Source of the DNA: Armatimonadota bacterium
Lineage (GTDB): Bacteria > Armatimonadota > Fimbriimonadia > Fimbriimonadales > Fimbriimonadaceae
Length of the DNA stretch: 40,913 nucleotides
Direction of reading: 5' to 3'
Assembly (NCBI GenBank): GCA_018268355.1
Contig: JAFDWR010000005.1
Coordinates: forward strand, 1-40,913
The translations under genes were made by a program, and so were the position numbers. Positions 1-40,913 of the stretch are shown in pieces. The first letter of the stretch is position 1. Each line of letters starts with the position of its first letter. Under the pieces are notes generated by a model that did not search any database, was not told the origin of the DNA, and saw nothing but the letters and a program-made list of their open reading frames with translations.

Positions 1-345
1 AGCATCGACCTGTGCCTTGAGGGCATCGAGGTCAGCCTTGGTGGCAAAGCCGTCCAGTCGCTTCATCAGGTCTTCCATCTGAGCGCGGAGGGCATCCTGC
101 TGGTTCTTGAGGTTGGTCCAAACGGCGTGGATCGCAACCGCAAGCTCGTAGCGGCTTGCAGGGCGACCACCGCGGAACAGACCGTCCGGGTAGCCGACGA
201 GAAGGCCAGCGGCCTTCAGCTCCGAGAGCTCCTTAAATGCCCAGTGATTGGCAGGAACATCCGGGAATTGATCCTGAGCAAAGACCGGCGCCACGATGGC
301 AGCACCGAGAACCAGGCTCAGAGCAATGGTAAGCGTTCGCTTCAT
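1..345 (-). CDS. SLH-domain envelope protein, N-terminal part (runs off window start)
   Basis: The reading frame is open from the ATG at 345 to the window edge, giving 115 residues. The protein starts MKRTLTIALSLVLGAAIV and has a signal peptide ending near VFAQD. An S-layer homology repeat follows directly (FPDVPANHWAFKEL, then LKAAGLLVGYPDG and SRYELAVAI). After it comes a charged, probably coiled-coil stretch (LKNQQDALRAQMEDLMKRLD). This order of signal peptide, one SLH repeat and coiled coil is typical of outer-membrane or S-layer proteins that bind peptidoglycan-linked polymer through SLH and carry a C-terminal beta-barrel; the barrel is inferred, since that part lies outside the window. 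The start is supported by AGGAG about ten bases upstream. A strong promoter lies at 507-535, so the leader is about 155 bases. Confidence 0.85.
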   Translation of the reverse strand, partial: MKRTLTIALSLVLGAAIVAPVFAQDQFPDVPANHWAFKELSELKAAGLLVGYPDGLFRGGRPASRYELAVAIHAVWTNLKNQQDALRAQMEDLMKRLDGFATKADLDALKAQVDA

Positions 346-481
346 ATGTTTTTTGCTCCTATTCTCAACTCGAGAAAGAGCAAGCGAACGGATGGTATCG
401 AGACGAACTCACAACTATCCTTGAGTTTCCTATGAACCCGTCTCCACGTCCGGATCACGCCGCTTCCTGCAATTCTCGAGT

Positions 482-500
482 GGCAGATACAAGATCTGCC
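482..500 (-). promoter_or_regulatory. Stem-loop at the predicted 5' end of the SLH mRNA
   Basis: GGCAGAT and ATCTGCC form a perfect 7-bp stem around a five-base loop. It begins at about the first transcribed base predicted from the promoter at 507-535. Hairpins at the very 5' end are known to protect abundant envelope-protein mRNAs such as ompA from decay. Confidence 0.45.
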
Positions 501-506
501 AGCAAT

Positions 507-535
507 ATTATGGGCACAAAAATGCGAAAGTGCAA
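507..535 (-). promoter_or_regulatory. Sigma70-type promoter of the SLH protein gene
   Basis: On the minus strand TTGCAC (535-530) is followed by a 17-base spacer and CATAAT (512-507). Transcription should start near base 500. The spacing is ideal and both hexamers are close to consensus. Confidence 0.65.
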
Positions 536-549
536 GGATTTTGTGAACT

Positions 550-593
550 TTTCAGGGGCCAAGTCGCAAAAAATTCGCGATTGGCCCCTGAAA
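550..593 (-). terminator. Long hairpin downstream of aconitase
   Basis: TTTCAGGGGCCAA (550-562) and TTGGCCCCTGAAA (581-593) pair perfectly over 13 bp. The stem continues after a one-base bulge with TCGC/GCGA. It begins nine bases past the aconitase stop codon. No clear T-run follows on the minus strand, so it may act as an mRNA 3' end protector or an atypical terminator. It separates aconitase from the SLH promoter. Confidence 0.5.
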
Positions 594-601
594 TCCGGCG
601 C

Positions 602-3262
602 TTAGGCGGTTCCGAGGAGCTGGCGCAGGACGTAGTGGAGGATGCCTCCATGGCGATAGTATTCGAGCTCGTTCGGCGTGTCGATGCGGACCTTCACCTG
701 GAACCGCTTGTCTCCTGCCGAAACCCAGAGCAGCTTGCCATTGGCGAAGGAAGATGCCGCCGCCTCAACGAAGCCTTCAATCGAGATCGGCTCGTGACCG
801 GTCAGTCCCAGGGACTCACGGCTCTCACCCGGCATGAACTCGAGGGGAAGAACGCCCATGCCCACGAGGTTTGATCGGTGGATTCGCTCGAACGATTGGG
901 CGATGACCGCCTTGACGCCCAGCATCCAGGTTCCCTTGGCCGCCCAGTCGCGGCTCGATCCGGTGCCGTACTCTTTGCCCGCGAGGATCACGAGTCCGGT
1001 GCCGCTTTCCTTGTACTTCATCGCCGCGTCGAAGATCGTCGTGACTTCGCCGGTCGGGAGGTAGGTGGTCATGCCGCCTTCCGTGCCCGGAGCGAGGAGG
1101 TTGCGAAGACGGATGTTGGCAAACGTGCCGCGCACCATGATGTCGTCGTTGCCTCGGCGCGAACCGTAGCTGTTAAACATCGACGGGTCGATCCCTCGGG
1201 CAAGGAGGAACTGACCGGCGGGCGAGTTCAGCTTGATGTTGCCTGCAGGCGAGATGTGGTCGGTGGTCACGCTATCGCCCAGCATCGCAAGGCAGCGAAG
1301 GCCATCGAGAGGCGCGAAGCCGCTGTTTGCCTTTGCCGACATGCCTTCGAAGTACGGCGGATGCTTGATGTAGGTCGACTGCGGATCCCACGCATAGGTT
1401 TCGCTGCCGGTGGCGGCAATCGCGTTCCAGCTCTCGTCGCCCTTGAAGACTTCGGCATAGCTCGACATGAACATGCCGCGATTGATGTGGTGCTCAACCG
1501 CATCAGCGACTTCGGCTTGGGTCGGCCAGATGTCGCGGAGGAAGACCTCGTTTCCATCTCGGTCGAGTCCGAGCGGGTCGTTCTGCAGGTCGATGTCGAT
1601 GGTTCCCGCCAGCGCGTAGGCGACGACAAGCGGGGGCGACATGAGGTAGTTCGCCTTGACCTCTTGGTGGATGCGACCTTCGAAGTTGCGGTTGCCGCTC
1701 AAAACCGAAACCGCGACGAGGTCGCGCTCGGTGATCTCCTTGCTGACCGCGTCGGGGAGCGGTCCGGAGTTGCCGATACACGTGGCGCAGCCGTAACCAA
1801 CGATGCTGAAACCAATTTGCTCGAGGTCAGCGAGCAAGCCGCTGCTCTCAAGGTACTTGGTGACGACGCGCGAACCGGGGGCGAGCGAGGTCTTCACCCA
1901 AGACTTGGGTTGGATGCCTCGGGCGGCCGCCTTTCGGGCGACGAGACCCGCCGCGAGCATCACCGACGGGTTGCTGGTGTTGGTGCAGCTCGTAATTGAG
2001 GCGATGACCACCGCACCCTGGTCCATTTGGTTGACCTGGGTCTTGGTTAGCGTTCCGCCGCTGAGCTGGGTCTGCGGGAAATTCTTGGTGAACGATTCGC
2101 GTGCACCGGAGAGGGCAACGCGGTCTTGGGGCCGCTTCGGACCCGCCACCGACGGCTCGACGGTTGAGATGTCCAGTTCGACGGTATCGGTGAAGACCGG
2201 GTCGGGCGTGTTCTCGTCATAGAACATCTCCTGAGCGCGAAGATAGGCCTCCACGAGGGCGACTTGCTCATCCGAACGACCAGTGAGTCGAAGGTATTCG
2301 AGGGTGACGCGGTCAACCGGGAAGATGCCGCAGGTTGCGCCGTACTCGGGGGCCATGTTGCCGATCGTCGCGCGGTCGGCGAGAGGAAGGCTCAGCGCAC
2401 CGTGGCCATAGAACTCGACGAACTTGCCGACCACACCCTTGCTGCGAAGGATTTCGGTGACGCGGAGGACGAGGTCGGTCGACGTGCAGCCTTCGCGGAG
2501 CTTGCCGGTGAGCTTGAAGCCGACGACCTGCGGGATGAGCATCGAGACGGGCTGGCCGAGCATCGCCGCCTCGGCTTCAATACCGCCGACGCCCCAACCG
2601 AGGACGCCGAGGCCGTTGATCATCGTCGTGTGCGAGTCGGTGCCGACGAGGGTATCGGGGTAGGCAACCTTGCCCTCGGGGGTCTCGCGAACAAAGACGC
2701 CGCGGGCGAGGTGCTCGAGGTTGACCTGGTGGCAGATGCCGGTGTTCGGCGGGACGACCTTGAAGTTCGAAAGTGCGAGCTGGCCCCACTTGAGGAAGGC
2801 GTAGCGCTCATGGTTTCGCTTGAACTCAAGTTCGGTGTTGATGTCGATCGCTTGGGGCGTGCCATAAGCGTCGATCTGGAAGCTGTGGTCGATGACAAGT
2901 TCGACGGGCTGCAGTGGGTTGATCTTCTTGGGGTCGCCGCCCAGGGTCGCCATTGCTTGTCGCATCGCGGCGAGGTCGACCACGCAGGGGACGCCGGTGA
3001 AGTCCTGCATCAGAACTCGGGCGGGCATGAACTGGATTTCGTGGCTCGGCTCGGCTTGGGGATCCCAGTTTGCGAGGGCCTCGATGTCGCCCTTCGAGAC
3101 GGTGACGCCATCCTCACACCGGACGAGGTTCTCAAGGAGAACGCGCAGCGAGAAGGGAAGTCGATTGGGATTGAGTCCCGCAGATTTGAGAGCCGGAAGG
3201 CTGAAGTACGTGTAGGTCTGACTTCCGACGGTGAGGGTGGATTTTGCGTTGAAGCTGTTCAT
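602..3262 (-). CDS. acnA: Aconitate hydratase (AcnA/IRP type)
   Basis: This 886-residue protein is full length for the monomeric AcnA family. It interconverts citrate and isocitrate in the cytosolic TCA cycle through a [4Fe-4S] cluster. The cluster ligands are visible as Cys426 in [11 protein letters not shown] and Cys492/Cys495 in [14 protein letters not shown]. Other family blocks are [40 protein letters not shown] and the swivel-domain block [16 protein letters not shown]. The start ATG has no convincing Shine-Dalgarno sequence. The upstream gene is divergent, so acnA is probably transcribed alone and ends at the hairpin at 550-593. The leucine-pathway relative LeuC lies at 18503-19888. 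Confidence 0.97.
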
Positions 3263-3456
3263 GCGGTGGCCCTGGCACCGACCCGCGGCTCCGATCCGCG
3301 CATGGCCGGTCGTGTGATTCAGAGGATACCTTCCCGGGGCCTAGGTTAAGGTTGCGTCAATCGGTGTCACACCTTGAGGCCCCGAAGACGATAGTCGAAT
3401 GAATCAGGCTGGGCCCGCGCAACGCGGTGGCAGCGCGAGGTTCGGGAAACGACATC

Positions 3457-4095
3457 ATGAAGAAATCACTTCTTATCGGTCTAATGGGCGTTGGTGGCAT
3501 GTTGCTGACCGCCCAGTCACAGGCCTTACTTCTGGCTCATTGGAACTTTAACAACGCGGGAACGCTCTTGACGGCGTCGAGCACGGACTCTTCGGTCTCG
3601 TCGGCCTCGCTGACTCCGAGCGTGACCGCCACGACGGTTACGGGTTCGCTGATCAATGCGGTTGGTGCTGACCCGGCCGGTACGGCACTCACTTTCAACC
3701 CTGCTCCCAACAACAGCACGCTCACGTGGCAGATCAACTCGACGACGAGCACCTTCTCGAACCTCGTGGTGACGTTCGCGCAGCAGCGGTCGGGCACTGG
3801 TCCGCAGACCAACACGGTTGAGGCGTCGGTTGACGGCACCAACTGGTTTGGCGCGGTGGCCACCACCGTTCCGACCTCGTTTGCCCTTGCAACGGCCAAC
3901 TTCAGCTCGGTTCCCCAGGTGAACGGCTTCTCGACCTTCTACGTTCGAGCGACTCTCACGGCAGGAACGGGCGGAACGTTCCGCGTCGACAACTTCCAGA
4001 TCAACGGCGACGTTGCTCCGGTTCCCGAGCCGACCTCGCTTGCCGCCATCGGAATTGGTGCCGTTGCACTGATCCGACGAAAGAAGGCTCGCTGA
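3457..4095 (+). CDS. PEP-CTERM sorted exported protein
   Basis: A 212-residue exported protein. The frame opens at a GTG at 3427, but the ATG at 3457 is preferred because it gives a clean signal peptide (MKKSLLIGLMGVGG, cleaved near QSQA). The mature part is Ser/Thr/Ala-rich and looks like a beta-sandwich (AHWNFNN near the N-terminus, FRVDNFQING near the end). The C-terminus is a textbook PEP-CTERM signal: VPEPTSLAAIG, a short hydrophobic helix, then RRKKAR. In this family the tail is removed by an exosortase and the protein is attached to the surface, often together with exopolysaccharide. The specific role is unknown. It converges on another PEP-CTERM gene across a bidirectional terminator. 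Confidence 0.85.
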   Translation: MKKSLLIGLMGVGGMLLTAQSQALLLAHWNFNNAGTLLTASSTDSSVSSASLTPSVTATTVTGSLINAVGADPAGTALTFNPAPNNSTLTWQINSTTSTFSNLVVTFAQQRSGTGPQTNTVEASVDGTNWFGAVATTVPTSFALATANFSSVPQVNGFSTFYVRATLTAGTGGTFRVDNFQINGDVAPVPEPTSLAAIGIGAVALIRRKKAR

Positions 4096-4117
4096 GACGT
4101 CCCGTCCAGCACCAAGC

Positions 4118-4149
4118 AAAACGGGCGAGTGAAATCACTCGCCCGTTTT
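4118..4149. terminator. Bidirectional rho-independent terminator
   Basis: AAAACGGGCGAGTGA (4118-4132) and TCACTCGCCCGTTTT (4135-4149) form a perfect 15-bp inverted repeat with an A-tract on one side and a T-tract on the other. It therefore serves both converging PEP-CTERM genes. Confidence 0.9.
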
Positions 4150-4169
4150 CTTGTTTGGTAGACCTCGCC

Positions 4170-5264
4170 TTACTTGGCCGATCGTCGTCGTCGGATCATC
4201 GCGGCAACGCCAAGACCAAGAACGGCCATGGTTGCAGGCTCAGGAACCGGCGTCGGAGCGAAATCAATGCCTCGGAAGAGGTTGTTTCCGCTCGCGGTTG
4301 CGATCGTCGTTGCGGTCGCGGCAGCGCCCGTGTCCACGATCGAAACGATTCGGTTGTTGGTGGTGACCACACCGGCCGACTGAGCGTCGTCAGCAGTCAC
4401 GGCATAGAGCGTGTTGCTCGCCGCATCGTAGGCGAGGTCACGAGCGCCAGCACCCAGGCCGAGCGTGTAGTTCAGCGACCAGGTTCCGCCGTTGTTGATC
4501 CACTTTTGGATACCGCCGCCATTCACCGCGGTTCGATCGTCGGCGACGTAAACCGTGTTCGCGTCGGCGAAGATGAAGTCATAGGGGCTCGAACCCGTGC
4601 CCGTTGCGAAAAGGAGGGTCGGGGTGACTGGACCTGCGGTCGGAAGCGAACCGAACGAGTACACGCCCGAGGTGCCGCTTGCCGAGCTGGCATAGAGGCT
4701 TCCACCGAACGCGCCGAGCTTTCGGAGGTTCGTCGGAGCTGCCGTGTTGATCGACGTCGACGTCGTGGCGCCGAGGAGCGAGTAGTTCACGCCGCCGGTG
4801 CCGCCGACGGTCCAGAACTGGCTGCCGTCGTTCGAGAGCACGCTTCGAGCGTTGTTGCCCGACTGAGCGTCGGTGAGACGAGTCGAGAGATCAACCGTTC
4901 CGTTGCCGTCGATTCGAGCCACGTTTCGGTTCAGGGTCGCGCTAGTGGTGCCCGTCACCGAGGTGGCGAAGGCGCCGTTGTAGCCGTAGATGGTCAGAAA
5001 TCGACCGTCGAGCGAGCGGGTGAGGCCGCCTTCCGAGGTTGCCGTTCCGCTGATGACGAAGTTGGCCACCGGGATCGCGGTGCTGTTCACCAGGCTTCCC
5101 GCAGTGGTGTATTGGTCGATGAAAACGGCGTTGCCAGTGTTGGCAAGGATGTTGGTCGCGTTGTTCGACGAGGACACTCGGCTCACCGCCAAGTTACCGG
5201 TCGAAAATTGCGCACTTGAAAGAGCGGCGACAAGAATGCCGGCCAAAACAAAAGTTCTCTTCAT
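4170..5264 (-). CDS. PEP-CTERM protein, possible beta-propeller
   Basis: This 364-residue exported protein starts with a signal peptide (MKRTFVLAGILVAALSSAQF) and ends with VPEPATMAVLG, a hydrophobic helix and RRRRSAK, a PEP-CTERM exosortase signal. The mature part has repeating blade-like segments (GGLTRSLDGRFLTIYGY, NARSVLSNDGSQFWTVGG, RDLAYDAASNTLYAVT), which suggests a surface beta-propeller; the fold is inferred from pattern only. AGGAG lies six bases before the ATG, but it is fully paired in a predicted hairpin (5267-5304), so translation may be conditional. Function is unknown. Confidence 0.85.
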   Translation of the reverse strand: MKRTFVLAGILVAALSSAQFSTGNLAVSRVSSSNNATNILANTGNAVFIDQYTTAGSLVNSTAIPVANFVISGTATSEGGLTRSLDGRFLTIYGYNGAFATSVTGTTSATLNRNVARIDGNGTVDLSTRLTDAQSGNNARSVLSNDGSQFWTVGGTGGVNYSLLGATTSTSINTAAPTNLRKLGAFGGSLYASSASGTSGVYSFGSLPTAGPVTPTLLFATGTGSSPYDFIFADANTVYVADDRTAVNGGGIQKWINNGGTWSLNYTLGLGAGARDLAYDAASNTLYAVTADDAQSAGVVTTNNRIVSIVDTGAAATATTIATASGNNLFRGIDFAPTPVPEPATMAVLGLGVAAMIRRRRSAK

Positions 5265-5266
5265 GA

Positions 5267-5304
5267 ATTTCTCCTCTCCACGTGCACTGCACGCAAGGAG
5301 AAAT
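5267..5304 (-). promoter_or_regulatory. Hairpin burying the ribosome-binding site of the PEP-CTERM gene
   Basis: In the mRNA, ATTTCTCCT pairs perfectly with AGGAGAAAT, which contains the Shine-Dalgarno sequence. Inside, CGTGCA and TGCACG form a second stem after a small asymmetric internal loop. The structure ends two bases before the ATG at 5264. It could be an RNA switch or thermometer, or a DNA operator. Confidence 0.5.
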
Positions 5305-5392
5305 GTGACCGGGGAAGATTAAGTGACTTTGAACTCAGGGAAGTCTTTATCGAACCTTAAATTGGTTAAGGCGGCTGACCTGCGGTGTGATC

Positions 5393-5421
5393 TTGCCAAC
5401 GGGCTGACCTTGCGGTATATT
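5393..5421 (+). promoter_or_regulatory. Promoter of tRNA-Pro
   Basis: TTGCCA (5393-5398), a 17-base spacer and TATATT (5416-5421) lie just before the tRNA, whose first base is 5432. Confidence 0.65.
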
Positions 5422-5431
5422 GTAGGTCCTT

Positions 5432-5508
5432 CGGGATGTGGCTCAGCTTGGTAGAGCGCTGCGTTCGGGACGCAGAGGTCGCTGGTTCGAATCCAGTCAT
5501 CCCGACCA
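5432..5508 (+). tRNA. tRNA-Pro (anticodon CGG)
   Basis: The acceptor stem CGGGATG pairs with CATCCCG. The anticodon stem CTGCG/CGCAG encloses the loop TTCGGGA, giving anticodon CGG (5466-5468). The T-loop GGTTCGAATCC is normal. The terminal CCA is encoded (5506-5508). A run of seven T follows at once and probably acts as terminator. Confidence 0.95.
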
Positions 5509-5686
5509 TTTTTTTGCCTGGCCGCACCCGCCGAATCAGGGTTTGACCGCGTCTCCGACAGTTCAGGACATTTCTTGTCAAGGAATTACCAGGTTCGTCC
5601 AAAGCGGAAGTCGCCGAAGCTGCAAATCCCGTACTCTTACAGTTCTTGTTGCGCAAACCTGTTGCAACTCGGACGGAGGGGATTTT

Positions 5687-6886
5687 ATGCAGAAGCAATT
5701 TTCACGGTCGGCGGCCTTGGGCCTCGCGACGGTTCTCGTTTCAACGCTTTCGGCGTCGAGCCACGCAGTTTGGACCTATTCATCGGTCATCGACACTACG
5801 GCGGCAGCTCCCAGCGGTAGCTTTTCGAGCTTCGGTAGCGTCATCCAGATGAGCAATGGCGTCGTGGTTGGCACTGCCACCTATGGCGCGAACAGCTTGG
5901 TCTACCGGGGCACAGGTGGCGGGACTTACCAGTCGGTTGCCAAGGCTGGCGATGCGGCTCCCTCGGGAACGTTCTCGTCCTTTGGCTCTCCGGGGATCGG
6001 TGGAACGACGATCTCGTACCGAGGCGTTTATGGCGCCACGACCTCATTGTTCCTCGATAACGGTGGAACCCGCACGACAGTCATTTCGACCGGCGACGCC
6101 GCTCCCGTGGGCACCTTCACTAACTTTGGCAACTCGCGCAACAGCGGTAACACCGTCGTCTTCAACGGCACCTACAACTCGGGCAACGACTCCGGCATCT
6201 TCGTTAAGAATGGCGGGACCCTTACCACCCTCAACAAGACCGGCGATACCGGACCGGGTGGTGGTGTGTTCTCGGGCTTCGGCCTTCCGGTCATCAGCGG
6301 TAGTAACGTCGCCTATCAAGGCTTCACCGCAACCAGCCGCGCCAACTACTTCTGGAACGGCACGCGACAGACGATTGTGACGGTCGGCGATGCCGCGGTT
6401 GGCCTCACCGGCAACTTCACCGACGTCCTCCAGCCTGCATTGAGCGGTAGCACGGCGGCGTTCCTCGGTCTCACCGCCACGAGCCGAGGCATTTATCGGT
6501 GGCAAGGAGGCGCATTGACCTTGCTCGCAAAGGTGGGCGATCCGGCTTCGACTGGAACCTTCACGGATTTTTCTTCGAACGTCAGCATCAGCGGAAACAT
6601 CGTCGCCTACACGGGTGTCTTCAACGGGACCAACCGAGCGGTCATGCTCCACAACGGCTCCTTCGCCAGCGAGGTCATCAAGACCGGCGACAGCCTCTTT
6701 GGCAGCACGGTCACCGCGCTTGGCACGACCGGATTCATCGACCAGAACCAGGCGGTGGCGTTCACCTACACCCTCGCCGATGGTCGTCTTGGCGTCGCGG
6801 TCGCGGTGCCGGAACCGGGAACGATGCTCGCGCTCGGCCTAGGTGGCCTCGCGCTCATCCGGCGACGAAAGGCTCGCAAGAACTAA
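5687..6886 (+). CDS. PEP-CTERM protein built of about seven 50-residue repeats
   Basis: This protein has 399 residues from the ATG at 5687, which is preceded by GGAGGGG. In-frame starts further upstream run through the tRNA and are not credible. A signal peptide (ending near SSHAVW) is followed by tandem repeats of about 50 residues, each opening with a variant of GDAAPSGTFSSFG and continuing with a strand pattern such as ISGNIVAYTGVF. The tail is VPEPGTMLALG, a hydrophobic helix and RRRKARKN, an exosortase PEP-CTERM signal. The regular strands suggest a beta-propeller or solenoid on the cell surface. Function is unknown. A terminator follows at 6900-6936. Confidence 0.88.
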   Translation: MQKQFSRSAALGLATVLVSTLSASSHAVWTYSSVIDTTAAAPSGSFSSFGSVIQMSNGVVVGTATYGANSLVYRGTGGGTYQSVAKAGDAAPSGTFSSFGSPGIGGTTISYRGVYGATTSLFLDNGGTRTTVISTGDAAPVGTFTNFGNSRNSGNTVVFNGTYNSGNDSGIFVKNGGTLTTLNKTGDTGPGGGVFSGFGLPVISGSNVAYQGFTATSRANYFWNGTRQTIVTVGDAAVGLTGNFTDVLQPALSGSTAAFLGLTATSRGIYRWQGGALTLLAKVGDPASTGTFTDFSSNVSISGNIVAYTGVFNGTNRAVMLHNGSFASEVIKTGDSLFGSTVTALGTTGFIDQNQAVAFTYTLADGRLGVAVAVPEPGTMLALGLGGLALIRRRKARKN

Positions 6887-6899
6887 GTCCCATCGATCG

Positions 6900-6936
6900 T
6901 GGCCGGATCAGCCCCTGCGGGTGGTCCGGCCATTTT
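6900..6936 (+). terminator. Rho-independent terminator of the repeat PEP-CTERM gene
   Basis: TGGCCGGA (6900-6907) pairs with TCCGGCCA (6925-6932), with additional CCC/GGG pairing inside the loop. TTTT follows at 6933-6936. Confidence 0.75.
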
Positions 6937-6997
6937 GCTTTCAGATTTTCGCGATTGCCCCTCCCCAAGGCGAGCCGATTCGATTCAAACTTGGTGA

Positions 6998-8008
6998 ATG
7001 CAAGAGTCAACGATACGCATTGCCCTCGTCGGGACGGGATTCATGGGCCGGATGCACGCCCAGGTCTACCGTCAGATCGGCGGCTGTGCGGTCCATCACG
7101 TCCTTTCCCTCAAAGGTCAAACTGCCGAAGAGCTCGCGGGCAAGCTCGGGGCAGAAGTCGCTCCCGATTTCGACTCGATCTTGGCGAACCCCGATATCGA
7201 CGTGGTCGATATCTGCTTGCCGACCGACCTCCACGCGCCGTTCAGCATTCGCGCGCTCCAGGCTGGCAAGCATGTCCTTTGCGAGAAGCCAATGGCGATT
7301 GACCTTGAGAGTGCTGACCAGATGCTCGCCGCGCGGGATGCGAGCGGAAAGACGCTCATGATCGCCCAGTGCATTCGCTTTTGGCCGGAATACGTTCGGC
7401 TTCGCGAGATCGTGAAGGACGGACGACTTGGCAATCTGCGCTCACTCCAGCTCACCCGGTTTGGCGCATTCCCAACCTGGAGCTCGGAGGGATGGATTGG
7501 CATGGAACCGCGTTCAGGCGGTGCGGCCCTCGATATGCACATCCACGACACCGACTTCGTGGTGGACCTGCTCGGCGAGCCGGACGAGGTGATCTCGCGT
7601 GGCAGCGTCGATGAGCGCGGCGTGAGCCGGGTCTTCACCCTCATGCGCTGTGGACGGACGACGGTCCAGCTCGAAGGCGGTTGGGATCTGCCCTCCAGCG
7701 CACCGTTTCGAATGTCGTTCCGCGCGGTCTTCGACCAAGGCCTTGTGATGTTCGACGGCGGGCCCTTGACGATCTATCGCGACGGACAGGCACCCGAGCC
7801 CGTGACCGATCTGCCTCGCATGAGCGCAGGCGATGTCGGCGGAAACCTCTCCGACCTTGGCGGCTACTTCTTCGAGATCGACTACTTCCTGCGCTGCATC
7901 CGCGAAGGGAAGCCGGTCGATGCGAGCAGCCCCGAATCGTCGCGACAGGCCCTTGCCGTTGCGCTCAATGAGATCGGACAAGTCCACCACCAAGGAGCCC
8001 ATTCATGA
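6998..8008 (+). CDS. Gfo/Idh/MocA-family NAD(P)-dependent oxidoreductase
   Basis: A cytosolic 336-residue sugar or cyclitol dehydrogenase of the Gfo/Idh/MocA family. The N-terminal Rossmann fold shows IRIALVGTGFMGRMHAQVY, and the family block HVLCEKPMAIDLESADQM follows near residue 90. The second-domain block LDMHIHDTDFVVDLLGEPD carries the expected catalytic Asp/His. Substrate cannot be told from sequence; myo-inositol- or keto-sugar-type dehydrogenases are the closest well-known relatives. The stop overlaps the start of the sugar isomerase gene (ATGA, 8005-8008), so the two are translationally coupled and probably act on the same substrate. Confidence 0.9.
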   Translation: MQESTIRIALVGTGFMGRMHAQVYRQIGGCAVHHVLSLKGQTAEELAGKLGAEVAPDFDSILANPDIDVVDICLPTDLHAPFSIRALQAGKHVLCEKPMAIDLESADQMLAARDASGKTLMIAQCIRFWPEYVRLREIVKDGRLGNLRSLQLTRFGAFPTWSSEGWIGMEPRSGGAALDMHIHDTDFVVDLLGEPDEVISRGSVDERGVSRVFTLMRCGRTTVQLEGGWDLPSSAPFRMSFRAVFDQGLVMFDGGPLTIYRDGQAPEPVTDLPRMSAGDVGGNLSDLGGYFFEIDYFLRCIREGKPVDASSPESSRQALAVALNEIGQVHHQGAHS

Positions 8009-8862
8009 TTCTAAAGTCGATCAACTACTGGTCCTATCCCGGCGGCCTCGAAGGCAAGCTGCCCGTCCGCGATTTCCTGCGGCTCGCGAAGTCGCATGGA
8101 TTCGATGCGGTCGAGCTTTGCGTGGGTGGCGAAGGCGACCTGACGACCGCGACCACCGAGGCGCAGTGCCGCGACTTCTTGTCGATGGCCGACGAAATCG
8201 GCATCAAGGTCGCGAGCGTCGCGAGCGGACTCTACTGGGGCCACGCCCTCGGTGATGCCGACCCCGCCTCGCGCTCGCAAGCCGCCCAAGAGCTGGAAGC
8301 GATGCTCCACATCACGAAGTGGCTCGGCTGTCGTACGCTCCTGACCATTCCCGGCGCGGTGCAGGTCTTCTTCCTGCCGGATCGACCGGTTCAGCCGTAC
8401 CAAGAAGTCGAGAACTTCGCGCGGGAAGGGCTGAAGGCCGCCGCGAAGACCGCCGAGTCGCTCGGCGTGCGCATGGGCATCGAAAACGTTTGGAACAAGT
8501 TCCTCCTCAGCCCGAGCGAGATGGCTTCGTTCCTCGATTCGATTGGAAGCCCGGCGGTGGGTGCCTACCTCGACGTCGCGAACATCCTGCCTTACGGTTA
8601 TCCCGAGCATTGGCTCCGCCAACTCGGAAGCCGCATCTATGGCGTCCACTTCAAGGACTTCCGACGCGCGGTCGGCACGGTGGAGGGCTTTGTGGACCTC
8701 CTCGAGGGCGACGTGAACTGGCCGGAGGTTATGGCTGCGCTCGGCGAGATCGGCTATGACGGCCCGGTGGTGGCGGAGATGATTCCCACGTATGCGCACT
8801 ATCCGCTGGTCCGCTGCGCGAATGCGTCGCGGGCGATGGATGCAATTCTCGGCCGCGTTTGA
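8005..8862 (+). CDS. Sugar phosphate isomerase/epimerase (TIM-barrel, AP endonuclease 2 fold)
   Basis: This 285-residue protein belongs to the xylose-isomerase-like TIM-barrel superfamily. The four expected divalent-metal ligands are recognisable in order: Glu in MGIENVW, Asp in YLDVANI, His in GVHFKDF and Glu in VVAEMIP. The N-terminal LKSINYWSYPG and FDAVELCV strands are also typical. It overlaps the upstream dehydrogenase by four bases, and such pairs usually catabolise a polyol or keto-sugar by oxidation and isomerisation; the actual sugar is unknown. The stop codon lies in the loop of a 12-bp hairpin (8846-8875). Confidence 0.88.
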   Translation: MILKSINYWSYPGGLEGKLPVRDFLRLAKSHGFDAVELCVGGEGDLTTATTEAQCRDFLSMADEIGIKVASVASGLYWGHALGDADPASRSQAAQELEAMLHITKWLGCRTLLTIPGAVQVFFLPDRPVQPYQEVENFAREGLKAAAKTAESLGVRMGIENVWNKFLLSPSEMASFLDSIGSPAVGAYLDVANILPYGYPEHWLRQLGSRIYGVHFKDFRRAVGTVEGFVDLLEGDVNWPEVMAALGEIGYDGPVVAEMIPTYAHYPLVRCANASRAMDAILGRV

Positions 8863-8875
8863 TCGCGGCCGAGAA
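8846..8875 (+). terminator. Perfect hairpin across the isomerase stop codon
   Basis: TTCTCGGCCGCG (8846-8857) and CGCGGCCGAGAA (8864-8875) form a perfect 12-bp stem. The six-base loop holds the TGA stop. No T-run follows, so it may be a weak terminator or an mRNA 3' end stabiliser ahead of the small lipoprotein gene. Confidence 0.5.
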
Positions 8876-8907
8876 CCTCGCGTCATGGCATCTGAGTCTT
8901 TAGGATT

Positions 8908-9054
8908 ATGTGGAAGCGAATCCTTTCCATCGTGTGTCTCGCCGTCTTTGTTTGGGGCTGCGGAAAGCCGCTCGAAGAGAAGAGCAAGGAGAACCGGGAC
9001 ATCCAGCGCGAAAAGGCGAACCAGAAGCTCGACAAGGCTGCCGGTGACGAATAA
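8908..9054 (+). CDS. Small (48 aa) putative lipoprotein
   Basis: The ATG at 8908 follows TTTAGGA, and the frame runs 48 codons to TAA at 9052. The peptide starts MWKRILSIVCLAVFVWGCG, which is Lys/Arg then a hydrophobic helix then a Cys at position 18 that could be lipidated. A highly charged tail of about 30 residues (EEKSKENRDIQREKANQKLD) follows and is likely helical. The residue at -3 to the Cys is Val rather than Leu, so the lipobox is imperfect. It sits 22 bases upstream of the Na+/H+ antiporter and might be co-transcribed. Function is unknown. Confidence 0.6.
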   Translation: MWKRILSIVCLAVFVWGCGKPLEEKSKENRDIQREKANQKLDKAAGDE

Positions 9055-9076
9055 GTAAACTCCACGGTTCAGGCCT

Positions 9077-10249
9077 ATGACGGCAGAACGTGGAGTTATC
9101 TTGCTCGTGGTCATCATCGTCGTGGCGATGGTGGCTCGGAGGTTGCGCATCCCCTACACCGTGGGGCTTGTCCTCGCGGGCCTCGGCCTCGGCGCGACCG
9201 GGCAGTTCGCTGAACTGAGCCTGACCAAGGAGCTGATCTTTTCGTTCCTGCTCCCGCCCCTCGTGTTCGAGGCGGCGTTGTACATCCGGTGGTCCAAGCT
9301 GCGAAAGGACCTCGTTCCGATTGTCGTCTTCGGAACCATCGGGCTGCTCATCGCCACCTGCGTCGTCGCGTTTGGGCTGCATTGGACCCTGCAGTGGTCG
9401 CTGCCGGTTGCCTTCGTCTTTGCCACCCTCATTTCGGCCACCGACCCCGTCTCGGTAATCGCCTCGTTCCGAGAGGCAGGAGCAAAGGGTCGGGTCCCGC
9501 GACTGGTTGAAGCGGAAAGCCTCATGAATGACGGGACGGCGGCGGTCGCCTTTGCGATCGCCCTTGCCTGCGCCCAAAACATGGCCCCAACCCCAATCCA
9601 GGCGGTCGGCCAGTTCTTGCTCGTGGCTTTGGGCGGGATCGTCGTCGGCTTGGCCGTCGCGGGCGTGGGCATCCTGCTTGCCGGACGAACGAACGACTCG
9701 CTCGTCGAAATCGCGATCACCGTCGCGGTGGCGTATGGCTCTTTCCTCGCCGCCGAGCATTTTCACCTCAGCGGCATCCTCGCTGCCTCAGCCGCGGGGC
9801 TCCTGGTCGGCAACATTGGCAACATCGGCTCCTTCCACGACGAGCACCACTCGATGGTCACGACGTTCTGGGAGGTGGTCGCCTTCGCCTCGAACAGCAT
9901 CATCTTCCTGCTCATCGGGGTGAAGCAGGCTCAGGTTCCGCTCGGACAGTACGCCGGCAGCCTTGCCGTCGCGCTCGGATTGGTCTTGTTGGGCCGCGCG
10001 GTCTCGGTCTATGGGTGCGCGCTCGCCTTCCATCGAACGGGATGGAAGATTCCCGCGATCGGCCAGCACCTTTTGTTCTGGGGCGGTCTTCGGGGTGCGC
10101 TTGCTTTGGCGCTCGTCCTAGGCTTGCCCGAGGGCTTCCCCCAGCGCGACCAGCTCACGTCGATCTGCTTTGGCGTGGTGGTTTTCTCGGTCGTCGTGCA
10201 GGGCCTTTCGATTTCGCCGCTCGTGAAGCGGGCGGTCAACGCGGCCTAG
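9077..10249 (+). CDS. Na+/H+ antiporter, CPA1 (NhaP) type
   Basis: A 390-residue polytopic inner-membrane protein with about 12 hydrophobic segments. The CPA1 signature residues are present: Asp123 in [12 protein letters not shown] and Asn151-Asp152 in [15 protein letters not shown], the ND pair that binds Na+ or H+. The late block [16 protein letters not shown] is also typical. It exchanges cytosolic Na+ (or K+) for protons in pH and salt homeostasis. It is shorter than many NhaP proteins because the large cytoplasmic C-terminal domain is missing, so the usual regulatory tail is absent. A short charged lipoprotein-like gene precedes it. Confidence 0.92.
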
Positions 10250-10323
10250 GTGCATTCTTTCCTGCAATTCTGTTGCATTTCCGTAGAGGTTCAGAGTTCG
10301 TTGCACCGACAACTAGAACACTC

Positions 10324-12255
10324 ATGTCGAAATTTCAGGATTGGAAGCTGTCAGCCAAGGTCACGGCGGGACTTAGCGCTATGCTCCTGGCCGGTATCGC
10401 AGGCCAGATTTTTGCGTTTCGGGCGCGAGCAGAGGTCGCTGCTCGCCAGCAGAACGAGATTTATCCGCTGGCCAAAGTTCTCCAACTCCAAGCGGAGGCT
10501 GCGGAGGCTTCCGGGCGCATGGTGCTCCAGACCCGGCTTTACATTTCCGAGCCAACTGAGGCACGCAAGGCCGACAAGCTGAAGTGCGACGATCAGACCC
10601 AGGGCAAGCTGGGCGAAGCCGAAAAGCTTGCATCCGCGCTGCCCAATTCGGCCAAGCTCACCGAGGCCTTCACGGTCCTGAAGGATTTCGACGAGAAGAA
10701 TCTCGCTCCCCTCGAGGACGAGATCATGGGCTACGTCGACGCAAAGAAGCCGGAAAAGGCTGCCGAGGTCTTCTCTTCAAAGTATCAGCCGAAGCATGAC
10801 GAGTTCGGTGCCCTATCATCCAAGCTCGCCGAGATTGCCTCGGCCGAGATCAAGACACGATTCTCCGAGCTCGACGCTCTGTCGGCCAAGGCCAGCCTGT
10901 TTGGCTGGGTCAGCCTCGGATTGCTCCTGGCCGTCGCTGGGTTCGTCCGCCAGATCTTTGCAAAGTTCGTCTTGAAGCCTGCGGTCCAGCTCCAATCGGG
11001 CCTCGACCAACTTGAATCGGGCGACCTGACCGCAAAGGTTGAGCCGATGTCCTCCGACGAGATGGGCCAGATGGCGTTGAAGTTTAGCCAGAGCGCGGGC
11101 GCCCTCGGTGCGACGATCAGTGACGTCAACGCGGTCTCGATTTCGATCCAGAACTCGTTCAAGCAGAACGAAACGCTCATCAACTCGGCGAGTGGCCTTG
11201 CCACCGAGATTCAGGTTCAAGCCGACCAGTTTTTCCATTCTCTTGAGGAGGAGAAGGGTCTTCTTTCGGAGATGGAATCCATCGCCGAACAGGTCAACGA
11301 GGCGGTGAACCAAGTGGCGATGGGTGCCGAGAGCACCGCGAGTAGCGCAGAGCGAAGCGCGCAGGGCATGCACCTCGTTTCCGAGTCGGCGGGCCGACTG
11401 AGCGATCAGATCAGCACGGCGGCAACCAAGGCGATGTCGGCGGCGAAGGCGGGCAACGAGACGGGAGAGATTCTCGAGGATTCGCAGGCGTCGATGCGCC
11501 GGATCCAAACCGAGGCCGCCAGCGCTTCTGCCGAAATCGAGAGCTTCCAGGCGATGTCGGTCCAGATCGGCGAGATCGTTTCGACGATCCAGTCGATTGC
11601 CGAGCAGACCAACCTTCTCGCCCTGAACGCGGCGATCGAAGCGGCCCGCGCCGGCGAACAAGGTCGCGGCTTCGCTGTCGTCGCCGAAGAGGTGCGTAAG
11701 CTCGCCGAAAGGTCGGCTCAATCGGCCCAGGAGATTCGTGGCATCATCGACCAGACCCGCGAACGTGCCGAAAGCGCGATCTCGGTCATCCGAACCGCCA
11801 CCGATGCGATCGAAGAAGGCGCTCAGCTCTCCGAACGAGCCCACACTTCGGTGACGGGCATCCTTGAGGCGGTCGACTCCATCGCTGCTACGATGGAATC
11901 CAGCTTGAGCGAGGCGATGAACATCAGCAGCGCGATTGAAAATGCGCGTGGCGAAATCGAGACCATCGCGGCCGCTGCCGAAGAGTCGAGCGCATCCGCT
12001 GAAGAGATGGCCGCCTCGTCGCACGAGCTTCGACAGGTCATCCGCAAGGTGGCCACGACCGGCCAGGCCAACGCCAGCGTTGCCTCGCAGATGTCGGATG
12101 CCACGCTGGAACAGGTTCGAATGCTGTCAGAGGTCATCGCCGCTCTCGGCGAGACCGGAACGGCGGTTTCCGACCTCCAGCGAAAGCTGGCGCACTTCAA
12201 AACGGGTTCGGGTTCCGGACTTTCGGTCGTCAGCTACGACCGAGCCGCTGCCTAA
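10324..12255 (+). CDS. Methyl-accepting chemotaxis protein
   Basis: A 643-residue transmembrane chemoreceptor from the ATG at 10324; longer in-frame starts overlap the antiporter gene and lack a membrane-helix rationale. TM1 lies at about residues 13-32, followed by a helical periplasmic sensor of about 150 residues, probably a four-helix bundle. TM2 ([16 protein letters not shown]) lies near 194-210 and a HAMP linker follows ([21 protein letters not shown]). The signalling hairpin tip is well conserved near residues 425-460 ([20 protein letters not shown], then [18 protein letters not shown]). It signals to CheA/CheW, possibly for pilus-driven motility given the pil genes downstream. No CheB/CheR-docking pentapeptide is seen at the C-terminus. 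The ligand is unknown. Confidence 0.95.
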
Positions 12256-12271
12256 CGCAGAGCGACCGAAG

Positions 12272-12307
12272 GACGTCCCGAGCCACTTCCGGCTTGGGGC
12301 GTCTTTT
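12272..12307 (+). terminator. Rho-independent terminator of the chemoreceptor gene
   Basis: GACGTCCCGAGCC (12272-12284) and GGCTTGGGGCGTC (12291-12303) form a 13-bp stem with two G-U pairs and a six-base loop. TTTT follows. Confidence 0.8.
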
Positions 12308-12318
12308 GTCTTTTTGGG

Positions 12319-12324
12319 GATACT
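12319..12324 (+). promoter_or_regulatory. -10-like element of the lactonase gene
   Basis: GATACT ends six bases before the GTG start at 12331, so transcription would begin at about the start codon. No -35 element is evident. It supports a leaderless mRNA. Confidence 0.4.
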
Positions 12325-12330
12325 GCATTC

Positions 12331-13269
12331 GTGCGATTTGCAACGGGTTGCTACACAGGGCAAGGCAAGGGGACCGGCGTCACCGAATGGACGCTCGACC
12401 CCCAAAGTGGCGCGGTCCAACTCGTACGAACCACACCTGTCGAGAGTCCGTCCTGGATCGCACCCCATGAAGGCGAGATATGGGCGCTCACCGAAGACGG
12501 CGCGCCCCACGCCAAGATCACGAGAATCCGCGAGGGACAAATTCGCGGCACTTTTGAACTCGCCATCGGCCAAGGCTGCTGCCACTTCTCGTTCGTGAAG
12601 GGCACGCTTTGCGCCGCGAGCTATGGCGGCGGCAAGGCGCAGGTCGGGCCTCACGTGTTCGCGTTCACGGGTCGCGGGCCGGTTAGTGGCCGGCAGTCAA
12701 GCTCCCACCTCCACCAGGCGCTCCCACTCTTGGGCGGCACCGCCGTCCTCTTCACCGACCTCGGTGGCGACGAGCTGATCCAAGTGGACCTCGCCCCGGG
12801 CGAAATCACGGGCAGGCTGAAGCTCCCGGCAGGGACGGGGCCGAGGCATGCGCTCCAGATTTCGGAGGCTGAACTGCTCGTTCTCGGCGAGATGGATGGC
12901 GCGGTTCACCGCGTCCGGCTCGAACCGACCGGCCCGAAGGAAGTCCTCGCGACCGCGGTTGGATTTCCCGACCTCCAAGCCCCCGGCGCAGCGGCAAGCG
13001 CGATTAAGCACGCTCCGGAAGCAGGATTCGTCGTCGTTGCCGAACGCGCCAAGCACCGTCTTCGATGGGTTCGATCGGCTGACCTCGAAATGGGGAAGGT
13101 GGTCAACCTCGCCGGGGAGGGGCCGCGCGACTTCAGCTTTTCGCCCGACGGCAAGTGGCTGATCGTTGCCTGCCAGAAGTCGAACGAGCTGCTCGTTTAC
13201 ACTGGCGGGGGCGAGTTTTTGCACCACGTCCCGACCGGCGCGCCGACCTGCGTCGCCTTCCTCGATTAG
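12331..13269 (+). CDS. Lactonase-family beta-propeller (6-phosphogluconolactonase-like)
   Basis: The 312-residue protein begins at a GTG and matches the lactonase family with a seven-bladed beta-propeller. Visible family features are an N-terminal CYTGQGKGTGVTEWTLD, the repeated blade pattern, HLHQALPL and LFTDLGGDELIQVDL, GTGPRHALQ, and the last-blade motif GPRDFSFSPDGKWLIVACQ. The likely reaction is hydrolysis of 6-phosphogluconolactone, but members can act on other lactones. A signal peptide is absent. The start is supported by a -10-like GATACT six bases upstream. It converges on hemW, and the two stop codons interlock. Confidence 0.85.
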   Translation: MRFATGCYTGQGKGTGVTEWTLDPQSGAVQLVRTTPVESPSWIAPHEGEIWALTEDGAPHAKITRIREGQIRGTFELAIGQGCCHFSFVKGTLCAASYGGGKAQVGPHVFAFTGRGPVSGRQSSSHLHQALPLLGGTAVLFTDLGGDELIQVDLAPGEITGRLKLPAGTGPRHALQISEAELLVLGEMDGAVHRVRLEPTGPKEVLATAVGFPDLQAPGAAASAIKHAPEAGFVVVAERAKHRLRWVRSADLEMGKVVNLAGEGPRDFSFSPDGKWLIVACQKSNELLVYTGGGEFLHHVPTGAPTCVAFLD

Positions 13270-14360
13270 ATCAGTTCCAGCGCGACTTCGCTGCAGAAGT
13301 GACGGCCTTCACTCGTCAACCGGACGCGGTCCTCAGTCCACTCCACCCAGCCTCGGCGGGCTAGCTCGGCCAGCTTGTCAGGGTCAAGGCCATCGGTCGG
13401 GAGCCCTTCGTTGAGCCTCAGGCCCAGCATGATCCGTTCGGTGCGGCGCGACTCCTCGGAGATCGGTTCGGCGTCAAATCGCAGTTCGCTGCCGGCTTGA
13501 ACCGCCTCCACATAGCCTCGCGGGTGCTTCACATTGGTCCCGCGGACGCCGCCGAGGCAAGCCACCGCACCGGGGCCATAGCCCGCGTAGTCCTCGTGAT
13601 GCCAATAGCAGAGGTTGTGGGCGCACTCCTTGCCCGGCAGGGCGAAGTTGGAAATCTCGTATTGGACGAAGCCCGCCGCTGCGGTCTCGGCGAGGCAATG
13701 ATCGTACATCGCAACTTGCGCCTCATCGTCAGGCAACTCAAGCTGCCCGCGCAGGTGCTTCTTGTAGAAGGTCGTGTTCGGCTCGATCGTCAGGCAGTAA
13801 AGCGAGATGTGGTCGGGCTTCAAGGCGAGGGCGCGCTCAAGGTTCTGCGTCCACGCGTCAAAGCTCTGCCGGGGTAGGGCGAACATGAGGTCGAGGTTCA
13901 CGTTGTCGAAGCCCGCGTTCCGGGCGGTATGGAAGGCGCGCACGATCTCTTCCGACGAATGCACGCGCTCGAGCATCCGAAGGTCGGAGTCGACAAAGCT
14001 CTGCGCGCCCAGGGAGAGTCGGTTAAACCCCGCCGACCGCATCGCGGCAAACTTCTCCGCGTCGGCGGTGCCAGGGTTCGACTCGCTCGTGATCTCTGCC
14101 CCGGCCACCGGCGGATGAGCAGTGACGACGGCCTCGAAGAGCCGCAGGAGCAGATGGGTGGGGAGATAGGTCGGCGTTCCGCCGCCAAAGAAGATCGTCT
14201 TCGCTGGAGTGCCCTTGATCGGCGACCGCTCGATCTCGGCGATCATCGCCCCGATGACCTCGTCCATGATCTCGCCCTGCATGGCAAACGAGTTGAAGTC
14301 GCAGTAGCCACACTTTGAGGGGCAAAAAGGGGTGTGGACGTAAATAGCGAGGGGCGTCAT
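13266..14360 (-). CDS. hemW: Radical SAM haem chaperone HemW
   Basis: This protein has 364 residues from the ATG at 14360 (an alternative ATG at 14384 adds eight residues). The radical-SAM cluster motif is at the N-terminus: Cys13, Cys17 and Cys20 in FCPSKCGYCDF, the CxxxCxxC of HemN/HemW. GGGTPTYLP follows and binds SAM. HemW-type proteins lack the extra N-terminal region of coproporphyrinogen dehydrogenase HemN and act in haem insertion. Here the chain starts right at YVHTPFCPSKC, so HemW is the better call. The ribosome-binding site GAGGGG and the ATG both lie in a 10-bp hairpin (14349-14372). The thioredoxin-fold gene lies 37 bases upstream on the same strand. Confidence 0.9.
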   Translation of the reverse strand: MTPLAIYVHTPFCPSKCGYCDFNSFAMQGEIMDEVIGAMIAEIERSPIKGTPAKTIFFGGGTPTYLPTHLLLRLFEAVVTAHPPVAGAEITSESNPGTADAEKFAAMRSAGFNRLSLGAQSFVDSDLRMLERVHSSEEIVRAFHTARNAGFDNVNLDLMFALPRQSFDAWTQNLERALALKPDHISLYCLTIEPNTTFYKKHLRGQLELPDDEAQVAMYDHCLAETAAAGFVQYEISNFALPGKECAHNLCYWHHEDYAGYGPGAVACLGGVRGTNVKHPRGYVEAVQAGSELRFDAEPISEESRRTERIMLGLRLNEGLPTDGLDPDKLAELARRGWVEWTEDRVRLTSEGRHFCSEVALELI

Positions 14361-14372
14361 TCGACGCCCCTC
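14349..14372 (-). promoter_or_regulatory. Hairpin enclosing the hemW ribosome-binding site and start codon
   Basis: In the mRNA GAGGGGCGTC and GACGCCCCTC pair perfectly over 10 bp with loop GAAT. The 5' arm holds the Shine-Dalgarno sequence, and the ATG straddles the loop and 3' arm. It may limit hemW translation, or end transcripts of the upstream thioredoxin-fold gene, though there is no T-run. Confidence 0.5.
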
Positions 14373-14397
14373 ATTGTTGCGCATTTCTGCGATGGGC

Positions 14398-15459
14398 TCA
14401 GCCCTTCTTGTACATGTCGAGCCGGCTTTGGAGGTCCTTCACGAGCTCTTCCTGGCCCTTCATCTTCTTGGCGAGGTCAACTGCCTTGGTCTGGGCGGCA
14501 AGGGCCTCGGCCTTCATGCCGTTCTTCCAGAGAGCGAGCGCATAGGTGTCTAGCACCATCGCGTTTTCACCCTTCGTGAGTTCGTTGGCTCGGGTTGCGA
14601 TCTTCAGCGCGACCTTGGGGTCGGCAGACTTGTTGTTGCTATCGGGGTCGATGAGCGTCCAAGCAAGGGTGTTCAGCTCCATGCCGTTGTCCCAGAAGTG
14701 CTGGGCGAGCTCGTTGGCGACGTTGTTTTGGCGGGCGTCACCGTTGGAGCACATGATCTGGAGCAGGCTCGGCATGAGCATCCACTTGTAAGCAGGCTTG
14801 TCCTTGATGACCTTCTCGAGTTCCGACGTGGCTCCGTCCATGTCGCCGTTCTTGATCGCGGTGTTGAAGTCCTTCAGCAGGCCGGAAAGTTCCTTTTGGG
14901 CCTTCGCTTCGAGTTCTGCCTGCTTGCGCTCCTCGTCAAGGGCCTTCTTGGCCTTGGCGACGTCATAGGTGCCCTTGAGAACCTGGTCGATCGTCTCTTC
15001 GAGGCCTGCCATCGGGTGGCCAATCCAGATCACCTTGCCATCCTTCACGAGGAAGGAGGCGGGGATGCCGTTCTGACCTGCGGCTTCCATCCACTGCTTG
15101 GTCATGTACTTCGCGTCGCCGTCAAACGAGACGTTGTAGTCCATTGTCGCGCCCATTTCGGCCACGAACTTCTTGACTTGGCCAAGCTGGTCCTTTCCGT
15201 TCTCCCAAACCGAAACGCCGGTGAAGTCGACCTTGCCCTTGTATTTCTTGGCAAGCTGGGTGAGGTGGGGGATGCTCTGTCGGCACGGGCCGCACCAGGT
15301 CGCCCAGAACTCAACGACGTGGAGTCCTTTCGAAAGGTTGACCGCCTTTCCTTTCACCACATTGGCGACTTTGAGGGCGGGAGCAGTGCTGCCGATCGTG
15401 AGATCAGCGTGGGCCACGGAGAACGCGGCGAGAGTTGCAAGGCAGAAAATGCGCTTCAT
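14398..15459 (-). CDS. Exported thioredoxin-fold (TlpA/ResA-like) protein with helical C-terminal domain
   Basis: A 353-residue protein. Residues 1-18 are a signal peptide (cleavage near AHA-DL). Residues 20-165 form a TlpA/AhpC-TSA-type thioredoxin domain with the redox motif WCGPC (Cys56, Cys59) in HVVEFWATWCGPCRQSIP and a cis-proline at 133 (NGIPASFLVKDGK). The remaining 190 residues are Lys/Glu-rich helices, first coiled-coil-like (AKKALDEERKQAELEAKAQK) and then TPR-like (LDTYALALWKNGMKAEALAA). Periplasmic relatives reduce disulphides, for example in cytochrome c maturation. The helical part may bind a partner. It lies just upstream of hemW on the same strand; a shared haem-related role is possible but not shown. 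Confidence 0.88.
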   Translation of the reverse strand: MKRIFCLATLAAFSVAHADLTIGSTAPALKVANVVKGKAVNLSKGLHVVEFWATWCGPCRQSIPHLTQLAKKYKGKVDFTGVSVWENGKDQLGQVKKFVAEMGATMDYNVSFDGDAKYMTKQWMEAAGQNGIPASFLVKDGKVIWIGHPMAGLEETIDQVLKGTYDVAKAKKALDEERKQAELEAKAQKELSGLLKDFNTAIKNGDMDGATSELEKVIKDKPAYKWMLMPSLLQIMCSNGDARQNNVANELAQHFWDNGMELNTLAWTLIDPDSNNKSADPKVALKIATRANELTKGENAMVLDTYALALWKNGMKAEALAAQTKAVDLAKKMKGQEELVKDLQSRLDMYKKG

Positions 15460-15552
15460 GGTAGTTACACTGTATTACATTCACGAGACGAGCCGCAGTT
15501 CCGTCGATTTTGGCGAGTGAACACGGCAAGGGTCCATAATAAGGAGTCTGCA

Positions 15553-15900
15553 ATGTACGCCTTAAACTTTTATTCCGACCTTTATGGAGACGTGCTCCGC
15601 AACCATCGCAAGTCGGTGACGATCCGGCTTGGTGATAAGACGGACAAGTACGACGCCGGCCACCTGGTTTGGATTACAGTTGGGCAACGCTTCGCCCGGC
15701 GCCAGAAGCTCTACACCGCGGTCCTCGACCGTGTTGAGGTCAAGAAGATCGCCGAGCTCACGCCCCGCGACATCGAGCGCGAAAATCCTGAGTTCCGAAA
15801 CCAGGACGACGTGATCGAGATGCTGAGCCGCATCTACGGCGAGCTCATCACGCCCGAGCACCACGTCACCGTGATCTACTTCTCGCGCGTCGACGATTAA
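15553..15900 (+). CDS. Small ASCH/PUA-like protein
   Basis: This 115-residue cytosolic protein starts at the ATG at 15553, which follows AAGGAG. The sequence HRKSVTIRLGDKTDKYDAGH and VWITVGQR near the N-terminus, then LYTAVLDRVEVKKIAELTPRD and DVIEMLSRIYG, resembles the ASCH superfamily, a PUA-like beta-barrel thought to bind RNA or modified nucleotides. The closing VTVIYFSRVDD strand fits. Assignment rests on pattern, not a search. It converges on thyX with interlocking stops (TTAA, 15897-15900). Whether it regulates nucleotide metabolism is unknown. Confidence 0.7.
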   Translation: MYALNFYSDLYGDVLRNHRKSVTIRLGDKTDKYDAGHLVWITVGQRFARRQKLYTAVLDRVEVKKIAELTPRDIERENPEFRNQDDVIEMLSRIYGELITPEHHVTVIYFSRVDD

Positions 15901-16778
15901 CCCGGGGTGGGCAGGCTCGGCTCCGCCGCGGGCTCGCCCGCAACGCTGCTCTGTAGCTTGGCCATCTTCTCGGCAAAGATCGTTGCGTTCCTGCCTTCAA
16001 GCTGGCTTTCTTCGCCGCGGAGCATCCTCGCGAGCGCCTCAAGTTCTGACCGCGAGAACGTGATCGAACCCAGAATGTGCTCTTCAAACGCCTCGTAGGC
16101 GAGGGGGGCGACCGCCTTCGCGCATTGCGCCAGAGCTTCCGCAAAGACGCGAATCTCGTATTGGGCGTGGGGGTCGAGCCGCAGCCGGATGAAGTGGAAG
16201 AGGTTGTGGAGGTCGATCTGCCAATACCACTCGGTGTAGAGCGAGAGGGGCAGGTTCACCCGCGCGAGCTCGCGGGCGACATTCTTTTCGAGCAGGCTCT
16301 CATAGTTCCGGTAGATCGCCTTCTGCTCTTCTTCGAACTGCTGGATGACCGCCATCGCCTCGTCGAAGTCGAGGGTCTCGTCGCTCCGGCCCTGCTTGTT
16401 GTTCTTCGATTGGAACCGAATCTGGGCCGGATTGGGGACGTAAAACTCGTCCTTCATCACCGAGTAGCGGCCGGAGATTTCGTTGAGCCGCGCGGTGCGG
16501 TGGCGCACCCACTGCCGCGCGATGAAGATCGGCATCTTGGTGTGGAAGGTGAGCTGCACCTGCTCGAACGGGCTGGTGTGCCAGTTCCGCATCAGGTAGT
16601 GGATGAGGCCACGGTCTTCGCGGACCGTCTTCGTGCCCGCGCCATAGCTCACCCGCGCGGATTGGACGATGCGCTCGTCGCCGCCCATGTAGTCGACCAT
16701 GCGGACAAAACCCTTGTCGAGAACGGGGATTGGATGGTCGATGAGGGCTTCGGCCTCGGGGACGACGGTGCGCGCCAT
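15897..16778 (-). CDS. thyX: FAD-dependent thymidylate synthase ThyX
   Basis: This 293-residue enzyme makes dTMP from dUMP using methylene-tetrahydrofolate, NADPH and FAD in the cytosol. The ThyX motif is at 92-104, RHRTARLNEISGR, matching RHRxxSxNxxSxR except that the first Ser is Arg97. Nearby blocks ARVSYGAGTK and MRNWHTSPFEQVQLTFH are also typical, as is the RLRLDPHAQYEIR segment that supplies FAD/dUMP contacts. An acidic, Ala/Pro-rich tail is extra. The ATG at 16778 is chosen over an in-frame TTG six bases upstream because a -10-like TATTCT ends seven bases before the ATG. No Shine-Dalgarno sequence is seen. Confidence 0.95.
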   Translation of the reverse strand: MARTVVPEAEALIDHPIPVLDKGFVRMVDYMGGDERIVQSARVSYGAGTKTVREDRGLIHYLMRNWHTSPFEQVQLTFHTKMPIFIARQWVRHRTARLNEISGRYSVMKDEFYVPNPAQIRFQSKNNKQGRSDETLDFDEAMAVIQQFEEEQKAIYRNYESLLEKNVARELARVNLPLSLYTEWYWQIDLHNLFHFIRLRLDPHAQYEIRVFAEALAQCAKAVAPLAYEAFEEHILGSITFSRSELEALARMLRGEESQLEGRNATIFAEKMAKLQSSVAGEPAAEPSLPTPG

Positions 16779-16785
16779 GCCCAAA

Positions 16786-16791
16786 AGAATA
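16786..16791 (-). promoter_or_regulatory. -10-like element of thyX
   Basis: TATTCT on the minus strand ends seven bases before the thyX ATG, placing the transcription start at about the start codon. No -35 match is evident. Confidence 0.4.
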
Positions 16792-16886
16792 CCGATTTGT
16801 CCGGCCTTAGACTGGCCTTAACGTTCGCGTGCTTACATAGACACAAGCCATGAGCAGCGAATTGTGGCGATGATAGGGAAGAGCTC

Positions 16887-16914
16887 GCCCGCACACCTGT
16901 GCGGGCATTTTTTT
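16887..16914 (+). terminator. Plus-strand rho-independent terminator without an assigned gene
   Basis: GCCCGCAC (16887-16894) and GTGCGGGC (16899-16906) enclose the loop ACCT and are followed by ATTTTTTT. The T-tract is on the plus strand, yet both flanking protein genes run on the minus strand. It may end a small plus-strand RNA from the 16779-16886 interval, or act as an imperfect terminator for the minus-strand gene ending at 16913. Confidence 0.7.
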
Positions 16915-18085
16915 AGCCCCGATCAAACTTCACGCGGACCGAAGACTTGCCCTTCTTCGTGGGCTTCGACGACCGCATCTGCTTTTTGACCTGCTCGATC
17001 TGGGCGTCCAAGTCCTTGATCTCGGGCGCGTCGTCGAGATACTTCTCGAGGAGCTTGCGACGCTGGGCGGCGAGCTGGTTCAGTCGCTCGCGACCGGCTT
17101 CGTTCTCGCTGCGGATCACGTCCGTTCCCGAGCTGCGAATCTGGCCCTTCAGGGTGCCGCCATTGCTGCCGAGCTTCTTGATCTCGCCGAGGACCTTCGC
17201 TTCCTTTTCCTGGGGGACGCGAACCTCGGTGACCGGCTTGTTGGTGCTGATATCGGTGTAGGTGGTGACGTCGCCGCCATTTTCCTTGGCGATCTTGGCC
17301 ATCCGCTTTTGGAGTGCATCGGCATCGACCTCACCCATCTCAAGGTTCATCGTGACGACGCTGCCCGAATCGGTCGCGCCGTTCACGGTCAGGCCTTCGG
17401 TGCCCGGAATCTGGCCCACCATCGGAAGGGCTGGAGGCACTTCGCCCTCGCCTGCGCCAGGAAGAGAGCCGCCCATGCGGAATCGACCATTTTCAGACGG
17501 CGGTGCGAGTCGGACCTTGTGGCTGCGACCCGGAAGGGTGACCTCGCGGTCATTCGAAACCGGAGTGGCCGGCTTGGCCGAATTCGGCGTGGTTGGCGTC
17601 GGGGTGGTCGGCTTTGAGTCGCCGAGCGGTGCCGCGCCGAGGAGAAGCGAACCCGGACCATCAAGCTTGGCGGTCGTTGCGGTGCTCGCGTCGAGGCTAA
17701 TGCTGTTGGTGGGGACGGGAGCGGCCTTCCACTCCACGTTATTCAAGTCGGGCTTGTTGAACTGGTTGTAGGCAACCATGCCGCCCGCACCGATCACCAT
17801 GCCGAGGACGGCGAAGAGCGGTGCCGCGCTGGTCTTGGGTCGAGTGATCACCTCGCGGCGCGGATGAACCATTGGCAGCGGTGCCTCGACCACGGCTTGG
17901 GCCGTCTCGGGCTCTTCGGTGGATTCGAAACGAGGCGAAGGGATCTCCGTCTCTTCTGCCTGTACGGGCTCTTCGACCTCAACAACTGCAAAGGACTGGA
18001 CCGTAACAGCGGTTGCCTCGGCCCCATTCGTGGCCGGTTCCAGCGGTTCAAAGAAATAGTCTTCCTGACGCACCAACTTCTCCAT
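16913..18085 (-). CDS. Membrane-anchored protein with DUF4349-like C-terminal region
   Basis: A 390-residue protein I cannot name. It starts at an ATG preceded by AGGA. Residues 1-85 are acidic, Glu/Pro/Val-rich and presumably cytosolic. A single membrane helix lies at about 88-107 (LFAVLGMVIGAGGMVAYNQF). A Pro/Thr-rich linker (PTTPTPTTPNSAKPATP) leads to a folded region with SVVTMNLEMGEVDADALQKR, GDVTTYTDIS and EVRVPQEKEAKVLGEIKKLG. A coiled coil follows (RERLNQLAAQRRKLLEKYLD to QIEQVKKQM) and a final strand, SSVRVKFDRG. That order of ferredoxin-like part, coiled coil and closing strand resembles DUF4349. The N-terminal part is reminiscent of anti-sigma-type anchors, but no sigma factor is adjacent. 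Confidence 0.7.
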   Translation of the reverse strand: MEKLVRQEDYFFEPLEPATNGAEATAVTVQSFAVVEVEEPVQAEETEIPSPRFESTEEPETAQAVVEAPLPMVHPRREVITRPKTSAAPLFAVLGMVIGAGGMVAYNQFNKPDLNNVEWKAAPVPTNSISLDASTATTAKLDGPGSLLLGAAPLGDSKPTTPTPTTPNSAKPATPVSNDREVTLPGRSHKVRLAPPSENGRFRMGGSLPGAGEGEVPPALPMVGQIPGTEGLTVNGATDSGSVVTMNLEMGEVDADALQKRMAKIAKENGGDVTTYTDISTNKPVTEVRVPQEKEAKVLGEIKKLGSNGGTLKGQIRSSGTDVIRSENEAGRERLNQLAAQRRKLLEKYLDDAPEIKDLDAQIEQVKKQMRSSKPTKKGKSSVRVKFDRG

Positions 18086-18116
18086 ATATGCCGTTCCTGT
18101 AACGGGGGAAAGCGCG

Positions 18117-18191
18117 TGGAGCCTTCGACGAGAATTGAACTCGTGACCTTCCCCTTACCAAGGGGATGCTCTACCTCTGAGCTACGAAGGC
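18117..18191 (-). tRNA. tRNA-Thr (anticodon GGT)
   Basis: Acceptor stem GCCTTCG/CGAAGGC, anticodon stem TCCCC/GGGGA with loop TTGGTAA, giving anticodon GGT (18159-18157). The T arm is ACGAG-TTCAATT-CTCGT, and the CCA end is encoded at 18119-18117. A TATAAC -10-like hexamer lies upstream (18212-18207). The DUF4349-like gene starts 31 bases downstream and could be co-transcribed. Confidence 0.95.
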
Positions 18192-18334
18192 CTTCAGACT
18201 TCTCCCGTTATACCCTGATGTTATCGGCTGTCTTCTACCAATCCTGACGGTCTTTGTGAGGAATTCTCTGCAAGAAACCGGCCAAATGGCACTAAAGTTC
18301 CGAATCGAGCGGTCGAAACGGCGAAGAGAAGAGG

Positions 18335-18420
18335 TGGTGGGTAGAGTAGGATTCGAACCTACGTAGGCTCTCGCCGACAGATTTACAGTCTGTTCCCATT
18401 GGCCACTCGGGCATCTACCC
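18335..18420 (-). tRNA. tRNA-Tyr (anticodon GTA)
   Basis: The 86-base class II tRNA has acceptor stem GGGTAGA/TCTACCC, anticodon stem ACAGA/TCTGT with loop CTGTAAA (anticodon GTA, 18386-18384), a long variable arm and an encoded CCA (18337-18335). Tyr-Thr tRNA neighbours are common in bacteria. Confidence 0.95.
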
Positions 18421-18434
18421 ACTTGGGAAAGACC

Positions 18435-18462
18435 ATTATACCGAACGATTTCGCCGAATCAA
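18435..18462 (-). promoter_or_regulatory. Promoter of tRNA-Tyr
   Basis: On the minus strand TTGATT (18462-18457), a 16-base spacer and a perfect TATAAT (18440-18435) precede the tRNA by 14 bases. Confidence 0.75.
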
Positions 18463-18489
18463 CCCAGGCAAACCGTTTCTGGGCCTGCG

Positions 18490-18495
18490 TAGAAT
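18490..18495 (+). promoter_or_regulatory. -10-like element of leuC
   Basis: TAGAAT ends seven bases before the ATG at 18503 and overlaps the alternative ATG at 18494. If real, only 18503 can be the start and the mRNA is leaderless. No -35 is evident. Confidence 0.4.
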
Positions 18496-18502
18496 GAGAA
18501 AT

Positions 18503-19888
18503 ATGCCTTCGACGCTGTTCGACAAGGTGTGGGACAACCACGTCGTCTGTGACCTCCCCAGCGGTGGCACGCTGCTCTATATCGACCGCCACTTGGTCCA
18601 TGAGGTCACCTCACCCCAGGCCTTCGATGGTCTCCGCGAAGCGAATCGGCCGGTCCGACGCCCCGATTTGACCTTTGCGACCGTCGACCACGGCGTTCCC
18701 ACCGATGGCCGCGACATCGACGAGTCGAGCATGAGCGGCAAGCAGCTCGCTGCTCTCGCAAAAAATGCAAAGGAGTTCGGCGTTCGACTTTTTGGCTATG
18801 GCGACGAGCGGCAGGGCATTGTCCACGTTATCGGCCCGCAGCTCGGCATCACGCTGCCCGGATTGACTATTGTCTGTGGCGACAGCCACACCTCGACCCA
18901 CGGCGCGTTTGGTTCGCTGGCGTTTGGCATCGGCACCACCGAAGTGGAGCACGTGCTCGCCACCCAGACCCTGCGCGCGCCGGGTAAGGCCAAGTCGCTC
19001 GGCATCGAGATCGTGGGTGAACTTCCTGCCGACATCACGCCGAAGGACATCATCCTCGCCATCATCCGAAAGCTGGGCGCGGGTGGAGCGGCGGGCTACG
19101 TCGCCGAATACTACGGACCTGTCGTCCGCGCGATGCCGATGAGCGGCCGCATGACGATGTGCAACATGTCGATCGAGATGGGGGCGCGCGCCGGCATGAT
19201 CGCCCCCGACGAAAAGACCTTTGAATACATCGCCGCCGAAGATCGACCGTTTGCACCCAAGGGTGCAGAATTCGACGCAATGGTGGCTCGCGCCCGCGAG
19301 CTCCACACAGACGACCCGTCTGCCTTCGATCGCCACGTCGTGCTCGACGTCACCGACTTGAAGCCCCAGGTCACGTGGGGAACCACTCCCGCGATGACGG
19401 TGAGCCTAGATGAAGCGATTCCTGCCCCTGCGGATGCCGCCGAGGAGCGCGCGCAGAGCTATATGGGCGTGAAGCCGGGCCAGAAGATGTCCGAACTCGA
19501 GGTCAATACGGTTTTCATTGGCTCTTGCACGAACTCGCGACTGGAGGACCTCCGTGCGGCTGCCGACGTGGTTCGCGGCCGTAAGGTCGCCGAAGGCGTG
19601 CGCGCGATGGTCGTTCCCGGCAGTCAGTCGGTGAAGCACGCAGCGGAGGCGGAAGGACTCGACCAGGTGTTCATCGCCGCTGGATTTGAGTGGCACCGGG
19701 CGGGTTGCTCGATGTGCCTCGGAATGAACGGCGACATCTTGCGGCCACGAGAGCGCAGCGCGAGCACCTCGAACCGACCTTATGAAGGTCGCCAAGGGCC
19801 GGGATCGCGGACGCACCTAGTCTCGCCCGCAACTGCGGCGGCGACCGCCATCAAGGGACGATTCGCCGCCGCGAGTTCGCTCGATTAG
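18503..19888 (+). CDS. leuC: 3-isopropylmalate dehydratase large subunit
   Basis: A 461-residue LeuC that, with LeuD, isomerises 2- to 3-isopropylmalate in leucine synthesis. The [4Fe-4S] ligands are Cys342 ([13 protein letters not shown]), Cys402 and Cys405 ([12 protein letters not shown]). Other blocks are [25 protein letters not shown] and [20 protein letters not shown]. The segment [20 protein letters not shown] near the end is the usual substrate loop. The ATG at 18503 is preferred over 18494. No leuD or leuB adjoins it; the next gene is lexA on the other strand, with interlocking stops (19885-19888). The small subunit must lie elsewhere. A homoaconitase-like role is less likely given bacterial LeuC features. 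Confidence 0.93.
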
Positions 19889-20499
19889 AAGTCGCGCATG
19901 AGGCCGATCGCCTTGCCGATGACGCGAGCGTTCTCGGTATCGACGGGGATCGGAGCGTAGGCCGGGTTGCTCGCGATGAGCTGAGCGCCGCTCGGCGTCT
20001 TTCGAACGCGCTTGAGGGTGGCCGAATCGTCGAGGACCACGGCGACGATGTCGTTCTCCGACCAGGTCTCCTGGGGTTTGATAATGACGAGGTCGCCATC
20101 GATGATGCCGTCACCGGTCATCGAGTCGCCCTGAACGCGAAGGAGGAACGCATTGGAAACGCCGCGCACCTTCTCGGGCGGAACCGCCATCGTCTCTTCC
20201 GCCTCTTCAACCGCAAGGATCGGGGCGCCTGCCGCGATCGTACCGAGGATCGGGAGCATGATCATGTCGGTCTTCGGCTGGTGCTCGGGGTGGGTGACCT
20301 TGATCGACCGCGGCGTATTTGCCCGCGAGATATAGCCCTTTCGAGCAAGGGCATCGAGGTGGACGGTCACGCCGCGCAGCGAGCTGATCTCAAACTTGCT
20401 GCCGATCTCTCGGATGGAGGGCGGATAGCCTTCCCGTCGAGAATAGTCCTTGACGAATTCGAGAATTTCCTCTTGTCGCTTTGTCAGTCCTTTGGCCAT
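19885..20499 (-). CDS. lexA: SOS repressor LexA
   Basis: A 204-residue transcriptional repressor that cleaves itself when RecA filaments form after DNA damage. The N-terminal winged helix-turn-helix spans about residues 1-65 ([19 protein letters not shown], then [11 protein letters not shown]). The cleavage site is Ala90-Gly91 in GTIAAGAPI, the nucleophile is Ser126 in [10 protein letters not shown] and the general base is Lys163 in ATLKRVRK. The start is backed by AAGGAG nine bases upstream. The wing and recognition helix ([18 protein letters not shown]) differ from E. coli, which fits the unusual operator candidates at 20515-20559. A TATACT -10 lies at 20544-20539. Confidence 0.97.
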
Positions 20500-20514
20500 G
20501 AAGTGCTCCTTATG

Positions 20515-20531
20515 TAGACGCTCGTTCTCTA
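20515..20531. promoter_or_regulatory. Candidate LexA operator 1
   Basis: TAGACGCTCGTTCTCTA matches TAGAC-N7-GTCTA except for one base. It lies at and just downstream of the predicted lexA transcription start. Confidence 0.5.
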
Positions 20532-20538
20532 CAGACGA

Positions 20539-20544
20539 AGTATA
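20539..20544 (-). promoter_or_regulatory. -10 element of lexA
   Basis: TATACT on the minus strand would start transcription near 20532, about 33 bases before the lexA ATG. The -35 region is A-rich and poor in consensus. Confidence 0.5.
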
Positions 20545-20559
20545 GACTCTTTTTGTCTA
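20543..20559. promoter_or_regulatory. Candidate LexA operator 2
   Basis: TAGACTCTTTTTGTCTA is a perfect TAGAC-N7-GTCTA palindrome. Its centre is 28 bp from operator 1. It overlaps the lexA -10 (20544-20539) and the -35 of the divergent surA-like gene (20553-20558). Confidence 0.55.
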
Positions 20560-20582
20560 CTGTTTTTTCTTGGTGTCATAAT
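20553..20582 (+). promoter_or_regulatory. Promoter of the surA-like gene
   Basis: TTGTCT (20553-20558), an 18-base spacer and CATAAT (20577-20582). Transcription should start near 20589, 35 bases before the GTG start. Confidence 0.5.
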
Positions 20583-20623
20583 TTTTCTTCCGGTCCAGCC
20601 GCCACGGGCGGAATTTCGGGGCC

Positions 20624-22381
20624 GTGAAAGAGGCAGTTTTGTCGGTCAGCAAAGTCAATCAACTTCTCCACAACAAGGGTTGCGTTTGGATCCTCACGGG
20701 ACTCATGGCGCTCGGCGTCGGTTTGGGCACGCTCCAGCAGTGCGGTTCCCATGGCCAGAATCAACCCGAAGCGACCAAGAACACTTCACCGGTGATCTTC
20801 CAAGCGGGCGAGTTCTCGCCGCGAGTGGATGAGCTCAGCACGACGATCAAGTCGCTGACTCAGGGCCGCCCGGTCGAACCGGAGCAAGCGCTCCAGTTCG
20901 TGCAATCGTCGCTGACCCAGCTGAAGTCGACGTCGAGCCTGATCCGGCTCGCTGACAAGCGCGGCATCAAGATCACGGATGATGTGATTCGCGACGAGGC
21001 AGCCAAGGCGTTTGACCTTGAGATCGCCCGAACGCGCGCGTTGATGATCAACAAGAAGCTGATCAAGGCGAATGCGACGGACGCCGAGTTCAGGGATGCG
21101 CTGAAGAAGGCGACCAACGTTGACCTCGACCAAAAACGAAAAGAAGTCTTAGAGAACGCGGTGACGAAGTCCGACTTCCGCACCCAGATGCTTCTCCAGG
21201 CTCTCCCCGAGCGACTCGTCGCCCAGGTGAAGGAGACGATGAAGCCGACGGATGAAGAGGTGAAGGCTGGATTCGACACCGTCGTCACGAAGTCGATCTA
21301 CGTTGATCCCGCCAAGTTCTCGAACTCCAAGGCCAAGGCCGAGGAGATCATCAAGGAGGCCAAGGCCGGAAAGAGCTTTGAGGCTCTGATGGATCGCTAC
21401 CTGCAAAGCCCGGACAAGACCAAGCCCGCGAGCAGCCAGAAGATTTCCGAGCGACGGATGAACCTCAGCAAGGAGCTCGAGGCCGCGCTGAAGGGTGCGA
21501 AGCCGGGTGCGATTGTTGGCCCGCTTTCGATTGGCGGTGCCTACGAGGTTCGAAAGTTTGTCGAGGTCAAGCCGAACGTCCCGAGGGACTTTGCCGAGCG
21601 AAAGAAGACCTATGTCGACGACTATGTCGCGACGAAGGCCAAGATCGTCATCTCGGATGAGATGATGGCGGCGAGCGATTCGGAGATCGTCTGGAAGCAG
21701 CCGACGCTTGAGGCGCTCGACAAGTTCACGACCCTGATGATGAAGGGGACGCCCAAGCCGGAGGAACTCCAAGAGCTTCTCTCCAAGATTGAGGCCGACC
21801 AGGACATGGTCGATCCGCTTCCGGGCGTCCGCGCGATGCTCACCGTCCGAATCGTCGACCAGCTCATCCCGAGCGCAAAGGGTGACGACGTGAAGTCGAT
21901 GTTCCTCCGACGCGCCGAGGCCTACGAGCGAGCACTCGCAAGCTATTCGTCGTCGGCTGGCTACGTGGTCCTCGCCGACTACTTTGGCGATGCAAAGGAA
22001 GGGACCAAGGCGGTCGATGCGCTCAAGACGGCGATCAGCATCATGAGCTCGGAGGCGCAAACCGACCCGAGCAGCATGGCCGTCGGTCGAGCCCGGCTCA
22101 CCGGCGTGAAGATGAAGCTCGCCAAGTCGGGAGTCCTGACCCCCGAGATGGTGAAGGATATTGATAAGGAACTCGCGGCAGCGGACAAGGCCATCGCCGA
22201 CCTGAACAAGGAGATCAAGCAGCAGCAGCTCGAGCAGGATCGACTCGAAAAGGAAGCCAAGAAGCGATTCGAAGAAGAGCAGAAGAAGGCTGGAAAGTCG
22301 CCTTCGCCCAGTCCTTCGGCTTCGCCGGCGCCCAAACCTTCGGCTACGCCGGAATCGGGCCCGAAGCCCGCAGGCAAATAA
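20624..22381 (+). CDS. SurA/PpiD-like membrane-anchored peptidyl-prolyl isomerase, divergent
   Basis: A 585-residue protein from a GTG. A membrane anchor or uncleaved signal lies at about 20-38 (GCVWILTGLMALGVGLGTL). A SurA-N-like helical region follows (FVQSSLTQLKSTSSLIRLAD, GIKITDDVIRDEAAKAFDLE). Then comes a parvulin-like stretch with KAKAEEIIKEAKAGKSFEAL, LEAALKGAKPGAIVGPL and GGAYEVRKFVEVKP, which is the usual PPIC pattern but weak in catalytic positions. The last third is helical and TPR-like, ending in a coiled coil (KEIKQQQLEQDRLEKEAKKR) and a Pro/Ser-rich tail. It probably assists folding of envelope proteins, more as chaperone than isomerase. It is divergent from lexA and starts an operon with rsmI (7-base gap). 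Confidence 0.75.
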   Translation: MKEAVLSVSKVNQLLHNKGCVWILTGLMALGVGLGTLQQCGSHGQNQPEATKNTSPVIFQAGEFSPRVDELSTTIKSLTQGRPVEPEQALQFVQSSLTQLKSTSSLIRLADKRGIKITDDVIRDEAAKAFDLEIARTRALMINKKLIKANATDAEFRDALKKATNVDLDQKRKEVLENAVTKSDFRTQMLLQALPERLVAQVKETMKPTDEEVKAGFDTVVTKSIYVDPAKFSNSKAKAEEIIKEAKAGKSFEALMDRYLQSPDKTKPASSQKISERRMNLSKELEAALKGAKPGAIVGPLSIGGAYEVRKFVEVKPNVPRDFAERKKTYVDDYVATKAKIVISDEMMAASDSEIVWKQPTLEALDKFTTLMMKGTPKPEELQELLSKIEADQDMVDPLPGVRAMLTVRIVDQLIPSAKGDDVKSMFLRRAEAYERALASYSSSAGYVVLADYFGDAKEGTKAVDALKTAISIMSSEAQTDPSSMAVGRARLTGVKMKLAKSGVLTPEMVKDIDKELAAADKAIADLNKEIKQQQLEQDRLEKEAKKRFEEEQKKAGKSPSPSPSASPAPKPSATPESGPKPAGK

Positions 22382-22388
22382 AGCTCGA

Positions 22389-23081
22389 ATGGCCAAACTC
22401 TGGGTGGTCGCAAGCCCGATCGGCAACCTCGGTGATCTCTCACCGAGGTCGGCCGAGGTGCTGACCGCCTGCGAGTCTTGGTGGGTTGAAGACAGCCGCG
22501 TTTCGTCGAAGCTCGCCTCGCATCTTGGGGTGAAAAAGTCGATGCGCGTGATGAACGACCACACGTCGGAGACCCAAATCGCCCGCTGGATCGATGAACT
22601 CGAGGGTTCGGACCAAGAGGTTGCGATTCTCAGCGACGGCGGGGCACCGGGCGTCAGCGACCCCGGCTCCATTGCGGTCGACCTCGCCCTTGAAGCAGGA
22701 ATCGAGGTCGGCGGCATCCCGGGTCCCAGTGCGCCCACCCTTGCGCTCATGCTGAGCGGCTTTTTTGCCCAGCGATACGCGTTTCTTGGGTTCTTGCCGC
22801 GAAAGCCGGGACCGATGCGCGAGCTCTTTGAGCCGTTCGCCGATTCGGCGATGACCCTCGTTTGTTTCGAGTCGCCTTTTCGGATCGATGCCTTGCTGAA
22901 GGTCGCGGGTGAGGCGCTCGGCGACCGCCGCTACGCGATCTGTCGAGAGATGACGAAGTCGTTCGAGCAAGTCTTTCGCGCAAAGTTGCCGACAATACCC
23001 ACGGAGGCGCAGGTTCCTCGGAAAGGTGAGTTCACGGTGGTGATCGAAGGCCGTCGAAAGAAGTTCGCCGAATCTGAGTAG
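22389..23081 (+). CDS. rsmI: 16S rRNA (cytidine-1402-2'-O)-methyltransferase RsmI
   Basis: The 230-residue protein belongs to the tetrapyrrole-methylase fold family. It methylates the ribose of C1402 in 16S rRNA using SAM, tuning start-codon recognition. Visible family blocks are LWVVASPIGNLGDLSPRS at the N-terminus, the VEDSRVSSKLASHLG block, HTSE in place of the usual HNE, VAILSDGGAPGVSDPG, and GIPGPSAPTLALMLSG. The later FLGFLPRKPG and CREMTKSFEQVFR are characteristic. It is slightly shorter than E. coli RsmI because the C-terminal domain is trimmed. It follows the surA-like gene by seven bases with no clear Shine-Dalgarno sequence, so it is likely co-transcribed. Confidence 0.93.
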   Translation: MAKLWVVASPIGNLGDLSPRSAEVLTACESWWVEDSRVSSKLASHLGVKKSMRVMNDHTSETQIARWIDELEGSDQEVAILSDGGAPGVSDPGSIAVDLALEAGIEVGGIPGPSAPTLALMLSGFFAQRYAFLGFLPRKPGPMRELFEPFADSAMTLVCFESPFRIDALLKVAGEALGDRRYAICREMTKSFEQVFRAKLPTIPTEAQVPRKGEFTVVIEGRRKKFAESE

Positions 23082-23087
23082 TCGTGG

Positions 23088-23093
23088 TACAAT
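23088..23093 (+). promoter_or_regulatory. -10 element of the polysaccharide export gene
   Basis: TACAAT lies 31 bases before the ATG at 23125. A poor -35 (TTCGCC, 23064-23069) is 18 bases upstream, inside the end of rsmI. Confidence 0.5.
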
Positions 23094-23124
23094 GCCCCTC
23101 GAAAGCTAACTAGGGAAAACCGGT

Positions 23125-24069
23125 ATGCAACGTCGTATGAAATTGATTTGGGTGCTTCTTGCCGTAATGATTGCGGCGCTGGGCTTTTCGCAGTCCACGG
23201 CTAGTGTTCAAAGCGACCTCTACACGCTTCAACCCGAAGACGTGATCCGAATCCAGGTTTACAACGACCAGCAGATTGCGGTCGAGGTCCCGGTTGGCCC
23301 CGACGGATTCGTCTCGGCTCCGTTCGTTGGCATGATCAAGGCCTCGGGCAAGACCACGGGCGAGCTCGAAAAGGAACTCACCCAGCGCTATATCGACAAG
23401 CTTCGACTGCGCAACCCCCGAGTCAGCGTCATCATCGTCAAGTTCCGCGAGATTCTCGCTTCGGTGGGTGGTGCGGTCAATGCACCGGGTACCTATCCGA
23501 TGCGCCCGGGCGAAACCCTCGTCTCCCTTCTCAACAAGGGTCGAGGCTACATCCGCGACGGCAGCGACCTTCGCCGAGCCACCCTCCGCAAGAAGGGCAG
23601 CGCCGAGCTGATCCCGGTTGACCTCCACGCGCTTCTCGTGCGCGGCGATACTACGCAGGACTACGTCATCGAAGACGGCGACGAGCTCACCGTTCCCGAA
23701 GACAACCGCAACATCATCAACATCATGGGCATCGTTTCGCGACCGGGTCAGTACCCCTATCGCGAGCCGATGACGGTTGGCGACGCGGTGGCGATGGCGG
23801 GCGCGGACAGCACCGGCCGAGCCCGATTCTCGAAGATCAAGATCTTCCGAGAGCTTCCCGGCGGTCAGGTCCAGACGATCAACGTCGACCTCACTCGCTA
23901 CCTCGGCAAGGGCGACTACACGCAGAACATCCTGCTCCAGCCGCGCGACTTCATCTTCGTCCCCGAAACGAACACGCCGAACATCAGCCAGCTTGGCAAC
24001 ATCGCCACCTCGCTCTTGTTCTTCCAAGACGTGCTTCGACGAGGACTCTTCGGTCTGCGAATTTTCTAA
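23125..24069 (+). CDS. Polysaccharide export protein (Wza/OtnA family)
   Basis: A 314-residue exported protein with a signal peptide over about residues 1-24. The Poly_export domain follows (YTLQPEDVIRIQVYNDQQIA, GPDGFVSAPFVGMIKASGKT, LRNPRVSVIIVKF). Two SLBB-type segments come next, SVGGAVNAPGTYPMRPGET and NIMGIVSRPGQYPYREPMT. Wza-type proteins form the outer-membrane exit channel for capsule or exopolysaccharide. No lipobox Cys is present, and the C-terminus ends in a hydrophobic LLFFQDVLRRGLFGLRIF that could insert in the membrane. PEP-CTERM systems are known to co-occur with exopolysaccharide genes, which suits this genome. No Wzc kinase or glycosyltransferase adjoins it. A strong terminator follows. 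Confidence 0.92.
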   Translation: MQRRMKLIWVLLAVMIAALGFSQSTASVQSDLYTLQPEDVIRIQVYNDQQIAVEVPVGPDGFVSAPFVGMIKASGKTTGELEKELTQRYIDKLRLRNPRVSVIIVKFREILASVGGAVNAPGTYPMRPGETLVSLLNKGRGYIRDGSDLRRATLRKKGSAELIPVDLHALLVRGDTTQDYVIEDGDELTVPEDNRNIINIMGIVSRPGQYPYREPMTVGDAVAMAGADSTGRARFSKIKIFRELPGGQVQTINVDLTRYLGKGDYTQNILLQPRDFIFVPETNTPNISQLGNIATSLLFFQDVLRRGLFGLRIF

Positions 24070-24089
24070 GCTGACCAGCCCCATCTAAC

Positions 24090-24123
24090 GCCCGAAAGTG
24101 ACTAGCGCACTTTCGGGCTTTTT
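24090..24123 (+). terminator. Rho-independent terminator of the export protein gene
   Basis: GCCCGAAAGTG (24090-24100) pairs perfectly with CACTTTCGGGC (24108-24118) around a seven-base loop. TTTTT follows. Confidence 0.92.
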
Positions 24124-24126
24124 GGT

Positions 24127-24132
24127 GATAAT
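24127..24132 (+). promoter_or_regulatory. -10-like element of the M1 aminopeptidase gene
   Basis: GATAAT ends nine bases before the ATG at 24142, directly after the previous terminator. A leaderless or near-leaderless mRNA would result. Confidence 0.45.
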
Positions 24133-24141
24133 GGGGCCTCT

Positions 24142-26289
24142 ATGCGTCCCCTTCGAACACTTTCGACTCTCGCTTGCGCGCTCGCGGTGGTCACTGCCAT
24201 GGGCCAGCAGGCCACCGGTTGGCCCACGTCGCCGATCAACTATGCGCCGGACCGCGTCGCCGACCTCCAAGATGTGAATCTTGACCTCCAGGTCGACTAC
24301 GCCAAGCGATTCCTGAAGGGCACCGTCGTTCATAGCTACCAGGCACTCCAAACCGGCCCCGAGTCGATCCAGCTCCAGGCGGCGGGCAGCATTGCGGTGA
24401 GCTCGATCAAGTTCGACAATCGGTCGGTCCGGTTCACTCACGACGCGGCGCAGCGGCTGCTCACCGCCCAGATTCCCGCGCTGAAGAAGGGCCAGAAATT
24501 CACGATCACGATTGACTACACCGTGGCCGACGCGCCGCAAGGCCGCCGCGGATTCCACTGGATTCAGGCCACCGCGACCGACAAGTCGTCCACTCGGGTC
24601 GGCTTCTGGACCCAGGGCCAGCCCGCCTACAACAGCGAGTGGGTGCCGATCTGGGATTCGCCGAACGACCTCGCCACCTCGCAAACCCGAACGACCGTCC
24701 AGGGCGATTGGCAGGTGATCGGCAACGGACGCCTCATCAAGACCGAAAACCTCGACGGTGGCAAAAAGGCTTTCACCTGGAAAATGACTCAGCCCCACGC
24801 AACCTACCTCCTTGCTCTCGTCGGCGGACCGTTCGACGTGAAGAAGGACAAGTGGCGCGGCGTGGACCTCTGGTACGTCGTCCCGCAGGGCCAGGGTCAG
24901 TACATCGACGACACGCTTGGCAACACGAAGGACATGCTCAGCTACTTCAGCGACGTCCTCGGCGTTAAGTACGCATGGCCGAAGTACAGCCAGAACATGA
25001 TGTTCGACTTTGGCGGCGGCATGGAAAACGTCAGCTCGACCACCCTCGGTGCAAACGCGATCACCGAAGCGCGGGAAGGCTATCGAAATGCCGACAGCCT
25101 GCTCTCCCACGAGCTTGCCCACCAGTGGTTTGGTGACCTCGTCACCTGCCGCGATTGGGGTGATACGTGGCTCAACGAGAGCTTTGCCACCTACTTCCAG
25201 ATTCTCTACTTCCTCCATTCGCGCGGCGACAACGCCTACCGACTGGAAGTGGACAACGCCACGAACGCGTATCTCAACGAATCGCGCCGCTACCTTCGGC
25301 CGCTCAGCACGAAGATCTATGCCAACGCGAGCGCGATGTTCGATAGCCACACCTATCCGAAGGGCGGCACGATTCTTCACACGCTGCGAATGCAGATCGG
25401 CGACGAGGCTTTCTTTGGCGGGCTGAACCTCTACCTCCAAACCCACCGCCACCAGCCGGTCCAGGCCTACCAGCTCTGCCGCGCGATGTCGGAGGCGAGC
25501 GGGATCAACCTTGAGCCGTTCTGGGATCAATGGATTTTCAAGCCCGGCCACCCCGTGCTCGACTACACCACCGATTCGACCGATCAGACCACCAAGGTGA
25601 CGATCAAGCAGGTCCAGGATACGAGCAAGGGCGTGCCGATCTACAAGCTCACGAGCGAAGTCGCGTTCTCGAACGGTGCGGATTGGGTCATCAAGAAGGT
25701 CAACCTGAGCCAAGCCGAAGAGACCTTCGCCTTTGACCTCGGGTTCAAGCCGCGCGCGATCGTCGTCGACCCGATGCAGAAGTTCCTGCGCGAGATGAAG
25801 GACCACTGGACGAACGATGAGCTCCTCGTCATCGCCACCACCGCGATGAACGGCATCGATCGCAGCAACGCGATCCGCCGCCTGATGGCGACGAATCCGT
25901 CCGTTGACGTGGTGACCCAGGTGCTGCTCTCGATCCAGAAGGACAAGAACCAGTTCCCAATGGTCGCGAACATCCGCAACCTCGCGGGCAAGGCAAACCC
26001 CGCGCATGAGGCGATCTGGCTTGACCTTCTCAATCACCCGTCGATCGCCCGTCAGGCCGATGCGGCGGTGGCTCTATCGAACCTGCCAGCCTCGCAGAAG
26101 CTCACCTCGACCTTCCGCAACCTCATCAACCCGAAGGCCCCGATCTCGGTGGTGGTGACCGCCATCCAAACGCTGGCCAAGTGGGATGCAAAGGGGAATG
26201 CCGACGTGTTCAAGCTCGCCTTGAACATTCCGAGCCGTCAAGGCAGGATCAAGGCTGCCGCTGAGGCCGCGCTGAAGACGGCGAACTAG
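24142..26289 (+). CDS. M1-family zinc aminopeptidase, exported
   Basis: A 715-residue metallopeptidase. A signal peptide covers about residues 1-25 (ending near TAMGQQ), so it acts in the periplasm or outside. The exopeptidase motif is GGGMEN at 291-296 (usually GAMEN), the zinc site is His323-Glu324-x2-His327 in HELAHQWFGD with Glu346 18 residues on (WLNESFATYF), and the catalytic Tyr is 405 (SHTYPKGG). The beta-sandwich N-terminal domain precedes it. The last 150 residues are short HEAT-like helices (RQADAAVALSNLPASQK, AIQTLAKWDAKGN). It removes N-terminal residues from peptides; specificity cannot be read. It converges on the A-type carrier gene with interlocking stops (CTAG, 26286-26289). 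Confidence 0.94.
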   Translation: MRPLRTLSTLACALAVVTAMGQQATGWPTSPINYAPDRVADLQDVNLDLQVDYAKRFLKGTVVHSYQALQTGPESIQLQAAGSIAVSSIKFDNRSVRFTHDAAQRLLTAQIPALKKGQKFTITIDYTVADAPQGRRGFHWIQATATDKSSTRVGFWTQGQPAYNSEWVPIWDSPNDLATSQTRTTVQGDWQVIGNGRLIKTENLDGGKKAFTWKMTQPHATYLLALVGGPFDVKKDKWRGVDLWYVVPQGQGQYIDDTLGNTKDMLSYFSDVLGVKYAWPKYSQNMMFDFGGGMENVSSTTLGANAITEAREGYRNADSLLSHELAHQWFGDLVTCRDWGDTWLNESFATYFQILYFLHSRGDNAYRLEVDNATNAYLNESRRYLRPLSTKIYANASAMFDSHTYPKGGTILHTLRMQIGDEAFFGGLNLYLQTHRHQPVQAYQLCRAMSEASGINLEPFWDQWIFKPGHPVLDYTTDSTDQTTKVTIKQVQDTSKGVPIYKLTSEVAFSNGADWVIKKVNLSQAEETFAFDLGFKPRAIVVDPMQKFLREMKDHWTNDELLVIATTAMNGIDRSNAIRRLMATNPSVDVVTQVLLSIQKDKNQFPMVANIRNLAGKANPAHEAIWLDLLNHPSIARQADAAVALSNLPASQKLTSTFRNLINPKAPISVVVTAIQTLAKWDAKGNADVFKLALNIPSRQGRIKAAAEAALKTAN

Positions 26290-26627
26290 GACTTCGGAAG
26301 CGGCGTGAAGCTCGTGCCACAACCACAGCTTCGCGCCGCGTTCGGGTTCTCAAACTTGAACCCGCCACCGATCAGGTTGCCGGTGTAAACGAGCCTGGAT
26401 CCCTTGAGGAATTCGGCCGACTTAGGGTCGATCCGGACCGGGATGCCGTCCACTTCGGTCGCGAGATCTGACTCACGGGCATTGCTGTCGAACTTCGACA
26501 CATATTCGAAGCCTGAACACCCGCCTCCCTTCACGCCGAGGCGAAGGAAAACGCCCTCGCCAACCTTCGCATAGAGTCGCTGAAGGTGAGCAACGGCTTC
26601 GGGGGCAATCTCGACGGGGAAGCTCAT
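26286..26627 (-). CDS. A-type iron-sulfur carrier (IscA/ErpA/SufA family)
   Basis: A 113-residue HesB/IscA-like protein. The three Cys that hold the Fe-S cluster are Cys37 in GGGCSGFEY, Cys101 and Cys103 in RSCGCGTSF, exactly the family spacing. It delivers [4Fe-4S] or [2Fe-2S] clusters to target enzymes; the window itself encodes several likely clients (aconitase, LeuC, HemW). AAGGA lies before the ATG. It is the last gene of a minus-strand operon, sufT - Rrf2 regulator - carrier, with 4- and 9-base gaps. Which subtype (ErpA or SufA) cannot be decided. Confidence 0.93.
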   Translation of the reverse strand: MSFPVEIAPEAVAHLQRLYAKVGEGVFLRLGVKGGGCSGFEYVSKFDSNARESDLATEVDGIPVRIDPKSAEFLKGSRLVYTGNLIGGGFKFENPNAARSCGCGTSFTPLPKS

Positions 26628-26636
26628 TTCTTTTCC

Positions 26637-27119
26637 TTACGTCCGGTCGGCGGTGCCTATTGTTGCTCTCGGAAGGGTCTCGCCAAAAAAGGTGACGTTC
26701 GACTTGCCTTGGTCGAGCATGTCGGAGAGCCTCATGCCTTCCAGGGCACGATCAATCGACGACTGAAGAACCTGCCAAAGGCTCCGTACCGAGCAGTCCA
26801 CCGCGTGGGTACAGATCTCGAGCGCACCGGAGTGACGGTCGCAGAACTCGGCGTCATACAGCCGGCCGCCGAGACATTCCAAGACGTCCTTCACGAGGAT
26901 GTCGAGCTTGGGCTCAGCGAGCGAGTAGCCGCCGACATGCCCCCGCGCGCTCACTACGAATCCGCCCTTGCGGAGCACCGACATGAGCTTGGCGACGTGG
27001 GGCGATGTCAGCCCTTCGACCTTGGCGATCTCGGAGATCGAGAGAGACCCTTCCGGGCCAAGCCGGGCAATCTGGAGAAGGCATCGTAGGCCGTACTCTT
27101 CTTGGGTCGAGAATTTCAT
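26637..27119 (-). CDS. Rrf2-family Fe-S sensing transcription regulator
   Basis: A 160-residue winged-helix protein of the Rrf2/IscR family. The start MKFSTQEEYGLRCLLQIA and the HTH LSISEIAKVEGLTSPHVAKL are typical, as is the wing GHVGGYSLAEP. Cys93, Cys103 and Cys109 (EFCDRHSGALEICTHAVDC) match the three-Cys cluster motif of IscR/RsrR-type members, though the first gap is nine rather than five residues. It probably senses Fe-S status and controls its own operon. The Shine-Dalgarno AAGG overlaps the end of sufT (gap four bases), so translation is coupled. Confidence 0.93.
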   Translation of the reverse strand: MKFSTQEEYGLRCLLQIARLGPEGSLSISEIAKVEGLTSPHVAKLMSVLRKGGFVVSARGHVGGYSLAEPKLDILVKDVLECLGGRLYDAEFCDRHSGALEICTHAVDCSVRSLWQVLQSSIDRALEGMRLSDMLDQGKSNVTFFGETLPRATIGTADRT

Positions 27120-27123
27120 GGCC

Positions 27124-27489
27124 TTACATGAACCCCAAGGCGAGTTTGGCTTCTTCGCTCATCCGCTCAAGCCCAAAAGGCGGGTCCCACGTGAGCTCCA
27201 GGGTCACCTTTCCGACGCCATAGGTCTGCTGGGCGGCGGTTTGGACTTCGCCGGGCAGTGAACCCGCGACCGGGCAGTTGGGCGAAGTGAGGGTCATGAG
27301 AATGTGGACGTCGCGGTTGGGCTGGACCTGGATGTCATAGATCAATCCGAGGTCATAGACATTGACCGGGATTTCGGGGTCAAAGACGGTGCGGATCTGC
27401 TCAGCGACTTCAGACTGCAGCAGGGTTTGCTCAAAAGCGTTGAGCGGCAGACGCTCGGGTTGCGGTTCAGGCGGAATTGGCGTCGGCAT
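27124..27489 (-). CDS. sufT: Fe-S assembly protein SufT (MIP18/DUF59 family)
   Basis: A 121-residue protein of the MIP18 (DUF59) family. Typical blocks are FDPEIPVNVYDLGLIYDI, ILMTLTSPNCPVAGSLPGEV (with the conserved Cys) and LTWDPPF. SufT proteins help Fe-S maturation when demand is high. I chose the ATG at 27489, which follows AAGGAAGA; in-frame ATGs at 27501 and 27516 are alternatives. The three-gene operon lacks the SufBCD scaffold and SufS desulfurase, so the core machinery is encoded elsewhere. The promoter region is shared with the divergent membrane protein gene. Confidence 0.88.
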   Translation of the reverse strand: MPTPIPPEPQPERLPLNAFEQTLLQSEVAEQIRTVFDPEIPVNVYDLGLIYDIQVQPNRDVHILMTLTSPNCPVAGSLPGEVQTAAQQTYGVGKVTLELTWDPPFGLERMSEEAKLALGFM

Positions 27490-27531
27490 TCTTCCTTCCA
27501 TGATAGCCCAGGGCAAATTGTTTCACGCCTC

Positions 27532-27560
27532 TTGTACTACGTCGATAAAGGGCCTATGCT
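27532..27560 (+). promoter_or_regulatory. Promoter of the polytopic membrane protein gene
   Basis: TTGTAC (27532-27537), a 17-base spacer and TATGCT (27555-27560). The predicted start, about 27567, lies four bases before the ATG at 27571. An alternative ATG at 27556 is inside the -10. Confidence 0.6.
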
Positions 27561-27570
27561 AAGCCCAACC

Positions 27571-28881
27571 ATGTCGACCCAGATCATCTATGGTGTCATT
27601 GCACTTTTGGCCACCCTGTGGGGCGCCTCACAGTCCGACCTTCGGGAGTTGAAGAACAAGTTCTCGTTGCCGGTTTGGCTCGGAATTGGCCTCTTTGCCG
27701 CCGCCTACTACTACTTTGGGGTGAACAAGGGCTATGGCGAGATCAAGACCGCCGGTATGTTCGCGCTGGTTGGGTGTGCAGCGGGCGTCCTCGCTCTGTT
27801 GAGTGACGATGGCAAGGCACGCGTCGTCGGATCGGCGAGCCTCTTGCTCGGCCTCGTCGCTGGACACCTTTTGGGTTGGGACAGGGACGCATCGAGCTTT
27901 GCCTACCTCCTGGGATTCATCACGCCGCTCTTTCTGGCTCGGCATTCCCAGGCGTCCCCGCTCGCGGTCGTGGGGCTGATCGCCGCGGTGGGTCGCGAAC
28001 TCACGATGGGCGAATCCGACTTTGGTCGGTCGGCGGAGCTCGTCATGGGCCTGCTGGCGGTGGGCGTGATCGTCCAATTCACCTCTTGCACGTTGATCAA
28101 GAACAAGTGGGGGCAGTGGTTTCTCGGCACCGCGTTGACGGCGGGCCTGGTCTATGGCCTCCACCGGGACTTCGCCCATCCGATCCTCGTGGTCGCCGCC
28201 TGCGCCCTCGTCCTCGTCGCGATGTTCCTCACCGACCTCGACAATGACCGAGGCCGCATGACCGCGGTTGCGGTGCTTTCGGTGGCGTTTGGTTCGGTCA
28301 GCTTCACGCTGGGCAAGGTCGAAGGCGCGGCGATTTGCCTCACCGCGTTGATTGCGATGATGAACGCGGTCGGGCTCTCGCGCGGCTTGCTCGCGGCGGG
28401 CTTTGCCGCTGCCGCGCTGGGCTGGTATGGCTCGAACCCGGTCTTTACGGATTCTTCGACCTTCCACGGCTTCACGGGCATTGGCATCGGTATCTTGCTC
28501 GCGCAATGGTCCGACGCTTGGAAGCAAAAAGGCAATCTCGGCAACCTCACCGCGCCGCTGCTTTGGGCACTCCTCGTCGGATCGATGGTGCTGTTGAACG
28601 CGGTTTATGGCACGAGCGCCCTCGTGGGCGTCTCGATTGGACTCGGCGTTTGTGGCCTCATCGAGGCGGGTCGGAGCGAGGCGATCGGACGTCTCACTGC
28701 CGCCGGACTCGTGATGTTCGCGACCACGGTTGCGTTCCCCAAGGCCCTTGGACTCATGGATGAATGGACCCGAACCGAGAAGGCCAACTTTGTCAAGATT
28801 TTCGCTGTACCGTTTGTGATCGTCGCACTTCTGATTCTGTGGACACAATCGCGCCCGGGGGAGGGCGAACATGAAAGCTAA
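27571..28881 (+). CDS. Polytopic inner-membrane protein of unknown function
   Basis: A 436-residue protein consisting almost entirely of about 14-16 hydrophobic helices (e.g. IIYGVIALLATLWGASQSD, GFITPLFLARH, LLWALLVGSMVLLN, IFAVPFVIVALLILW). I do not recognise a family; the loop motifs SDLRELKNKFSLP, GESDFGRSAE and LTDLDNDRGRM have no function I can name. The start at 27571 is chosen because upstream in-frame starts run antisense through sufT and into the promoter. Its last 11 bases overlap the alpha-2-macroglobulin gene, so the two are translationally coupled, suggesting a joint envelope role. Confidence 0.75.
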   Translation: MSTQIIYGVIALLATLWGASQSDLRELKNKFSLPVWLGIGLFAAAYYYFGVNKGYGEIKTAGMFALVGCAAGVLALLSDDGKARVVGSASLLLGLVAGHLLGWDRDASSFAYLLGFITPLFLARHSQASPLAVVGLIAAVGRELTMGESDFGRSAELVMGLLAVGVIVQFTSCTLIKNKWGQWFLGTALTAGLVYGLHRDFAHPILVVAACALVLVAMFLTDLDNDRGRMTAVAVLSVAFGSVSFTLGKVEGAAICLTALIAMMNAVGLSRGLLAAGFAAAALGWYGSNPVFTDSSTFHGFTGIGIGILLAQWSDAWKQKGNLGNLTAPLLWALLVGSMVLLNAVYGTSALVGVSIGLGVCGLIEAGRSEAIGRLTAAGLVMFATTVAFPKALGLMDEWTRTEKANFVKIFAVPFVIVALLILWTQSRPGEGEHES

Positions 28882-31800
28882 GCCTCTTATTGGAATTCTC
28901 ATGGCGGTCCCGGTTTGGGCCGGCCTGACCGCCTATGGCGTTGAGCAGCAGACACCGGTGGGAGGCATCGACGGCGTCGCCGTCTCGGAGATGACCAAGA
29001 ACACCCTCGGGAAGGCCTCGGTTTCGGTCTTCTTGGACGGGAAAAAGGTCGAGGAAGCGGTCGGCCGAAGCACGGTTGCGGATGCGTCGGGCCACTTTTC
29101 TTTCCGTCGACTACCGACCGGTCGCTACCGCATCGCGATCTCGACGAAGGCTCACCGACTCGAGCAGGTGGTGAACGTCGAAGAAGGCAAAATCGCGACT
29201 TTCGACAAGCCGATTCCGCCCGTTCCGCCGTTCGCCGATTGCTACGTCAGCGAGCGCATCTTCACGCCAACCGAAAAGCCGTCGTTTGAGATCAACGCTT
29301 TCGGCGGTAAGGACAAGATTGACCTGCGGGTCTACAAAATCCGCCTCGATAAGATCATCGAGCGCAAGGGGCTCGGCGACCTCCTCAGCGCGTACGCGAA
29401 GTTCAAATGGGACGAATCCGTCCGCCTGGAACAGGAAACCAGCAAGGCGATTGAGCTGAGCAAGGACCTTCCGCGCCCGGATGGTGAAGGCGTGCGAACG
29501 GGCTCGATCAAGCTCGACCCGATGAAGCCAGGCTTCTACCTGGTCAAGCTCCGGGCGGGGGACATCGTCCAGAGCTCCTACTTCATCGTCTCGGATTTCG
29601 GCCTCGTCATGAAGCAGAGCTACCTGAAGGATCAGCAGCACGTCATGGCGGTTGATCTCGCCTCGGGCCAGCCTCTTCCGGGCGTCCCGATCAAGCAGGG
29701 ATTGCAGTTGGTGCGGACCAACGAGGACGGCATTGCCACCCTCACCAAGCCGAGCGGCGACAGCCAGGACGTGATCACCGCCCAGCACGGCGAGAACGTG
29801 GCTGTCATCGAAGCTCGCGGCTTTGAGAAGACCCCGGAAACCGCGCTGAAGATCGCGATCAACTCGGACCGTCCGGTTTACAAGCCGGGCGACACGGTTC
29901 GGCTGCGTGGCGTAGCGCGAAAGGTCGTTGGCGACACTTATGGACTGCCAGGACCGCGGCAATTCACGCTCGAAGCACGCGACAACGAGGACAACACCGT
30001 CGCCAAGACCACGGTCAAGACCGATGATCGCGGCAACTTCGAGGCGACCGTCCCGACCAAGGCCGACATCCCCTCCGGTGGATTGAGCATCAACGTCACT
30101 GATGGCAGCGACAACCGTGGCTCGCACTACGTCGCGATTGCCGACTACCGCAAGCCCCTTTATTCGGTGACCGTGAAGGGCACCAAGCCCCGCTTTAAGG
30201 TCGGCGAGCCCGTCAGCGCCGAAGTTCAAGTGGACTACTTCTATGGCGCACCCGCCGCGAACGCCAAGATCATGGTCACGTTGACCAAGTCGGACTGGTC
30301 ATCAATGGGCGACGAGGACTCCGATGAAGGCTACGGCGCGGAATCAGGATCCTATCTCGATAGCCAAGAGGCCACGACGGACGGATCGGGCCATGCCATC
30401 GTCCAGTTCAAGAACCGGGACGAGGACGAAACCGGAAAAGCCCCCGTGGTCTCGGACGGCACTTACTACTTCAGCGCGGAAGTGACCGACTCATCCGACG
30501 AATACGTCCGATCAACCGGAAAGGCCGACCTCGTTCAGGGCGACTTTGCTCTCGACGTCGAGCCAGCAAGCTGGTGGTGCCCGCCGGGCCGACCGCTCGA
30601 AGTCACCCTTTCGGCCAAGAACCATGCCGACAAGACCCCCGCGACGGGCGCAGATGTGACGGTCAAGGCCGTTCTTATCGAGCCGAACGACGAAGTCGCC
30701 AAGGAGACCGTCACCGAACAGGCGACCGCCAAGCTCGGCAGCGACGGCACCGCGACTCTCTCGATCACGCCGAAGGATGGCGGCAGCTATCGGCTTGATG
30801 CCACAACCCGGGATAGGAGTGGCAACGAGATCGTCTCGCACACCTACCTCTATGTCGAAGGGGGCAGCTGGTCGCAGGATTCGAAGTCGAAGCGATTTGA
30901 CCTCACGGTCGAAAAGTCGAAGGTCGGTCCAGGCGAAAAGGTCAGCGGCGCGATTGTCACCAGTGCGAAGACGTCGGCGATCTGGTTGACCGTCGAAGGG
31001 GACGGCGTGAAGCTGTCCAAGGTGCTGCCGGTCACCGGCCCCGTCACCCACTTTGAGTTCAATGCCGAAAAGTCGTGGGGTGTTCGTCCCCGCGTGATGG
31101 CAACCGCGATCAGCAACAAGGAGATTTTCCGCTCCGGCGTGAACCTCAAGATCTCCGAGCGAATGCACACGCTCAAGGTCAACGTCACCGCCGACCGGGC
31201 TGAAGTCCAGCCGGGCGAGAAGGTTGTCCTGAGCGTGGAAACGAAGGACGAGACCGGAAAACCGGTCCCCGCCGATACCTCGATTGCGGTAGTGGATGAA
31301 TCCGTCTTCGCCGTCCGCGAGGACCGGCAAAACCTGCTCGACGACTTCTATCCCAACCAGGATTCGTCGGTCGACACGAGCTATTCGTTTGAGCGCGTGT
31401 ACCTCGATGGCGGCGATAAGGCCGGTCACATCAAGGTCCGCCGCAACTTCAAGGACACTGCTTTCTGGCGAGCCCAGGTTCGAACCGGTCCCGACGGAAA
31501 GGGCCGCGTCGAGCTCACCTTGCCCGACAACACGACCTCGTGGCGCGCGAGCGCGATTGCGATCTCGGACCAAACCGAAGTCGGCAGTGCCCGAACGAGC
31601 GTGATCGCTCGAAAGGCGCTCCAGGTTCGAATCTCGGCCCCGCAAACGCTCGGCGTGGGCGACAGCGTCGAGATCCCGGTTGCGGTCCAGAACAACACCA
31701 AGGAAGTTCAGAAGGTGAACCTCCAGCTCACCGGTGTGGATCTGCCCTCGCCCGCCACGCTTGAGGTTCCCATCGGCGAGAGCCGAACCCAGGTGTATCA

Positions 31801-33493
31801 GCTCACGCCCAAATCGGTCGGACCCGTTTCCATTGTCGCGAAGGCGTGGGTGGATGGAACTCCGCTCAACGACGGCGTCGAAGAGAAGGTTCAGGTTCGC
31901 CCAGCGGGAACCCTCGTCGTCGATTCGCAGAGTGGCGACGCAAGTAACGCGGTGAAGATCAGTAGGCTCAATGGTAGCCAGGTTGGAACCGTCGACGTCG
32001 TGGTTCAACGCTCGCTCGGCGAGGTCATGTTTGCAAGCATGGAAGACCTCGTGGCTTACCCCTACGGCTGCGTCGAACAGACGACAAGCCGAATGGTCGC
32101 CGCGATCCTTGTGAAGAACAGCCTCGGTGATGGCCCTTCGCCCCGCCCTGACCTCACCAACCAGGTCCCCGAAATCGTGCGGCTCTCGGTAAAGCGGCTT
32201 CGCTCGATGCAGAACCCGGATGGCGGATGGTCGTGGTTTGGTAACAGTGATAGCGAGCCTTACATGAGCGCGATTGCCCTTGAAGGTTTGGCGATCGCCA
32301 AGCAGTCGGGCTTTGCCGTACCCGACGAGATGCTCAAAATCGCCAAGGAGTACGCGACCAAGGAGCTCAAGAAGCCCGAACCCGCGAAGCCGACCGACCC
32401 CAACGACAAGTCCGCCGCGTCGGCGTACCGCTGGAAGCAGCGCGAACGCGCCCAACTCGCGAACGCCCTCGGTGCGGCCGGTGGCGACCGGGTCAAGTTC
32501 AACCTCGACACGTCCGACCCGCTGCAAGCGGTGTACGGAGTGCAGATTGGGCACTACTATCAGGACAGGAAGCTCATCGACACATCGCTCGCCACGCTCC
32601 AAAAGTCGATGACAAGGTCGGGCCAAGACGTCTATTGGTCGGGCACTGACACGGATACTGACGAGCTCACGGCGGTCACTGCGAAGGTCCTCGCCCTCGA
32701 AGATCCCACCGATCCTCGGGTGATCGGTGGCATCCGCTACCTCCTGCGCAAGCGACGAGGATTCAGTTGGCTGAACACGAACGTCTCGCGACTCGCGCTC
32801 CAAGCGCTCGCCGCCTACCTGCCCGCACAGAAGGACCAAACCGGGCCGACTCAGGTGACGGTGATGATCAACGGCGCACCCGCCGGCAGTTGGACCCTCG
32901 ACGTCGCCGGACAGCGCACGGCCGCACTGAAGCTCAACCTCACGAGCCTCAAGCCGGGTGAGAACGAGATCAAGGTCACCTCGTCGAGCGGGAACGTCTT
33001 CTTCGCGGTGAACACGACCCAGTGGGGTTCACCCGAAGACCTCGCCAAGCTGAGCAACACCAGCCGTGGGACGGTCAAGGTCGAGTATTTCCGGATGATT
33101 CCGAACCGTCAGAACGATTCCGGCGCCCTCATCCGCGAGAGCCAGCCGACGACGACGTTCAACTCGGGCGAACTCGTGCAGCAGGTGATCACGGTGGAGA
33201 CGAAGACGGTCTTCGACACCGTCCTCGTGAACTCGCCGGTGCCTCCCGTGCTCTTCGCGCTGGATTCAACTGAGTTCTCGGGCGACTGGCCGTATATGTT
33301 CGAGGCGATGGACGTCCGGCAGGCTCAGATTGACCTGTTCGACCGAGCGATTGAGCCGGGCAAGACGCAGTACGTGCTGACCTTCCGTGCGGAAGCCAAG
33401 GGAACCTCCCAAGGCGCTTCGATCGCCGTGCAGAACATGTACGATCCCGCCCAGCGAATCTACGTTCCGATCCCTCAGCTCACCGTTCGCTGA
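28871..33493 (+). CDS. Bacterial alpha-2-macroglobulin with thioester motif
   Basis: A 1540-residue envelope protein. Residues 1-24 are a signal or anchor helix. A carboxypeptidase-regulatory-like domain (ASGHFSFRRLPTGRYRIAIS) comes first, then macroglobulin MG domains (RPVYKPGDTVRLRGVARK is the classical A2M block). The A2M block DGKGRVELTLPDNTTSWRA is near residue 880. The thioester motif is intact at Cys1067-Val-Glu-Gln1070 in YPYGCVEQTTS, followed by the alpha-toroid thioester domain (QNPDGGWSWFGNSDSEPYMS). Such proteins trap proteases attacking the periplasm by covalent capture. GGAGGG precedes the ATG. Unlike many homologues no pbpC partner follows; the upstream coupled gene is a polytopic membrane protein. 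Its 3' end overlaps argS by 14 bases. Confidence 0.93.
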   Translation: MKAKPLIGILMAVPVWAGLTAYGVEQQTPVGGIDGVAVSEMTKNTLGKASVSVFLDGKKVEEAVGRSTVADASGHFSFRRLPTGRYRIAISTKAHRLEQVVNVEEGKIATFDKPIPPVPPFADCYVSERIFTPTEKPSFEINAFGGKDKIDLRVYKIRLDKIIERKGLGDLLSAYAKFKWDESVRLEQETSKAIELSKDLPRPDGEGVRTGSIKLDPMKPGFYLVKLRAGDIVQSSYFIVSDFGLVMKQSYLKDQQHVMAVDLASGQPLPGVPIKQGLQLVRTNEDGIATLTKPSGDSQDVITAQHGENVAVIEARGFEKTPETALKIAINSDRPVYKPGDTVRLRGVARKVVGDTYGLPGPRQFTLEARDNEDNTVAKTTVKTDDRGNFEATVPTKADIPSGGLSINVTDGSDNRGSHYVAIADYRKPLYSVTVKGTKPRFKVGEPVSAEVQVDYFYGAPAANAKIMVTLTKSDWSSMGDEDSDEGYGAESGSYLDSQEATTDGSGHAIVQFKNRDEDETGKAPVVSDGTYYFSAEVTDSSDEYVRSTGKADLVQGDFALDVEPASWWCPPGRPLEVTLSAKNHADKTPATGADVTVKAVLIEPNDEVAKETVTEQATAKLGSDGTATLSITPKDGGSYRLDATTRDRSGNEIVSHTYLYVEGGSWSQDSKSKRFDLTVEKSKVGPGEKVSGAIVTSAKTSAIWLTVEGDGVKLSKVLPVTGPVTHFEFNAEKSWGVRPRVMATAISNKEIFRSGVNLKISERMHTLKVNVTADRAEVQPGEKVVLSVETKDETGKPVPADTSIAVVDESVFAVREDRQNLLDDFYPNQDSSVDTSYSFERVYLDGGDKAGHIKVRRNFKDTAFWRAQVRTGPDGKGRVELTLPDNTTSWRASAIAISDQTEVGSARTSVIARKALQVRISAPQTLGVGDSVEIPVAVQNNTKEVQKVNLQLTGVDLPSPATLEVPIGESRTQVYQLTPKSVGPVSIVAKAWVDGTPLNDGVEEKVQVRPAGTLVVDSQSGDASNAVKISRLNGSQVGTVDVVVQRSLGEVMFASMEDLVAYPYGCVEQTTSRMVAAILVKNSLGDGPSPRPDLTNQVPEIVRLSVKRLRSMQNPDGGWSWFGNSDSEPYMSAIALEGLAIAKQSGFAVPDEMLKIAKEYATKELKKPEPAKPTDPNDKSAASAYRWKQRERAQLANALGAAGGDRVKFNLDTSDPLQAVYGVQIGHYYQDRKLIDTSLATLQKSMTRSGQDVYWSGTDTDTDELTAVTAKVLALEDPTDPRVIGGIRYLLRKRRGFSWLNTNVSRLALQALAAYLPAQKDQTGPTQVTVMINGAPAGSWTLDVAGQRTAALKLNLTSLKPGENEIKVTSSSGNVFFAVNTTQWGSPEDLAKLSNTSRGTVKVEYFRMIPNRQNDSGALIRESQPTTTFNSGELVQQVITVETKTVFDTVLVNSPVPPVLFALDSTEFSGDWPYMFEAMDVRQAQIDLFDRAIEPGKTQYVLTFRAEAKGTSQGASIAVQNMYDPAQRIYVPIPQLTVR

Positions 33494-35231
33494 GGGAGAC
33501 CATCACTTCGGGGGCCGAAACTCCGAGGAGATCAAGCGCCTTGCGCAGGGCGACCGCCGTTGCTTGGCACAGCGCAAGGCGCGCACGGCTCAGTTCGGGC
33601 TGCTCAGGCTGAATCACGCGGCACGCGCCATAGAAGTGGTGATAGGTCCGCGCGAGCTCAATCGCGTAGGTCGTGAGTCGGTGGAGACCAAAGTCGACCG
33701 CGCATCGCTGCACCTCATAGGGCAGGTCGATGATCTTCTTGATCAGCTGAGTCTCTTCGAACGCCACGAGCCGCGCTGATTCGGCTGCGTCGGCTTGGAA
33801 TCCCGCCTCTTCCGCCTTGCGCACGATCGAGCAGATTCGCGCGTGGGCATATTGGACATAGAACACCGGGTTCTCGTCGCCTTCCTGGGTGGCGAGGTCG
33901 ATGTCGAAGTCCATCGAGGTGTCGTGGCTCCGCATCAGATAGAAGAAGCGCCCAACGTCTCGTCCGATTCGCATCTGCTCTGCGGGAGATTCCTTTGGGG
34001 CAACCGTCTCGCCGACTTCTCGGATGAGGTCGCGCAGCTCATAAATGTTGCCATCGCGCTTGCGCATTGGGGCCGGCTTGCCGTCCTTGAGGAACCGGAC
34101 GAGCTGGAAGATGACGATCTGGAATCGCTCGGAGGCAAAGCCGAGGGCCTGGCAGACCGCGTTCATGCGCGGGACGTATCCATGGTGGTCGGGCCCGAGA
34201 AGAAGGTAGGCCTTGTCGTAGCCGCGGTCGCCGAGCTTGTCCTGCATGTAGGCCACGTCGGCGGCAATGTAAGCCGGGCGACCATCCGAGCGGGTGAGGA
34301 CGCGGTCCTTGTCGTCGCCAAACTGCGTGCTGCGCAGCCAGAGCGGACCGGGAGCCTCTTCTTTCTGGACGAGCTTGGACTCCTTGCCTTCGCGGACGAT
34401 CTCGTTCGAAAGCGGCTGGTCATCGGCGGTCCCGTTCGCCTTGAGAACGTCGAGGGCCTTGGCGACCTTTCCGCTGTCGTGGAGGCTTTGCTCGCTGAAC
34501 CAGCGGTTGAACTCGACGCCGAACAGGGCAAGATCACCCTTCTGACGCTCGATCATGAGGTCTTGGGCGGCGGCCTGGAACCAGGCGGTGTCGGCATCGG
34601 CGGGAATCCCCTTCGCCTTCACCTGATCGGCGACGTCGGAGACGTATTCGCCCTTGTAGCCGTTTTCAGGCAGCTCGCGACCCTCCGCAAGGGCCCAAAC
34701 CGACTCGGCGAAGAGGCGCATTTGCTCGCTGTTGACGCCGTCGTTGATGTAATACTCGCGCGCCACGGTGTCGCCAGAGGCTTCGAGCACTCGACAAAGG
34801 GTGTCGCCATACGCCGCGCCGCGACCGGAGCCGATGGTGATCGGCCCATTCGGGTTCACCGAGACGAATTCGACATTGACGCTTCGGCCCGACTTCTCTG
34901 AGGCATTGCCAAACGTCGCCGCCTGGTCAAGGACGTCACCGACGAGGGTGCCGACCTTGGAGGGCTCCAGGCGGAAGTTCATGAATCCCGGACCGGCAAC
35001 GTCGATCTCCTTGATCCAGCCTTCGCTCTTCGCGAGGAGAACCGGGATGAGCGCGGAGGCGAAATCGCGCGGCGCGAGACCGACTTTTTTTGCGTTGATC
35101 ATCGCAACGTTGCACGCGTAATCGCCGTGGTCGGGCGACTTCGTGTCGATGATCTCGAGGCTGGGGTCGGCGAGATCGGGGAATTTTTCGGCGAGTGCGG
35201 CGCGCACCCAAGCCTCCAATCGGGTCCTCAT
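33480..35231 (-). CDS. argS: Arginyl-tRNA synthetase with unusual signature motifs
   Basis: A 583-residue class I synthetase that charges tRNA-Arg. The N-terminal additional domain (DYACNVAMINAKK, GPGFMNFRL) and the arginine-site block VEFVSVNPNGP are present, and the C-terminal anticodon-binding domain is normal (VQYAHARICSIVRKAEE, TYHHFYGACRV). At the HIGH position the usual LHVGHGRGA reads ITIGSGRGA (Thr132, Ser135), and at the KMSKR position the chain reads PMRKRDGN. Both class I signatures therefore deviate, although the frame is intact and the rest is full length. A -10-like TACCCT (35246-35241) sits nine bases before the ATG. Confidence 0.93.
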   Translation of the reverse strand: MRTRLEAWVRAALAEKFPDLADPSLEIIDTKSPDHGDYACNVAMINAKKVGLAPRDFASALIPVLLAKSEGWIKEIDVAGPGFMNFRLEPSKVGTLVGDVLDQAATFGNASEKSGRSVNVEFVSVNPNGPITIGSGRGAAYGDTLCRVLEASGDTVAREYYINDGVNSEQMRLFAESVWALAEGRELPENGYKGEYVSDVADQVKAKGIPADADTAWFQAAAQDLMIERQKGDLALFGVEFNRWFSEQSLHDSGKVAKALDVLKANGTADDQPLSNEIVREGKESKLVQKEEAPGPLWLRSTQFGDDKDRVLTRSDGRPAYIAADVAYMQDKLGDRGYDKAYLLLGPDHHGYVPRMNAVCQALGFASERFQIVIFQLVRFLKDGKPAPMRKRDGNIYELRDLIREVGETVAPKESPAEQMRIGRDVGRFFYLMRSHDTSMDFDIDLATQEGDENPVFYVQYAHARICSIVRKAEEAGFQADAAESARLVAFEETQLIKKIIDLPYEVQRCAVDFGLHRLTTYAIELARTYHHFYGACRVIQPEQPELSRARLALCQATAVALRKALDLLGVSAPEVMVSLSER

Positions 35232-35240
35232 GCTAGGTTC

Positions 35241-35246
35241 AGGGTA
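35241..35246 (-). promoter_or_regulatory. -10-like element of argS
   Basis: TACCCT on the minus strand ends nine bases before the argS ATG at 35231. No -35 or Shine-Dalgarno sequence is evident. Only weakly supported. Confidence 0.3.
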
Positions 35247-35372
35247 CCCGGGCCAACAAGTTGAACTTATTTCGCCCCCGAATCCGTCGTGACTACGAGA
35301 ATCTCTCGCGTCGTGAAGAAGATCGTGAGAAGATTGTGCCGTGGAGGGGTCCCATTCTCTGAACCTTTGGTC

Positions 35373-35378
35373 TAAAAT
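35373..35378 (+). promoter_or_regulatory. -10 element of the pil operon
   Basis: TAAAAT lies 57 bases before the pilB ATG. The -35 region is not consensus. It is the best promoter candidate in the argS-pilB interval. Confidence 0.4.
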
Positions 35379-35435
35379 GGGCCTTCTAGACGGAGCGGAC
35401 CGCGTCCGTACTCCGGTGTATTGGGTGTAGATCGT

Positions 35436-37211
35436 ATGGCATTACCGCGAAAATCGATGGTCGAGTTCCTGCTTGAAAAGGGCTTCTTGAAGGAGGAGCA
35501 ACTCAAGGAAGCGGAGCGAGTCAGGGAACAGACGAAGGCTGTCGATATCGGAGGAGTTCTTCAACAGTTGGGCCTGGTGGGCGAGCGCGAGATCCAGATG
35601 GCTCGTGCGGCAGAGACGGGATATGGCTTTGTCGACCTCGACCGGATCACGGTTGAGTCGTCGGCACTGAACGTCGTCCCCGAGCGAATCCTCAAGAACC
35701 ACAACGTTATTCCGGTCAAGAAGGACGGCACCACGCTTTGGCTCGCAACGTCGAACCCCAACAACATCGCCGCGCTCGATGACGTCGCGCTGGCCTCGGG
35801 CTGCCGCGTCGTTCCCGTTCTCGCCGTCACCGGTGCGATCGAAGACGCCCTCAAGAAGTATTTTGGCGGTGGCGTGGCCACCGCGACCCCTGATCCCGCC
35901 GCCGTAGCCAAGGCGGACGACAAGGCGATGGCCGACCAGCGGTCCGACATTCGCGCCGCGATTGCCGCTGCTGGTGTTCAGCGCGGCACGCAAGAGGATG
36001 CCGACCCAGAAGGCGATGCCGAAAAGCTCGCCGAACAGGCTCCGATTATCAAGCTCGCGAACGCCCTCATCCAGCAGGCGATTCTCGACCGCGCCTCGGA
36101 CATCCACGTTGAGCCTCAGCAGCGAAGCGTCCGCGTTCGATACCGCGTTGACGGTGTGCTTTCCGAAGCGATGACCGTTCCGCGCAACCTCATGGCCCCG
36201 CTCATCAGCCGCCTTAAGATCATGGCGGACATGAACATCGCCGAACGACGAATCCCGCAGGACGGTCGTATCGAGGTTCGCAACCAGGGCAAGGAATTTG
36301 ACCTTCGTGTTTCGTCGATCCCGACTCCGTTCGGCGAGAAGATCGTTATGCGAATTCTCGACAAGTCGAGTGTTATGATCGGCTTGCAGAAGCTCGGCTT
36401 TACCGACGAGAACATGTTGAAGATCGAAGAGCTGGTCAGCCAGCCGAACGGCATGTTCCTCTGTACCGGACCGACGGGTTCTGGAAAGACGACCACTCAG
36501 TATTCGGTCTTGAACAAGCTCAACACGGTCGGCGTGAACATCATCACCGTCGAAGACCCGATTGAGTACCAGCTGAACGGCATCGCTCAGGTGCAGGTCA
36601 ACCGAAAGGCGGGCCTTACCTTCGCGACCGGCCTCCGCGCCTTCCTTCGACAAGACCCTGACATCATCATGGTCGGAGAAATGCGAGACCTTGAAACCGC
36701 TGAAATCGCGATTGAAGCATCGCTCACGGGACACTTGGTTCTCTCCACGCTCCACACGAACGACGCGCCGTCCGCCACCCTTCGTATGATCGACATGGGC
36801 GTCGAGCCGTACCTCATCTCGGCCACGGTCATCGGCGTTCTTGCTCAACGACTGGCCCGAAAGATCGACCAGGACCACAAGGAGCCTTATGAGGTTCCCG
36901 CTGCCGATCTGCGACGATTCGGATTCGTCCCCTCCGGAGACCCGGATGAAAAGGTGGTTCTCTATCGCGGAATCCCCGACGAGAACAACCGCCAAACCGG
37001 CTACCGAGGACGAATGGGTATCCACGAGCTGATGACGATGAACGCGGAAATCGCGGAACTCGTTGTCCGCCGTGCGCCTCTAAACGATGTGAAGGAAGCC
37101 GCCAAGGCCAACGGAATGAGAGAGCTCCGCGAAGACGGTCTCCATAAGGTTCTCGCTGGCGTCACCGACCCACAAGAGGTCATGCGCGTCGTCTTCACCG
37201 CTGGTTTCTAA
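35436..37211 (+). CDS. pilB: Type IV pilus assembly ATPase PilB
   Basis: A 591-residue hexameric ATPase that powers pilus extension at the inner membrane. The MshEN domain lies at about residues 5-140 (FLLEKGFLKEEQLKEAERV, VVPERILKNHNVIPVKKDG); MshEN domains can bind c-di-GMP. The catalytic part has ASDIHVEPQ, Walker A GPTGSGKT (Lys351), RQDPDIIMVGEMRD (Asp and Walker B) and the His box LSTLHTNDAP. The Cys-rich zinc loop found in many PilB/GspE proteins near the C-terminus is missing, replaced by DQDHKEPYEVPAADLRRFG. The ATG at 35436 is chosen over an in-frame TTG at 35421. pilT follows after 26 bases. Confidence 0.96.
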   Translation: MALPRKSMVEFLLEKGFLKEEQLKEAERVREQTKAVDIGGVLQQLGLVGEREIQMARAAETGYGFVDLDRITVESSALNVVPERILKNHNVIPVKKDGTTLWLATSNPNNIAALDDVALASGCRVVPVLAVTGAIEDALKKYFGGGVATATPDPAAVAKADDKAMADQRSDIRAAIAAAGVQRGTQEDADPEGDAEKLAEQAPIIKLANALIQQAILDRASDIHVEPQQRSVRVRYRVDGVLSEAMTVPRNLMAPLISRLKIMADMNIAERRIPQDGRIEVRNQGKEFDLRVSSIPTPFGEKIVMRILDKSSVMIGLQKLGFTDENMLKIEELVSQPNGMFLCTGPTGSGKTTTQYSVLNKLNTVGVNIITVEDPIEYQLNGIAQVQVNRKAGLTFATGLRAFLRQDPDIIMVGEMRDLETAEIAIEASLTGHLVLSTLHTNDAPSATLRMIDMGVEPYLISATVIGVLAQRLARKIDQDHKEPYEVPAADLRRFGFVPSGDPDEKVVLYRGIPDENNRQTGYRGRMGIHELMTMNAEIAELVVRRAPLNDVKEAAKANGMRELREDGLHKVLAGVTDPQEVMRVVFTAGF

Positions 37212-37237
37212 TTGCCTAATCTCAAAACCAAAACGCT

Positions 37238-38611
37238 ATGCAATCCAACGATCCGCTGAACAATCTTCCTCCGATGCCGGGGGGACTTCCACCGATGCCC
37301 GGTGCGCCCGCCGCACCGCCGATGCCAGGCGCTCCCGCCATGCCGGGAACACCGGCACCGCAGGGCGCGATGGGTGGAGCGGGCACCTTCATGCCCGGTC
37401 TTGCGCCGGTGGGTGGATCCGTCGAGCAAGCTTGGAAGTCGCCGGAGCTCATCGGCAGCGGCCCGCAAGAGCGACTCGAAGACATCCACATCGACGAGCT
37501 TCTGCACCACGTCGTTGACCTCGGATCGTCGGACCTTCACCTTTGCGTTGGCTCAGCGCCGATCGTCCGACTGGACGGCGGCCTGAAGCGGCTCAACTAT
37601 GACGAATTCGCGCCGAACGTCATCCAGCGCATGCTGTATGAAATCCTTTCGGACGACAACATCAAGAAGTTCGAAACCACGCTCGAACTCGACTTCTCGT
37701 ACCAGCTCCCGCGCCGCGCCCGATTCCGTGTAAACATCTATCGCGAAAAGGGTGCGCTCGCCGCCGCGTTCCGATTGATTCCGCAGCGAATTCCGACCGT
37801 CGAGGAGCTGAACCTCCCGCCGATCCTCAAGAAGCTGACCGAAAAGCCTCGCGGCCTCATCCTCGTGACCGGCCCGACCGGTTCCGGTAAGTCGACGTCG
37901 CTCGCGGCGATGATCAACCACATCAACGAGACGCGCGACAGCCACATCATCACGATTGAGGACCCGATCGAATACCTGCACCAGCACAAGAATTCGATCA
38001 TCAACCAGCGCGAACTCGGTGGCGACACCCGCGCCTTCTCCAACGCGCTCCGCGCTTGTCTTCGAGAAGACCCGGACGTCCTGCTCGTCGGTGAAATGCG
38101 CGACGTCGAAACGATCTCGCTCGCAATCACCGCCGCAGAAACCGGTCACCTTGTCTTTGCCACGCTGCACACCAACAACGCGGCAGAATCCGTTGACCGT
38201 ATGATCGACGTCTTCCCCCCTGGACAACAGGAGCAGATTCGCGTTCAGCTTTCGAACAACATCCAGGCGATCATCTCGCAACAGCTCTTGCCCAAGGCGA
38301 GCGGAAAGGGCCGTGTGCCGGCGAATGAAATCATGATCGCCAGCCCCGCCATCCGCAACCTCATCCGAGAAGGTAAGACCCACCAGATCATGTCGATGAT
38401 CCAAACCAGCGGTGGAATGGGCATGATCACCATGGACCAGTGCCTTCGCGACCTCTTCCTTAAGGGACAGGTGACGCAGGAGGAGATTTTCATCCGATGT
38501 CAGAACCCAGACGAGCTCAAGAAGATGCTTGCCCTGGGCGGCCCGGGCGGACCCGGACAACCGGGTGCCGGACCTGGTGGTGCTCCTGGAGCGCCCCAAA
38601 GAGGCCGATAA
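37238..38611 (+). CDS. pilT: Twitching motility ATPase PilT with Pro/Gly-rich extensions
   Basis: The retraction ATPase of type IV pili, here 457 residues instead of about 350. The core is classical: HHVVDLGSSDLHLCVG, Walker A GPTGSGKST (Lys218), EDPIEYLHQHK, REDPDVLLVGEMRD, FATLHTNNAAESVDRMID and the AIRNLIREGK box of PilT. The extra length is a Pro/Gly/Met/Ala-rich N-terminal tail of about 65 residues (repeats such as PPMPG) and a C-terminal Gly/Pro tail (GGPGGPGQPGAGPGG). Both look disordered and could help multimer contacts or condensation; their role is unknown. It sits between pilB and pilC in the operon. Confidence 0.95.
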   Translation: MQSNDPLNNLPPMPGGLPPMPGAPAAPPMPGAPAMPGTPAPQGAMGGAGTFMPGLAPVGGSVEQAWKSPELIGSGPQERLEDIHIDELLHHVVDLGSSDLHLCVGSAPIVRLDGGLKRLNYDEFAPNVIQRMLYEILSDDNIKKFETTLELDFSYQLPRRARFRVNIYREKGALAAAFRLIPQRIPTVEELNLPPILKKLTEKPRGLILVTGPTGSGKSTSLAAMINHINETRDSHIITIEDPIEYLHQHKNSIINQRELGGDTRAFSNALRACLREDPDVLLVGEMRDVETISLAITAAETGHLVFATLHTNNAAESVDRMIDVFPPGQQEQIRVQLSNNIQAIISQQLLPKASGKGRVPANEIMIASPAIRNLIREGKTHQIMSMIQTSGGMGMITMDQCLRDLFLKGQVTQEEIFIRCQNPDELKKMLALGGPGGPGQPGAGPGGAPGAPQRGR

Positions 38612-38632
38612 CACCAGTAAGAGGACACAAAC

Positions 38633-39868
38633 ATGCCTGTCTATAGCTACACGTTTAGAGATGCGCTCGGCGGAATCCAGAAGGGAACTGCCGACGCAGA
38701 AAGCGAGGACCTGCTTAGGAAGAGGTTTGAGGAACAGGGCTTCACGATCACCGAAGTGACGATGATCAAGGCCCGGTCGCCGAAGGCCAAATCGTTTGGA
38801 AAGGTCAAGCTGCGCAACCTGTCGATCTTCTGTCGACAGTTTTCGACGATGGTCGACGCGGGTGTTTCCCTCGTCCGCTGTCTCGACGTCCTCGGTCAAC
38901 AAACGCAGGATCCCAAGCTTAAGAAGATCATCGCCGACATCGGTGAGCGGGTTGAGGGTGGTGAAAGCCTTTCCCGAGCCATGCAGCGCCACCCGAAGAC
39001 GTTTAACAACCTCTTCATCGGTATGATTCGCGCGGGTGAAGTCGGTGGTGTTCTCGAAGAGACCCTCCAACGACTCTCGCACTTCATCGAAAAGGACGTT
39101 GAACTTCGCCGCAAGGTTAAGTCGGCCTTGACCTATCCGGTCCTGGTTCTCATCCTCTCGATGGGTATCACGTTCTTCCTCGTCTACTGGTTCGTTCCCC
39201 AGTGGGTCGACATTCTTAAGGACCTCGGCCTCAAGTCCGACGACCTTCCCGCGCCGACCCAGTTCCTGATCTCGTGTTCTGACGTTCTTCGCTATAAGGG
39301 CTGGATCGTCATCATCGCACTGGTCGTGATCGTGCTCGCCTATCGCGTGTTCGTCTCTACTCGCTTCGGACGACGCGTTGCAGACAAGGTGAAGCTGAAG
39401 ATTCCGGTCTTCGGCAAGCTCCACCACAAGATTTGTCTTGCTCGATTCAGCCGAACGATGGGCACCCTGCTCACCTCGGGCGTTCCGATCCTCCAGGCGA
39501 TGGAAACCGTCGCCGGTACCGTCGGTAACACGATCATGGCTGACGCCGTGCTCGAAGCTCGTGCTCGAATCCGAGAAGGTGACCGCATTGGCGACCCGCT
39601 CGAAGAGTCGCGACTGTTCCCGCCGATGGTCGTTCACATGATCGGTGTCGGAGAAGAGTCCGGTTCGCTCGACTTCATGCTCCAGAAGATCGCAGACTTC
39701 TACGAAGCAGAAGTGGAAGCCACCCTCGCCTCGCTCACGGCCGCCCTTGAGCCGATCATGATCGTGCTCCTCGGCTTTATCGTCGGCTTCATCGTTATCT
39801 CGATGTTCTTGCCGCTCGTTAAGGTCATCAGCTCGCTGTCCAGCGGTGGCGGCGACAACGACTCCTAA
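38633..39868 (+). CDS. pilC: Type IV pilus inner-membrane platform protein PilC
   Basis: A 411-residue platform protein of the GspF/PilC family, which couples PilB/PilT ATPases to pilin polymerisation. It starts with the typical PVYSYTFRDALGGIQKG and two repeated T2SF domains follow, LSIFCRQFSTMVDAGVSLVR and CLARFSRTMGTLLTSGVPIL. Each ends in membrane helices (YPVLVLILSMGITFFLVYWF; then near 250 and at the C-terminus). GAGG lies before the ATG. It is 21 bases after pilT and the operon ends at the terminator at 39885. Confidence 0.96.
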   Translation: MPVYSYTFRDALGGIQKGTADAESEDLLRKRFEEQGFTITEVTMIKARSPKAKSFGKVKLRNLSIFCRQFSTMVDAGVSLVRCLDVLGQQTQDPKLKKIIADIGERVEGGESLSRAMQRHPKTFNNLFIGMIRAGEVGGVLEETLQRLSHFIEKDVELRRKVKSALTYPVLVLILSMGITFFLVYWFVPQWVDILKDLGLKSDDLPAPTQFLISCSDVLRYKGWIVIIALVVIVLAYRVFVSTRFGRRVADKVKLKIPVFGKLHHKICLARFSRTMGTLLTSGVPILQAMETVAGTVGNTIMADAVLEARARIREGDRIGDPLEESRLFPPMVVHMIGVGEESGSLDFMLQKIADFYEAEVEATLASLTAALEPIMIVLLGFIVGFIVISMFLPLVKVISSLSSGGGDNDS

Positions 39869-39884
39869 GCGAGTCCACCAAGAC

Positions 39885-39919
39885 GCCCTCCGGCCGAACC
39901 TACGGTCGGGGGGCTTTTT
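39885..39919 (+). terminator. Rho-independent terminator of the pilBTC operon
   Basis: GCCCTCCGGCCG (39885-39896) and CGGTCGGGGGGC (39903-39914) form a 12-bp stem with two G-U pairs and a six-base loop. TTTTT follows. Confidence 0.85.
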
Positions 39920-39936
39920 CTTTGCCAACCCTGGGG

Positions 39937-39942
39937 CATACT
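39937..39942 (+). promoter_or_regulatory. -10-like element of pilD
   Basis: CATACT ends eight bases before the pilD ATG at 39951. As it follows the operon terminator, pilD appears to have its own, leaderless, transcript. No consensus -35. Confidence 0.4.
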
Positions 39943-39950
39943 AACTGCTC

Positions 39951-40913
39951 ATGGGACTGTTCCCCGAATGGACATGGATCATGGGCTTCATCTGTGGAGC
40001 CTTCATCGGGAGCTTCCTGAACGTGGTGATCTATCGGACACCGCGAAACATGCCGCTCGGCAAGCCCAAGCACAGCTTTTGCCCCAAGTGCAAAACCCAG
40101 CTCCGAATGCCCGACCTTTGGCCGCTGTTCAGTTGGGCAATCGCGGGTGGACGGTGTCGCCACTGCGGCGAGAAGGTCACCAGTCGCTACTTCTGGGTCG
40201 AGCTGCTGAATGGCTCGCTTTGGGCGTGGATCTGGTGGGACAACTTCTGCGTTGGGAACGACGTCCTCCGCGCGGCGATCTATGCAGTGGCCGCCTCGAC
40301 CCTCCTCGCGATCGTCTTCATCGATTGGGAGCTTTACATCATCCCCGACCAGATCAACGGATTCCTCTTCCTGGTCGGCATCGCTTATAACGTCGGGCTG
40401 TACATCATGCACAACCCGAAGGCGACGACCTGGGGCATCCCATCCTCAATCGCGGGCGCCCTCACCGGCATCGGCATCATCTGGGGGATTGCGCTCTTCG
40501 GGCGACTTCTTTTCGGAAAAGACGCGATGGGCCACGGTGACATCAAGATGGCGCGCGGCTTTGGGGCGGTGCTCTTTCCGATGGGGACCGTGCTCAGCTG
40601 TGGCATGGCGGTTGCGGTCGGCGCGATCCTCGGCATCCTTCAAGTGATCTTGCTCAAGTCGAAGAATCGACCGGGTGCGGCCGAGGGGGACGGCGAACCT
40701 GAACCTGCCGAACCTGAAGTCTACGAAGAACCGGAGTCGATCGGGTCGCTGCTCAAGTCGGGACTTGGCTACGTGCTCTGTTTTGACCTCATCGGTCTTG
40801 CGATCCCGAAGTTCTACAAGTCATGGTTTGGCGAAGACGCGATCCTACCGTTCGAGGAAGTCGAGGAGTGGAACCCCGACTACACGATGATCCCGTTCGG
40901 CCCCTATCTCGCC
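39951..40913 (+). CDS. pilD: Prepilin leader peptidase/N-methyltransferase PilD (runs off window end)
   Basis: At least 321 residues. This aspartyl peptidase cleaves and N-methylates type IV prepilins at the inner membrane. The N-terminal block GAFIGSFLNVVIYRTPR is characteristic. The zinc site is Cys44/Cys47 (FCPKC) and Cys69/Cys72 (CRHC). The two catalytic Asp are 125 (VFIDWELYIIPD) and 197 (GHGDIKMA, the GxGDxKM-type motif). The chain continues past the usual end with an acidic loop (EPEPAEPEVYEEPE) and more hydrophobic sequence, so it is longer than the usual 250-290 residues. The stop codon lies outside the window. Confidence 0.94.
   Translation, partial: MGLFPEWTWIMGFICGAFIGSFLNVVIYRTPRNMPLGKPKHSFCPKCKTQLRMPDLWPLFSWAIAGGRCRHCGEKVTSRYFWVELLNGSLWAWIWWDNFCVGNDVLRAAIYAVAASTLLAIVFIDWELYIIPDQINGFLFLVGIAYNVGLYIMHNPKATTWGIPSSIAGALTGIGIIWGIALFGRLLFGKDAMGHGDIKMARGFGAVLFPMGTVLSCGMAVAVGAILGILQVILLKSKNRPGAAEGDGEPEPAEPEVYEEPESIGSLLKSGLGYVLCFDLIGLAIPKFYKSWFGEDAILPFEEVEEWNPDYTMIPFGPYLA

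Follow-up and report, generated by a model that had tools for sequence, protein, structure and literature searches.

The DNA target of LexA shifts more than that of most regulators. In Firmicutes and Actinobacteria, the Gram-positive LexA box GAAC-N4-GTTC is a palindrome with a 4-bp spacer and is located at recA, lexA, uvrA and dinB-type genes, as in the system described here for Armatimonadota. However, the half-site here is AGTAGAC where the Gram-positive one is CGAAC, and the recognition helix reads SLRGVTVHL in place of an SSSTVHGHL-like helix. The LexA box of Xanthomonadales, TTAG-N6-TACTA, has a half-site with TAGTA/TACTA that resembles the AGTAG/CTACT found here, but it differs in spacing, does not have the AGAC core and belongs to an unrelated lineage. 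A non-canonical SOS repressor family also has lineage-specific boxes at dinB, recA and imuAB-dnaE2, as here, but the sequences differ. In Balneolaeota, comparison of lexA promoters has identified the direct repeat TTACACATATTTTWTACATA as the LexA motif, and the regulon includes translesion polymerases, a radical SAM protein and an SOS peptidase (PMC7739468). The combination of a phylum-specific motif with such a regulon is similar to our findings, but the Balneolaeota motif is a direct repeat and has another sequence. In 2021, 17 LexA motifs were on record (PMC8565304). The open-access literature on LexA together with Armatimonadetes, Armatimonadota, Fimbriimonas or Chthonomonas yields no LexA motif for the phylum, and the published LexA motifs found there differ from AGTAGAC-N4-GTCTACT, the predicted LexA recognition sequence of this work, which appears to be previously undescribed in that literature.

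The window analysed here is a stretch of 40,913 nucleotides from a 2.7 Mb genome of the Fimbriimonadaceae (Armatimonadota), referred to below as the source genome. It encodes a complete LexA with a winged helix-turn-helix and an S24 peptidase domain (Table 1). The Ala-Gly cleavage site and the catalytic Ser and Lys are intact, with the segments IAAGAP, GDSM and LKRV aligning to E. coli LexA.

The lexA promoter in the source genome and across the phylum

A first-pass annotation of the window had proposed TAGAC-N7-GTCTA as the LexA box, from a pair of palindromes beside lexA, one perfect and one with a single mismatch, whose centres are 28 bp apart. Both palindromes, TAGACTCTTTTTGTCTA and TAGACGCTCGTTCTCTA, are present exactly as described, and the (G)TAGAC half-site is indeed not known from the classical LexA boxes. 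The bare motif is not above chance. With up to two mismatches it has 9 matches in the window, where shuffles give 5.96, and genome-wide there are one exact copy and 19 copies with at most one mismatch, compared with 48 copies of the reversed control pattern. The palindromes are meaningful because of their position and conservation, and not because of motif frequency. Regarding position, the GTCTA arm of the perfect palindrome overlaps the lexA -10 hexamer by two bases, and a candidate -35 of the divergent SurA-like gene overlaps the half-site, both as previously noted. However, the second palindrome does not cover the lexA start as had been claimed; it is downstream of the likely transcription start and upstream of the Shine-Dalgarno sequence, leaving the start codon free.

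Table 1. Positions of features in the lexA-surA-like region of the window
Feature	Position	Strand	Remarks
lexA, 204 aa	19885..20499	-	TIGR00498 188.9 bits; PF01726 LexA_DNA_bind 73.7 bits; PF00717 Peptidase_S24 104.3 bits
AGAGAACGAGCGTCTACA, best N4 match at lexA	20513-20530		10 of 14 bases
Second intact half-site GTCTAC, lexA leader	20514..20519	-	part of the second N7 palindrome and of the weak N4 match
TAGACGCTCGTTCTCTA, N7 palindrome with one mismatch	20515-20531
GTCTGT	20531..20536	-	degenerate counterpart of the GTCTAC at N18 in relatives
lexA -10 hexamer TATACT	20539..20544	-	aligns with a TATAAT-like consensus, +16..+21 from GTAGAC in relatives
TAGACTCTTTTTGTCTA, perfect N7 palindrome	20543-20559
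GTCTA, apparent N7 partner	20543..20547	-	its final two bases (20544-20543) also form the start of the -10 hexamer
Candidate -35 TTGTCT, surA-like/rsmI promoter	20553-20558	+	overlaps the half-site
Conserved putative LexA half-site GTAGAC	20555..20560	-	in the lexA promoter spacer; aligned position in 69/70 Fimbriimonadaceae lexA promoters
Divergent -10 CATAAT, surA-like/rsmI promoter	20577..20582	+	extended (TG in front)
SurA-like parvulin (Rotamase_2) gene	20624..22381	+	divergent from lexA
rsmI, 16S rRNA (cytidine(1402)-2'-O)-methyltransferase	22389..23081	+	TIGR00096

A search of 85 Fimbriimonadaceae genomes identified LexA in 77, and 70 lexA promoters were read. GTAGAC is present in the spacer of all but one of these (about 3.5 in shuffles), and the promoter consensus is cTTGACAn-GTAGACAaA-n(4)-G-n-G-TATAaT-nn-GtCTaC. 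Because of this placement, the autoregulation of LexA that had been assumed for the locus is well supported and would act through GTAGAC in this predicted operator region. Conservation upstream of lexA extends to the half-site but not to the N7 spacing, as a full GTCTA at the N7 distance is found in 1 of 69 promoters, that of the source genome. Relatives show G--TA at the partner position because of the TATAAT -10, and in the source genome the TA of GTCTA is the start of the -10. The half-site is therefore the conserved element while the perfect palindrome is local, and this comparison indicates that the N7 palindrome in the window is a lineage-specific coincidence of a half-site and a -10 box.

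The pairings that dominate at Fimbriimonadaceae lexA are N9 and N18, the latter with a perfect GTCTAC 24 bp after GTAGAC in 22 of 69 relatives, while N4 pairs are rare (2/70). The conserved half-site of the source genome has no N4 partner, and the best N4 match at its lexA, AGAGAACGAGCGTCTACA, is not an AGTAGAC-N4-GTCTACT box. GTAGAC-N18-GTCTAC was also considered as a general box and rejected; it occurs almost only at lexA, roughly once per genome in about one third of the genomes, and is therefore specific to that gene.

Across the phylum, GTAGAC is present in lexA promoters of eleven families (f1, f2, f3, f5, f11, f12, f13, f17, f26, f27 and f29), and is missing from the f4 lexA promoter and from some of those of f12. 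The Gram-positive half-sites, searched for as GAAC-N4-GTTC, were marked in none of the 40 lexA promoters of the phylum scanned. The lexA promoter of f27 contains a perfect GTAGAC-CTAT-GTCTAC, and those of f26 and f29 contain N4 forms with one or a few mismatches. These forms suggest that N4 is ancestral at lexA and that the operator later drifted in Fimbriimonadaceae.

The GTAGAC element and the LexA recognition helix co-vary across Armatimonadota families. All aligned LexAs of the GTAGAC type have the helix SLRG[VA][TA][VI]HLDAL, and in the same alignment the LexAs without the element have SSCTVQ/SSSTVH-like helices. Those of f18, f20, f31, f32 and f36 have SSCTVQRHL- or SSSTVHFHL-like helices, with promoters mostly carrying a GTTTGC element instead. 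Conservation of GTTTGC upstream of lexA where the helix is Gram-positive-like (loci L293, L294, L295, L297, L298 and L299) probably reflects a second, different LexA box.

The GTAGAC-N4-GTCTAC palindrome at other SOS genes

Our comparison of SOS promoters points with high confidence to AGTAGAC-N4-GTCTACT, an 18-bp palindrome with the core GTAGAC-N4-GTCTAC, as the LexA recognition site in Armatimonadota. For each spacing, we counted the promoters in which 11 or more of the 14 bases match and compared these counts with shuffles. In these counts, which come from related genomes of one family and hence are not independent, N4 palindromes are present at 19 of 25 dinB/Pol IV promoters (0.2 in shuffles), 13 of 20 imuB (0.0), 11 of 27 uvrA (0.2) and 11 of 28 recA promoters (0.2). 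Among the controls, dnaE1 promoters gave 0 of 28, and the uvrA coding and far-upstream sets gave 0. At the same threshold, N7 palindromes are seen once each at dinB, uvrA and recA, which is near background and does not bear out the N7 motif at other SOS genes; at imuB the count is 4 of 20, and there a perfect half-site raises the numbers for many spacings.

Most of the 20 imuB loci (a Y-family polymerase beside dnaE2) have GTAGAC at the gene start, typically as TATAATAGTAGACATATATG, and recA promoters of several genera contain TAGACGCTCGTCTA or AGTAGAATAACGACTACT; all of these elements fit the one 18-bp frame AGTAGAC-N4-GTCTACT. With at most one mismatch, this frame has 114 matches in the 85 genomes against 46 for the reversed control (98 against 45 without the outlier G012). 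The exact AGTAGAC-N4-GTCTA alone is not enriched (43 against roughly 37 in the control), the enrichment being visible when all 14 bases are used and one mismatch is allowed, and in the promoter sets. The box directly precedes genes for imuB, Pol IV, DinB-fold proteins (PF12867), PA0069/Rv2578c-like radical SAM proteins, SnoaL-like proteins, VOC proteins and unnamed families, and at an SRAP peptidase gene it is some 130 bp upstream of the called start.

The source genome itself has only two N4 sites with at most one mismatch, namely AGTAGAATCTTGTCTACT, which precedes imuB-dnaE2, and AGTAGACAAAAGCCTACT, which is upstream of mraZ. Two sites have two mismatches, one of which, AGTAGACGTGAATCTACC, is at dinB. 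An N4 box, GGTAGTCTTGCGTCTACC, is present at uvrA and a weaker one, AGTAGACACACATTCACG, at recA. The source genome thus has the element both at LexA's own gene, as a half-site, and at the core SOS genes recA, uvrA, dinB and imuB, as N4 boxes. It counts against the N4 model that the best-conserved site, at lexA, departs from the box it helped define, that a clear N4 box at recA is limited to the 11 genomes counted above, and that the f4 and some f12 lexA promoters have no GTAGAC.

The genomes G059 and G060, which are reduced, 1.5 Mb Fimbriimonadaceae genomes without matches for lexA, imuB, dnaE2 or mraZ, have no GTAGAC at recA or dinB. These two genomes have lost the SOS system.

Further genes were noted during the survey. 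In ten genomes (L325, L326, L327, L332, L333, L341, L342, L346, L347 and L349), genes for proteins of about 140 aa with a sigma-70 region 4-like helix-turn-helix have an N4 box at their start or close to it; they are a candidate new SOS gene family. In three genomes (L321, L322, L227 and L239), the box immediately precedes the gene of an unnamed family of about 310 aa that has no Pfam or NCBIfam match. UvrA is intact in the source genome. In most Fimbriimonadaceae the match to UvrA is divided over two segments (about 1-610 and 609-924), which in some cases are on different strands or separated by tens of kb (for example G036:C3:13585-15423 and 15579-16526; G010:C49); this looks like a split uvrA.

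Other readings of the GTAGAC element

The alternative that survives best, although we consider it unlikely, is that LexA reads single GTAGAC half-sites with flexible partners, N4, N7, N9, N18 and direct repeats all being working operators. Such flexibility would agree with the N9, N18, N7 and further spacings of lexA promoters, with the direct repeats at some recA promoters and upstream of mraZ in the source genome, and with imuB elements, in which a perfect half-site is often paired with a poorly matching one. However, among inverted spacings N4 shows much the strongest enrichment at dinB, uvrA, recA and mraZ, and LexA as a rule binds as a fixed-geometry wHTH dimer. Loss of binding on a change of spacer length, as reported for Bacteroidetes SOS repressors (PMC8565304), also argues against flexible partners.

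It is very unlikely that TAGAC-N7-GTCTA itself, in two copies at lexA, is the LexA box of the source organism. Besides the two palindromes 28 bp apart, one-mismatch N7 pairs (GTGTA, GGCTA etc.) in 16 other lexA promoters and a G kept at that position in 43 of 69 speak in its favour, but the complete match is confined to a single lexA promoter, where the -10 box supplies the TA of the partner, and there is no enrichment at uvrA, dinB or recA. Moreover, the imuB, dinB and uvrA sites of the source genome are N4, and none of its 14 N7 sites with one mismatch that were examined is at a recognisable SOS gene. What stands of the original proposal is a LexA operator region with a (G)TAGAC element that recurs at SOS genes; the N7 spacing does not, the conserved spacer being 4 bp.

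The least probable reading, that a DNA-damage regulator other than LexA binds GTAGAC, could draw on the broken N4 rule at lexA and on the fact that the assignment to LexA rests on sequence comparison, but the element is located in the lexA promoter, co-varies with the LexA recognition helix across families and is absent from recA and dinB in the lexA-less genomes.

Divergent genes, the dcw cluster and a predicted mechanism

At least 43 of the 70 genomes have a SurA-like gene upstream of lexA in divergent orientation. In the window, rsmI is probably co-transcribed with this gene. The distance from the divergent -10 to GTAGAC is 20-21 bp in the source genome and mostly 33-57 bp in relatives. Because of this difference, the overlap between half-site and -35 is peculiar to the source genome. 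The first-pass annotation suggested that the SurA-like gene and rsmI are under SOS control; this is therefore not supported as a conserved feature, although it is possible in the source lineage alone.

In 25 of 28 genomes (L350-L379), a GTAGAC/GTCTAC element precedes mraZ by about 250-300 bp. N4 palindromes are present there in 14 of 28 (0.0 in shuffles), and in several genomes a sequence that resembles a -10 and is directed towards mraZ comes after the GTAGAC element. In the source genome this region contains the cluster AGTAGACAAAAGCCTACT ... GTCTACTAGTAGACATCGTTAGTAGAC (L305 1500-1690; C1:136455 onward). We see a tangible, though somewhat less than even, chance that Armatimonadota LexA also controls the dcw cluster, with lexA keeping a non-standard, half-site-based operator. 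If so, SOS would be coupled to cell division through the dcw operon and not through a dedicated inhibitor. Between the box and mraZ, a conserved GC-rich leader (GGGCGGGGTGCTC ... GGATG) is located about 230 bp before the gene (L352-L379), with no Rfam match and no obviously conserved short ORF. Repeated TCCCA in the same interval might be MraZ sites.

In the mechanism we propose, a LexA dimer would read each half-site of a GTAGAC box with the SLRG-type recognition helix, and bound LexA would repress recA, uvrA, dinB, imuB-dnaE2, lexA and several accessory genes by blocking their promoters. Induction would follow from RecA-stimulated cleavage at Ala-Gly, which would release LexA. The lexA operator of Fimbriimonadaceae would be a relaxed one, with an invariant half-site in the -35/-10 spacer and another one downstream at a variable distance, probably giving weaker, quickly relieved self-repression. 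Weak self-repression and co-operative binding of two dimers are both possible explanations for the departure of lexA from N4 in this family.

For Armatimonadota, the outcome is a predicted LexA motif and regulon together with a matching recognition-helix signature. With the spacing of the Gram-positive box and a different half-site and helix, the phylum may serve as a test case for the evolution of LexA specificity, and the predicted boxes indicate new SOS-linked genes, including the box before the division cluster.
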